From Bacillota bacterium (lineage in GTDB: Bacteria > Bacillota > Clostridia > Tissierellales > Tissierellaceae): DNA of 44,045 bases. The stretch covers positions 1 to 44,045 of the forward strand of contig JAUWAD010000006.1 of NCBI GenBank assembly GCA_030602225.1, given 5' to 3'. Numbering within the stretch: the stretch's first letter is position 1; each line of letters starts with the position of its first letter. Shown piece by piece: positions 1 through 44,045 of the stretch. The notes under the pieces are model-generated. The model ran no database searches. It saw nothing but the letters and a program-made list of their open reading frames with translations, and was not told the DNA's origin. A program made the position numbers and the translations under genes.

Positions 1-636
1 ATGATAGACCACACTGTATTAAAGGCTGATACAAAAAAAGAGGCAATTAAAGTATTGTGTCAGGAGGCTATGGAGTATGGATTTAAGGCTGTTTGTGTTA
101 ATCCTACTCATATAGAGTACTGTAAGGAACTGCTACAAGGCTCTGATGTCCTGGTTGCAACAGTAGTTGGTTTTCCCCTTGGAGCAAATACCACTGAGAC
201 CAAGGTGTTTGAAACCAAGGATGCAATAATTAAAGGTGCTGATGAAATAGATATGGTTATAAATATAGGAGCACTTAAGGATGGGGACTACCAGTTGGTT
301 AAAGATGATATTGAACAGGTGGTTAATGCATGTGGAGATAGGGCTATTGTAAAGGTTATAATTGAGACCTCTCTACTTAGCCAGGATGAGAAGGTAAAGG
401 CTTGTGAGCTATCCATGAGTGCTGGAGCTCATTTTGTTAAAACTTCCACTGGTTTTAGTACAGGAGGTGCTACTCTGGATGATGTGGCACTAATGAAGTC
501 CATAGTTGGTGACAAACTTGAAGTAAAGGCTTCTGGTGGAGTCAAGGATTATGAGATGGCTCTTAAGATGAACCAGGCTGGTGCCACAAGAATTGGTACA
601 AGCTCAGGTATTGCTATAATAAAAGGCCAAAAATAA
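1..636 (+). CDS. deoC: Deoxyribose-phosphate aldolase, probably 5'-truncated by the window edge
   Basis: Class I aldolase that cleaves 2-deoxyribose 5-phosphate to glyceraldehyde 3-phosphate and acetaldehyde in cytosolic deoxynucleoside salvage. The 211 visible residues cover nearly the whole TIM barrel. The Schiff-base lysine is K147 in VKTSTGF. The second active-site lysine is K176 in VKASGG, and the catalytic aspartate region is DEIDMV (about D84). The family usually has several residues before IDHT, and an ATG sits exactly at base 1, so the true start probably lies upstream and this methionine may be internal. The gene ends in a strong terminator, so it is the last gene of its transcription unit. 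Identity is very secure; only the 5' end is uncertain. Confidence 0.95.
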
Positions 637-657
637 AGGGGCAACCCTTTATTTTTT
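632..657 (+). terminator. Rho-independent terminator after deoC
   Basis: A perfect 9-bp stem (632-640 with 645-653) closes a GCAA tetraloop and runs into a T-rich tail. The left arm overlaps the deoC stop codon. Confidence 0.88.
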
Positions 658-726
658 AATTTATTTATTATTTTTAGCTAAAATGGGTAATACTATGGAG
701 TAAACCCATTTGAAAGGAGAGCTTGC

Positions 727-2010
727 ATGAATATAAGTAGAATTAATATAGGAAATGGAATCTATTTAAACAAGGTAATAACAGATAAATTTAAGTCAAA
801 TTTCATAAGTATAAATTTAATTCGACCACTGGATAGAAGTGAAGTAACCAAGAATTCACTATTATCATATGTACTTGGAAGGGGAACAAGTTCCCTACCT
901 TCAAAGGCTGTTCTGGAGAGGAAACTTGAAGAATTATATGGTGCCCACCTTAGTGTTAACATTAACAAAAGAGGTGAGAGACAAATTCTCAGGGTTTCCA
1001 TGGAATGGGCTGATTCAAGATTTACAAAGGATGATACCTATGAGAAAAGTGTACTTGAAGTTTTCAGGGATATAATGTTCTACCCTGATTTAAAGGATGG
1101 TCTATTTGGTGAATCAATAGTTGAAGGTGAAAAGAAGAATCTTATAAATAGAATAGAAGCTAAGGTCAATGATAAGAGAACCCTGGCATTAAATAGATGC
1201 ATAGAGGAGATGTGCAAGGGGGAAACCTTTAGCATTTACCAATTAGGTTACGTGGAGGATGTTAAGTCAATTACAAATACATCCTTGACAGATCACTACA
1301 GAGGGATCCTTCAAAATTCTCATATGGAAATAGTATATGTGGGGGTGGAAAACCCATCTATCCGTGAGGATCTGATACCACAGGAGTATCTTAATAGGAA
1401 AGATGTTTTAATTGTACCTAGAGAGATTATACCAAAGGATAATTTCACTAAGAATCACATTGTGGAAAGAGAGGACATTACCCAGGGGAAGTTAGTTGTA
1501 GGATATAGAAGCAATATACCTTATGAGGATGGGCTTTATTCAGCCTTGTTGCTGGGAAATGAAATATTAGGGGGAGGACCAAACTCCAAATTATTCAAAG
1601 ATGTAAGGGAAAAGAACAGTCTAGCCTATTATGTGGGAACTAATCTGATTAAGCATAAGTCCATAATACTACTTGATGCTGGAATTGATATCAATAATTA
1701 TCAGAAGACGATGGGCTTGATTAATGAAATGTTTGAAGATATGAAAAATGGGAATTTTAGCGATGATGATATTGAAATTGCAAAGAAAGCTATCAAAACA
1801 TCCAGCCAATCCATAATTGATAGCCCCCACTTGATGGGTGAGTTCACCCTTGGAAAGGTTATCTCTAAGGATAATAGGAGTCTTGAAGAGATGATTGAGG
1901 ATATTGAAAAAGTAAGTAAGGAAGATATAATTAAAGCTATGAACACAGTGACTCTGGATACCATATACTTCATGACATCTAAGGAGGTGGAGCAAGGTGA
2001 AACGAATTAG
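727..2010 (+). CDS. yfmF: M16-family peptidase-like protein YfmF (non-catalytic partner)
   Basis: A 427-residue member of the M16 (insulinase/processing peptidase) family, the counterpart of B. subtilis YmfF. The zinc-binding HxxEH motif is absent from the N-terminal half, which reads NSLLSYVLGRGTSSLPSKAV where the motif would be expected. It is therefore probably the inactive half of a heterodimer with the next gene, which does carry the motif. The C-terminal half has the usual M16 signature GGGPNSKLFKDVREKNSLAYYV. In databases this pair is often labelled as associated with 5-aminopentanol modification of EF-P; that is family knowledge and not visible here. AAGGAGAG at about 713 supports the ATG at 727. 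The 3' end overlaps yfmH by 14 nt. Confidence 0.88.
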   Translation: MNISRINIGNGIYLNKVITDKFKSNFISINLIRPLDRSEVTKNSLLSYVLGRGTSSLPSKAVLERKLEELYGAHLSVNINKRGERQILRVSMEWADSRFTKDDTYEKSVLEVFRDIMFYPDLKDGLFGESIVEGEKKNLINRIEAKVNDKRTLALNRCIEEMCKGETFSIYQLGYVEDVKSITNTSLTDHYRGILQNSHMEIVYVGVENPSIREDLIPQEYLNRKDVLIVPREIIPKDNFTKNHIVEREDITQGKLVVGYRSNIPYEDGLYSALLLGNEILGGGPNSKLFKDVREKNSLAYYVGTNLIKHKSIILLDAGIDINNYQKTMGLINEMFEDMKNGNFSDDDIEIAKKAIKTSSQSIIDSPHLMGEFTLGKVISKDNRSLEEMIEDIEKVSKEDIIKAMNTVTLDTIYFMTSKEVEQGETN

Positions 2011-3307
2011 TAATGCCACATTAAATGAAGAAATTTACTTTGAGAATCTGGAAAATGGTATAAAGCTTTTTTATTTTCCTAAGAAGGATTTTACAAAAAA
2101 ATATGCCATATTTACCACTAATTATGGCTCAATACACAATAGATTCAAAGTAAAAGAAGATGGAGAGTTAATTACTCTTCCTGAGGGGATAGCCCATTTT
2201 TTAGAGCATAAGCTATTCGAGGATGAAGAGGATGATATATTTACTAAATTTGCACACAATGGTGCTTTTGTAAATGCATTTACAAACTTCAATCAGACAT
2301 CATACTTGTTCTATTCCACGGATAATTTCTATGAAAATCTGGACTTACTTGTTAACTTTGTGCAAAACCCCTACCTTACCGATGAAAATGTTGAAAAGGA
2401 AAAGGGAATCATAGCCCAAGAAATTGAGATGTATCTGGATAATCCCAAGTGGAGAGTATTCTTTAACTGTCTAAAGGGCTTATACCACAATCACCCTGTA
2501 AGAACTGATATTGCCGGGACTGTAGGAAGTATAAAGGAAATTACCAAGGAGGATCTGCTAAGGGCATATAACACATTCTATCATCCATCCAACATGGTAT
2601 TGTTTGTTGTGGGAGATCTGGATATGAATAGGGTCCTGGAAACCGTTAGGAATGCAGGAAAGGAATATGAACCAGTGGATGATACACCTGTTGTAGTATT
2701 TGATAATGAGCCAACAACAGTTAATGAAAGACTTATAGAAGATTATATGTCCACATCAAAACCTCTATTCTATTTAGGCATAAAGGATAATGACCTGGGA
2801 CAAAGGGGAGAGGAAGCCATCAAGAAGGATATAACCACCAATATCATTCTTGATATGTTATTTAGTGACTCCTCTGATTTCTATCACAAACTTTATGATC
2901 AAGGACTTATTGATAAGAGCTTTGGTGCATACTATACTGGGAAAGAAAACTATGGACATTCCTTTATAATTGGACAGACCCATGATCCAAAGCTACTGTC
3001 AGCATTAATTCTTGATGTATTCAAGGATTACAACCAATTTATAAATGAGGATAACTTTTCCAGAATAAAGAAGAAGGAAATTGGTCAATTCTTAATGGGT
3101 TTTAACTCCATAGAATTTATAGCCAATAATCTTACGGATCTCTATTTCCAGGATTTTCTTCTAATTGATTATCTGGATGTTTTAAATAGTATCGAGTTTG
3201 GAGATGTTGAAGATAGATTAGGAAGTCATTTTAAAGAGGAGTTTAGCACATTATCAATAATTTGGCCAAATAATGGCAATGACTTAAATAGGGAAGGTGA
3301 TAAATAA
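1997..3307 (+). CDS. yfmH: M16-family zinc peptidase YfmH (catalytic partner)
   Basis: A 436-residue M16 peptidase with the inverted zinc motif H67-F-L-E70-H71 and a downstream glutamate in GIIAQEIEMY (about E142) that would complete the metal site. It pairs with the motif-less yfmF immediately upstream, the usual active/inactive M16 arrangement. The start is a GTG at 1997, chosen because AAGGAGGTGG (1981-1990) lies at the right distance; it overlaps yfmF by 14 nt, suggesting translational coupling. The stop overlaps the lgt start in TAATG. A cytosolic protease or peptide-processing role is expected. The link to EF-P modification comes from the family label only. Confidence 0.9.
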   Translation: MKRISNATLNEEIYFENLENGIKLFYFPKKDFTKKYAIFTTNYGSIHNRFKVKEDGELITLPEGIAHFLEHKLFEDEEDDIFTKFAHNGAFVNAFTNFNQTSYLFYSTDNFYENLDLLVNFVQNPYLTDENVEKEKGIIAQEIEMYLDNPKWRVFFNCLKGLYHNHPVRTDIAGTVGSIKEITKEDLLRAYNTFYHPSNMVLFVVGDLDMNRVLETVRNAGKEYEPVDDTPVVVFDNEPTTVNERLIEDYMSTSKPLFYLGIKDNDLGQRGEEAIKKDITTNIILDMLFSDSSDFYHKLYDQGLIDKSFGAYYTGKENYGHSFIIGQTHDPKLLSALILDVFKDYNQFINEDNFSRIKKKEIGQFLMGFNSIEFIANNLTDLYFQDFLLIDYLDVLNSIEFGDVEDRLGSHFKEEFSTLSIIWPNNGNDLNREGDK

Positions 3308-4035
3308 TGGATCCAGTTGCATTTAGAGTATTTGGATTTGAAGTTAGATGGTATGGGCTGTTAATAGCCATAGCAGTATTGTTAGGGACAATCCTTGCAT
3401 TAAGAGAGGCAAAGAGAAAGGGAGTCAAAGAGGAATCCATAATTGACATGTTATTATTTGCTGTACCTGGTGCCATCATAGGAGCAAGATTATACTATGT
3501 TATATTCCAGTGGGATTATTATAGCCAGAATCCAGGAGAGATACTGAATTTAAGAGGTGGTGGGTTGGCCATTCATGGAGCAATAATAGGAGGAGCATTG
3601 GTTGCTTATGTATTCACCAAGGTTAAGAAGATGAACTTCTTTACAATAGCAGACATTGTGGCACCTAGTTTAATCCTTGGCCAGGCAATTGGAAGATGGG
3701 GGAATTTTGCCAATCAGGAAGCCCATGGGGGTCCTACTGACCTGCCTTGGGGAATTATGGTTGATGGAGTAAAAGTCCATCCTACTTTCCTTTATGAGTC
3801 CATCTGGAACTTCCTGTTATTTGGTTTTCTATTATGGTATAGAAGGAAAAAGGCAAAGGCTGAAGGAGAGGTATTTGCCATATATCTAGTCCTTTATTCA
3901 GTGGCCAGATTCTTTATAGAGGGTCTAAGGACGGATAGCCTAATGCTTGGCCCTATAAGGGTTGCCCAGTTGATAAGTGTTATAATCATAATATCTGGAA
4001 TTGCCTTTATAAGATACAGTAGAAAAAAACTATAG
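3307..4035 (+). CDS. lgt: Prolipoprotein diacylglyceryl transferase
   Basis: An integral membrane enzyme that moves diacylglyceryl from phosphatidylglycerol to the lipobox cysteine of prolipoproteins, the first step in lipoprotein maturation. The 242 residues contain the Lgt signature GRWGNFANQE (R130, N133, E138), the GGGLAIHGAIIGG block with H90, and the late HPTFLYES block. About seven hydrophobic segments are visible. The ATG at 3307 overlaps the yfmH stop by one base (TAATG), so it is probably coupled to the peptidase pair. A strong terminator follows, closing the yfmF-yfmH-lgt unit. Length is slightly short but within the family range. Confidence 0.97.
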   Translation: MDPVAFRVFGFEVRWYGLLIAIAVLLGTILALREAKRKGVKEESIIDMLLFAVPGAIIGARLYYVIFQWDYYSQNPGEILNLRGGGLAIHGAIIGGALVAYVFTKVKKMNFFTIADIVAPSLILGQAIGRWGNFANQEAHGGPTDLPWGIMVDGVKVHPTFLYESIWNFLLFGFLLWYRRKKAKAEGEVFAIYLVLYSVARFFIEGLRTDSLMLGPIRVAQLISVIIIISGIAFIRYSRKKL

Positions 4036-4048
4036 AAGAAAAAAGCTT

Positions 4049-4082
4049 AAGCTTAAAGAGAAATCTTTAGGCTTATTTTTTT
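4049..4082 (+). terminator. Rho-independent terminator after lgt
   Basis: An 11-bp stem with one G-T wobble (4049-4059 with 4064-4074), a GAAA tetraloop, then A and seven T. It separates lgt from the division cluster. Confidence 0.9.
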
Positions 4083-4173
4083 GCCAATTTTCACTTAGGA
4101 CTAAAGTCCCAAATTATCACTTTAACTCACTAAATGTGTGGAACATTTCCTATATATGGGTTAAAATATAACT

Positions 4174-4220
4174 AAAGTGGGGCGAAGTGGAGGAAAGTGG
4201 CAAATAACACTAAAAGGTGG
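4174..4220 (+). promoter_or_regulatory. MraZ-type direct-repeat operator upstream of mraZ
   Basis: Three AAGTGG-containing boxes (4174-4180, 4184-4190, 4194-4200) follow each other at exactly 10-nt spacing. A fourth related box (AAAGGTGG, ending at 4220) sits 20 nt further on and forms the mraZ ribosome binding site. Known MraZ operators are TGGG/GTGG direct repeats with about 10-nt period upstream of mraZ, and the third box contains AAAGTGGCAA, like the mollicute form. Autorepression of the cluster by MraZ is inferred. A weak -10-like TAAAAT lies at 4162-4167. Confidence 0.75.
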
Positions 4221-4228
4221 AGAAGAAA

Positions 4229-4660
4229 ATGTTTATAGGTGAATATCAACATTCCCTAGATGACAAGGGAAGAATAACAATTCCATCTAAATTCAGAGAT
4301 CCTTTAGGATATGAGTTTGTTATGACTAAAGGCCTTGATAATTGCCTATTTATCTACCCCAAAAAGGAATGGGAAGTAGTTGAGAACAAGCTAAAAAGTC
4401 TTCCATTTACCAATAAGGATGCCCGAGCTTTTATAAGATTCTTCTTTTCTGGGGCTACTGAATGTATTTTAGACAAACAAGGTAGAGTGGTAATCCCTGG
4501 AAACTTAAGAGAACATTCAAAATTAGACAAGGATGCCGTAATAATTGGAGTATCCACCAGACTTGAAATATGGAGTAAGGATGAGTGGGATAATTACAAT
4601 GATGATGATAATCTTAGCTATGACAGCATAGCTGAAAAAATGGCTGAACTAGGCATTTAA
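4229..4660 (+). CDS. mraZ: Transcriptional regulator MraZ
   Basis: A 143-residue DNA-binding protein with two AbrB-like SpoVT halves, each carrying the DxxGR signature: D11-DKGR15 near the N terminus and D82-KQGR86 in the second half. MraZ is the first gene of dcw clusters and in other bacteria represses its own cluster by binding tandem GTGG repeats, which are present just upstream here. The ATG at 4229 is preferred over the in-frame GTG at 4217, because AAAGGTGG (4213-4220) is the ribosome binding site and the result matches the family length and the usual MF(I/M)GEYQH start. It lies 11 nt before rsmH. Confidence 0.96.
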
Positions 4661-4671
4661 GGGGTGATAAT

Positions 4672-5604
4672 ATGGAATTCCATCATATATCAGTACTGTT
4701 AAACGAAGTACTTGAAGGGTTGAATATTAAAGAGGACGGAATTTATGTTGATGGCACCTTAGGTGGAGCTGGACACTCCCTGGAAATAGTTAAAAGGTTA
4801 AGTACTGGAAAACTAATCGGAATTGACCAGGATACAAATGCTTTGGAAAAGTCCAAGGTTGTGCTCAAGGATCACATTGATAAGGTTATTCTAGTTCACA
4901 GTAACTACGTAAACATCAAGGAAGTATTAAATGATTTAAATATAGATAAGGTTGATGGTATCCTATTGGATTTAGGAGTATCATCCCATCAACTGGATAC
5001 AGAGGAAAGAGGTTTTTCCCACAACAAGGATGCTCCTTTGGACATGAGAATGGATACCAGCAGAGAATTTTCCGCATGGAATGTGGTAAATCAATACTCT
5101 GAAGAAGAACTGACAAGAATCCTGTACCAATATGGAGAAGAGAAGTGGGCAAAGAGAATAGCTGAATTCATTGTAAAAGAGAGAAGCGAAAAACCAATTG
5201 AAACAACCCTTCAATTAGTAAGTGCAATAAAGAAGGCAATACCAAAGAAGGTCAGGATGGAAGGACATCACCCTGCAAAGAAAACATTCCAGGCAATAAG
5301 AATAGAAGTAAACGGGGAACTGGATGTTCTAAAGACTGCAATTACTCATATGGTGGAGTGTCTTAATCCGGGAGGTCGATTGGCAATTATTACCTTCCAT
5401 TCACTGGAGGATAGGATAGTAAAGGATGAATTCAAGGAGTTGTTCAAAGATTGTATTTGTCCACCGGAAATGCCCCAATGCATATGTGATAAGAAGAGAG
5501 AAATTAATATTATAACAAGAAAACCAATAGTTCCTTCCAAAGAGGAATTGGAAATAAATCCAAGATCAAGATCCTCAAAATTGAGAGTAGCGGAGAAGAT
5601 TTAG
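4672..5604 (+). CDS. rsmH: 16S rRNA (cytosine-1402-N4)-methyltransferase
   Basis: SAM-dependent enzyme (MraW) that methylates N4 of C1402 in the decoding region of 16S rRNA. The 310 residues begin with [15 protein letters not shown] and show the SAM-binding loop [10 protein letters not shown] at about residue 26, then [12 protein letters not shown] and the later [18 protein letters not shown] block, all diagnostic. The C-terminal basic segment [13 protein letters not shown] is also typical. The start at 4672 has GGGGTGAT just upstream and follows mraZ by 11 nt, so the two genes are cotranscribed, the conserved dcw order. Confidence 0.97.
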
Positions 5605-5636
5605 AAATAGAAGATAGTCTGCAAGGAGGAGATACT

Positions 5637-6083
5637 ATGTTAGCTGAAAAGATAATGTATGATCAGTTTCCAGAGTACATAGAACCACAAAAAGTTAAGA
5701 AAGAAAAATCTGTGGTTAAAAAGAAGACATCTGCTGTGAACAAGCACATGTATATTTCCCTTGCACTGATTCTATTAATTACTTCTTTATTTATACTCAA
5801 TGGATATGCTAAAATAACTTCAGTAAGACTTGAAATCACAAAATTGGAGAATAGCAAAATTCAGCTTGAAAAGGTTAGAAATGATTTATCTGGTACCCTT
5901 GAAGGCCTTAAAAATACTGCGTTGATCAGCGAAGAAGCCATTAAGAGTTTGGGAATGATCTATCCTGAAGAAGGACAGGTAGTATATTTAACAGTTGATG
6001 ATACTGTATATAGCCAAGAGTATAAGATATCTTTTCAAGATAGAGTTAGAAGTGTAATAAGTGTATTTTCCAGCTTGTTCTAG
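5637..6083 (+). CDS. ftsL: Cell division protein FtsL-like
   Basis: A 148-residue bitopic membrane protein: a basic cytoplasmic N terminus rich in lysine (residues 18-37), one transmembrane helix at about 38-58, then a heptad-like coiled coil (about 62-95) and a short extracytoplasmic tail. FtsL sequences diverge strongly, so the call rests on this architecture and on position between rsmH and the transpeptidase gene. In other bacteria FtsL works with FtsB/DivIC and FtsQ/DivIB to activate the septal FtsW-PBP pair. AAGGAGGA at 5622-5629 supports the ATG at 5637. Confidence 0.85.
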   Translation: MLAEKIMYDQFPEYIEPQKVKKEKSVVKKKTSAVNKHMYISLALILLITSLFILNGYAKITSVRLEITKLENSKIQLEKVRNDLSGTLEGLKNTALISEEAIKSLGMIYPEEGQVVYLTVDDTVYSQEYKISFQDRVRSVISVFSSLF

Positions 6084-6094
6084 GAGGAATAGCA

Positions 6095-8113
6095 TTGAGA
6101 AAAATATCGAAATCTACAAAAAGACGATTAAAGTTTACTTTGTTCTTAGTGACTTTAATCGTGTTTTTTTTAACTTATAGGCTTGTAAAGATCCAAATAA
6201 TCGATGGAGAATCACTTAAGACAGGAGCTCTCCAGCAGTGGACAAAATCCATAGATATTAAGACTGACAGAGGTATAATCTATGACACCAAGGGTAGAAA
6301 GCTAGCTGTTAATGTTACTGCATTTACCCTGTGGGCAACTCCATCAGATATAAAGAATCCTGAGGAAGTTGCTAGGGAATTGTCCTCTATAATAGATATG
6401 GGATATGATGAAGTGTATTTGAAGCTTACCAAGGATGTCCATGTTGAAAAGATAAAACAGTGGATTACCAGGGAAGTGGCGGATGAAATAAGAGAAAAGA
6501 ATTTCAGGGGCATATCCATAGTTGATGATAACAAGAGATACTATCCATTTGGAAGTTTTGCATCATACATCCTTGGATTTACGGATATAGATAATAATGG
6601 CCTTTATGGAATTGAAAGAGCATATGATAAGTACCTTACTGGCATACCTGGAACTTGGGTAAAGGCTACAGATGCTGCTAATAGACAGCTACCATATGAT
6701 GGTGAGAAGGTATTTGAACCAGATAATGGGAAGTCTGTTGTACTTACAGTTGATGAAACGATTCAGTATTTTGCCGAGGTTGCAGCAACAGAGGCTTTGA
6801 TTAACAACCAGGCTAAGTCAGTTTCAATAATAGTTATGGATCCAAAAACAGGAGATATACTGGCTATGGCAAATAAGCCAGATTACAATCCTAATACACC
6901 AAGGGAATCCCTAGACCCTGAGACAAACATACAATGGTCACAACTTCCCTTAGAGGAAAGGCAGAACCGTTGGTATGAAATGTGGAGAAATTATGCAATT
7001 AATGATATATATGAACCAGGCTCAACTTTTAAAATTGTAACAGCTGCGGCAACTTTAGAGGAAGCTACATCAAATCTTAACTCCACCTATTACTGTAATG
7101 GATTCATCAGGGACATTCCCGGAGTGGTATTAAGGTGTGCCAGCTGGTTTAAACCCCATGGACAACAAGATTTTTCAGAAGCATTTGCCAACTCTTGTAA
7201 TGTTGCCTTTGTGAATATGGCCAGGGAAGTGGGCAAGGAAAAAATGTTGGAGTATATAAAGGCATTTGGATTTGGGGAGTTGACTGGAGTGGATCTACCT
7301 GGAGAGCAAAGGGGAATTATACCTACAAATGCCCAGAGCATAAGAGAGGTAAATCTGGCGACTTTATCCTATGGTCATGGTATAGCTGTGACACCTATTC
7401 AGATGATTAATGCAATTTCCGTGGTGGCAAATGGTGGAAACCTTATGACACCGAGATTTGCAAAGAGTATCCTTGATGAAAACAACAGGATAATCGAAAA
7501 TTTCGACCCTGAATTAAAAAGACAGGTAATTTCTGAAGCAACGGCAAAGGAACTGTTGGGGATGCTGGAGAAGGCTGTAATTGAGGGAACGGGAAGAAAA
7601 GCCTATGTGCCTGGATATAGAGTTGGTGGCAAAACAGGTACCGCCCAGAAGATTATAGACGGAAGGTATGTAGCTGGAAAATATATATCCTCATTTGGTG
7701 GAGTTGCTCCGGTTGATGATCCAAAAATCAGCGTATTGGTCATTGTAGATGAGCCCACAGGCATATATTATGGAGGAACAGTTGCCGGGCCTTATGCTCA
7801 GATGTTAATTGAAAACACTTTAAATTACATGGAAATTCCAAGAAAATACACTCAGGAGGAACTGGAGAATATCAGTGAAGTAGTTGTGGTACCAGATGTA
7901 ACAGGTTTAAGGATATTTGAAGCTGGTGGTATAATCACAGACCTTGGATTGAAGTATACCACTGAATACGAGATTTTCACCAATCAGTCAAATGTACTTG
8001 ATCAGTACCCTGCAGCAGGTAGTGAGCTTACCAAGGGTTCAATTGTTGACCTATACTTGGATTATGGGGAAAGCAATCCTAATCTGAGTACGGAAATTGA
8101 AGAGGGAAATTAA
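6095..8113 (+). CDS. ftsI: Penicillin-binding transpeptidase with one PASTA domain (FtsI/SpoVD type)
   Basis: A class B peptidoglycan transpeptidase that crosslinks septal or spore-cortex peptidoglycan. The 672 residues show an N-terminal membrane anchor (about 13-30), a dimerisation region starting at TDRGIIYDTKGR, and the transpeptidase domain with S310-T-F-K313, S367-C-N369 and K513-T-G-T. A single C-terminal PASTA domain spans about 595-660. B. subtilis SpoVD has one PASTA domain and PbpB two, so the form is SpoVD-like. However, it is the only transpeptidase gene in this dcw cluster and so may serve vegetative division as well. The start is TTG at 6095, chosen because TAGGAGGAAT (6081-6090) lies directly upstream. 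It follows ftsL by 11 nt. Confidence 0.9.
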   Translation: MRKISKSTKRRLKFTLFLVTLIVFFLTYRLVKIQIIDGESLKTGALQQWTKSIDIKTDRGIIYDTKGRKLAVNVTAFTLWATPSDIKNPEEVARELSSIIDMGYDEVYLKLTKDVHVEKIKQWITREVADEIREKNFRGISIVDDNKRYYPFGSFASYILGFTDIDNNGLYGIERAYDKYLTGIPGTWVKATDAANRQLPYDGEKVFEPDNGKSVVLTVDETIQYFAEVAATEALINNQAKSVSIIVMDPKTGDILAMANKPDYNPNTPRESLDPETNIQWSQLPLEERQNRWYEMWRNYAINDIYEPGSTFKIVTAAATLEEATSNLNSTYYCNGFIRDIPGVVLRCASWFKPHGQQDFSEAFANSCNVAFVNMAREVGKEKMLEYIKAFGFGELTGVDLPGEQRGIIPTNAQSIREVNLATLSYGHGIAVTPIQMINAISVVANGGNLMTPRFAKSILDENNRIIENFDPELKRQVISEATAKELLGMLEKAVIEGTGRKAYVPGYRVGGKTGTAQKIIDGRYVAGKYISSFGGVAPVDDPKISVLVIVDEPTGIYYGGTVAGPYAQMLIENTLNYMEIPRKYTQEELENISEVVVVPDVTGLRIFEAGGIITDLGLKYTTEYEIFTNQSNVLDQYPAAGSELTKGSIVDLYLDYGESNPNLSTEIEEGN

Positions 8114-8116
8114 TAT

Positions 8117-8150
8117 ATAAGGCAACTATCTGGTTGCCTTATTAAGATTT
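8117..8150 (+). terminator. Stem-loop after the transpeptidase gene, possible weak terminator
   Basis: A perfect 10-bp stem (8117-8126 with 8133-8142) with a 6-nt loop. The T-run after it is interrupted, so it may only partly terminate or may act as an mRNA 3' end. A TATAAT at 8187-8192 could restart transcription for mraY, but the -35 region is poor. Confidence 0.55.
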
Positions 8151-8238
8151 ATTTAATCTGCACTAGCAAATACATCAAAACTCTACTATAATAGGAATGA
8201 TATGGATAATAATTTTTACTGTTGAGAGGAGATAGTAT

Positions 8239-9198
8239 ATGACATTTGTAACACCCTCATTACTTGCCCTAATATTTGGATTTGCAAGTAGTGCAATATT
8301 GGGTCCGAGGATAATTCCTTTATTAAGAAAATTAAAAATTGGACAAAGTATAAGAGAAGATGGTCCTGCATCCCACTTGTCAAAATCAGGTACTCCCACA
8401 ATGGGAGGTATAATATTCATAACTGGATTCCTAATCGCACTAATAACAAGTGGAATAGTTAATTCAAAGATATTGGCAATAGTTATATCAACTTTGGGAT
8501 TTGGATTGGTTGGATATCTGGATGATTATATTAAGGTTGTAAAAAAGAGGAATCTAGGTCTAAGGGCATATCAGAAGATATTAGGACAGGCAGCAGTAAC
8601 TGCATTTCTTATATTCTACTATATGAATTACATCCATACTGATTCCCATATTATAGTTCCATTTTTGAAAACTAGCATTAATTTAGGAATTTTGACAGTA
8701 CCTTTTTTAGTGTTTGTCATAGTAGGTACGGTAAATGCTGTGAATCTTACAGATGGCCTAGATGGATTGGCAACAGGGTTATCAATAATTGTATTTTCAG
8801 CATTCGCATATATAACATACAAGGCTGGATATACGGATATTTCAGGAGCTACCCTAGGTCTTGTGGGAGCTTTGGCTGGTTTCTTAATTTACAACTACAA
8901 TCCTGCCAGAATATTCATGGGAGATACAGGATCTCTAGCTTTGGGAGGTGCCCTTTCAGCAATAGCGGTTATTTCAGGAACACCTTTGTTCATTCCAATA
9001 ATAGGGGGAATATTTTTTGCTGAGACATTGTCTGTAATGATTCAAGTTGGATTTTTCAAGTTAACCAAAAAGCGGTTCTTTAGAATGGCACCTCTTCATC
9101 ATCATTACGAACAAAAGGGATGGAGAGAAATAAAGGTAGTGTATGTTTTCTGGGGAGTGACATTAGTCCTTGGGATTATTGGAGTATTAGCCTATTAA
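8239..9198 (+). CDS. mraY: Phospho-N-acetylmuramoyl-pentapeptide transferase
   Basis: A polytopic membrane enzyme that joins UDP-MurNAc-pentapeptide to undecaprenyl phosphate, giving lipid I. The 319 residues contain the MraY/WecA signature blocks GYLDDYIKV, NLTDGLDGLATG (catalytic aspartates) and GDTGSLALGG, and the MraY-specific HHHYEQKGW near the C terminus. About ten hydrophobic segments can be recognised. GAGAGGAGAT at 8224-8233 supports the ATG at 8239. The stop codon lies just before the murD start region, keeping the two in one operon. Confidence 0.97.
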   Translation: MTFVTPSLLALIFGFASSAILGPRIIPLLRKLKIGQSIREDGPASHLSKSGTPTMGGIIFITGFLIALITSGIVNSKILAIVISTLGFGLVGYLDDYIKVVKKRNLGLRAYQKILGQAAVTAFLIFYYMNYIHTDSHIIVPFLKTSINLGILTVPFLVFVIVGTVNAVNLTDGLDGLATGLSIIVFSAFAYITYKAGYTDISGATLGLVGALAGFLIYNYNPARIFMGDTGSLALGGALSAIAVISGTPLFIPIIGGIFFAETLSVMIQVGFFKLTKKRFFRMAPLHHHYEQKGWREIKVVYVFWGVTLVLGIIGVLAY

Positions 9199-9212
9199 TG
9201 GATGTGATTAAG

Positions 9213-10562
9213 ATGGATATTAAAGATAAGAGAATACTTATTTTTGGCCTTGGTTTAACTGGGATTTCAGCCCTAGGGGCTTTAAAGGCCTACTGGGGGG
9301 ATATTTCTGTCTATAATGACAGTTCCAAGGAAGATATAGAATCTAAACTAATTGAGAACAATATAACAGGTATTCAGATCCTTAGTGACTTTAATAATAT
9401 TGAAAATATAGATTTAATAATTAAAAGTCCCGGAATTATGCCCTCTCATCCATTGATAAAAAGGGCTGAAGAATTGGGCATACCCATAATCAGTGATATT
9501 GAACTGGCTTATTGCCTGAGGGGTGATAATCTCTTTTATGGAATTACAGGAACCAATGGGAAGACAACATCCACAGTATTAGCAGGTAATATTTTCAGAA
9601 GATGGAATCCAAATACCCATATAGGTGGGAATGTTGGTGTTGGAGTTTTAGGAGAAATAAGCAATATATCAGAGGATGATATTTTTCTTCTGGAACTAAG
9701 TAGCTTTCAGTTGGAACATACTGTTACCTTTAAACCAAAGGTTGCCCTTATATTAAACATCACACCAGATCACATTGATTGGCATGGCAGTATGAAGAGT
9801 TACATGAACTCGAAGTTTAAGATTTTTAGAAATCAGAATAGGAATGATTATCTAGTACTTAATTATGATGATGTAAATCTTAGAGCTTTGAAGGGTAAGA
9901 CAAACTCCAATGAGATTTTCTTTAGTCAAAAGGAAATTCTAGATAGGGGAATCTACTTAAAAGGTAATAGCATCTACTATAATGATAAAGAAGAGAAGAA
10001 GATATTAGATATAAATGAAATCAAGATACCAGGAAAACACAATATTGAAAATATAATGGGAGTCGTAGGACTATCCATAGCAGCTGGTGTTCCCGTGGAA
10101 TTAATTAGAGATGAGATCGTGAAATTTAAAGGTGTTGAACATAGAATAGAATATGTGAAGACCATAAAAGGAGTTAAGTATTACAATGATTCCAAGGGAA
10201 CCAACATGGAGTCAACCATTAAAGCCATAGAGGCACTAGATGGACCGTTGATACTTATAGCTGGGGGATATGACAAGGGATCAACCTTTGATGAGTTGAT
10301 TATGGAATTTAAAAATAAAGGAAAAAAATTAATAGTATTTGGTGCCACAAAGGACAGATTCGTGGATGCTGCTAAAAGAAATGGATTTGAAAACTTATTT
10401 TTAGTCCATGATCTTAAGGAGGCAGTGGAATTAAGCCATAGAATGGCAATAGAGGATGATACAGTACTTCTTTCCCCAGCATGTGCAAGTTGGGATATGT
10501 ATAAGAACTTTGAAGAAAGAGGAAATCATTTTAAGGAATTGGTGACAAGACTAACGGAGTGA
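9213..10562 (+). CDS. murD: UDP-N-acetylmuramoyl-L-alanine--D-glutamate ligase
   Basis: Cytosolic ATP-dependent ligase that adds D-glutamate to UDP-MurNAc-L-Ala in peptidoglycan precursor synthesis. From the chosen start the 449 residues show an N-terminal Rossmann-like UDP-binding region (ILIFGLGLTG), the Mur ligase P-loop GTNGKT at 113-118, the central NITPDHIDWHGS block and YYNDSKGTN in the C-terminal half. The ATG at 9213 is preferred because GTGATT (9204-9209) matches anti-SD pairing at the spacing seen for neighbours. An in-frame ATG at 9198, overlapping the mraY stop in TAATG, is a credible alternative and would add five residues. Confidence 0.95.
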   Translation: MDIKDKRILIFGLGLTGISALGALKAYWGDISVYNDSSKEDIESKLIENNITGIQILSDFNNIENIDLIIKSPGIMPSHPLIKRAEELGIPIISDIELAYCLRGDNLFYGITGTNGKTTSTVLAGNIFRRWNPNTHIGGNVGVGVLGEISNISEDDIFLLELSSFQLEHTVTFKPKVALILNITPDHIDWHGSMKSYMNSKFKIFRNQNRNDYLVLNYDDVNLRALKGKTNSNEIFFSQKEILDRGIYLKGNSIYYNDKEEKKILDINEIKIPGKHNIENIMGVVGLSIAAGVPVELIRDEIVKFKGVEHRIEYVKTIKGVKYYNDSKGTNMESTIKAIEALDGPLILIAGGYDKGSTFDELIMEFKNKGKKLIVFGATKDRFVDAAKRNGFENLFLVHDLKEAVELSHRMAIEDDTVLLSPACASWDMYKNFEERGNHFKELVTRLTE

Positions 10563-10566
10563 TCTT

Positions 10567-11715
10567 ATGAAGGCAAGGAAGAAGACAAAAAAGAATGAAC
10601 CTGACTTTCTAATACTAATTACAACAACTGCTCTTGTTTTTTTAGGAATTATAATGGTATATTCGGCCAGCTGGCCAGAGGGAACAGTTAGATTCGAAAA
10701 CGGGGCTTACTTTGCTACCAGACATATTTTCTGGGCTATAGTTGGTTTTATTGGTATGATGGTTATGATGAATATAGACTATACCATTTGGAAGAGATTT
10801 TCACCATATATATACATTCTTGCCATAGTACTGGGATTGTTGATCTGGTCTCCTATGGGGATGGAGCTTAAAGGGGCAAGAAGATGGCTGAATTTCGGAT
10901 TTACAACATTTATGCCTTCTGATGCGATTAAGCTTGGAAGTATAATATTCTTTGCAAGCTTTTTGGCAAATAAGAAGGATAGGGTAAGAAACTTCTTCCA
11001 TGGAGCTATTCCTGCATTCTTCTATATGGGATTATCTGCTGTACTTATATATCTTCAGAAGGATCTTGGAACCACAATAGTTATGGCTGGTACAATGGGT
11101 GCGATGTTTTTTGTGGCAGGAATGCATCTATCATTAATTGCGGTATTCGGTTCCCTTGGTTACATTTTCTTCAAGTATGCAATCAGTTCTGAGGGTAATG
11201 AGTACAGAATGGCGAGAGTGCTCATGTTTAGAGATCCATTTCAGGATAGACTGGGTGATGGATGGCAGCTTGTCCAATCTCTATATGCTCTAGGGTCTGG
11301 AGGAATTCTTGGAGTTGGTCTAGGTCAAAGTAGACAGAAGTTTTTCTACATACCAGAATCATACAATGATTTCATTTTCTCTATAATTGGGGAGGAACTG
11401 GGACTTGTTGGTGCGGTGTTTATCTTGTTACTATATACAATTCTAATTTACAGAGGTGTTATTACTGCCATAAATGCTAAGGACCTATTTGGATGCTATT
11501 TAGCCAGTGGTATAACTGCCCTTATTGCTATCCAGTCCTTTGTAAATATTGCCGTCGTTACATCAAGTATTCCTGCAACTGGAATAACACTACCACTGAT
11601 TAGCTTTGGTGGTACATCATTGGTATTTGTAATGGCAGGAATAGGGATACTTCTGAATATTTCTCGGTATTCAATTAAAAAGGATCGGAGTGTTATAGAT
11701 GAAGGTAATAATTAG
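10567..11715 (+). CDS. ftsW: FtsW/SpoVE-type lipid II polymerase (SEDS family)
   Basis: A SEDS-family glycosyltransferase that polymerises lipid II together with a class B PBP, here most likely the FtsI/SpoVD protein encoded upstream. The 382 residues have about ten membrane segments and the signatures GARRWLNFG, GDGWQLVQSLYALGSGG and PESYNDFIFSIIGEELG, which includes the conserved aspartate, plus ISFGGTSL near the C terminus. The usual QPSE motif reads MPSD here (at 10909-10923). Vegetative FtsW and sporulation SpoVE cannot be told apart from sequence alone. It begins 4 nt after murD and its last 17 nt overlap murG. Confidence 0.92.
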   Translation: MKARKKTKKNEPDFLILITTTALVFLGIIMVYSASWPEGTVRFENGAYFATRHIFWAIVGFIGMMVMMNIDYTIWKRFSPYIYILAIVLGLLIWSPMGMELKGARRWLNFGFTTFMPSDAIKLGSIIFFASFLANKKDRVRNFFHGAIPAFFYMGLSAVLIYLQKDLGTTIVMAGTMGAMFFVAGMHLSLIAVFGSLGYIFFKYAISSEGNEYRMARVLMFRDPFQDRLGDGWQLVQSLYALGSGGILGVGLGQSRQKFFYIPESYNDFIFSIIGEELGLVGAVFILLLYTILIYRGVITAINAKDLFGCYLASGITALIAIQSFVNIAVVTSSIPATGITLPLISFGGTSLVFVMAGIGILLNISRYSIKKDRSVIDEGNN

Positions 11716-12802
11716 TGGTGGAGGAACTGGGGGACATATTTATCCTGCAATATCCATAGCTGAAGAAATCAAAAAGAATAATAAGGATGTTGAAATCCTA
11801 TATATAGGTACCAAGGGAAGTATGGAGGAGGAGCTGGTTTCAAAGACGGATTATCAATTTAGGACCATACGGGTAAAGGGAATGCCAAGAAGATTGAACA
11901 AGAAATCTCTAATAGCCCTTAGGGAATTGATGGTAGGATTATCCCAGTCAAAGAAAATACTCAAGGAATTTAATCCTGATGTGGTAATAGGAACAGGTGG
12001 ATATGTTTCTGGACCCATAGTATATGCTGCTTCAAGACTTAACATACCCACTGTTATTCATGAACAAAATGCATTTCCAGGGATTACAAACAAGATTCTA
12101 TCAAGATTTGTTGATAGGGTACTAATAACCTTTGAGGATTCAAGAAAATACTTTAAAAACCAAGACAGGGTAGTATTAACTGGGAATCCCATAAGAAGTG
12201 AAATCCTCACTGTAAATAAGGAAGAAGCCTATGGGGCGTTAAAAATAAAAAAAGATAGACCATTTATAATTTCCTTTGGAGGAAGTGGAGGACAGAAAAG
12301 TCTTAATAGGGCAGTTCTAAAATCCATGGAAGAATTTTCCAATGAAAATTATCAATTACTCCATATTACAGGTAAGAAAAACTATGATTCCTTTATGGAG
12401 GAACTAAATAGTATGAATTTGAAATTAAATGAAGATATAAGAGTTGTTTCTTATTTTAACGAAATGCCCAAGGCTCTTAATATTGCAGACCTGGTTATAA
12501 CCAGTGGAGGAGCTATTACTCTAGCTGAGATTTCCTCAATTGGAGTGCCAGCAATACTTATACCAAAGGCATATACAACGGAAAATCATCAGGAATTCAA
12601 TGCCAGATCTTTTATGAATAAGAATGCAGCAACCATGATACTAGAAAAGGATCTAGATGATCTTAACTTATTTCTAGTGGTTAAGGATCTGGTGATGGAC
12701 AAGATGAGATTAAGTGAAATGAGAAGTAATTCCAGAACCTTGGGAAAGATCAACTCAAATGCATTGATATATAATGAGGTTGAAAAATTGATAAATAAAT
12801 AG
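11699..12802 (+). CDS. murG: UDP-N-acetylglucosamine--undecaprenyl-PP-MurNAc-pentapeptide transferase
   Basis: Peripheral membrane glycosyltransferase (GT28) that converts lipid I to lipid II. The 367 residues start with the glycine-rich acceptor-binding loop SGGGTGGHIYPAI, include the second G-loop GTGGYVSGP, and in the C-terminal half have SFGGSGGQKSLN and the donor-site segment TSGGAITLAEISSIGVPAILIP. The ATG at 11699 lies inside the end of the ftsW gene (17-nt overlap) with CGGAG at 11686-11690 as ribosome binding site, so translation is probably coupled. murB, which often follows murG in Bacillus, is not present; ftsQ comes next. Confidence 0.97.
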   Translation: MKVIISGGGTGGHIYPAISIAEEIKKNNKDVEILYIGTKGSMEEELVSKTDYQFRTIRVKGMPRRLNKKSLIALRELMVGLSQSKKILKEFNPDVVIGTGGYVSGPIVYAASRLNIPTVIHEQNAFPGITNKILSRFVDRVLITFEDSRKYFKNQDRVVLTGNPIRSEILTVNKEEAYGALKIKKDRPFIISFGGSGGQKSLNRAVLKSMEEFSNENYQLLHITGKKNYDSFMEELNSMNLKLNEDIRVVSYFNEMPKALNIADLVITSGGAITLAEISSIGVPAILIPKAYTTENHQEFNARSFMNKNAATMILEKDLDDLNLFLVVKDLVMDKMRLSEMRSNSRTLGKINSNALIYNEVEKLINK

Positions 12803-12812
12803 GTGTGATATT

Positions 12813-13562
12813 ATGAAGGAAACTCGTGTGGAGAGAAAGAGAAGAAAAAGAAGATTTATCATAAAGATTATTGTCTTCATGCTATTTATTGCTGCTTGTG
12901 TAGTCTTTAGTTTAAAATCAAGTTTCTTTCAAATCAATGAAATAAACATATTGGGGAATTACAAGCTTGAGACAGATGAAATTCTAAGAGCTTCTGGACT
13001 GAAGCTGGGGGATAATATCCTACTTGTTAGCAATAGGCAAGTAAGGAGCAATATCACCAATCTTCCCTATGCAAAAGACGTGGAAGTAAAGAGAAATTGG
13101 CCCAAGGGAATTGATATATCCGTAACTGAAAGACAACCCTATATCCAGTTTGAGAATGGATATAGCTTTGCAATGGTCGATAATGAAGGAATATTTCTTG
13201 AAAACTCAATTACAAAGATCAGGGATATTCCATTGATTAGAAATATATCATGGCCTAAGCTTAAGTTTGGAGCATCAGTACTGGAAAATGAAGAGACAAT
13301 TGTATTTAGCGACTTCTTCAATAGCAAGGAAATTGAGGATATTACGAGAAAATTCAGTGTCATACTCTCAGAAGAGGATAATAATATTAAAATTGACTTA
13401 ATAAATGGAGTGCTAGTTGAATTCGGACCATTGGATAATGTAAAATATAAATTGAGAATGTTAAATGAGATCATCCTAGATATTGAAAAAAAGAATATAC
13501 CGACGCGAATGATAATTATGAATAAAGGAGAACACCCTATTGTTGTAAGAGATGATAGGTAG
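12813..13562 (+). CDS. ftsQ: Cell division protein FtsQ/DivIB
   Basis: A 249-residue bitopic division protein. A short, very basic cytoplasmic segment (residues 4-18) precedes one transmembrane helix (about 15-33), then a POTRA domain starting at FFQINEINILGNYKLETDEI (about 38-107), and the beta domain. In other Firmicutes DivIB binds FtsL and DivIC in the septal complex. Position between murG and ftsZ supports the call. GGTGTGAT immediately upstream supports ATG 12813. The 3' end abuts the first DUF881 gene. Confidence 0.9.
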   Translation: MKETRVERKRRKRRFIIKIIVFMLFIAACVVFSLKSSFFQINEINILGNYKLETDEILRASGLKLGDNILLVSNRQVRSNITNLPYAKDVEVKRNWPKGIDISVTERQPYIQFENGYSFAMVDNEGIFLENSITKIRDIPLIRNISWPKLKFGASVLENEETIVFSDFFNSKEIEDITRKFSVILSEEDNNIKIDLINGVLVEFGPLDNVKYKLRMLNEIILDIEKKNIPTRMIIMNKGEHPIVVRDDR

Positions 13563-13572
13563 GGGGGATAAT

Positions 13573-14301
13573 ATGAAAATTAGAGTAGAATATATAGCTC
13601 TGTTTTTAGTTTCTCTTATTCTTGGTTTAATTTTATCAATTCAGTTTAGAACGATCAACAAGACCGTGGGAGAAGGAGCACTTCCCACCCAGAGAGCCCA
13701 GGAGTTGGCAGTTGATCTTAGAAAGGCTCAGGCTGAAAAAGAAGCACAGCTAAAACTAATCGAAGAACTGGAATTAAAAATAGATCAGTACGAAAAAAGT
13801 GGAATAGAAAACGATACGTATGCGGAAAATCTTTATAAGGATGCCATGAAGTATAGAATGCTTGCAGGGTATTCAGATGTTGCAGGTCCAGGGATAATCC
13901 TTGAGATAATTGATCCTCCCGTGGATATTCAATATGGAGAAGGTTTTACCATAATAGATGAGCTTGACCTTATATTGCAGGTTGTTAGTATTCTTAATGC
14001 AGCTGATGCTGAAGCCATAAGCATAAATGATCAAAGATATACTTCCTTTACTGAAATAGTAAGGGCTGGGAATCATATAGAAATTAATGGACTATCAACC
14101 AGTTCTCCTATTGTAATCAGGGCTATTGGTAATCCAGATACTCTTGAATCTGCACTGAGTATAAAATGGGGTATCGTATGGCAGCTTAGAAATTACGATT
14201 ATGTTGTGCATTTAACACAGGATAAGAATGTTGTAATACCAAGATACAGAAGAGTCAAAGACTTTATTTACGCCAGTCCGGTTGAAGAAACAGTTAATTA
14301 G
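13573..14301 (+). CDS. DUF881 family membrane protein (YlxW/YlxX-like), copy 1
   Basis: A 242-residue protein with one N-terminal transmembrane helix (about residues 4-24), a coiled-coil stretch rich in Glu, Lys and Ala (about 36-70), and the DUF881 domain with VAGPGIILEIIDPP, INAADAEAISINDQRY-like and ITINGLSTSSPIVIRAIGNP-like blocks. Function is unknown; homologues lie between divIB and ftsZ in B. subtilis (ylxW, ylxX), suggesting a division-related role. The start is taken at 13573, because GGGGGGAT (13562-13569) is the ribosome binding site; an in-frame ATG at 13552 inside ftsQ lacks one. A second member follows 11 nt later. Confidence 0.88.
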   Translation: MKIRVEYIALFLVSLILGLILSIQFRTINKTVGEGALPTQRAQELAVDLRKAQAEKEAQLKLIEELELKIDQYEKSGIENDTYAENLYKDAMKYRMLAGYSDVAGPGIILEIIDPPVDIQYGEGFTIIDELDLILQVVSILNAADAEAISINDQRYTSFTEIVRAGNHIEINGLSTSSPIVIRAIGNPDTLESALSIKWGIVWQLRNYDYVVHLTQDKNVVIPRYRRVKDFIYASPVEETVN

Positions 14302-14312
14302 GGGGGATATAT

Positions 14313-15038
14313 ATGAAATTAACCACTCCTAGATTAATGATCATCATAGGAAGTATTCTAATTGGCATTATGATATCTAACCAGATGAAGCTGAATTTGG
14401 AGACCATTACTCCAGTGACTATAAAATCAATTATTGATTCCAAAAATGAATTGGATTCAATCAAGAGAGAAATACTTAATCTGGAAAAGACAATTGAGGC
14501 TAAATATAAGGAGTTGGAGCTACTTGAGAGTACTCAGACTGGAGAGGCAAGTATAGTGGACATTCTCAAGCAGGATGTTAGAAATAACAAGATTCAAGCC
14601 GGATATTCAGCTTTAAAGGGTCCGGGTATAGAAATAGTAATGTTTGATAATATAGATCTTGAGGAGTTATCATTTAACTTTTCTAATGATATAATACATG
14701 ATGTGGATATATTGAATATAATTAATGATCTAAGGATTGCTGGGGCAGAAGCCATCAGCATAAACGACCAAAGAGTAATGTCCAGTTCAGAGATAAAGTG
14801 TGGTGGTCCTATTATAAGGATAAATGGTGTAAGTATTGGGACACCATTTATAATAAAAGCCATAGGTGATCCCCAGATGCTAATGGCATCGATTAATGCA
14901 CCTGGAACATATGGACATACCCTTAGAACTGTATATGGAATTGGAATCAATCCATACTCCAGTGACAATATTGTAATACATGGATATCAGGGGATAATCC
15001 AATTTGATTATGCAAAACCTGTGGGAGAAGGTGGTTAA
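14313..15038 (+). CDS. DUF881 family membrane protein (YlxW/YlxX-like), copy 2
   Basis: A 241-residue paralogue of the preceding gene: N-terminal transmembrane helix (about residues 6-24), a coiled coil (about 42-72), then the DUF881 domain with the shared AGAEAISINDQRV and FIIKAIGDPQML segments. The two proteins are clearly related but diverged, so this is an old tandem pair and not a recent copy. GGGGGAT just before ATG 14313 supports the start. Its stop codon directly abuts the sbp start, so the DUF881-DUF881-sbp set is one operon segment as in B. subtilis. Biochemical function is not known. Confidence 0.88.
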   Translation: MKLTTPRLMIIIGSILIGIMISNQMKLNLETITPVTIKSIIDSKNELDSIKREILNLEKTIEAKYKELELLESTQTGEASIVDILKQDVRNNKIQAGYSALKGPGIEIVMFDNIDLEELSFNFSNDIIHDVDILNIINDLRIAGAEAISINDQRVMSSSEIKCGGPIIRINGVSIGTPFIIKAIGDPQMLMASINAPGTYGHTLRTVYGIGINPYSSDNIVIHGYQGIIQFDYAKPVGEGG

Positions 15039-15395
15039 ATGGGATATGCTTTAATAGGAATTTTAATAGGTGGTATTATAGGTTTTTTATTGCCTTATAC
15101 GTATAACACTGCATATACCTTGTATATTTCTGTTGCAATTCTTGCCAGTCTGGATTCAGTATTTGGAGGAATCAGGGCTAATCTGGAGGGTAAGTTTAAT
15201 ACAAAGATTTTTGTGACTGGTTTTTTTGGTAATGCATTACTGGCAGCTTTTTTAGCATATATTGGAGATAGACTTGGAGTACCTCTATACTACGCAGCAA
15301 TATTTACATTTGGAGGAAGGTTATTCGACAATTTCGCTCAAATTAGAAGAATTTGGCTAACAAAAGAAAGACCGGTTAAAACTACTAATAAGTAA
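15039..15395 (+). CDS. sbp: Small basic protein Sbp (DUF1290)
   Basis: A 118-residue hydrophobic membrane protein with about four predicted membrane segments and the typical ASLDSVFGGIRANLEGKF block in its middle, followed by a basic C-terminal tail. It matches the DUF1290/Sbp family found between divIB and ftsA-ftsZ in Bacillus. It starts immediately after the upstream stop (TAA then ATG). In B. subtilis ftsA follows, but here ftsZ is the next gene. Its molecular role is not established. Confidence 0.9.
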   Translation: MGYALIGILIGGIIGFLLPYTYNTAYTLYISVAILASLDSVFGGIRANLEGKFNTKIFVTGFFGNALLAAFLAYIGDRLGVPLYYAAIFTFGGRLFDNFAQIRRIWLTKERPVKTTNK

Positions 15396-15422
15396 TACCC
15401 AAAGATGATAGGAGGAATGGGA

Positions 15423-16526
15423 ATGTTTGATTTTGACGTAGATGTGGATCAATTTGCTAAAATTAAGGTTTTCGGAGTAGGCGGTGGCGGAAACAACGCA
15501 GTGAACAGAATGATTGAATGTGGAGTAAGGGGTATTGAGTTTATAGCTCTAAACACAGACAAGCAAGCTCTATACTCTTCAAGAGCAGAGCAGAAAGTTC
15601 AATTGGGAGAAAAAATTACCAAAGGTTTAGGGGCAGGAGCTAATCCTGAGATTGGTACAAAAGCTGCTGAGGAAAATAGAAATGATATTATGGAAAGTCT
15701 AAAAGGTGCAGATATGGTATTTATTACTGCAGGTATGGGTGGTGGGACCGGTACTGGTGCTGCTCCAATAATTGCAGAAATAGCCAAGGAGCTGGGAATA
15801 CTTACAGTTGGTGTTGTTACCAAGCCATTTACATTTGAAGGCAAGAGAAGATTACAACATGCTGAAAAGGGAATTGAAGAATTGAAAAGTAGAGTTGATA
15901 CTCTAGTCACCATTCCTAATGATAGATTATTACAAATTGCTGATAAGAAGACAACCATGGCCGATGCATTTATGATGGCAGATGAGGTATTAAAGCAGGG
16001 TATTCAGGGAATATCTGATTTGATATCTGTTCCAAACCTAATCAATTTGGACTTTGCAGATGTTAAGACCATAATGTTTGATAAGGGAATTGCCCATATG
16101 GGTATCGGAGTTGCTTCAGGGGATAATAGAGCTGCTGATGCTGCTAAGCAGGCCATCACTTCTCCATTATTGGAAACATCCATTGACGGAGCTAAATCTG
16201 TATTGTTAAACATTACAGGTGGTAAGGATCTGGGTATTTTTGAAGTGAATGAAGCAGCTGATATCATCAGACAGTCCGTGGATCCTGAGGCGAATATCAT
16301 ATTTGGTGCTGGAATTGATGAGATGATGAATGATGAAATAAAGATTACTGTCATTGCAACTGGCTTTGAGGAAGGATTAGTTAGAAACAAGACTACAATG
16401 ACTCAAAAGAGCGGTATATTTGGTGGAAGAAAAGATCAGGAAGTAATCGAGGAACCAAAGAAGAAGGAAGTTCAAATGGAAGACTTGGATATTCCTATAT
16501 TCCTTAGAAGAAGAGAGAAGAAATAA
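15423..16526 (+). CDS. ftsZ: Cell division protein FtsZ
   Basis: The tubulin-like GTPase that forms the Z ring. The 367 residues contain the GTP-binding loop [13 protein letters not shown] (18-30), the tubulin signature [10 protein letters not shown] (106-115) and the T7 catalytic loop N208-L-D210-FAD. The C-terminal conserved peptide [11 protein letters not shown], which binds partners such as FtsA, SepF or ZapA, lies after a short linker. Three in-frame ATGs occur (15405, 15417, 15423); the last is chosen because GGAGG at 15411-15415 is 7 nt upstream. ftsA is missing just upstream. A strong terminator follows. Confidence 0.98.
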
Positions 16527-16532
16527 TACAAG

Positions 16533-16565
16533 ATAAAACGTATCTTTTTGATACGTTTTATTTTT
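16533..16565 (+). terminator. Rho-independent terminator after ftsZ
   Basis: A perfect 12-bp stem (16533-16544 with 16550-16561), a TTTTT loop and a following T-run. It closes the division cluster and separates ftsZ from nrdR. Confidence 0.9.
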
Positions 16566-16584
16566 AAGAAGGAGAGGGTTGTTT

Positions 16585-17043
16585 ATGAAGTGTCCTTATT
16601 GTGAATATCCTGAATCAAAGGTAGTTGACTCAAGACCAACAGATGAAGGCCAGGCCATCAGAAGAAGAAGAGAATGTATAAGCTGTGGAAAGAGATTCAC
16701 CACTTATGAGAAGATAGAGGAAATACCAACAATTGTAGTTAAGAAGGATGGTAATAGACAAAGCTATGACAGAAACAAGCTGATGAATGGGATAATAAAG
16801 GCTTGTGAGAAAAGGCCTGTATCCATGAGCACCATTGAGAAAATGGTTGATGATATTGAAAAGGTAATATCAAATTCACTGGATAATGAAATAACCTCAA
16901 CAGAAATCGGGGAAGAGATAATGAATAGACTAAAGGATGTGGATGAGGTTGCTTATGTAAGATTTGCATCCGTGTACAGACAGTTCAAGGATGTAAATTC
17001 CTTTATGGATGAACTTAAGAAAATCCTGGATGAAAGTAAGTAG
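16585..17043 (+). CDS. nrdR: Transcriptional repressor NrdR
   Basis: Repressor of ribonucleotide reductase genes that senses dNTP/ATP levels. The 152 residues have an N-terminal zinc ribbon (C3, C6, C31, C34) and an ATP-cone domain from about residue 45 to 135. The motif KCPYC...DSRPT...[18 protein letters not shown] is diagnostic. ATG 16585 is preferred over the in-frame TTG at 16579, because AAGGAGAGG (16569-16577) is correctly spaced. No ribonucleotide reductase gene is in the window, so it acts on distant targets. It ends 10 nt before the sigma-54 activator gene and may share its transcript. Confidence 0.96.
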
Positions 17044-17053
17044 GAGATTTTAA

Positions 17054-18460
17054 ATGAAAAGTAGAGAGTTTAATGACATCCTTATGCAAAATATTTTGCA
17101 GTACGGGAATATTGGTGTTCATGTAATTGATAAGGATAGAAAAACAATTATATATAATGAAGCAATGGCTGAACTGGAAGGTCTGGAGATTTTCCAGGTT
17201 ATGGATAAGGATATTCTACAGATTTTTCCCAGCTTAAATGAATATACTTCAACTCTTATCAAGGTTATAAATACTGGTGAACCCATAATCAACAGTACCC
17301 AAACCTACTTTAACTACAGAGGCCATTCCATAACCACCATTTCATCAACCATACCTCTTAAGAAGAATGGAATGGTAATTGGAGCCATGGAAATAGCTCA
17401 GGATGTCACTAACCTAAGAAAGTTATCAGATCAGCTGATGGAACTACAGCAGGAGCTAAAGGCCAGTAGAAAAGATGTGGAACAGAAAAAGGGAATTAAG
17501 AAGTATCACTTCAACAACATAATTGGCAATAATAAGGGACTTATTATAGCGAAGCAAATCGGTGAAAGAGCCAGCGAAACCCCTTCTAGTGTACTTATAT
17601 ATGGAGAAACAGGAACTGGAAAGGAGATGTTTGCTCAGAGTATTCACAACCATGGAATAAGAAGGAACAACACATTCATTGCTCAAAACTGTGCTGCAAT
17701 ACCTGATTCTCTCTTGGAAGGCATTCTTTTCGGGACGGAGAAGGGGGGATTTACTGGTGCAGTGGAAAGGGAAGGAATATTTGAACAAGCCAACGGTGGA
17801 ACCTTGCTCCTTGATGAGATAAACTCCATGAGTCTACCCCTTCAGGCAAAGCTGCTTAGGGTTTTGCAGGAGGGATATATAAGGAGAATCGGTGGATTAA
17901 AGGATATACCAGTGGATGTAAGGATAATTGCAACAACCAATGAGGATCCAAAGGTATCAATGGAGAACAACTTAATCAGAAGGGATCTTTACTATAGGTT
18001 AAGTGTTATAAATATTCACATTCCACCCCTTAGAGAAAGATTAGATGATATGGAACTATTGGTAAACTTCTTTATCAATAAGTTCAATAAGCAGCTTAAT
18101 AAGAACATAACCTCCCTTTCAAGGGAGGTCAGGGAAGACTTCTTAAATTACTCCTGGCCTGGTAATATAAGGGAACTGGAGAACTTTATCGAAGGTGCCA
18201 TGAATATGGTATCTAGTCAGGATAAGGTACTTAATAGGGAAAACTTCATTACATCAAACTTTATCCCTAAGAAGACCAATATTGAAAGAACTATAATTCA
18301 AAAGCTTAGTACTTCATCCCTACCAGATATTATTAAGGATCTGGAGGATAGTATAATAGCTGATACCATGGACAGATACGGTGGTAACATCTCCAATGCA
18401 GCAAAACACTTAGGGTTAAAGCGTCAAACATTACAACATAAGTTAAAAAAAGATAAGTAA
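17054..18460 (+). CDS. Sigma-54-dependent activator (PAS, AAA+, Fis-type HTH), likely regulator of the ornithine operon
   Basis: A 468-residue bacterial enhancer-binding protein of the RocR-like type. An N-terminal PAS sensory region (about residues 12-125) is followed by a coiled linker and the AAA+ domain with Walker A GETGTGK (184-190), Walker B LLLDEI (251-256) and the R309/R310 region. A Fis-type helix-turn-helix ends the protein (NISNAAKHLGLKRQTLQHKL). The sigma-54 contact loop, normally GAFTGA, reads GGFTGA (231-236). A sigma-54 promoter for the ornithine operon lies 120 nt beyond its end, so it probably activates that operon; the signal (ornithine or another amino acid) is inferred. 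AGGAG before ATG 17054 supports the start. Confidence 0.92.
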   Translation: MKSREFNDILMQNILQYGNIGVHVIDKDRKTIIYNEAMAELEGLEIFQVMDKDILQIFPSLNEYTSTLIKVINTGEPIINSTQTYFNYRGHSITTISSTIPLKKNGMVIGAMEIAQDVTNLRKLSDQLMELQQELKASRKDVEQKKGIKKYHFNNIIGNNKGLIIAKQIGERASETPSSVLIYGETGTGKEMFAQSIHNHGIRRNNTFIAQNCAAIPDSLLEGILFGTEKGGFTGAVEREGIFEQANGGTLLLDEINSMSLPLQAKLLRVLQEGYIRRIGGLKDIPVDVRIIATTNEDPKVSMENNLIRRDLYYRLSVINIHIPPLRERLDDMELLVNFFINKFNKQLNKNITSLSREVREDFLNYSWPGNIRELENFIEGAMNMVSSQDKVLNRENFITSNFIPKKTNIERTIIQKLSTSSLPDIIKDLEDSIIADTMDRYGGNISNAAKHLGLKRQTLQHKLKKDK

Positions 18461-18508
18461 TGCAATAATATTTGCACCTGGTGCAAATATTATTGCATTT
18501 TATTTTTA
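18461..18508 (+). terminator. Long perfect palindrome: terminator and possible activator-binding site
   Basis: Arms 18461-18478 and 18480-18497 form a perfect 18-nt inverted repeat around one base (in RNA, a 17-bp stem with a 3-nt loop), followed by a T-rich tract. It should terminate the activator transcript. Its centre is about 128 nt upstream of the predicted sigma-54 start, a normal place for an enhancer, so the DNA palindrome may also bind the activator. The second role is inference. Confidence 0.8.
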
Positions 18509-18579
18509 TATTAACAGAAAATTAAGACATAATTACCCTAAAAACTGGGTATTTATATGAATATTGCAGATAAAAGCCC

Positions 18580-18596
18580 TTGGCATGATATTTGCA
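18580..18596 (+). promoter_or_regulatory. Sigma-54 (-24/-12) promoter of the ornithine operon
   Basis: TTGGCATGATATTTGCA matches the sigma-54 consensus YTGGCACGRNNNTTGCW with one mismatch. The GG (18582-18583) and GC (18594-18595) have the required 10 nt between them. The predicted transcription start is about 18607, 32 nt before ord. The neighbouring activator gene supports the call. Confidence 0.9.
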
Positions 18597-18638
18597 ATAT
18601 AATAAAGGTGTGAACTTAATAAAATCCGGAGGTGGCTT

Positions 18639-19685
18639 ATGAGAGAAAAAAATGTAAGAGTAATTATTTGGGGTTTAGGAGCTATGGGTAGTGGAATGGC
18701 AGATATGCTCTTAAAGAAAAAAGGAGTAGAAATCGTAGGTGCTGTTGGAAGAGGACCAAAGGTTGGAAAGAGCATGTACGATTATATAAAGACCGAAAGA
18801 GGAGACAGACCAGATGTTATCATTGGTACACCAGAAGATGTTATTAAAGAGGGAGCAGCAGATGTGGTTCTTTCAGCTACTGATTCCTATACAAAAGTTG
18901 CTTTTGATAGACTGAAGTTCATCCTTGAGAAGAAGATTAACGTAATTTCATCTGCAGAGGAAATGTCATATCCAATGGCTCAATCCCCCGAGGAAGCTAA
19001 GAAATTAGATAAAATTGCTAAGGATAATGGTGTATCAATCCTTGGTACAGGAATTAATCCTGGACTAATTATGGATCTACTGGTTGTACTTATGACTGGT
19101 GCTTGTGAATCAGTGGATCATATAGTAGCTAGAAGAATCAACTCGCTTTCTCCATTTGGACCAGCTGTTATGGAAGAGCAGGGAATCGGTATGACAAAGG
19201 AAGCGTTCCTTCATGGGGTTGAAACTGGACATTTGGCAGGACATGTTGGATTCCCAGAGTCAATTAGAATGGTAGCTGATGCAATTGGCTGGAAGGTTGA
19301 CAAGATAGAACAATCCATGGATCCTATAATGACTGATGTGGATAGAAAATCTGAATATGGTTTTGCTCCTGCAGGGCATGTTGCTGGTTGTGCAATGAAG
19401 GGATATGGATACGTTGATGGAGAAATGAAAATTGAGATGGATCACCCACAACAAATAGAGCCTGAGCAAGTTGGAGTTCAAACTGGAGACTATGTAATAA
19501 TTAAAGGTACTCCAGATATTAACCTTATTAACTCTCCAGAGGTTCCAGGTGGAATTGGTACAATAGCTATGTGCGTTAATATGATTCCTCATATTATCAA
19601 TGCAAAGCCAGGATTAAGAACTATGCTTGATCTACCAGTACCTAGAGCAATCATGGGTGATATGAGAGAATTAATAGAAGACTAA
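18639..19685 (+). CDS. ord: 2,4-diaminopentanoate dehydrogenase
   Basis: NAD(P)-dependent enzyme that oxidatively deaminates 2,4-diaminopentanoate to 2-amino-4-ketopentanoate, the step after the aminomutase in ornithine fermentation. The 348 residues start with a Rossmann dinucleotide loop IIWGLGAMGSGMA (G12, G14, G17), as in dihydrodipicolinate-reductase-like folds. The GTGINPGLIMD block and the C-terminal region fit the Ord family. It is the first gene behind the sigma-54 promoter. CGGAGGTGG directly upstream of ATG 18639 is a strong ribosome binding site. Context of ortA, ortB, oraS, oraE and orr makes the call firm. Confidence 0.95.
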   Translation: MREKNVRVIIWGLGAMGSGMADMLLKKKGVEIVGAVGRGPKVGKSMYDYIKTERGDRPDVIIGTPEDVIKEGAADVVLSATDSYTKVAFDRLKFILEKKINVISSAEEMSYPMAQSPEEAKKLDKIAKDNGVSILGTGINPGLIMDLLVVLMTGACESVDHIVARRINSLSPFGPAVMEEQGIGMTKEAFLHGVETGHLAGHVGFPESIRMVADAIGWKVDKIEQSMDPIMTDVDRKSEYGFAPAGHVAGCAMKGYGYVDGEMKIEMDHPQQIEPEQVGVQTGDYVIIKGTPDINLINSPEVPGGIGTIAMCVNMIPHIINAKPGLRTMLDLPVPRAIMGDMRELIED

Positions 19686-19726
19686 TAATTAATATAATGA
19701 AATAAAAATATTAAGATAATTAAACA

Positions 19727-19757
19727 AAGTATGGGTAGACATAGTCTACTCATACTT
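19727..19757 (+). other. Intercistronic hairpin between ord and ortA
   Basis: A 14-bp stem with one G-T wobble (19727-19740 with 19744-19757) and a 3-nt ATA loop. No T-run follows, so it is unlikely to terminate. It could protect the ord mRNA 3' end or mark a processing site between ord and ortA. Function is inferred. Confidence 0.6.
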
Positions 19758-19782
19758 CATGTAATTAGAAAGGATGAAAAAG

Positions 19783-20094
19783 ATGAACGCAAAACGCGGT
19801 GATTGGGTACGTATCCATAAAATTGTACTTAATGTAGGCGAAAGAGCTCCTAATATTCCTGAGGATACTCAAAATGTTCCCCTGGAGTTATGGGATAAGG
19901 GATTCTTGATTAATGAAGAAGCCAAATTAGGCGATATTGTAGAAGTCGAAACTTACATCGGTAGAAGGATTGAAGGAACACTAATTGAAGTAAATCCATA
20001 CTGGGGTCATGATTATGGTAAGGCTGTACCTGAAATTCTATATATAGGAAGACAGGCAAGACAATTATTGGAAGAAGGTGAAATCAATGACTAG
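19783..20094 (+). CDS. ortA: 2-amino-4-ketopentanoate thiolase, alpha subunit
   Basis: The small subunit of the thiolase that cleaves 2-amino-4-ketopentanoate with CoA to acetyl-CoA and D-alanine. The 103 residues (RGDWVRIHKIVLNVGERAPNIP and VNPYWGHDYG blocks) match the OrtA family in length and sequence. ATG 19783 is chosen over ATG 19774, because AAAGGA (19768-19773) has normal spacing only to the former. The last 8 nt overlap the ortB start, fitting coupled synthesis of the two subunits. The family is essentially restricted to amino-acid-fermenting anaerobes. Confidence 0.94.
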   Translation: MNAKRGDWVRIHKIVLNVGERAPNIPEDTQNVPLELWDKGFLINEEAKLGDIVEVETYIGRRIEGTLIEVNPYWGHDYGKAVPEILYIGRQARQLLEEGEIND

Positions 20095-21520
20095 AGATTT
20101 AAGCTTTAATGCTGTTATGGGTAGAAAATCGGAAATTATGAAAAAGTCTGTGGGAATTGATTATGCTGAATTTGAATCAGGTAGTATCTCGTTTGATTAT
20201 GAAAGAATGATGAAGGAAACTGGATATAGCCTTCAGGAAATTGAAGAAATACAAAAACAAACTACAGTTGGGAATACACCTCTATATGAGTTGAGAAATA
20301 TAACGGCATTGGCAAGAAAGTATGCTCCTGAAGGAAAGGGAGCAAGGATTTTCATAAAGGATGAAGCGAGCAATCCTTCTGGAAGCTTCAAGGCTAGAAG
20401 AGCTGCAACGGCAGTGTACCATGCCCAAAAGCTTGGTTACAAGGGAGTTATAGCTGCAACCAGTGGAAATTATGGATCAGCGGTTGCATCCCAGGCAGCC
20501 ATGAGGGGATTAAAGTGCATAATAGTTCAGGAGTGTTATGATTCAAAGGGAGTAGGTCAGCCTGAAATCATTGAAAAGGCTAGAGCTTGTGAGGCATATG
20601 GGGCAGAAGTTGTTCAGCTTTCAGTTGGACCTGAGCTTTTCTATTCATTCCTTCTGCTTCTAGAAGAGACTGGATATTTCAATGCATCCCTTTACACTCC
20701 ATTTGGAATAGCTGGAGTTGAGACATTGGGATATGAGCTTTCCATGGAATTTAGAGAAAAAGAAGGAAAGGACCCAGATGTGGTTGTGGTTACAAACGCA
20801 GGAGGAGGAAATCTAACTGGTACAGCCAGAGGTCTAATAAAGGCTGGAGCACTCAATAGTCAAATAATAGGTGCATCCGTTTCATTGGCTGGTCTTCATA
20901 TGGCCAGTGATGAGCAATTCAACAAGAAGTCTTTTACAACTGGTCATACTGGATTTGGTATTCCATTTGCCACCTGGCCAGATAGATCAGATGTTCCAAG
21001 ATCAGCGGCAAGACCACTAAGATATGTGGATAGATACGTTACAGTTAATCAGGGTTCTGTTTTCTATATGACTGAATTACTTGCACAGGTGGAGGGACTG
21101 GAAAGAGGTCCTGCTGGAAACACTGCATTGGCTGCAGCATTTGTTCTGGCTCAGGAGTTGGATCAGGATCAAATAATTGTTGTTCAGGAAACTGAATATA
21201 CCGGTGCTGGCAAGCATATTCTTCCTCAGCTTACATTTGCCAAGGAAAATGGCATCAAGATTCTTAAGGGAGATCCAAAGGATGAAGTGCCAGGGGAGAC
21301 CATAATTCTACCTGAGAATCCATCAAAACTTTGTGTTGATGAGCTGGATCTTGGAAAAATAAAGAAATCATATATTAGAAATTGCATAAATAATACTGGA
21401 GCACAGGAAGTAAACCATGAGGACCTGGAGTTTTTAGTTGCTGATACAAAATCAAGTGTTGAGTTTGTGAAATCTGCCTTGGAAGAACTAGGTGTAAATC
21501 TTAAATTGGAGGAAAAATAA
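20087..21520 (+). CDS. ortB: 2-amino-4-ketopentanoate thiolase, beta subunit (PLP-dependent)
   Basis: The large, PLP-binding subunit of the thiolase, with a threonine-synthase/tryptophan-synthase-beta fold. The 477 residues contain NPSGSFKARRA with the probable PLP lysine K102, the TSGNYGSAVASQAA phosphate-binding or substrate loop, and the glycine-rich NAGGGNLTG segment. ATG 20087 has GAAGGTG (20074-20080) upstream; the GTG at 20078 lies within that site and is rejected. The gene overlaps ortA by 8 nt and its stop overlaps the oraS start (TAATG), so thiolase and mutase subunits are translationally linked. Confidence 0.95.
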   Translation: MTRDLSFNAVMGRKSEIMKKSVGIDYAEFESGSISFDYERMMKETGYSLQEIEEIQKQTTVGNTPLYELRNITALARKYAPEGKGARIFIKDEASNPSGSFKARRAATAVYHAQKLGYKGVIAATSGNYGSAVASQAAMRGLKCIIVQECYDSKGVGQPEIIEKARACEAYGAEVVQLSVGPELFYSFLLLLEETGYFNASLYTPFGIAGVETLGYELSMEFREKEGKDPDVVVVTNAGGGNLTGTARGLIKAGALNSQIIGASVSLAGLHMASDEQFNKKSFTTGHTGFGIPFATWPDRSDVPRSAARPLRYVDRYVTVNQGSVFYMTELLAQVEGLERGPAGNTALAAAFVLAQELDQDQIIVVQETEYTGAGKHILPQLTFAKENGIKILKGDPKDEVPGETIILPENPSKLCVDELDLGKIKKSYIRNCINNTGAQEVNHEDLEFLVADTKSSVEFVKSALEELGVNLKLEEK

Positions 21521-21885
21521 TGAGAAGAGAAGATGATTTTCAAGTTAGAAGAGAGCATTTGGCTAAGATGACTGAGGAACAGTTGGAAAACCGTTTCTGG
21601 GAGTTAGCTGAAAAGCTAGTTGACCCAATTATCGATCTGGGATATAAGAACACAAGTCCTTCCATTGAGAGAAGTGTACTACTTAGAATGGGATTTTCCA
21701 GTGTTGAGGCTAAAGCGATTGTGGATAATGCAATTGATAGAGGTCTAATTGGAAAAGGAGCAGGTCATATAGTATATAGACTTGCCAAGGCGAAGAATTT
21801 ACCTATAAGAGAAGCAGGTTTGTTGCTTGTTGATAATACCCATTGGGATGAAGTAAAGGCTATGTTTAATGGAGGTGCCAAATAA
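21520..21885 (+). CDS. oraS: D-ornithine 4,5-aminomutase, S (alpha) subunit
   Basis: The small subunit of the adenosylcobalamin- and PLP-dependent mutase that moves the delta-amino group of D-ornithine to C4, giving 2,4-diaminopentanoate. The 121 residues (REDDFQVRREHLAKMTEEQLENRFWELAEKL-like N terminus; GAGHIVYRLAK) match the OraS family, and length is typical. Its start overlaps the ortB stop, and its stop overlaps the oraE start (both TAATG), which would favour balanced subunit synthesis. It has no cofactor motif of its own; catalytic groups are in OraE. Confidence 0.94.
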   Translation: MRREDDFQVRREHLAKMTEEQLENRFWELAEKLVDPIIDLGYKNTSPSIERSVLLRMGFSSVEAKAIVDNAIDRGLIGKGAGHIVYRLAKAKNLPIREAGLLLVDNTHWDEVKAMFNGGAK

Positions 21886-24101
21886 TGGAACTTAAACCAA
21901 ATGAGAAATTGGACATTAAGGAGTTACTAAAGGATCTTGAAAACTATAGACCCAAGAGAAGGGGATGGCACTGGAGAGATGGAGTAGGAGAAAGTAGAAA
22001 AATCGGTAAGTTCAATTACTACGATACATCAGAAAGTCTTAAGCAATCCCAGCCACTTCCAGCGGCAAAGTACTTTGATAGTATCGATCCCCAACCCCAG
22101 CCAGTAATCACCACAGAAATAGCATCTGGTAGGTTTGAGGATGATATAAGAAGAATGCGCATGGCTGCTTGGCATGGTGCGGATCATATAATGGTAATTA
22201 GAACAGCTGGACAGTCCCACTTTGAAAGTCTTATTGAAGGAACACCTCAGGGTGTTGGTGGAATTCCAATAAGTAGAAAGCAGGTTAGAGCTCAGAGAAA
22301 AGCCCTTGATCTAATAGAGGAGGAAGTTGGAAGACCAATAAACTACCATTCATACGTTTCTGGTGTGGCTGGTCCTGAAATAGCTGTAATGTTTGCAGAA
22401 GAAGGAGTAAACGGTGCCCACCAGGATCCTCAGTACAACGTATTGTATAGAAATATCAACATGATCAGATCATTTGTTGATGCTGCTGAAGCTAAGAAGG
22501 TCATGACATGGGCAGATATCGCCCAGATAGATGGAGCTCACAATGCCAATGCAACAGCTAGGGAAGCTTGGAAGGTAATGCCTGAACTTATGGTTCAACA
22601 TGGCATAAATTCCATGTTCTCAGTGAAGGTGGGAATGAAGAAGGGAAATATCTGTTTATCAACTGTACCACCAACGGCACCTCCTGCTCCTTGCATGAGG
22701 CTGGATCTACCATATGCTGTGGCATTAAGAGATATATTCAAAGAGTACAGAATGAGAGCACAGATGAATACCAAGTACATGGAATCCTCAACAAGAGAAG
22801 CCACTGTTACTCACGTATTGAATCTACTAATCTCTCAACTTACATCAGCTGATATTCAATCAACCATAACTCCTGATGAAGGAAGAAATGTTCCATGGCA
22901 TATTTACAATATTGAAGCTGTTGATACTGCAAAGCAGGCTTTCAATGGAATGGATGGACTTATGAGTATGCTGGAGTTAAAAAGAGAGGGTACTGAGCTG
23001 GGAGATAAGGTAAGGGAGCTTAAGGAAAGAGCAATTCTTTTCATGGAAGAGATGCTAGAAAGTGGTGGATACTTTGAAGCTGTACAAGCAGGATTCTTCG
23101 TTGACTCTGGTTACTATCCAGAAAGAAATGGTGATGGTATTGTTAGAAAGATAGATGGCGGTGTAGGTGTGGGAACAGTGTATGAAAGAGACGCTGATTA
23201 CATGGCTCCTGTTACTGCTCACTTTGGATATAACAACCTATTACAATATGGAGATGAATATGTGGAAAATCCATCTATATTGGTGGGTGGAACCACATTT
23301 GAGGATCCATCAAAGATTATCTACATTGACGAGTTGGATGAAACTGACAATGTAAATGTAAGACTTGAAGAAGTGAAGGAGTTTGTGGGAACTACAAATA
23401 TAAAACCTGAGATGGAATGGAGAGGAGATGGAATTATCCATATTACCATGTTCCTTCCAACTGATATCAGAACCGCTGAATTTGCAGGACTTGAAATGGC
23501 CAAGAAGATGAATCTAAGAGATCCTGAAGTAATCCACAAGGAAGTCATGCAGGAAGCTGAAGGCACAAGAGTTGAGATAAAGGGAAGACTAGATGTGACA
23601 ATTGATACAACAAAGCTTGTAATTCCACCAAAACCAGAGGAATTATCTGAAGATGAGCTAAGGGCTGATATAGCTTCTAAGCCAATGAAGATAGTTGCTG
23701 CAACTGTTGGTGAAGATGAGCACTCTGTTGGTATCAGAGAAATAATTGACATCAAGCATGGTGGAATTGAAAAGTATGGAATTCAGTGTCATATCCTTGG
23801 AACTTCAGTGTCAGTTGAAAAGCTGGTTGATGCAGCAATTGAAATTAATGCTGATGCAATCCTCACTTCAACAATCATCTCCCATGATGACATCCACTAC
23901 AAGAACATGAAGAAGCTTCATGAGTATGCCATAGAGAAGGGAATCAGAGATGATGTAATAATAATCTCTGGAGGAACTCAGGTTTCCAATGAACTTGCAG
24001 TGCAAAATGGTATGGATGCAGGATTTGGCCGTGGAACTAAAGGTTCCCACGTAGCCACATTCCTAGTTAAGAAAAGACGTGAAATGGAAAATGAGAATTA
24101 A
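21885..24101 (+). CDS. oraE: D-ornithine 4,5-aminomutase, E (beta) subunit
   Basis: The catalytic subunit of ornithine aminomutase. The 738 residues comprise a TIM-barrel PLP domain followed by a Rossmann-like B12 domain at the C terminus. The cobalamin-binding DxHxxG motif is D-E-H613-S-V-G, and eleven residues on is K624 in IDIKHGG. This spacing matches H618 and K629, the cobalamin and PLP ligands described for the Clostridium sticklandii enzyme. Both key residues are present, so the enzyme should be active. The start overlaps oraS by one base; the 3' end overlaps the GlmL-like gene. Confidence 0.96.
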   Translation: MELKPNEKLDIKELLKDLENYRPKRRGWHWRDGVGESRKIGKFNYYDTSESLKQSQPLPAAKYFDSIDPQPQPVITTEIASGRFEDDIRRMRMAAWHGADHIMVIRTAGQSHFESLIEGTPQGVGGIPISRKQVRAQRKALDLIEEEVGRPINYHSYVSGVAGPEIAVMFAEEGVNGAHQDPQYNVLYRNINMIRSFVDAAEAKKVMTWADIAQIDGAHNANATAREAWKVMPELMVQHGINSMFSVKVGMKKGNICLSTVPPTAPPAPCMRLDLPYAVALRDIFKEYRMRAQMNTKYMESSTREATVTHVLNLLISQLTSADIQSTITPDEGRNVPWHIYNIEAVDTAKQAFNGMDGLMSMLELKREGTELGDKVRELKERAILFMEEMLESGGYFEAVQAGFFVDSGYYPERNGDGIVRKIDGGVGVGTVYERDADYMAPVTAHFGYNNLLQYGDEYVENPSILVGGTTFEDPSKIIYIDELDETDNVNVRLEEVKEFVGTTNIKPEMEWRGDGIIHITMFLPTDIRTAEFAGLEMAKKMNLRDPEVIHKEVMQEAEGTRVEIKGRLDVTIDTTKLVIPPKPEELSEDELRADIASKPMKIVAATVGEDEHSVGIREIIDIKHGGIEKYGIQCHILGTSVSVEKLVDAAIEINADAILTSTIISHDDIHYKNMKKLHEYAIEKGIRDDVIIISGGTQVSNELAVQNGMDAGFGRGTKGSHVATFLVKKRREMENEN

Positions 24102-25458
24102 TCTACTGGTTGCAGAAATAGGCAGTACCACCACTGTGGTTAATGCCTTTGATGATATTGAAAAGGATCCGAAATTTATTGGTCAAGGACAGGGTGCCAC
24201 CTCTGTCCTTGAAGGTGATGTAAATATAGGTTTAAAGGAAGCAATAGATGATCTTTGCAGAAATTTAAAAATATCATCCATAGAATACGATGACCTTATA
24301 GCCACCAGCTCCGCCGCTGGTGGACTTAGAATGAGTGTTCATGGTTTGGTATATGATATGACAGTAAGAGCTGCCAAGGAGGCAGCATTAGGTGCTGGTG
24401 CCAATATAAAGTACATTACTGCAGGGAAACTAAGAAAATCTGATCTTAGAAAGATAAAGGAGATAAATCCAAATATCATTCTTATCGCCGGAGGTGTGGA
24501 CTTTGGAGAAAGGGACACAGCCCTTTATAATAGTGAGCTTATTGCACAGATGAATTTGGGTATACCGGTTATTTATGCTGGAAACATAGAAAATCATGAA
24601 GATGTAAAAGATCTTTTCCGGGAAACTAATAATGAACTATATATAGTTGATAATGTATATCCAAAGATTGACGAACTGAATATCGAACCCACAAGAAAGG
24701 TCATTCAGTCAGTGTTTGAAATGCATATTATCCATGCTCCTGGAATGGAAAAAATAAGGGATATGGTTACAGGAAATATTATGCCAACTCCCGGAGCAGT
24801 GATGGAGGCCAGTCAGTTACTTTATGAGGAGATTGGAGATCTATTAACTGTGGATGTGGGTGGTGCAACAACTGATGTTCATTCTGTAACTGAAGACAGT
24901 GAAGAGATATCAAGGATAATCCTCAGTCCTGAACCAAAGGCGAAGAGAACTGTGGAAGGGGATCTGGGGGTTTATGTTAATATGAGAAACATAGTTGAGA
25001 TGGTTGGAGAAGAGGTTCTCATGGATGAACTGGATCTTGATGAGGATGGATTAGCTAATATCATCGCCCATCATAAGCAAATTCCAAAGAGCGAACTGGA
25101 AAAGAGATTTGTTGAAGTTCTCACTGAGCATGCCACCATAACTGCTGTAAAAAGACATGGCGGAAGACTTAAGAATCTTTATGGACCCAGTGGGAAGAAG
25201 ACCATAGCTGAAGGTAAGGATCTTACAGGTGTGAAGTATTTGATAGGTACTGGTGGAGCTCTTACCCGCTTGCCAAATAGAGTTAACATCCTTAGGATGA
25301 TACCTGATTCCAACAATGGTCTGGATCTGTTACCAAATAAGGATGTGGAAGTATTAATAGACAATCACTATATTATGGCATCCCTTGGAGTTATGAGTAA
25401 GAAATACCCAGAAGTTGCATTGGATTTACTGTTAAAGAGCTTCGGGCTAAGAAGTTAG
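24091..25458 (+). CDS. GlmL/MutL-family ATPase-like protein of the ornithine operon
   Basis: A 455-residue actin/Hsp70-fold protein of the family named after GlmL and MutL, found next to B12-dependent amino-acid mutases. The N terminus LLVAEIGSTTTVVNAF is the phosphate-1 loop, and VDVGGATTDVHSV (about residue 255) is the second nucleotide-binding loop. A role as repair or reactivation chaperone for the cobalamin mutase is inferred from context and from analogous mutase systems; it is not shown by sequence. The start is ATG 24091 (MRINLLVAEIG), overlapping oraE by 11 nt; a GTG at 24079 would add four residues but has no better ribosome binding site. Confidence 0.88.
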   Translation: MRINLLVAEIGSTTTVVNAFDDIEKDPKFIGQGQGATSVLEGDVNIGLKEAIDDLCRNLKISSIEYDDLIATSSAAGGLRMSVHGLVYDMTVRAAKEAALGAGANIKYITAGKLRKSDLRKIKEINPNIILIAGGVDFGERDTALYNSELIAQMNLGIPVIYAGNIENHEDVKDLFRETNNELYIVDNVYPKIDELNIEPTRKVIQSVFEMHIIHAPGMEKIRDMVTGNIMPTPGAVMEASQLLYEEIGDLLTVDVGGATTDVHSVTEDSEEISRIILSPEPKAKRTVEGDLGVYVNMRNIVEMVGEEVLMDELDLDEDGLANIIAHHKQIPKSELEKRFVEVLTEHATITAVKRHGGRLKNLYGPSGKKTIAEGKDLTGVKYLIGTGGALTRLPNRVNILRMIPDSNNGLDLLPNKDVEVLIDNHYIMASLGVMSKKYPEVALDLLLKSFGLRS

Positions 25459-25467
25459 GAGGATGTT

Positions 25468-26529
25468 ATGGGATATCCAAAGGTTGTAGTAGATACTAAG
25501 ATAATAACTGAGAATGTTAAATGCATAATTGAAAAGACAAAGTATAGGAATATTTCCATTGCCGGTGTGACCAAGGGTTATTGCGCATATCCTGAAATCG
25601 CCAAGGCTTTTGTTGATGGTGGAGTGGATTATCTGGCTGATTCCAGGCTGCAGAATCTTAAAAAGTTAAAGGATATAGCTGTTCCTAAGATGATGCTTAG
25701 ACTTCCCATGATTTCTGAAGCAGAGGAACTTGTAAAATATGCTGATATATCCCTTAACTCTGAGGTTAAAACCATTAAGGCACTGGATAAGGCTGCACAA
25801 AAAAATGGTAAGATCCATGAAATTATTCTTTTGATGGATCTGGGAGACTTAAGGGAAGGCTTCTTCAAAGAAGTGGATTTATTCCATGCTGTTGAAGAAA
25901 TAAAGGATCTATCATTTATAAAGATAAAGGGTCTTGGGGTAAACCTAACCTGTTATGGTGGAGTAATTCCAAAGACTAATATCCTAAAAAGACTTACTGC
26001 GCTGGCAGAAAGGATAAGAGAGGATTATAATATAGAACTTGAAATGATTTCAGGTGGAAATTCCAGCAGTATATATCTATTGGATGATGGATTGCCAGAG
26101 GGGATTAACAATTTAAGACTGGGAGAGGCAATTATCCTAGGAACTGAATCAGCATACGGAAAGACCATACCAGGGACCAATCCTAATGCATTTACCCTTA
26201 GGGCAGAAATCATTGAAATCAAGGAAAAGCCTTCAGTTCCCACTGAGGAAATAGGTAGGGATGCCTTCGGACAGATTCCAACCTTTGTGGATAGAGGAGT
26301 AAGAAGAAGAATGCTCCTTGCTGTTGGTAAGCAGGATATTGATATTGATACCCTTACCCCAACTGATGAAGATCTGATAATTCTTGGGGGAAGTTCTGAT
26401 CATCTTATCATTGATTCTACTGATTCCAAGATGGATTATAAGATCGGGGATATAGTATCCTTTAATATGCACTATGTATCCATGTTAAGGGTAATGACTT
26501 CTCCATATATTGAAAAAGAGATAATTTAG
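25468..26529 (+). CDS. orr: Ornithine racemase
   Basis: PLP-dependent racemase that converts L-ornithine to D-ornithine, the substrate of the aminomutase. The 353 residues have the alanine-racemase N-terminal barrel fold with the PLP lysine K36 in AGVTKGYCA. The LADSRLQNLKKL block and ISGGNSSSIYLL segment are typical of the ornithine/alanine racemase family. Genetic context selects ornithine over alanine. TTAGGAGGAT just before ATG 25468 is a strong ribosome binding site. It is the last gene of the operon and is followed by a terminator. Confidence 0.94.
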   Translation: MGYPKVVVDTKIITENVKCIIEKTKYRNISIAGVTKGYCAYPEIAKAFVDGGVDYLADSRLQNLKKLKDIAVPKMMLRLPMISEAEELVKYADISLNSEVKTIKALDKAAQKNGKIHEIILLMDLGDLREGFFKEVDLFHAVEEIKDLSFIKIKGLGVNLTCYGGVIPKTNILKRLTALAERIREDYNIELEMISGGNSSSIYLLDDGLPEGINNLRLGEAIILGTESAYGKTIPGTNPNAFTLRAEIIEIKEKPSVPTEEIGRDAFGQIPTFVDRGVRRRMLLAVGKQDIDIDTLTPTDEDLIILGGSSDHLIIDSTDSKMDYKIGDIVSFNMHYVSMLRVMTSPYIEKEII

Positions 26530-26555
26530 TTAATGATATTGAGATAGTATAATTT

Positions 26556-26586
26556 AGGTGTGCGGACAATTGTTCGTACACCTTTT
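26556..26586 (+). terminator. Rho-independent terminator after orr
   Basis: A 12-bp stem with two G-T wobbles (26556-26567 with 26572-26583), an AATT loop and a short T-run. It ends the ornithine operon. Confidence 0.82.
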
Positions 26587-26602
26587 AATATATTAGTATT
26601 TT

Positions 26603-26611
26603 TGGTATAAT
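26603..26611 (+). promoter_or_regulatory. Extended -10 promoter for rarA
   Basis: TGG followed by TATAAT (26606-26611) forms an extended -10 element 31 nt before the rarA start and just after the orr terminator. No convincing -35 hexamer is seen. Confidence 0.55.
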
Positions 26612-26641
26612 CCTATCATTAAGAGTAAAGGATGATACATT

Positions 26642-27982
26642 ATGGATCTATTTACAATGTCAATGGAAGATAATCTAAGAAACAATGCTCCCCTTGCCGA
26701 TAGGATGAGACCTGAGAATATTGATGAATTCGTGGGTCAAAGTCATATCCTTGGTGAAGGCATGTCCCTATATAGATCAATAAAGGCAGATAGGATAAAT
26801 TCCATGATCTTCTATGGTCCCCCTGGTACTGGAAAGACCACCTTGGCCATGATTATTGCAAATCAGACAAAGATGAGATTTGAAAAATTATCTGCAGTTA
26901 CCGCTGGAGTCAAGGATATTAGAGATGTGGTTTACAGAGCTGAGGAAAGCCTGAAGATGACAAAGAAAAGAACCATCCTTTTTGTGGATGAAATTCATAG
27001 ATTCAATAAATCCCAACAGGATGCCCTACTCCCCTTTGTGGAAAGGGGAATCATAATTTTAATAGGTGCCACCACTGAAAATCCCTACTTTGAAGTTAAT
27101 AAGGCCCTTCTTTCCAGAGCAATGGTCATTGTTCTTCATCCTCTGGGTAGAAAGGATCTTGAAAAACTATATAATAGGGCATTAAGTGATGCCAATAAGG
27201 GTCTTGGAAAGTACAAAGTGGAAATTGATGATGATGCAAGAGAGTATCTATTTACCATATCCCAGGGAGATGGTAGGATACTTCTTAATTCCCTGGAAAT
27301 TGGAGTACTATCCACTGATCCAGATGAGGATGGAATAAGAAGGATAAATATTGATGGCATAAAGGAGTCAATTCAAATAAAGACAGCAAAGTATGATAAG
27401 GGTGGAGATGAACACTACAATACCATCTCAGCCTTTATAAAGAGCATGAGAGGTTCTGATGCTGATGCAACCCTATATTATCTTGCCAAGATGATAAATG
27501 CAGGGGAGGACCCAAAGTTCATTGCAAGAAGAATTGTAATATGTGCCAGTGAGGATGTGGGTAATGCTGACCCACAGGCCCTGGTTGTGGCAAGCTCGGC
27601 TTTTCAGGCTGTTAATCTAATTGGTATGCCTGAAGGTAGAATTATACTATCCCAGGCTGCTCTTTATGTGGCAACAGCTCCCAAGTCCAACAGTGCTCTT
27701 ATTGGAATAGATAGAGCCATGGAAGACATAAGGAATGAAGAAATAGGAATGGTGCCAAGGCATTTACAGGATGGTCACTATGCTGGATCAAAGGCTTTGG
27801 GAGCTGGGATTGATTATAAGTATCCCCACGACTATGAAAATCATTATGTAAAACAGAACTACCTACCACCTGGTATGGAAGATAAGGTATACTATGAACC
27901 ATCCCATATGGGATATGAAAAAAAGATAAGGGAAAGACTCCAGTTCCTAACGGAAAATCAGGGGTTTGACAAAAGGAAGTAA
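26642..27982 (+). CDS. rarA: Replication-associated recombination protein A (AAA+ ATPase)
   Basis: A clamp-loader-like AAA+ ATPase (MgsA/WRNIP1 family) that acts at stalled replication forks. The 446 residues begin with a typical PLADRMRPENIDEFVGQ segment, then Walker A GPPGTGKTT (59-67), Walker B FVDEIHRFN (from about 113), and GATTENPYFEVN (sensor 1) followed by the SRA arginine. The C-terminal tetramerisation region ends with the conserved YKYPHDYENHYVKQNYLP. AAAGGATGAT before ATG 26642 supports the start. Its 3' end contains the promoter of the asnS leader. Confidence 0.96.
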   Translation: MDLFTMSMEDNLRNNAPLADRMRPENIDEFVGQSHILGEGMSLYRSIKADRINSMIFYGPPGTGKTTLAMIIANQTKMRFEKLSAVTAGVKDIRDVVYRAEESLKMTKKRTILFVDEIHRFNKSQQDALLPFVERGIIILIGATTENPYFEVNKALLSRAMVIVLHPLGRKDLEKLYNRALSDANKGLGKYKVEIDDDAREYLFTISQGDGRILLNSLEIGVLSTDPDEDGIRRINIDGIKESIQIKTAKYDKGGDEHYNTISAFIKSMRGSDADATLYYLAKMINAGEDPKFIARRIVICASEDVGNADPQALVVASSAFQAVNLIGMPEGRIILSQAALYVATAPKSNSALIGIDRAMEDIRNEEIGMVPRHLQDGHYAGSKALGAGIDYKYPHDYENHYVKQNYLPPGMEDKVYYEPSHMGYEKKIRERLQFLTENQGFDKRK

Positions 27983-27994
27983 ACTGATTATAAT
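27966..27994 (+). promoter_or_regulatory. Perfect sigma-A promoter for the asnS T-box transcript
   Basis: TTGACA (27966-27971), a 17-nt spacer, then TATAAT (27989-27994): a full consensus match. The -35 box lies inside the last codons of rarA. Transcription should start near 28001, at the beginning of the T-box leader. Confidence 0.9.
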
Positions 27995-28000
27995 GAGACA

Positions 28001-28241
28001 AAGTGAATAAAGCAGTGATAGGGACAGTAGATGGAAGATGTAGTTAAAGGGAGCTGGTAATAGTGTGACACCAGTACGATGCTTTTATTGAAGAACACCC
28101 TGGAGCTTTTGACCGAAAAGTTTTCTTAGTAGGCTCAAACGAGTGGCTATCGTTATCAGCTTTAAGTGGCTAAATGCAATTTAGGTGGTACCGCGGGAGT
28201 TAACCTTTCGTCCTTATATTTTATTGGGATGAAAGGTTTTT
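28001..28241 (+). promoter_or_regulatory. T-box leader of asnS (predicted Asn specifier)
   Basis: The leader has the T-box sequence AGGTGGTACCGCG (28183-28195), a terminator stem (28202-28213 with 28227-28238) followed by T-rich sequence, and a Stem I with the usual GGGAGCTGGT...ACCAG arm (28050-28074). AAC at 28094-28096, followed by A, is the likely specifier codon, matching asparagine and the asparaginyl-tRNA synthetase gene downstream. Uncharged tRNA-Asn binding would stabilise the antiterminator and allow readthrough. Confidence 0.93.
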
Positions 28242-28271
28242 TATATTTCAAGAAAAAGTGGGAGGTAAATT

Positions 28272-29660
28272 ATGAAATTGTCAGTTAAAGATATTTTTAG
28301 GAATCCTGAAAATTACTTAGAAAAGGAAGTGATATTACAAGGTTGGATCAGAACATCAAGATCATCAAAGACCTTTGGATTCATTGAACTAAATGATGGG
28401 TCATTCTTTAAGAACATCCAGATTGTTTATGATGATTCCTTAACAAATTTTACAGAAATTGAAAAATTAGCTATCTATTCTGCTCTTACCATTAAGGGTA
28501 AACTGGTTTCAACACCAGGAGCCAAGCAACCATTTGAAGTTAAGGCGGAGGAAATAATAGTGGAAGGGTATTCAACCAGTGATTATCCTATTCAAAAAAA
28601 GAGACATACTTTGGAATACTTAAGGACTATCGCACACTTAAGACCTAGGACAAATACACTAAGTGCAGTATTTAGAGTAAGATCCGTTCTTGCATTTGCC
28701 ATCCATAAGTTCTTTCAGGAGAGGGGCTTTATATACGTTCATACTCCAATAATAACTGCTTCTGATGCAGAGGGTGCAGGTGAGATGTTTAGAGTAAGCA
28801 CTTTGGATATGTACAACCCCCCCAAGAATGATGATGGAAAGATCGACTTTAGCGAAGACTTCTTTGGTAAGGAAACAAACCTTACAGTAAGTGGTCAGCT
28901 AGAAGGTGAGGCCTTTGCTCTGGCATATAAGAACATCTACACTTTTGGTCCCACATTCAGAGCTGAAAACTCCAACACAGCAAGACATGCAGCTGAATTC
29001 TGGATGATCGAGCCTGAAATTGCCTTTGCTGAATTAAAGGATAATATGGAACTGGCTGAGGATATGTTCAAGTATATTATAAAATATGTTCTTGAGAATG
29101 CCCCTGAAGAAATGGAGTTCTTTGATTCCTTCATAAACAAGGGAATTATTGAAAGACTGGAGAATATTGTAAACTCTGATTTTGGTGTTGTAACATATAC
29201 ACAAGCAATTGAAATACTAAAGGAAGCGAAGAAGGACTTCCAGTATCCAGTTCAGTGGGGAATTGATCTTCAAACAGAACACGAAAGATATATTACTGAG
29301 GAAGTATTCAACAAGCCCGTATTTGTAATCGATTATCCAAAAGAAATCAAGGCATTCTACATGAGAGTTAATGATGATAACAAAACTGTTGCAGCCATGG
29401 ACCTTCTTGTTCCTGGAGTTGGAGAGATAATCGGTGGTAGTCAGAGGGAAGAAAGATATGATGTCCTAGAACAGAAGATAAGGGATAATGATATGGAACC
29501 TGAAGATTACTGGTGGTATATGGAACTTAGAAAATACGGTGGAACAAAGCATGCTGGATTTGGACTGGGATTTGAAAGAGCAGTTATGTATATTACTGGT
29601 ATTACCAACATCAGAGATGTTGTTCCATTCCCAAGAACTGTAAAGAGTTGTGAATTCTAA
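28272..29660 (+). CDS. asnS: Asparaginyl-tRNA synthetase
   Basis: Class IIb synthetase that charges tRNA-Asn. The 462 residues have an N-terminal OB-fold anticodon-binding domain ([25 protein letters not shown], about 20-44), class II motif 2 in [21 protein letters not shown] (typical of AsnRS) and motif 3 [15 protein letters not shown] near the C terminus. The [17 protein letters not shown] segment also fits AsnRS and not AspRS. GGGAGGT (28260-28266) before ATG 28272 is the ribosome binding site. Transcription is set by the T-box leader. Confidence 0.97.
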
Positions 29661-29667
29661 TAATGTC

Positions 29668-29696
29668 TTGCCTAAACACCTTAAATTTGCTATAAT
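29668..29696 (+). promoter_or_regulatory. Promoter of the leuS T-box transcript
   Basis: TATAAT (29691-29696) preceded by TGC gives an extended -10. A partial -35 (TTGCCT, 29668-29673) lies 17 nt upstream. It is placed directly after asnS and just before the leuS leader. Confidence 0.7.
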
Positions 29697-29702
29697 CATA
29701 CC

Positions 29703-29920
29703 TAAATTAATAAGACTTTGAAGGGAAGTAGTAGGATTCTAAATCTTTAAGAGAGCTGTTGGCTGGTGAAAAACAGTAGAAGAAGAATCTGAACTCGTCT
29801 CTGAGTTTCTAATTGCATAAATTAGACGGATTCCCCCGTTACTGGGAATAGAGTGGATTAATCAATAAGAGTGGTACCGCGGAATAACCTTTCGTCTCTA
29901 AGACGAAGGGTTTTATTTTT
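29703..29920 (+). promoter_or_regulatory. T-box leader of leuS (predicted Leu specifier)
   Basis: Core T-box TGGTACCGCGG (29872-29882) is followed by a terminator stem (29886-29897 with 29901-29912, loop CTA) and a T-run. Stem I carries AGAGAGCTGTTGGCTGGTG-type distal elements (29750-29768). CTC at 29794-29796 after GAA is the likely specifier, a leucine codon, fitting leuS downstream. Confidence 0.92.
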
Positions 29921-29943
29921 TGATAATTTAGGAGGGTAAAAGA

Positions 29944-32355
29944 ATGAGAGAGTATAATCCAAAAGTCATTGAAAAGAAATGGCAGGATATATGGGATGAA
30001 AAAAAGGTTTATGAGGCTTCAAATACCAGTGAAAAACCTAAATTCTATGCACTGGTGGAGTTTCCCTATCCATCTGCAAATGGACTTCACGTAGGACATC
30101 CAAGACCTTATACAGCCCTGGATATTGTTGCCAGAAAGAGAAGATACCAAGGATACAACGTATTATTCCCCATGGGATGGGATGCTTTTGGTCTTCCAAC
30201 GGAAAATTTCGCAATAAAGAATAAGATTCACCCAAGGATTGTTACTGAAAAGAACGTGGAAAGATTCAAATCACAGCTTAAGAGCATTGGATTTTCCTTT
30301 GATTGGTCAAGGGAAGTAAATACCACAGACCCCAATTACTATAAATGGACACAGTGGATATTCCTGAAGCTATTTGAAAATGGTCTAGCATATAAACAGG
30401 AGATGCCAATAAACTTCTGTACTTCCTGCAAGGTTGGTCTTGCCAATGAGGAAGTTGTTGGTGGAGTCTGTGAAAGATGTGGCAGTGAAGTAATTAGAAG
30501 AGTTAAGAACCAGTGGATGCTAAAGATAACTGAATATGCTGAGAGACTAATTAATGATCTTGATACTGTTGATTATATTGAAAGGGTTAAGACTCAGCAG
30601 ATTAACTGGATTGGAAAGAGCATAGGTGCTGAAATTGACTTCAAGGTGGCAGCTGGGGATGATACCCTAAGGGTATTTACCACTAGACCTGATACCCTAT
30701 TTGGGGCAACCTATATGGTTCTTGCTGCTGAACATCCTCTTATTGATAAGTACAAGGATATTATTGAGAATTACCATGATGTTGAAAGCTACAGGGATGA
30801 AGTTGCTAAGAAGTCTGACTTTGAAAGAACTGAGCTTGTAAAGGAGAAGACAGGAGTTGAAATAAAAGGTTTAACTGCAATAAATCCTGCCACAGGTAAG
30901 GAGATTCCCCTTTGGGTATCTGATTATGTTCTTATGACCTATGGTACAGGTGCAATCATGGCAGTACCTGGTCATGATCAGAGGGACTGGGAGTTTGCAA
31001 CTAAGTTTAACCTTCCCATAGTTGAGGTAATTAAGGGTGGAGATATAAGTGTTGAAGCCTACACTGATACAAATTCTGGAATTCTTGTAAACTCTGATTT
31101 CATAAATGATATGGAAGTTAAAGATGCCATTGAGTATATGATCAATTGGCTGGTGGAGAAGAATCTTGGAGATAGAAAAGTAAACTACAAACTAAGAGAC
31201 TGGGTATTCTCAAGACAAAGATACTGGGGAGAGCCAATTCCTCTTGTATATTGCAACGATTGCGGTTGGGTTCCACTACCTGAGGAAGAGCTTCCACTAA
31301 TGTTACCTGAGGTGGATAATTATGAGCCAACGGAAAATGGTGAATCACCATTGGCAAATATTCATGACTGGGTTCATACCACATGTCCAAAGTGTGGGGG
31401 ACATGCCCACAGAGAAACTGACACCATGCCACAGTGGGCTGGATCCTCGTGGTACTTTTTAAGATATATGGATCCTCACAACTCTAAAGCCCTTGCAAGT
31501 AAGGAAGCCCTTGAGTACTGGTCACCAATAAACTGGTATAACGGTGGAATGGAGCATACTACCCTTCACCTACTGTATTCAAGATTTTGGCATAAGTTCC
31601 TTTATGATATAGGTGTTGTGCCCACATCAGAACCTTATGCAAAGAGAACATCCCATGGTATGATCCTTGGGGATAACAATGAGAAGATGTCAAAATCAAG
31701 GGGTAATGTGGTTAACCCTGATGATATAGTAAGAGACTTTGGTGCGGATACCTTAAGAACCTATGAAATGTTCATAGGTGATTTTGAAAAGAGTGTTCCA
31801 TGGTCCGAAAATGGAGTTAAGGGATGTAGAAGATTCCTAGATAGAGTGTGGAGACTACAAGACATTATAAAACCTGGAGATGAATACACTCCTGAGCTGG
31901 AATCATCCATTCATAAAACCATAAAGAAGGTTTCAGAAGACTTTGAAACATTAAAGTTTAATACAGGTATAGCAGCTCTTATGAGTCTTTTAAATGAGTT
32001 TAATGACCATGGAAAAATCACTAAGGCTGACTTTAGAACATTCCTTATCCTTCTTAATCCTGTGGCACCTCATATTACTGAGGAATTATGGGAAGAGATT
32101 GGACTGGGTGGATTCCTATTCCAGGTTACATGGCCAGAATATGATAAGGATAAGACAATAGATAAGGTGTTTGATCTTCCTGTTCAGATTAATGGTAAGG
32201 TAAGGGGAACGGTTGAAATCAATCTTGGGGAAGCACAAGAAAGCATCAAGGAAAAGATCTATAACAATGATACCATTGCTAAATTTATCGATGGTAAGAC
32301 CGTTGTTAAGGAGATTTATGTTCTTTCCAAGATATATAATATTGTTGTAAAATAG
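29944..32355 (+). CDS. leuS: Leucyl-tRNA synthetase
   Basis: Class I synthetase that charges tRNA-Leu. The 803 residues contain the HIGH-type motif H49-V-G-H52, the KMSKS motif at 581-585, the inserted CP1 editing domain ([16 protein letters not shown] and [14 protein letters not shown] blocks) and a cysteine-rich zinc-binding insert (CTSCKVGL...CERCGSEV). The C-terminal domain ends with [13 protein letters not shown], also typical. Length matches bacterial LeuRS. TAGGAGGGT (29929-29937) before ATG 29944 is the ribosome binding site. The transcript is controlled by the upstream T-box. Confidence 0.98.
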
Positions 32356-32368
32356 TTGAAAATATGTG

Positions 32369-32409
32369 ATAATGATTCTGTTACAGTGTGTAGCAGAATC
32401 ATTATTTTT
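32369..32409 (+). terminator. Rho-independent terminator after leuS
   Basis: A perfect 12-bp stem (32369-32380 with 32394-32405) that can extend inward through a weaker 5-bp helix, then a T-run to 32409. Confidence 0.88.
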
Positions 32410-32430
32410 ATATTAAGAAGGAGGGAAATT

Positions 32431-33252
32431 ATGACAGTTAAAATAATTACAGACAGTACTAGTTATTTGGATAAGGAATATGCAAAGAAAGAAAATATTA
32501 CCGTTGTTCCACTTAACTACATCTTCGATGGTATTGACTATCAAGAAGGTTTCAAAGGTGAGTTTGATGAATTCTTCCACAAACTGGAATCCACTAAACT
32601 TTTCCCAACCACATCTCAACCAGCAGCTGGTGATTTCTACCAGGCTTTTGTGGAAGGACTTAAGGATCATGACGAAATAATAGCTATTGTTTTATCTTCT
32701 AAAATAAGTGGTACTTTTACCAGTGCTCAAATGGCCAAGGATATGTTAGAGGATAAAAAAGTAACTATTGTAGACAGCTTAAACGCTGCATCCACATTGA
32801 AGTTTCTTGTGGAGGATGCTGTGGCTATGGCAAAGGAAGGAAAGACTGGAGAAGAAATAGCAGAAGTTTTAAACGAGAAGAAAAAGCATCTTGATGTTCT
32901 AATCACCACTGACACCTTAGAGTATCTATCAAGGGGTGGAAGATTATCCTCAGTTCAATCAAGTATTGGTAACCTTCTTAACATCAAGCCAATCATAAGA
33001 TTAATTGATGGTGAACTGAAGCTTATTGAAAAGGTAAGGGGTAAGAATAAGGCAATAGGAAAGATAGTAGATCTGGTTAATCCTAATGCAACAAGAATTG
33101 CGGTTTGTCATATTCTTAACATAGAAGAAGCTGAGAAGATGAAGGAAAAACTACAAGAGAAGTTTCCAAATACAACAGTAACCATTGAAGATCTGGGACC
33201 AGTGGTGGGTTCTCACCTAGGACCTAAGACCCTAGGGTTATGTATATACTAA
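32431..33252 (+). CDS. DegV family fatty-acid-binding protein
   Basis: A 273-residue DegV-domain protein. The N terminus VKIITDSTSYLDKEYAK, the TTSQPAAGDF segment, the SSKISGTFTSAQ loop and the LSRGGRLSS block are the family's fatty-acid-binding signatures. DegV/FakB proteins bind a fatty acid in the cytosol and, where a FakA kinase is present, present it for phosphorylation; no kinase gene is in this window. The start is ATG 32431, supported by AAGGAGGG (32418-32425); upstream in-frame codons fall inside the leuS terminator and are rejected. Flanking terminators make it monocistronic, probably transcribed partly by readthrough. Confidence 0.93.
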   Translation: MTVKIITDSTSYLDKEYAKKENITVVPLNYIFDGIDYQEGFKGEFDEFFHKLESTKLFPTTSQPAAGDFYQAFVEGLKDHDEIIAIVLSSKISGTFTSAQMAKDMLEDKKVTIVDSLNAASTLKFLVEDAVAMAKEGKTGEEIAEVLNEKKKHLDVLITTDTLEYLSRGGRLSSVQSSIGNLLNIKPIIRLIDGELKLIEKVRGKNKAIGKIVDLVNPNATRIAVCHILNIEEAEKMKEKLQEKFPNTTVTIEDLGPVVGSHLGPKTLGLCIY

Positions 33253-33263
33253 TTTAGCGTATT

Positions 33264-33299
33264 AATGCCTTATACATTTTTGTGTATAGGGCATTTTTT
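33264..33299 (+). terminator. Rho-independent terminator after the degV-family gene
   Basis: A 13-bp stem with one G-T wobble (33264-33276 with 33283-33295), 6-nt loop and T-run. Confidence 0.88.
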
Positions 33300-33320
33300 A
33301 CTATCTTTTTAATCATCTTA

Positions 33321-33329
33321 TGTTATAAT
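33321..33329 (+). promoter_or_regulatory. Extended -10 promoter for the threonine dehydrogenase gene
   Basis: TGT then TATAAT (33324-33329) forms an extended -10; the -35 region is poor. The predicted start near 33336 leaves a leader of about 35 nt before the gene at 33371. Confidence 0.6.
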
Positions 33330-33370
33330 AGTAACGAAACGATTTCCTAGAAAACATGGAGGTGCAGTAA

Positions 33371-34330
33371 ATGAGGAAAATATTAATTACAGGTGCACTT
33401 GGACAAATTGGTTCTGAGCTAGCTGTAAAAATGAGAGGTATCTACGGTAACGATAATGTAATAATGAGTGACTTGCAAGCTAAAGATACTCATAAAGACC
33501 TGATAGAAAGTGGTCCATTTGAAACTATAGATGTTCTTGATACTAAAAAGATGGCTGAGGTTATTGATAAGTACAACATCAATACTGTCGTGAACCTGGC
33601 AGCGATTCTTTCAGCTGTGGGAGAGAAGAACCCTGCACTATGCTGGAATATCAATATGAACGGATTATATAATGTTCTTGAACTTGGTAGAGAGAAGAAT
33701 CTTTCAATATTTACTCCAAGCTCAATAGCCGTATTTGGAGAATCAACTCCTGCGGATAAAACCCCACAGGATACAATAATGAGACCATCCACTATGTATG
33801 GTGTTACTAAGGTATCTGGAGAACTTCTTTGTGATTACTACTATCAGAAGTTCGGAGTGGACACAAGGGGAGTAAGGTTCCCAGGACTAATATCCTATGA
33901 TACACTTCCTGGTGGAGGAACCACAGACTATGCTGTTCATATATACTATGATGCACTTAAGCAAAAGGAATACACAAGCTTCATCGATAAGGGAACTCAG
34001 ATGGATATGATGTATATGCCTGATGCATTAAATGCCATAATTGAACTGATGGAAGCTGATGGAGATAAGCTTATACACAGAAATGCATTCAATATCACTG
34101 CAATGAGCTTTGATCCAGAGGAAATAGCTGCATCAATCAAGAAGTATATTCCTGAATTTAAATTAAACTACGATGTGGATCCAGTAAGACAGGCTATTGC
34201 AAATTCATGGCCAAATTCATTGGATGACTCTGCAGCAAGGGCACAGTGGGGTTGGAATCCACAATTTGACCTGGATAAAATGACTCAGGATATGCTGGAA
34301 AAACTAAGAATAAAGCTGGATATCAAGTAG
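33371..34330 (+). CDS. L-threonine 3-dehydrogenase, short-chain (SDR) type
   Basis: NAD-dependent extended SDR enzyme that oxidises L-threonine to 2-amino-3-ketobutyrate, which yields glycine and acetyl-CoA (via Kbl) or aminoacetone. The 319 residues show the dinucleotide loop GALGQIG (G8, G11, G14), the catalytic pair Y143 and K147 in MYGVTK, and two blocks characteristic of SDR-type threonine dehydrogenases: FPGLISYDTLPGGGTTDYAV and MMYMPDALNAIIELM. The alternative is a generic NAD-dependent epimerase, but these blocks favour threonine dehydrogenase. It is flanked by terminators and stands alone; no kbl gene is nearby. GGAGGTG (33359-33365) supports ATG 33371. Confidence 0.88.
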   Translation: MRKILITGALGQIGSELAVKMRGIYGNDNVIMSDLQAKDTHKDLIESGPFETIDVLDTKKMAEVIDKYNINTVVNLAAILSAVGEKNPALCWNINMNGLYNVLELGREKNLSIFTPSSIAVFGESTPADKTPQDTIMRPSTMYGVTKVSGELLCDYYYQKFGVDTRGVRFPGLISYDTLPGGGTTDYAVHIYYDALKQKEYTSFIDKGTQMDMMYMPDALNAIIELMEADGDKLIHRNAFNITAMSFDPEEIAASIKKYIPEFKLNYDVDPVRQAIANSWPNSLDDSAARAQWGWNPQFDLDKMTQDMLEKLRIKLDIK

Positions 34331-34352
34331 GAATCATCACCTGGAAATGTTC

Positions 34353-34393
34353 AAAAACTGCGACTATTAAGACTATTCGCAGTTTTTATTTTT
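34353..34393 (+). terminator. Rho-independent terminator after the threonine dehydrogenase gene
   Basis: An 11-bp perfect stem (34353-34363 with 34377-34387), 13-nt loop, then ATTTTT. Confidence 0.88.
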
Positions 34394-34407
34394 GTCTGGT
34401 TATAATG

Positions 34408-34436
34408 TTGACAATATTACACGGATATAATATACT
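34408..34436 (+). promoter_or_regulatory. Sigma-A promoter of the isc operon
   Basis: TTGACA (34408-34413), a 17-nt spacer and TATACT (34431-34436). The start is predicted near 34443, just before a palindrome that could be the IscR operator. Confidence 0.85.
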
Positions 34437-34448
34437 GATATAGGAAAA

Positions 34449-34465
34449 CCAACTAATCTAGTTGG
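34449..34465 (+). promoter_or_regulatory. Palindromic candidate operator for IscR
   Basis: CCAACTAATCTAGTTGG has perfect 7-nt arms around ATC and lies about 6-22 nt downstream of the predicted transcription start, 21 nt before iscR. The position suits a repressor site. Assignment to the Rrf2-family regulator encoded next is inference. Confidence 0.65.
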
Positions 34466-34485
34466 GATTAATGAGGTGATTTAAA

Positions 34486-34908
34486 ATGAGGTTGTCAACT
34501 AAAGGTAGATACGGTCTTATGGCAATGTATCAATTAGCTCAGGACCACGGACAAGGACCAATATCTTTGAAGTATGTTGCTGATAAGCAAGGCTTATCTG
34601 AAAATTACCTTGAGCAATTATTCTCCAGCCTTAAGAAGGATGGACTTCTTAATAGTGTAAGAGGAGCCTATGGTGGATATATGCTATCAAGAACTCCTGA
34701 TGAGATAACAGTGGGAGAGGTTTTAAGATCCCTTGAGGGTCAGATGTCTCCATCTGAATGTGTGGATCAGGGATATGACTGTAACAGGGAAGATAATTGT
34801 GCAACAAGGTGGGTATTGGGTAAAATCAAGGATAGTATCGATCAAGTCATTGATTCTATAACTTTAGCTGATATGGTGAATGACAGCGTTGATTTTGAAA
34901 AGATATAG
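34486..34908 (+). CDS. iscR: Rrf2-family transcriptional regulator, IscR-like
   Basis: A 140-residue winged-helix regulator of the Rrf2 family that probably senses Fe-S cluster status. The N terminus MRLSTKGRYGLMAMYQLA and the recognition region GLSENYLEQLFSSLKKDGLLNSVRG are typical. Three cysteines C92, C99 and C105 (Cx6Cx5C) match the cluster-ligating set of IscR-type proteins. It begins the iscR-iscS-iscU operon, as in many bacteria, so it should control cluster biogenesis and its own synthesis. GAGGTGATT directly upstream supports ATG 34486. In some Firmicutes the closest family member is CymR (cysteine metabolism), but the three cysteines favour IscR. Confidence 0.9.
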   Translation: MRLSTKGRYGLMAMYQLAQDHGQGPISLKYVADKQGLSENYLEQLFSSLKKDGLLNSVRGAYGGYMLSRTPDEITVGEVLRSLEGQMSPSECVDQGYDCNREDNCATRWVLGKIKDSIDQVIDSITLADMVNDSVDFEKI

Positions 34909-34919
34909 GAGGCTTTAAA

Positions 34920-36098
34920 ATGGGAAAAATGATTTATATGGATCATTCCGCAACTACTCCAGTTAAGAAGGAAGTATTGGATGAAATGCTACCCTATTTC
35001 TCAGAGTACTATGGAAATCCATCCAGCATTTATCAATTAAGTAATCAATCAAAAATTGCAATAGATACGGCAAGGCAAAGAGTTGCCAAAGCTCTTGGAG
35101 CTAAGAAGACGGAAATTTACTTTACAGGTGGAGGATCTGAATCCGACAACTGGGCAATAAAAGGTGTGGCCTTTAAAAACTTTGATGAGGGTAACCACAT
35201 TATAACAACAAAAATTGAGCATCACGCAGTGTTACACACTTGTGAATACTTAGAAACCAAGGGATTTGAAGTGACTTATCTTGAAGTGGATGAGTACGGA
35301 ATGATAAACCTTGAGGATCTGGAAAATGCAATCAAGGATACAACTATCCTAATATCCATAATGTTTGCCAACAATGAAATTGGAACAATTCAACCCATAA
35401 AGGAAATTGGAGCCATTGCTAAGAAGCATGGAGTGCTTTTCCACACTGATGCTGTTCAGGCAGTGGGAAGTGTTGAAATTGATGTAAAGGATATGAATAT
35501 CGACCTATTATCCCTTTCTGCCCACAAGCTATATGGACCAAAGGGTGTGGGAGCACTATACATTAGACAGGGTATCAAGATAGATCCACTTATTACAGGT
35601 GGAGCACAGGAGAGAAACAAAAGAGCTGGTACTGAAAACATAGCAGGTATTGTTGGCCTTGGAAAGGCTATTGAGCTTGCATATGACAATCTTAATGAAA
35701 ACAACAGTAAGCTTATATCCCTTAGGGAGAGATTGATAAAGAACATATATGAAAAGATAGATTATGTAAGACTAAATGGCCACCCCAGTGAAAGACTGCC
35801 TGGAAATGTGAACTTCTGTTTCCAGTTTATCGAAGGTGAAGCATTGTTGTTAAGTTTGGATATGATGGGTATTGCAGGCTCCAGCGGTTCTGCCTGCACA
35901 TCAGGAAGCCTTGATCCATCCCATGTGTTACTTGCAATAGGATTACCCCATGAGATTGCTCATGGATCCTTGAGATTGTCATTGGGAACGGCAAACACAG
36001 AGGAAGAGGTTGATTATGTGGCTGATTCCCTTGTGGGAATAGTGGACAGATTAAGGAAAATGTCACCATTATATGAAAAAGTTCAGGGGGGAAATTAA
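34920..36098 (+). CDS. iscS: Cysteine desulfurase (NifS/IscS type)
   Basis: PLP enzyme that takes sulfur from cysteine as a persulfide and gives it to the IscU scaffold. The 392 residues start with MIYMDHSATTP, contain the PLP lysine K203 in SLSAHKLYGPKG and the active cysteine C326 in SSGSACTSGSLDPSHVL, the longer loop of group I (NifS/IscS) enzymes. TAGGAGG (34906-34912) is 7 nt before ATG 34920; the ATG at 34929 is less well placed. The stop overlaps the iscU start (TAATG), so desulfurase and scaffold are coupled. Confidence 0.96.
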   Translation: MGKMIYMDHSATTPVKKEVLDEMLPYFSEYYGNPSSIYQLSNQSKIAIDTARQRVAKALGAKKTEIYFTGGGSESDNWAIKGVAFKNFDEGNHIITTKIEHHAVLHTCEYLETKGFEVTYLEVDEYGMINLEDLENAIKDTTILISIMFANNEIGTIQPIKEIGAIAKKHGVLFHTDAVQAVGSVEIDVKDMNIDLLSLSAHKLYGPKGVGALYIRQGIKIDPLITGGAQERNKRAGTENIAGIVGLGKAIELAYDNLNENNSKLISLRERLIKNIYEKIDYVRLNGHPSERLPGNVNFCFQFIEGEALLLSLDMMGIAGSSGSACTSGSLDPSHVLLAIGLPHEIAHGSLRLSLGTANTEEEVDYVADSLVGIVDRLRKMSPLYEKVQGGN

Positions 36099-36535
36099 TG
36101 TATTCAGAAAAAGTTATGGAGCACTTTATGCAACCTAAAAACGTGGGTGAAATAGAGAATGCCGATGGAATAGGTGAAGTAGGAAACGCCAAGTGTGGAG
36201 ATATAATGAAGATGTATTTGAAAATTGAAGGAGAAGTAATAACTGATGTGAAATTCAAGACCTTTGGATGTGGATCTGCCATTGCTTCATCAAGCATGGC
36301 CACAGAGCTTATAAAGGGTAAGACTGTCACAGAGGCTATGAATCTAACCAATAAGGCTGTTGCTGATGCACTGGATGGACTTCCACCAGTTAAGATGCAC
36401 TGCTCAGTTTTGGCAGAGCAGGCAATAAAATCAGCTCTTATTGATTATTCCCATAAATCTGGGGTAAAAATTGAAGGATTAGAAGATGTGGACTTTGATG
36501 ATGAACATCTGCATGATCTTCCAGAAGAAGACTAA
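36098..36535 (+). CDS. iscU: Fe-S cluster assembly scaffold protein, IscU/NifU N-terminal type
   Basis: The scaffold on which [2Fe-2S] or [4Fe-4S] clusters are built with sulfur from IscS. The 145 residues have the three cluster cysteines C33 (in NAKCGD, with D35), C58 (in FGCGSAIASSS) and C102 (in KMHCSVLAEQAI), and the LPPVK chaperone-binding segment at 95-99. The C-terminal tail after about residue 127 is strongly acidic (DVDFDDEHLHDLPEED) and goes beyond the conserved core. One-base overlap with iscS. A and B cluster carriers or hscAB genes are not present in the window. Confidence 0.95.
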   Translation: MYSEKVMEHFMQPKNVGEIENADGIGEVGNAKCGDIMKMYLKIEGEVITDVKFKTFGCGSAIASSSMATELIKGKTVTEAMNLTNKAVADALDGLPPVKMHCSVLAEQAIKSALIDYSHKSGVKIEGLEDVDFDDEHLHDLPEED

Positions 36536-36546
36536 TCAAGACTATT

Positions 36547-36598
36547 AAAGACTTTGGTTCGATGGCTTTATTCATCCAGCCATGGTCTTTTATTTATT
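36547..36598 (+). terminator. Imperfect stem-loop after iscU, possible terminator
   Basis: AAAGAC (36547-36552) pairs with GTCTTT (36585-36590), and ATGGC (36562-36566) with GCCAT (36579-36583), with an asymmetric internal loop, followed by a T-rich run. The right arm and T-tract lie just upstream of the next gene's ribosome binding site. Confidence 0.45.
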
Positions 36599-36611
36599 TG
36601 AGGTGAAGAAT

Positions 36612-37811
36612 ATGGGTATATCACAAGCTCCAGTATTATTCGTACAATTGGTGTGGATATTAACTGCAATACTACTTGCCTTTTCCATATATTATCTAAT
36701 ACATATTGGAAATAGGTTTGTTCCTGCTAAGAAGGTAATCAAATACAACACAAAAGTAATACTATGGACAATAATATCCCTATTTGCCCTTTATTTCATC
36801 AAGGGTATTTTCAGTAGATATCAGTTGGTTTCTGATACGTTCTTTACCATCATAATTTCCATAATTATTGCCTATTTCTTAAATCCCCTTGTGAATTATT
36901 TTCAGAAGAGAGGGTTTAATAGAACACTGGCTACTGGAATTGTCTATCTATTGATCCTTGGAGTATTTGTGATCCTATTTGTTCTGGTATTGCCAAGAAC
37001 TGGTAGAGAAATCAGAAGACTGGCTACTAATCTACCAGCATATATAACTAATCTTACCACCTGGTCCCAGACCTTCTACGGAAGATATACTGATACCGTG
37101 GGAGAAATGCCTGAACTTATGGTATCCATAGAGAGAATCTTCTCCCAGAATATAGACATGATTCAATCAAGTATTGCAGCTGGTGTGGAGAAATTCGTAC
37201 TGGGTATTGTTGGACTTTTTTCAAGAATTATAAGCTGGATTCTTACTCCAATTCTTACCTTCTACTTTCTATCGGATAAGGATCACTTCATTGAAAGGAT
37301 AAAGAAGCTGATTCCAAGGAATAAGGAGGAGGAGATTCTAGCCTTAGCCAGGGAAATTGATGATGCGCTATCATCATTCATCAGGGGAAGACTATTCATG
37401 GCAGTTGTTGTGGGTATAGCAACAACAATTTTCCTCTTTTTAGTTGGTGTGGAATTTGCCATAGTAATCGGATTCATAACTGGACTTGCAGATATTATTC
37501 CATACATTGGACCATTCCTGGGTTTTCTACCGGCTGTGGTGTTCGCCTTCATATCCAGTCCAATCAAAGCTCTTTGGGTTGGGATTTTCTTCATCCTTAT
37601 TCAATGGGCTGAGAACAATATCCTTGCACCAAAGGTACTGGGAAAATCCACAGGAATCCATCCACTGACAATACTACTATCCATAATCGTGGGTGGTACC
37701 ATATTTGGAGTTATGGGAATGATACTTTCTGTTCCTTTCGTATCTGTTTCCTTAATCCTATATAAGTATTTCAAGGAGAAAATCAACCAGAGAATTGCTT
37801 CAAAAGCCTAG
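36612..37811 (+). CDS. AI-2E family transporter (YrrI-like polytopic membrane protein)
   Basis: A 399-residue integral membrane protein of the AI-2 exporter (AI-2E/PerM) superfamily with about eight hydrophobic segments. Signature blocks are IIAYFLNPLVNYFQKRG, the SWILTPILTFYFLSDKD region, the FIRGRLFMAVVVG loop and the late LADIIPYIGPFLGFLPA and QWAENNILAPKVLG segments. Members have been tied to autoinducer-2 or ion export, but the substrate cannot be read here. Position directly before alaS matches B. subtilis yrrI-alaS. ATG 36612 is chosen, because GAGGTGA (36600-36606) precedes it and the upstream ATG at 36582 overlaps the stem-loop. Confidence 0.9.
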   Translation: MGISQAPVLFVQLVWILTAILLAFSIYYLIHIGNRFVPAKKVIKYNTKVILWTIISLFALYFIKGIFSRYQLVSDTFFTIIISIIIAYFLNPLVNYFQKRGFNRTLATGIVYLLILGVFVILFVLVLPRTGREIRRLATNLPAYITNLTTWSQTFYGRYTDTVGEMPELMVSIERIFSQNIDMIQSSIAAGVEKFVLGIVGLFSRIISWILTPILTFYFLSDKDHFIERIKKLIPRNKEEEILALAREIDDALSSFIRGRLFMAVVVGIATTIFLFLVGVEFAIVIGFITGLADIIPYIGPFLGFLPAVVFAFISSPIKALWVGIFFILIQWAENNILAPKVLGKSTGIHPLTILLSIIVGGTIFGVMGMILSVPFVSVSLILYKYFKEKINQRIASKA

Positions 37812-37817
37812 TTAAAA

Positions 37818-37846
37818 TTGACAAACGCTCGCTATTACTTTAAAAT
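37818..37846 (+). promoter_or_regulatory. Sigma-A promoter of alaS
   Basis: TTGACA (37818-37823), a 17-nt spacer and TAAAAT (37841-37846). The predicted start near 37853 gives a leader of about 60 nt containing a GC-rich hairpin. Confidence 0.85.
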
Positions 37847-37864
37847 AGTATAGATAGTATACTA

Positions 37865-37880
37865 CCTCCCCAAGGGGAGG
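37865..37880 (+). promoter_or_regulatory. GC-rich hairpin in the alaS leader
   Basis: CCTCCC pairs with GGGAGG across a CAAG loop, followed by ATTTTCT. It is too short to be a T-box and lacks a proper T-run. Its CCTCCCC arm could mimic anti-Shine-Dalgarno sequence, and its GGGGAGG arm a Shine-Dalgarno sequence. Its function is not known. Confidence 0.5.
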
Positions 37881-37911
37881 ATTTTCTAAATTTAGGATGG
37901 GGTGTTGTGAT

Positions 37912-40548
37912 ATGAAAAAAGTTGGACTTCATGAAATAAGAAAAGAATATTTGGATTTTTTCAGAGAAAAAGGTCATCTAGTGGCCCCAAGTTTTTCCCT
38001 TGTGCCAAAAAATGACAAGTCATTATTACTAATAGGTGCTGGAATGGCTCCACTTAAGCCTTACTTTACTGGAGATGCAACACCACCTAACACCAGAATG
38101 GCAACTTGTCAGAAGTGTATTAGAACTGGTGATATAGATAATGTGGGTAGAACTGCAAGACATGCAACCTTCTTTGAAATGCTTGGAAACTTCTCCTTTG
38201 GGGATTACTTTAAAAAAGAAGCTACAGCATGGGCATGGGAGTTTCTAACTGAAAGAATGGGACTTAACCCTGATGATTTATGGGTAAGTGTTTATCATGA
38301 GGATGATGAAGCATATGAAATTTGGAACAAGATGGTTGGAGTTCCTGAAGAGAAGATTGTAAGACTTGGCAAGGAAGATAACTTCTGGGAACTGGAAGTT
38401 GGTCCATCTGGTCCATGTTCTGAAATTTACGTTGATAGAGGAGAGGCTTTTGGCTGTGGTCACGAAGACTGTAAGCCAGGATGTGACTGTGATAGATTCC
38501 TAGAAGTGTGGAATCTTGTATTCACCCAGTTCGACAAGGATGAAAAGGGAGTTTACCATCCACTACCAAATCCAAATATAGATACTGGGATGGGTCTTGA
38601 GAGAATTGCTGCAATAATGGAAAATGTTGATACCATATTTGATATTGGTGCAATTAAGGATATTCTTGATAGGGTATGCACAATATCTGGATATAAGTAC
38701 AAGTCTGATCCTGATAAGGATGTTTCCGTAAGACTTATCACAGACCACACAAGAGCTATGACATTCCTTGTTTCCGATGGAGTTATTCCAAGTAACGAAG
38801 GAAGAGGTTATGTTCTTAGAAGACTTATTAGAAGGGCTGCAAGACATGGAAAACTCCTTGGCATAGAAAAGGGATTCCTGGATGAAATGGCTGGAGTTGT
38901 TATTGACTCCTGGTCTGTGGAGTACAAGGAGCTTAAGGAAAATGAAGCTCAGATTAAAAAGGTAATAAGAACTGAGGAAGGTAAGTTCCAGGAAACCATA
39001 AATCAAGGTCTTTCAATCCTTGATGAATATATTGATGAAATGAAGGAGAAAAACCTTGAAGTCTTCTCCGGAGAAAGAGCATTTAAACTTTACGATACAT
39101 TTGGATTCCCATTGGAGTTGACAAAGGAAATCCTAAATGAAAAGGGAATAAAACTAAACGAGGAAGAATTCAACAACCATATGGAAGAACAAAGACAAAG
39201 AGCAAGAAGTGCAAGACTTGAAACCGATGGTGGTTGGGGTGGAAAAGAGGATGAGGAACTAACTAAAGGCATACAGAGTAAATTCCTTGGTTACCTAGTA
39301 ACAAGTTCAACTTCCAAAGCCATAGCCCTATTTAAGGAAGGGGAAAGGGTTAGTCTACTTTCTGATGGAGAGTATGGCTCTGTAATCCTTGATGAGACGC
39401 CATTCTATGGAGAATCCGGTGGACAGGTGGGAGATAAGGGAGTATTCATCTTTGATGGTGGAAAGGCCATAGTTGAAGATACTAAGCTTACCAAGGAAGG
39501 GGCTCAGATTCACCTTATCAAAGTGGAAGAGGGAACCCTCAAGGAAGATATGATGGTGGAGGCAAAGGTTGAGGATGAGCTTAGAGATTCCACAAGAAGA
39601 AACCACTCTGCTACTCATCTTTTACACAAGGCTCTAAAGACTGTTCTTGGATCCCATGTAAATCAGGCTGGATCCCTTGTGACTCCCACAAGACTTAGGT
39701 TTGACTTCTCTCACTTTGAGGGAATCAGCAAAGAGGATATTGGAAGGATAGAAGAAATAGTAAATACCCATATCCTAGCTGGACATGCTGTAAAAACTGA
39801 GGAGAATACCTTAAAGGAAGCTCAGGAAAGAGGAGTTATCGGTCTGTTTGAAGAAAAGTATGGTGAAACTGTTAGAGTTGTAAGCATGGGTGATTATTCC
39901 ATGGAACTTTGTGGTGGAACCCACGTTTCTAATACTGGACAGATTGGATTATTTAAGATAGTATCTGAGGCTAGTATAGCTTCTGGTGTAAGAAGAATTG
40001 AAGCCCTTACTGGTAAGAATGTTTACCAATATATAAATGAACTGGAAAATGATGTGGAGGAAGTTGCCCACATTATGAAGTCCACAAAGGCTAACATCAA
40101 GGATAGAGCACAAGGTGTAATGGAAGAATTAAAGGAAAAGGATAGAGAGATATCCAAGTTAAAGGATAAGCTTTCATCCAACATAGCTGATGAAATACTA
40201 TCCAGTGTGGTGGATGTTGATGGAATCAAACTTATAACCTATACTGTCAGTGACCTTGACATGAATGGACTTAGAAATCTTGGAGATGAACTAAAGGCAA
40301 GGCTGCACTCAGGTGTGGTAGTTCTTGCATCAACCCTAGATAACAAGCTTTCCTTCGTTGCAATGGCAACAAAGGATGTTACAGAAAAAGGTGTTCATTC
40401 AGGTAATATCGTAAAACATGTGGCATCATTAACCGGTGGAAGCGGTGGAGGAAGACCTGAAATGGCCCAAGCCGGAGGTAAGGATGTTAACAAGGTTAAG
40501 GAAGCAATGGATTCAGTGATGGAGTTTGTTAAAGGCCAGATAAAATAA
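37912..40548 (+). CDS. alaS: Alanyl-tRNA synthetase
   Basis: Class II synthetase that charges tRNA-Ala and edits mischarged Ser/Gly. The 878 residues run from the aminoacylation domain (FFREKGHLVAPSFSLVPKND; TFFEMLGNFSFGDYFK) through the editing domain with metal ligands H565 and H569 (HSATHLLH) and C667 and H671 (CGGTH), to the C-terminal DHHA1-type domain with GGSGGGRPEMAQAGG. ATG 37912 is preferred (MKKVGLHEIRKEYLDFF, GGGGTG 7 nt upstream); an in-frame ATG at 37897 would add MGCCD. It has its own promoter and a leader hairpin. The order yrrI-like, alaS, ireB matches Bacillus. Confidence 0.97.
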   Translation: MKKVGLHEIRKEYLDFFREKGHLVAPSFSLVPKNDKSLLLIGAGMAPLKPYFTGDATPPNTRMATCQKCIRTGDIDNVGRTARHATFFEMLGNFSFGDYFKKEATAWAWEFLTERMGLNPDDLWVSVYHEDDEAYEIWNKMVGVPEEKIVRLGKEDNFWELEVGPSGPCSEIYVDRGEAFGCGHEDCKPGCDCDRFLEVWNLVFTQFDKDEKGVYHPLPNPNIDTGMGLERIAAIMENVDTIFDIGAIKDILDRVCTISGYKYKSDPDKDVSVRLITDHTRAMTFLVSDGVIPSNEGRGYVLRRLIRRAARHGKLLGIEKGFLDEMAGVVIDSWSVEYKELKENEAQIKKVIRTEEGKFQETINQGLSILDEYIDEMKEKNLEVFSGERAFKLYDTFGFPLELTKEILNEKGIKLNEEEFNNHMEEQRQRARSARLETDGGWGGKEDEELTKGIQSKFLGYLVTSSTSKAIALFKEGERVSLLSDGEYGSVILDETPFYGESGGQVGDKGVFIFDGGKAIVEDTKLTKEGAQIHLIKVEEGTLKEDMMVEAKVEDELRDSTRRNHSATHLLHKALKTVLGSHVNQAGSLVTPTRLRFDFSHFEGISKEDIGRIEEIVNTHILAGHAVKTEENTLKEAQERGVIGLFEEKYGETVRVVSMGDYSMELCGGTHVSNTGQIGLFKIVSEASIASGVRRIEALTGKNVYQYINELENDVEEVAHIMKSTKANIKDRAQGVMEELKEKDREISKLKDKLSSNIADEILSSVVDVDGIKLITYTVSDLDMNGLRNLGDELKARLHSGVVVLASTLDNKLSFVAMATKDVTEKGVHSGNIVKHVASLTGGSGGGRPEMAQAGGKDVNKVKEAMDSVMEFVKGQIK

Positions 40549-40560
40549 TTAAAAATACAA

Positions 40561-40627
40561 ATAATAGTATATTGTGGAAGGTATATCTTTCACAATATAC
40601 CATTATCATTTAAGTTTTTTAAATGAT
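40561..40627 (+). other. Two overlapping hairpins between alaS and ireB
   Basis: The first is a 16-bp near-perfect stem with one mismatch (40561-40576 with 40591-40606) and a 14-nt loop. The second is a 9-bp stem (40605-40613 with 40619-40627) with a GTTTT loop. They share bases at 40605-40606. Neither has a classical T-run after it, so they could be a weak terminator or an mRNA 3'-end structure of alaS. Confidence 0.55.
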
Positions 40628-40656
40628 AAAAAATTGATACCAAAGCCTTTAACATA

Positions 40657-40665
40657 TGGTATAAT
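40657..40665 (+). promoter_or_regulatory. Extended -10 promoter for ireB
   Basis: TGG followed by TATAAT (40660-40665), about 20 nt before the ireB start. The only -35-like hexamer (TTGATA at 40634) is too far away (20-nt spacer). Confidence 0.6.
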
Positions 40666-40685
40666 ATAGAATAAGGGGTGGTATT

Positions 40686-40949
40686 GTGAATGATAAAATG
40701 AATGAAACAATGAAATTTGAGGCCACTAAGGAAACACCGGTAGAACCAAAGGAAATATTATTTTCAGTTTTCGAATCATTGGAAGAAAAGGGATACAATC
40801 CCATTAACCAAATTATAGGGTACATCCTATCTGGAGACCCAACCTATATTACAAGCCATAACAATGCAAGGACGTTAATTAGAAAGATCGAGCGAGACGA
40901 GTTGTTGGAGGAATTACTTCGAGCATACTTAAAGTGCAATAAAGATTAA
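40686..40949 (+). CDS. ireB: IreB family regulatory phosphoprotein (UPF0297)
   Basis: An 87-residue small cytosolic protein of the YrzL/IreB family. The core from [58 protein letters not shown] matches the family over its whole length. In Enterococcus, IreB is phosphorylated on N-terminal threonines by the PASTA kinase IreK and affects cephalosporin tolerance; here the N terminus has threonines at T8, T14 and T17. The start is GTG 40686, supported by AGGGGTGG upstream. It is the first gene of the cluster leading to ruvX, as in Bacillus yrzL-yrrK-yrzB. Confidence 0.93.
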
Positions 40950-40957
40950 TCATAATG

Positions 40958-40986
40958 AGATGGGTGGCAAAATGGGCTATCCATCT
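40958..40986 (+). other. Hairpin between ireB and the aldo/keto reductase gene
   Basis: An 11-bp stem with two G-T wobbles (40958-40968 with 40976-40986) and a 7-nt loop, followed only by a short T-rich tail. It may attenuate transcription or be an mRNA end. Low confidence in any function. Confidence 0.45.
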
Positions 40987-41017
40987 TCATTTATGTTAAA
41001 ATAAGGGGTAGAAGGAT

Positions 41018-41965
41018 TTGGAAAGAGTATATTTAGGTAGTACTGATATAAAGGTTTCAAGATTATGCTTTGGGTCACTTACCATGACTCCATTTCAGGC
41101 TAATCTTTCCATTAAGGAAGGTGCAGACCTTATAAAATACGCCTATGAGAAGGGAATAAACTTCCTTGATACTGCTGAGATCTATGAAAACTACCAGTAT
41201 ATAAGAGAGGGAATAAGGAGCATAAGAAGAGATGACTATGTCCTGTCAACAAAGACCTATGCATATACACAAGAGATGGCTGAGGAGTCATTAAAAAAGG
41301 CACTTAAAGAACTTGACACAGACTATATAGACCTATTTCTTCTGCATGAACAAGAAAGCATACATACCATCAGAGGACATTTCCCAGCCATTGAGTATCT
41401 TCTAAAAGCCAAGGAAAAAGGCTATATTAGAGCCTTGGGCATTTCAACCCATAAGATAGAAGGGGTTAGGGGATTTAATAAAATAAAGGAACTTGATGTT
41501 ATTCACCCCATAGTTAATAAGGGTGGAATTGGAATTCATGATGGAACTATTCAGGATATGCTCCAGGAATTAAAGAGATCCCATGAAATGGGTAGGGGAA
41601 TCTATGGAATGAAACCCCTAGGTGGGGGACACCTTATTGATTCCGTGGAGGATGCATTTAATTTTGTAAGGGACTTACCCTATATCCATTCCATAGCCAT
41701 TGGTATGCAATCCCAGGATGAAATTGATGCTGATGTTTCATTGATGGAAAATGGGTATATAAAAGAGGAATTGAAAAAAAATCTAAAGATGGTTAATAGA
41801 AGACTGATCGTCCATGACTATTGTCAGGGATGTGGAAATTGTGTAGAAAGATGCCAGCAAGGGGGAATTACTTTGATGGATGGACACGCAACCCCCAATG
41901 ATAAGTGCATCCTTTGTGGCTATTGTGCCACAGTGTGTCCGGAGTTTTGTATAAAAGTTATATAA
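41018..41965 (+). CDS. Aldo/keto reductase with C-terminal double [4Fe-4S] ferredoxin domain
   Basis: A 315-residue NADPH-type oxidoreductase. The N-terminal TIM barrel has the aldo/keto reductase catalytic set D51, Y56, K79 and H110 (DTAEIYENY; STKT; DLFLLHEQ). After about residue 262 a ferredoxin domain follows with two Cx2Cx2Cx3C motifs: C269, C272, C275, C279 and C297, C300, C303, C307. The fusion suggests electron exchange with ferredoxin or flavodoxin, not only NADPH. Substrate is unknown. The start is TTG 41018 with AAGGGG (41003-41008) upstream. It lies between ireB and ruvX. Confidence 0.93.
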   Translation: MERVYLGSTDIKVSRLCFGSLTMTPFQANLSIKEGADLIKYAYEKGINFLDTAEIYENYQYIREGIRSIRRDDYVLSTKTYAYTQEMAEESLKKALKELDTDYIDLFLLHEQESIHTIRGHFPAIEYLLKAKEKGYIRALGISTHKIEGVRGFNKIKELDVIHPIVNKGGIGIHDGTIQDMLQELKRSHEMGRGIYGMKPLGGGHLIDSVEDAFNFVRDLPYIHSIAIGMQSQDEIDADVSLMENGYIKEELKKNLKMVNRRLIVHDYCQGCGNCVERCQQGGITLMDGHATPNDKCILCGYCATVCPEFCIKVI

Positions 41966-41975
41966 TGGAGAGAAT

Positions 41976-42386
41976 ATGGAAAGAATACTAGGACTAGATA
42001 TTGGAGAAAAGAGAATTGGAGTTGCAGTTAGCGACCCACTGGGTTATACAGCCCAGGGTGTAAAGACCATACACCGAGAAAGTAAAGTTAAGGATATGAA
42101 GGAGATAGAAGATCTTCTTATCCAGTATGAAATAAAGAAGGTAGTTGTTGGAATGCCAAAGAACATGAATGGTAGCATTGGTCCATCAGGGGAAATGGTT
42201 AAAAAAGTTGCTGAGAAAATAAAGAATAAGTTTAATATAGAGCTGATATATGTTGATGAAAGACTTAGTACTGTCTCCGCAGAAAGGATCCTTATTGAAG
42301 GAGATGTAAGAAGAGAAAACAGAAAAAAGGTTATCGATATGGTAGCTGCAACCTATATCCTGCAGACTTATCTGGATACAAAGTAA
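41976..42386 (+). CDS. ruvX: Putative Holliday junction resolvase / pre-16S rRNA nuclease RuvX
   Basis: A 136-residue RNase H-fold nuclease of the YqgF/YrrK family. The N terminus RILGLDIGEKRIGVAVSD holds the catalytic aspartate D8; the YVDERLSTVSAE block and the C-terminal KVIDMVAATYILQ block supply further acidic residues. Members process the 5' end of 16S rRNA in E. coli and have been proposed as resolvases; the substrate here cannot be told from sequence. GGAGAGA (41967-41973) supports ATG 41976. It is 10 nt after the reductase gene and 12 nt before the DUF1292 gene. Confidence 0.94.
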   Translation: MERILGLDIGEKRIGVAVSDPLGYTAQGVKTIHRESKVKDMKEIEDLLIQYEIKKVVVGMPKNMNGSIGPSGEMVKKVAEKIKNKFNIELIYVDERLSTVSAERILIEGDVRRENRKKVIDMVAATYILQTYLDTK

Positions 42387-42398
42387 AGGGGGATATTT

Positions 42399-42647
42399 AT
42401 GACTGAAAAACACGTATTTTTTGATGAATTGGGAAATGAGATCGAGTTTGTTGTAAAGGCTAAGTTCAGCCTTGATGAAGAAGATTATGTAGCACTATTA
42501 CCTGCAAATGAAATAGATGCAATGACATATATTTTAAAGATTGAATTGGATGAAAACGGAGATGAAATCTTGGTTGGAATCGATGATGACGAACTGGATG
42601 AAGCTAAGGAAGCATACGAAGAATTGTTAAAACAACAATTACAATAA
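42399..42647 (+). CDS. DUF1292 family protein (YrzB-like)
   Basis: An 82-residue, strongly acidic protein of the DUF1292 family. The N-terminal VFFDELGNEIEFVVKAKFSLDEEDYVALLP and the following YILKIE-type beta strands fit the family, and the C terminus is rich in Asp and Glu. Function is unknown. It sits in the conserved position after ruvX, as yrzB does in B. subtilis. AAAGGGGG upstream supports ATG 42399. It ends 13 nt before the Fur-family gene. Confidence 0.9.
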   Translation: MTEKHVFFDELGNEIEFVVKAKFSLDEEDYVALLPANEIDAMTYILKIELDENGDEILVGIDDDELDEAKEAYEELLKQQLQ

Positions 42648-42660
42648 GGGTGGTGTGACT

Positions 42661-43104
42661 GTGGAAGCCATGATAAAGAATTATATGGAAAAACTACAAA
42701 GAGAAGGATACAAGTATACTAATCAGAGGGAAGAAATCCTAAGGATTATTATGGACAACAAGGATGATCATCTATCATGTGAAGAGGTCCATAACATTGT
42801 ATCCAAGGAAAATAAGGATGTGGGCATAGCCACAGTTTATAGAACACTACAATTATTTGAGAAGCTTAATTTTGTATATAGGATTAATTTCGATGATGGA
42901 GTATCACGTTATGAACTAAACCTTGGAACGGAGAACCACCACCATCATCATTTAATATGCACAAAATGTGGATCTGTAACGGAAGTGAAAATGGATTTAT
43001 TGGAACTACTTGAAGATAATATCGAAAAGGAAGAAGGGTTCACAATTCAGGATCACAATGTTAAGTTCTACGGAATATGTAAAAATTGTAAAAAAGAGAA
43101 TTAG
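42661..43104 (+). CDS. Fur-family metalloregulator
   Basis: A 147-residue Fur/PerR/Zur superfamily repressor. The N-terminal winged helix includes YTNQREEILRII and the recognition segment VGIATVYRTLQLFEKLNFVYR. The metal-binding part has the HHHHH stretch at 93-97 and a structural zinc site formed by C100, C103, C140 and C143. Whether it senses iron, peroxide or zinc cannot be decided from sequence alone. The start is GTG 42661, because AAGGGTGG (42646-42653) is 7 nt upstream; an in-frame GTG at 42655 is too close to that site. It follows the DUF1292 gene within the same operon. Confidence 0.92.
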   Translation: MEAMIKNYMEKLQREGYKYTNQREEILRIIMDNKDDHLSCEEVHNIVSKENKDVGIATVYRTLQLFEKLNFVYRINFDDGVSRYELNLGTENHHHHHLICTKCGSVTEVKMDLLELLEDNIEKEEGFTIQDHNVKFYGICKNCKKEN

Positions 43105-43127
43105 TAAAGAACTTAAGGAGTGATAAA

Positions 43128-44045
43128 GTGGCAAAAAAGAATAAACTAAAAATAATCCCTTTAGGAGGGTTGGGAGAGATCGGTAAGAACATTACCGTTC
43201 ATGAGTATAAGGATTCCATAGTGATCGTGGACTGTGGAATGACATTCCCAGAGGATGAAATGCTAGGTATTGACATCGTAATACCTGATATATCCTACCT
43301 TATCAAGAATAAGGACAAGATAAAGGGTCTAGTGTTAACCCATGGTCATGAGGACCATATTGGGGCTATTCCCTATGTTTTGAAAAAGATAGATATGCCC
43401 ATCTATGGAACGAAACTGACACTGGGCCTATTACAGAACAAATTAAAGGAACACAACCTTACAAATGTGGATCTTAATGTGGTAAATTACGGAGATAAGG
43501 TGAAGCTTGGATACTTTGAGGTGGAATTCATTCCAACTGTCCATTCAATACCTGATTCTGCAGCCCTGGCAATTACAAGTCCAATCGGTACTGTAATTCA
43601 GACGGGAGACTTTAAGATAGACTTTACACCAATTGATGGTGCCATGATGGACCTTGGAAGAATATCAGAATTGGGAAGCAGAGGAGTTCTAGCTCTTTTA
43701 TCTGATTCCACAAATGTTGTAAGACCTGGGTATTCCATGAGTGAAAGAATGGTGGGAGAGACCTTCAAGGACCTTTTCCACAAGGCAGAGGGTAGAATAT
43801 TGGTGGCAACTTTTGCATCCAATGTGTACAGGGTGCAGCAGATAATTGAAGCTGCTGAATTAAACAACAGAAAAGTAGTACTTTCTGGTCGATCCATGGT
43901 AAATACCACAACTGTAGCTTCTGAACTTGGATATCTTAAATTCAAGGAAGGAACAATTATTGACATCAAGGATATGAACAAATACAGAAAAGACGAAATA
44001 GTTATAGCAATGACTGGTTCCCAAGGTGAGCCCATGAGTGCATTG
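43128..44045 (+). CDS. rnjA: Ribonuclease J, 5' part (continues beyond the window)
   Basis: Metallo-beta-lactamase/beta-CASP ribonuclease with 5'-3' exonuclease and endonuclease activity in mRNA turnover and rRNA maturation. The 306 visible residues start MAKKNKLKIIPLGGLGEIGK and contain the zinc motif H72-G-H74-E-D76-H77, followed by LLSDSTN and the start of the beta-CASP domain (ATFASNVYRVQQII) up to TGSQGEP. Roughly half of the usual length is present before the window ends. The start is GTG 43128 with AAGGAG (43114-43119) upstream. RNase J1 and J2 cannot be told apart reliably. Confidence 0.93.
   Translation, partial: MAKKNKLKIIPLGGLGEIGKNITVHEYKDSIVIVDCGMTFPEDEMLGIDIVIPDISYLIKNKDKIKGLVLTHGHEDHIGAIPYVLKKIDMPIYGTKLTLGLLQNKLKEHNLTNVDLNVVNYGDKVKLGYFEVEFIPTVHSIPDSAALAITSPIGTVIQTGDFKIDFTPIDGAMMDLGRISELGSRGVLALLSDSTNVVRPGYSMSERMVGETFKDLFHKAEGRILVATFASNVYRVQQIIEAAELNNRKVVLSGRSMVNTTTVASELGYLKFKEGTIIDIKDMNKYRKDEIVIAMTGSQGEPMSAL

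Follow-up and report, generated by a model that had tools for sequence, protein, structure and literature searches.

The window, the whole stretch of 44,045 nucleotides analysed here, contains the gene ordR, which encodes a sigma-54 activator, followed by the operon ord to orr of oxidative ornithine degradation (Table 1). According to Pfam, the product of ordR is composed of a PAS domain, an AAA+ Sigma54_activat domain and a Fis-type HTH_8 domain; its top match in NCBIfam is PrdR, with a score far under the cut-off. The arrangement is that of an OrdR regulon, with an OrdR orthologue adjoining ord-ortAB-oraSE-orr and a sigma-54 promoter. The gene rpoN, coding for sigma-54, is also present in this genome. 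The -12 half of the ord promoter, at positions 18588-18596 (ATATTTGCA), duplicates the inner half of the predicted OrdR site 1, probably only because TTGCA is common to both elements. A long hairpin (AAGTATGGGTAGAC / GTCTACTCATACTT, score 11) without T-tract is found between the end of ord (19685) and the start of ortA (19774); this might be an element of RNA processing or stability.

Table 1. Features of the ordR-ord region, with their positions in the window and the basis of each assignment.
Feature	Position	Strand	Basis
ordR, sigma-54 activator, 468 aa; stop codon overlaps the palindrome	17054..18460	+	Pfam PF08448, PF00158, PF02954
Perfect inverted repeat, predicted ordR terminator hairpin, 41 nt	18459..18499	.	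inverted-repeat search, folding
Predicted OrdR site 1 (TGCAATAATATTTGCA)	18461..18476	+	motif from 156 sites
CCTGG between the sites, loop end of the hairpin	18477..18481	+	differs in nearly every relative
Predicted OrdR site 2, identical to site 1 on the opposite strand	18482..18497	-	motif, locus comparison
T-rich tail, predicted terminator	18498..18511	+	sequence read, locus comparison
Small inverted repeat TACCC/GGGTA	18534..18551	+	not conserved (nearest relatives L005, L006)
Sigma-54 -24/-12 promoter of the ord operon (TGGCATGATATTTGCA)	18581..18596	+	pattern; similar element before ord in most relatives
ord (2,4-diaminopentanoate dehydrogenase), which opens the target operon	18639..19685	+	NF040740, 538 bits (cut-off 400)
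ortA, ortB, oraS, oraE, GlmL-like Or-4, orr; remaining ornithine oxidation operon	19774..26529	+	profile matches

An inverted repeat separates ordR from the ord promoter. Its two arms (18459-18478 and 18480-18499) are of 20 nt each, are 100% complementary and are separated by 1 nt. The original prediction had described a perfect palindrome of 37 nt with 18-nt arms; the palindrome does exist and its size had been underestimated, the interval 18461-18497 being the inner 37 nt of a 41-nt element. The TAA stop codon of ordR (18458-18460) already contains the first bases of the repeat. With the base composition of the window, about 1e-6 perfect inverted repeats whose arms measure 20 nt and whose loop is of at most 10 nt are expected by chance per window. 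This palindrome is the sole perfect inverted repeat of the window with arms above 12 nt, and the only longer arms, of 23 nt, are matched at 87% (40561-40606). The RNA of positions 18440-18515 folds with an energy of -28.2 kcal/mol versus -9.65 kcal/mol (sd 2.85) for shuffled sequences (z -6.5; none of the 200 shuffles equals it). The stable hairpin is placed right after the stop codon and passes the terminator scans, and the sequence 3' of the palindrome, which reads TTTTATTTTTAT, provides a U-tract. G-C pairs represent only 5 of the 19 stem pairs, the stem being long instead. A search of Rfam at E<=1 for a known RNA family gave only sub-threshold matches to microRNA families, which were judged to be due to chance. 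The palindrome is centred at -128 with respect to the approximate sigma-54 start of ord, in accordance with the value of about -128, a normal enhancer distance, that had been announced. The smaller repeat at 18534-18551, nearer to the promoter, is present as described; its letters are missing from the corresponding place in the two nearest aligned relatives (L005 and L006).

The best 80 of the 298 relatives found were retained. The 100 loci from relatives and the window, minus the 7 duplicates among these 101, gave 94 unique loci. A motif was grown from GCAA-N6-TTGC seeds in the regions upstream of ord, leading to 156 sites in which GCAA and TTGC are nearly invariant (partly by construction, as these are the seed letters) and the centre is variable and A/T-rich. 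In 72 of the 94 unique ord loci, the near-palindromic site TGCAAAwwwwTTTGCA occurs twice, at a distance of 20-24 bp. The spacing is 22 bp in 34 loci, 21 bp in 18, 23 bp in nine, 20 bp in seven and 24 bp in four. Conservation of the arm sequence beyond its potential to form a hairpin, which the original prediction proposed to look for in relatives, is observed in the ord loci. In the window, sites 1 and 2 are included one in each arm and are 21 bp apart from centre to centre, which corresponds to two helical turns. Such a 16-bp near-palindromic site, conserved and repeated in helical phase, is what is expected of a sigma-54 enhancer. The single site for one activator dimer that had been proposed is therefore replaced: from the comparison of sequences, the palindrome is most likely a pair of activator sites on one face of the helix, each arm being a near-palindromic site of its own. 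The core TTGCACC-GGTGCAA, suggested for comparison between genomes, does not hold as a unit, since TTGCA and TGCAA belong to the two sites, of which they form the inner ends, and the ACCTGGT centre is a variable loop. A promoter pattern was matched in 70 of the 72 pair loci; in these, the distance from the pair to the promoter has a median of -161 and a range of -385 to -95, within which the window lies. One locus, L020, has a different gene order: the pair abuts ordR and ord starts about 1.4 kb beyond, with another reading frame intervening.

The pair occurs together with its activator. In the retrieved DNA of the loci, an OrdR homologue is found near 70 of the 72 pairs (window included) versus 5 of the 22 loci devoid of a pair. 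Of the two exceptions, L011 is located at a contig end and L044 has a 53% match elsewhere in its genome. When the strict pair pattern was sought genome-wide, it was detected in 17 of 28 family genomes, once in each, and the reversed control in none of the 28. Fifteen of these 17 pairs adjoin ord, one adjoins ordR at a contig end and one (L130) adjoins neither. As the pair occurs only once in the genome studied here, OrdR probably has one target in this organism. At the level of the class (391 genomes), the strict pair was found in 37 genomes and the control pattern in 6; among the 28 new loci examined from this search (L132-L159), ord adjoins the pair in 14 and does not in the other 14. In locus L103, the C-terminus of ordR, at a contig end, carries an in-frame stop, the gene being maybe broken or the assembly wrong.

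A pair is called abutting when it overlaps the ordR stop codon or lies at most 25 nt from it. This is the case in 50 of the 72 loci, and the 22 other pairs offer a natural comparison for a role in termination. Binding alone would leave the orientation of the sites free and would not require a match between their variable centres. Among the abutting pairs, 33 favour inverted identity and 6 direct identity, versus 8 and 6 among the 22 others. In 49 abutting loci, the six central bases are inverted-complementary at 83%, versus 60% with shuffled partners (0 of 5000 shuffles reach the observed value), whereas direct identity is 56% both in the real pairs and in the partner shuffles. The outermost base of the site, which forms the foot of the stem, covaries (76% versus 33% after shuffling), and the innermost base, on the loop side, does not (57% versus 58%). 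In the 23 other loci, the central inverted match is 65% versus 54% (10 of 5000 shuffles) and direct identity is 62% versus 55% (95 of 5000). The results for the central bases and for the stem foot persist in 13 representatives under 80% Ord identity.

A T-tract is found 3' of site 2 in 36 of the 50 abutting pairs versus 8 of the 22 others (p = 0.008). With a 48/24 grouping of the loci, T-tracts are present at 35 of 48 abutting pairs on the sense strand and 16 of 48 on the antisense strand, versus 9 of 24 and 10 of 24, respectively, at the others. An energy-based terminator scan, whose scores are uncalibrated on shuffled sequence, was applied to the 63 loci in which ordR lies at most 700 bp away: the hairpin of the pair passes in 38 of 47 abutting loci and in 9 of 16 loci where it is away from the stop (p = 0.09). 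Among the 38 abutting loci that pass, only 1 has another candidate terminator, versus 5 of the 9 failing loci (p = 0.0005). Alternative terminators are encountered mainly where the pair fails the scan, which suggests a replacement in loci whose pair does not terminate. Several results speak against a role in termination. The perfection of the arms is independent of the T-tract, all six central bases being complementary in 22 of 44 pairs with a T-tract and in 11 of 28 without. Long inverted pairs without abutting ordR and without T-tract are found in L035 and L074. Antisense T-tracts are frequent next to the pair in both groups, 9 of the 16 pairs away from the stop still pass the scan, and the stem of the window is poor in G-C pairs.

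These observations can be read in several ways. The pair could be an enhancer only, the hairpin arising simply from the near-palindromic nature of the two sites, with ordR ending elsewhere or being read through. Near-palindromic sites always yield some hairpin, the pairs away from the ordR stop keep their sites without preference for the inverted arrangement, and the independence of arm perfection and T-tract also agrees with this reading. We nevertheless hold it to be unlikely in view of the preference of abutting pairs for the inverted over the direct arrangement (33 to 6), the covariation of the bases at the base of the stem and not on its loop side, the T-tract after 36 of 50 abutting pairs and the lack of any other candidate terminator in 37 of the 38 abutting loci that pass the scan. 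The inverse proposal, an ordinary and unusually long intrinsic terminator of ordR with the activator bound elsewhere, accounts for the stable hairpin at the stop codon and for the T-tract. It is very improbable, as the letters of the arms are kept beyond the needs of pairing (GCAA and TTGC being near-invariant in the 156 sites, in part by construction), the spacing is kept at 20-24 bp, and the pair persists before the ord promoter even when ordR is distant or another gene precedes the pair (L023, L035, L017 and L074).

A mutational origin was also considered, in which template switching during replication perfects imperfect palindromes without selection for termination. In L052, L077 and L035, the arms indeed extend far beyond the sites (29, 23 and 29 nt, respectively), and in L035 no terminator is needed at the pair. 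This process should, however, act at any close pair of sites, yet L015, L032, L013 and L063 keep direct copies, and both complementarity and T-tract are found above all at the pairs abutting ordR; we judge it quite unlikely, although some palindromes could have been perfected in this way. Finally, the half-sites of NtrC are TGCACC and GGTGCA, spaced by 4-5 nt, and the centre of the palindrome (TGCACC-T-GGTGCA) resembles them, as would a site for the general nitrogen regulator rather than for OrdR. The spacing is here of 1 nt and CC-T-GG is not kept in the other pair loci, the centre being variable, and this reading was rejected as hardly credible.

The comparison of the 94 unique ord loci supports the proposal, already contained in the original prediction, of a single element that both terminates the activator gene and serves as its enhancer. 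As judged from sequence, the palindrome is most likely a fused OrdR enhancer pair and ordR terminator. The computed support is that the element comprises two sites, that this structure is conserved and linked to ordR, and that complementarity and T-tracts are in excess where the pair abuts the gene. At the level of DNA, the element would offer two OrdR sites, one per arm, about 128 bp upstream of the sigma-54 promoter of ord. By analogy with the class of activators to which OrdR belongs, two OrdR dimers on these sites would assemble an AAA+ ring and loop to the promoter. At the level of RNA, the inverted sites are predicted to pair with each other in a hairpin immediately adjoining the ordR stop codon; together with the U-rich tract 3' of it, this hairpin would end the ordR transcript before ord.

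In such an arrangement, the transcription of ordR would cross its own enhancer and stop just beyond it. That this represents a recurrent design of clostridial sigma-54 activators, with a built-in feedback, is a tentative and rather doubtful idea. The bound activator might block its own message, or cut it short where the stop codon lies, and might in turn be stripped off the enhancer by each new transcript of its gene.

A collection of 107 activator 3' ends was inspected in relation to this wider pattern: 8 come from the same genome (window included) and 99 from relatives (out of 100, L180 having no stop). The activators of the relatives were hand-picked, and not taken at random, among the 150-odd matches listed. 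An inverted repeat with a score of at least 10 near the stop is found in 25 of the 79 ends with a downstream sigma-54 pattern versus 3 of the 28 without. Within the window, such repeats are found at 4 of 41 genes. Both controls are loose, many of the window genes lying inside operons. The test for self-palindromic arms gives p < 0.02 in 5 of 28 cases and p = 0.18 for the arm of the window itself, and this test is therefore weak. Many of the repeats at activator 3' ends are without T-tract; together with the weak arm test, this makes the wider pattern a lead only.

Several individual loci of this collection can be described. The arrangement of the window recurs in the same genome (L166, contig 22) with an unrelated sigma-54 activator, beside agmatinase-like and permease-like genes: its stop codon falls within an inverted repeat made of GGAATAAATTCC units, and a third exact copy of the unit is located closer to a sigma-54 promoter. 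Four family genomes (L172, L179, L259 and L265) contain related activators with long inverted repeats of TGCAAAATTTGCA-like near-palindromic units at their stops; L172, L259 and L265 adjoin glutamate-symporter-like genes (the neighbours being named from their translations alone) and L179 was grouped with them by its similar C-terminus. The activator of L177, beside an aldehyde-oxidoreductase-like gene, also displays a long inverted repeat of near-palindromic units at its stop. In L267, an activator beside a diaminopropionate ammonia-lyase-like gene has at its stop a perfect inverted repeat, 42 nt long and built of TTATCAAAATGATAA units, without T-tract, and a third exact TTATCAAAATGATAA copy is located downstream.

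An enhancer and a terminator are usually two distinct elements. If a single sequence serves for both, termination of the activator message is coupled to the access of the activator to its target promoter, and a testable interference is predicted between the production of the activator and its use. Inverted repeats located 3' of regulator genes are usually filed as terminators and may hide enhancer pairs. The OrdR site in its readable form (TGCAAAwwwwTTTGCA twice, 20-24 bp apart) can serve for annotating ornithine fermentation in anaerobes.

The activator and the target operon of the window are the same as those of the OrdR regulon of Clostridiales in the available text of Nie et al. (2019; PMC6615313), where a sigma-54 promoter and OrdR sites are predicted before ord in five species, the OrdR motif is called distinct and most activator groups are said to have multiple sites. 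Geosporobacter ferrireducens is one of these five species in that text, and its locus (L070) carries the pair in our comparison. The site found here presumably corresponds to the published OrdR motif. Unlike the dual role proposed here, the main text of that paper, in the form available, contains neither "terminator" nor "palindrom". In Clostridioides difficile, a sigma-54 promoter has been mapped upstream of ord, with OrdR as the associated regulator (PMC7438776, available part). The AdhR enhancer of Clostridium beijerinckii, whose sites were tested by mutation and gel shift, resembles the OrdR pair in having multiple sites for a sigma-54 activator and differs from it in having three of them; the main text of that report, as available, mentions no terminator, stem-loop or inverted repeat (PMC7017808). 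According to the accessible part of PMC9180970, inverted repeats show an enrichment near stop codons, where they belong to terminators.

An activator enhancer of this paired kind forming the terminator of its own gene was not found in the literature searched, which covers few subscription journals. As far as these searches reach, the OrdR enhancer is known in kind and was already predicted in print, and its fusion with a terminator is undescribed. The RocR enhancer of Bacillus subtilis rocG is, like the OrdR pair, a sigma-54 enhancer adjoining the 3' end of a gene. Unlike the OrdR pair, it lies beyond a target gene and is not known to be the terminator of the activator gene. With the intrinsic (Rho-independent) terminators, the palindrome shares the hairpin and the U-tract at the stop codon, whereas its A+T-rich stem of 19-20 bp, built of two predicted protein-binding sites, distinguishes it from them.
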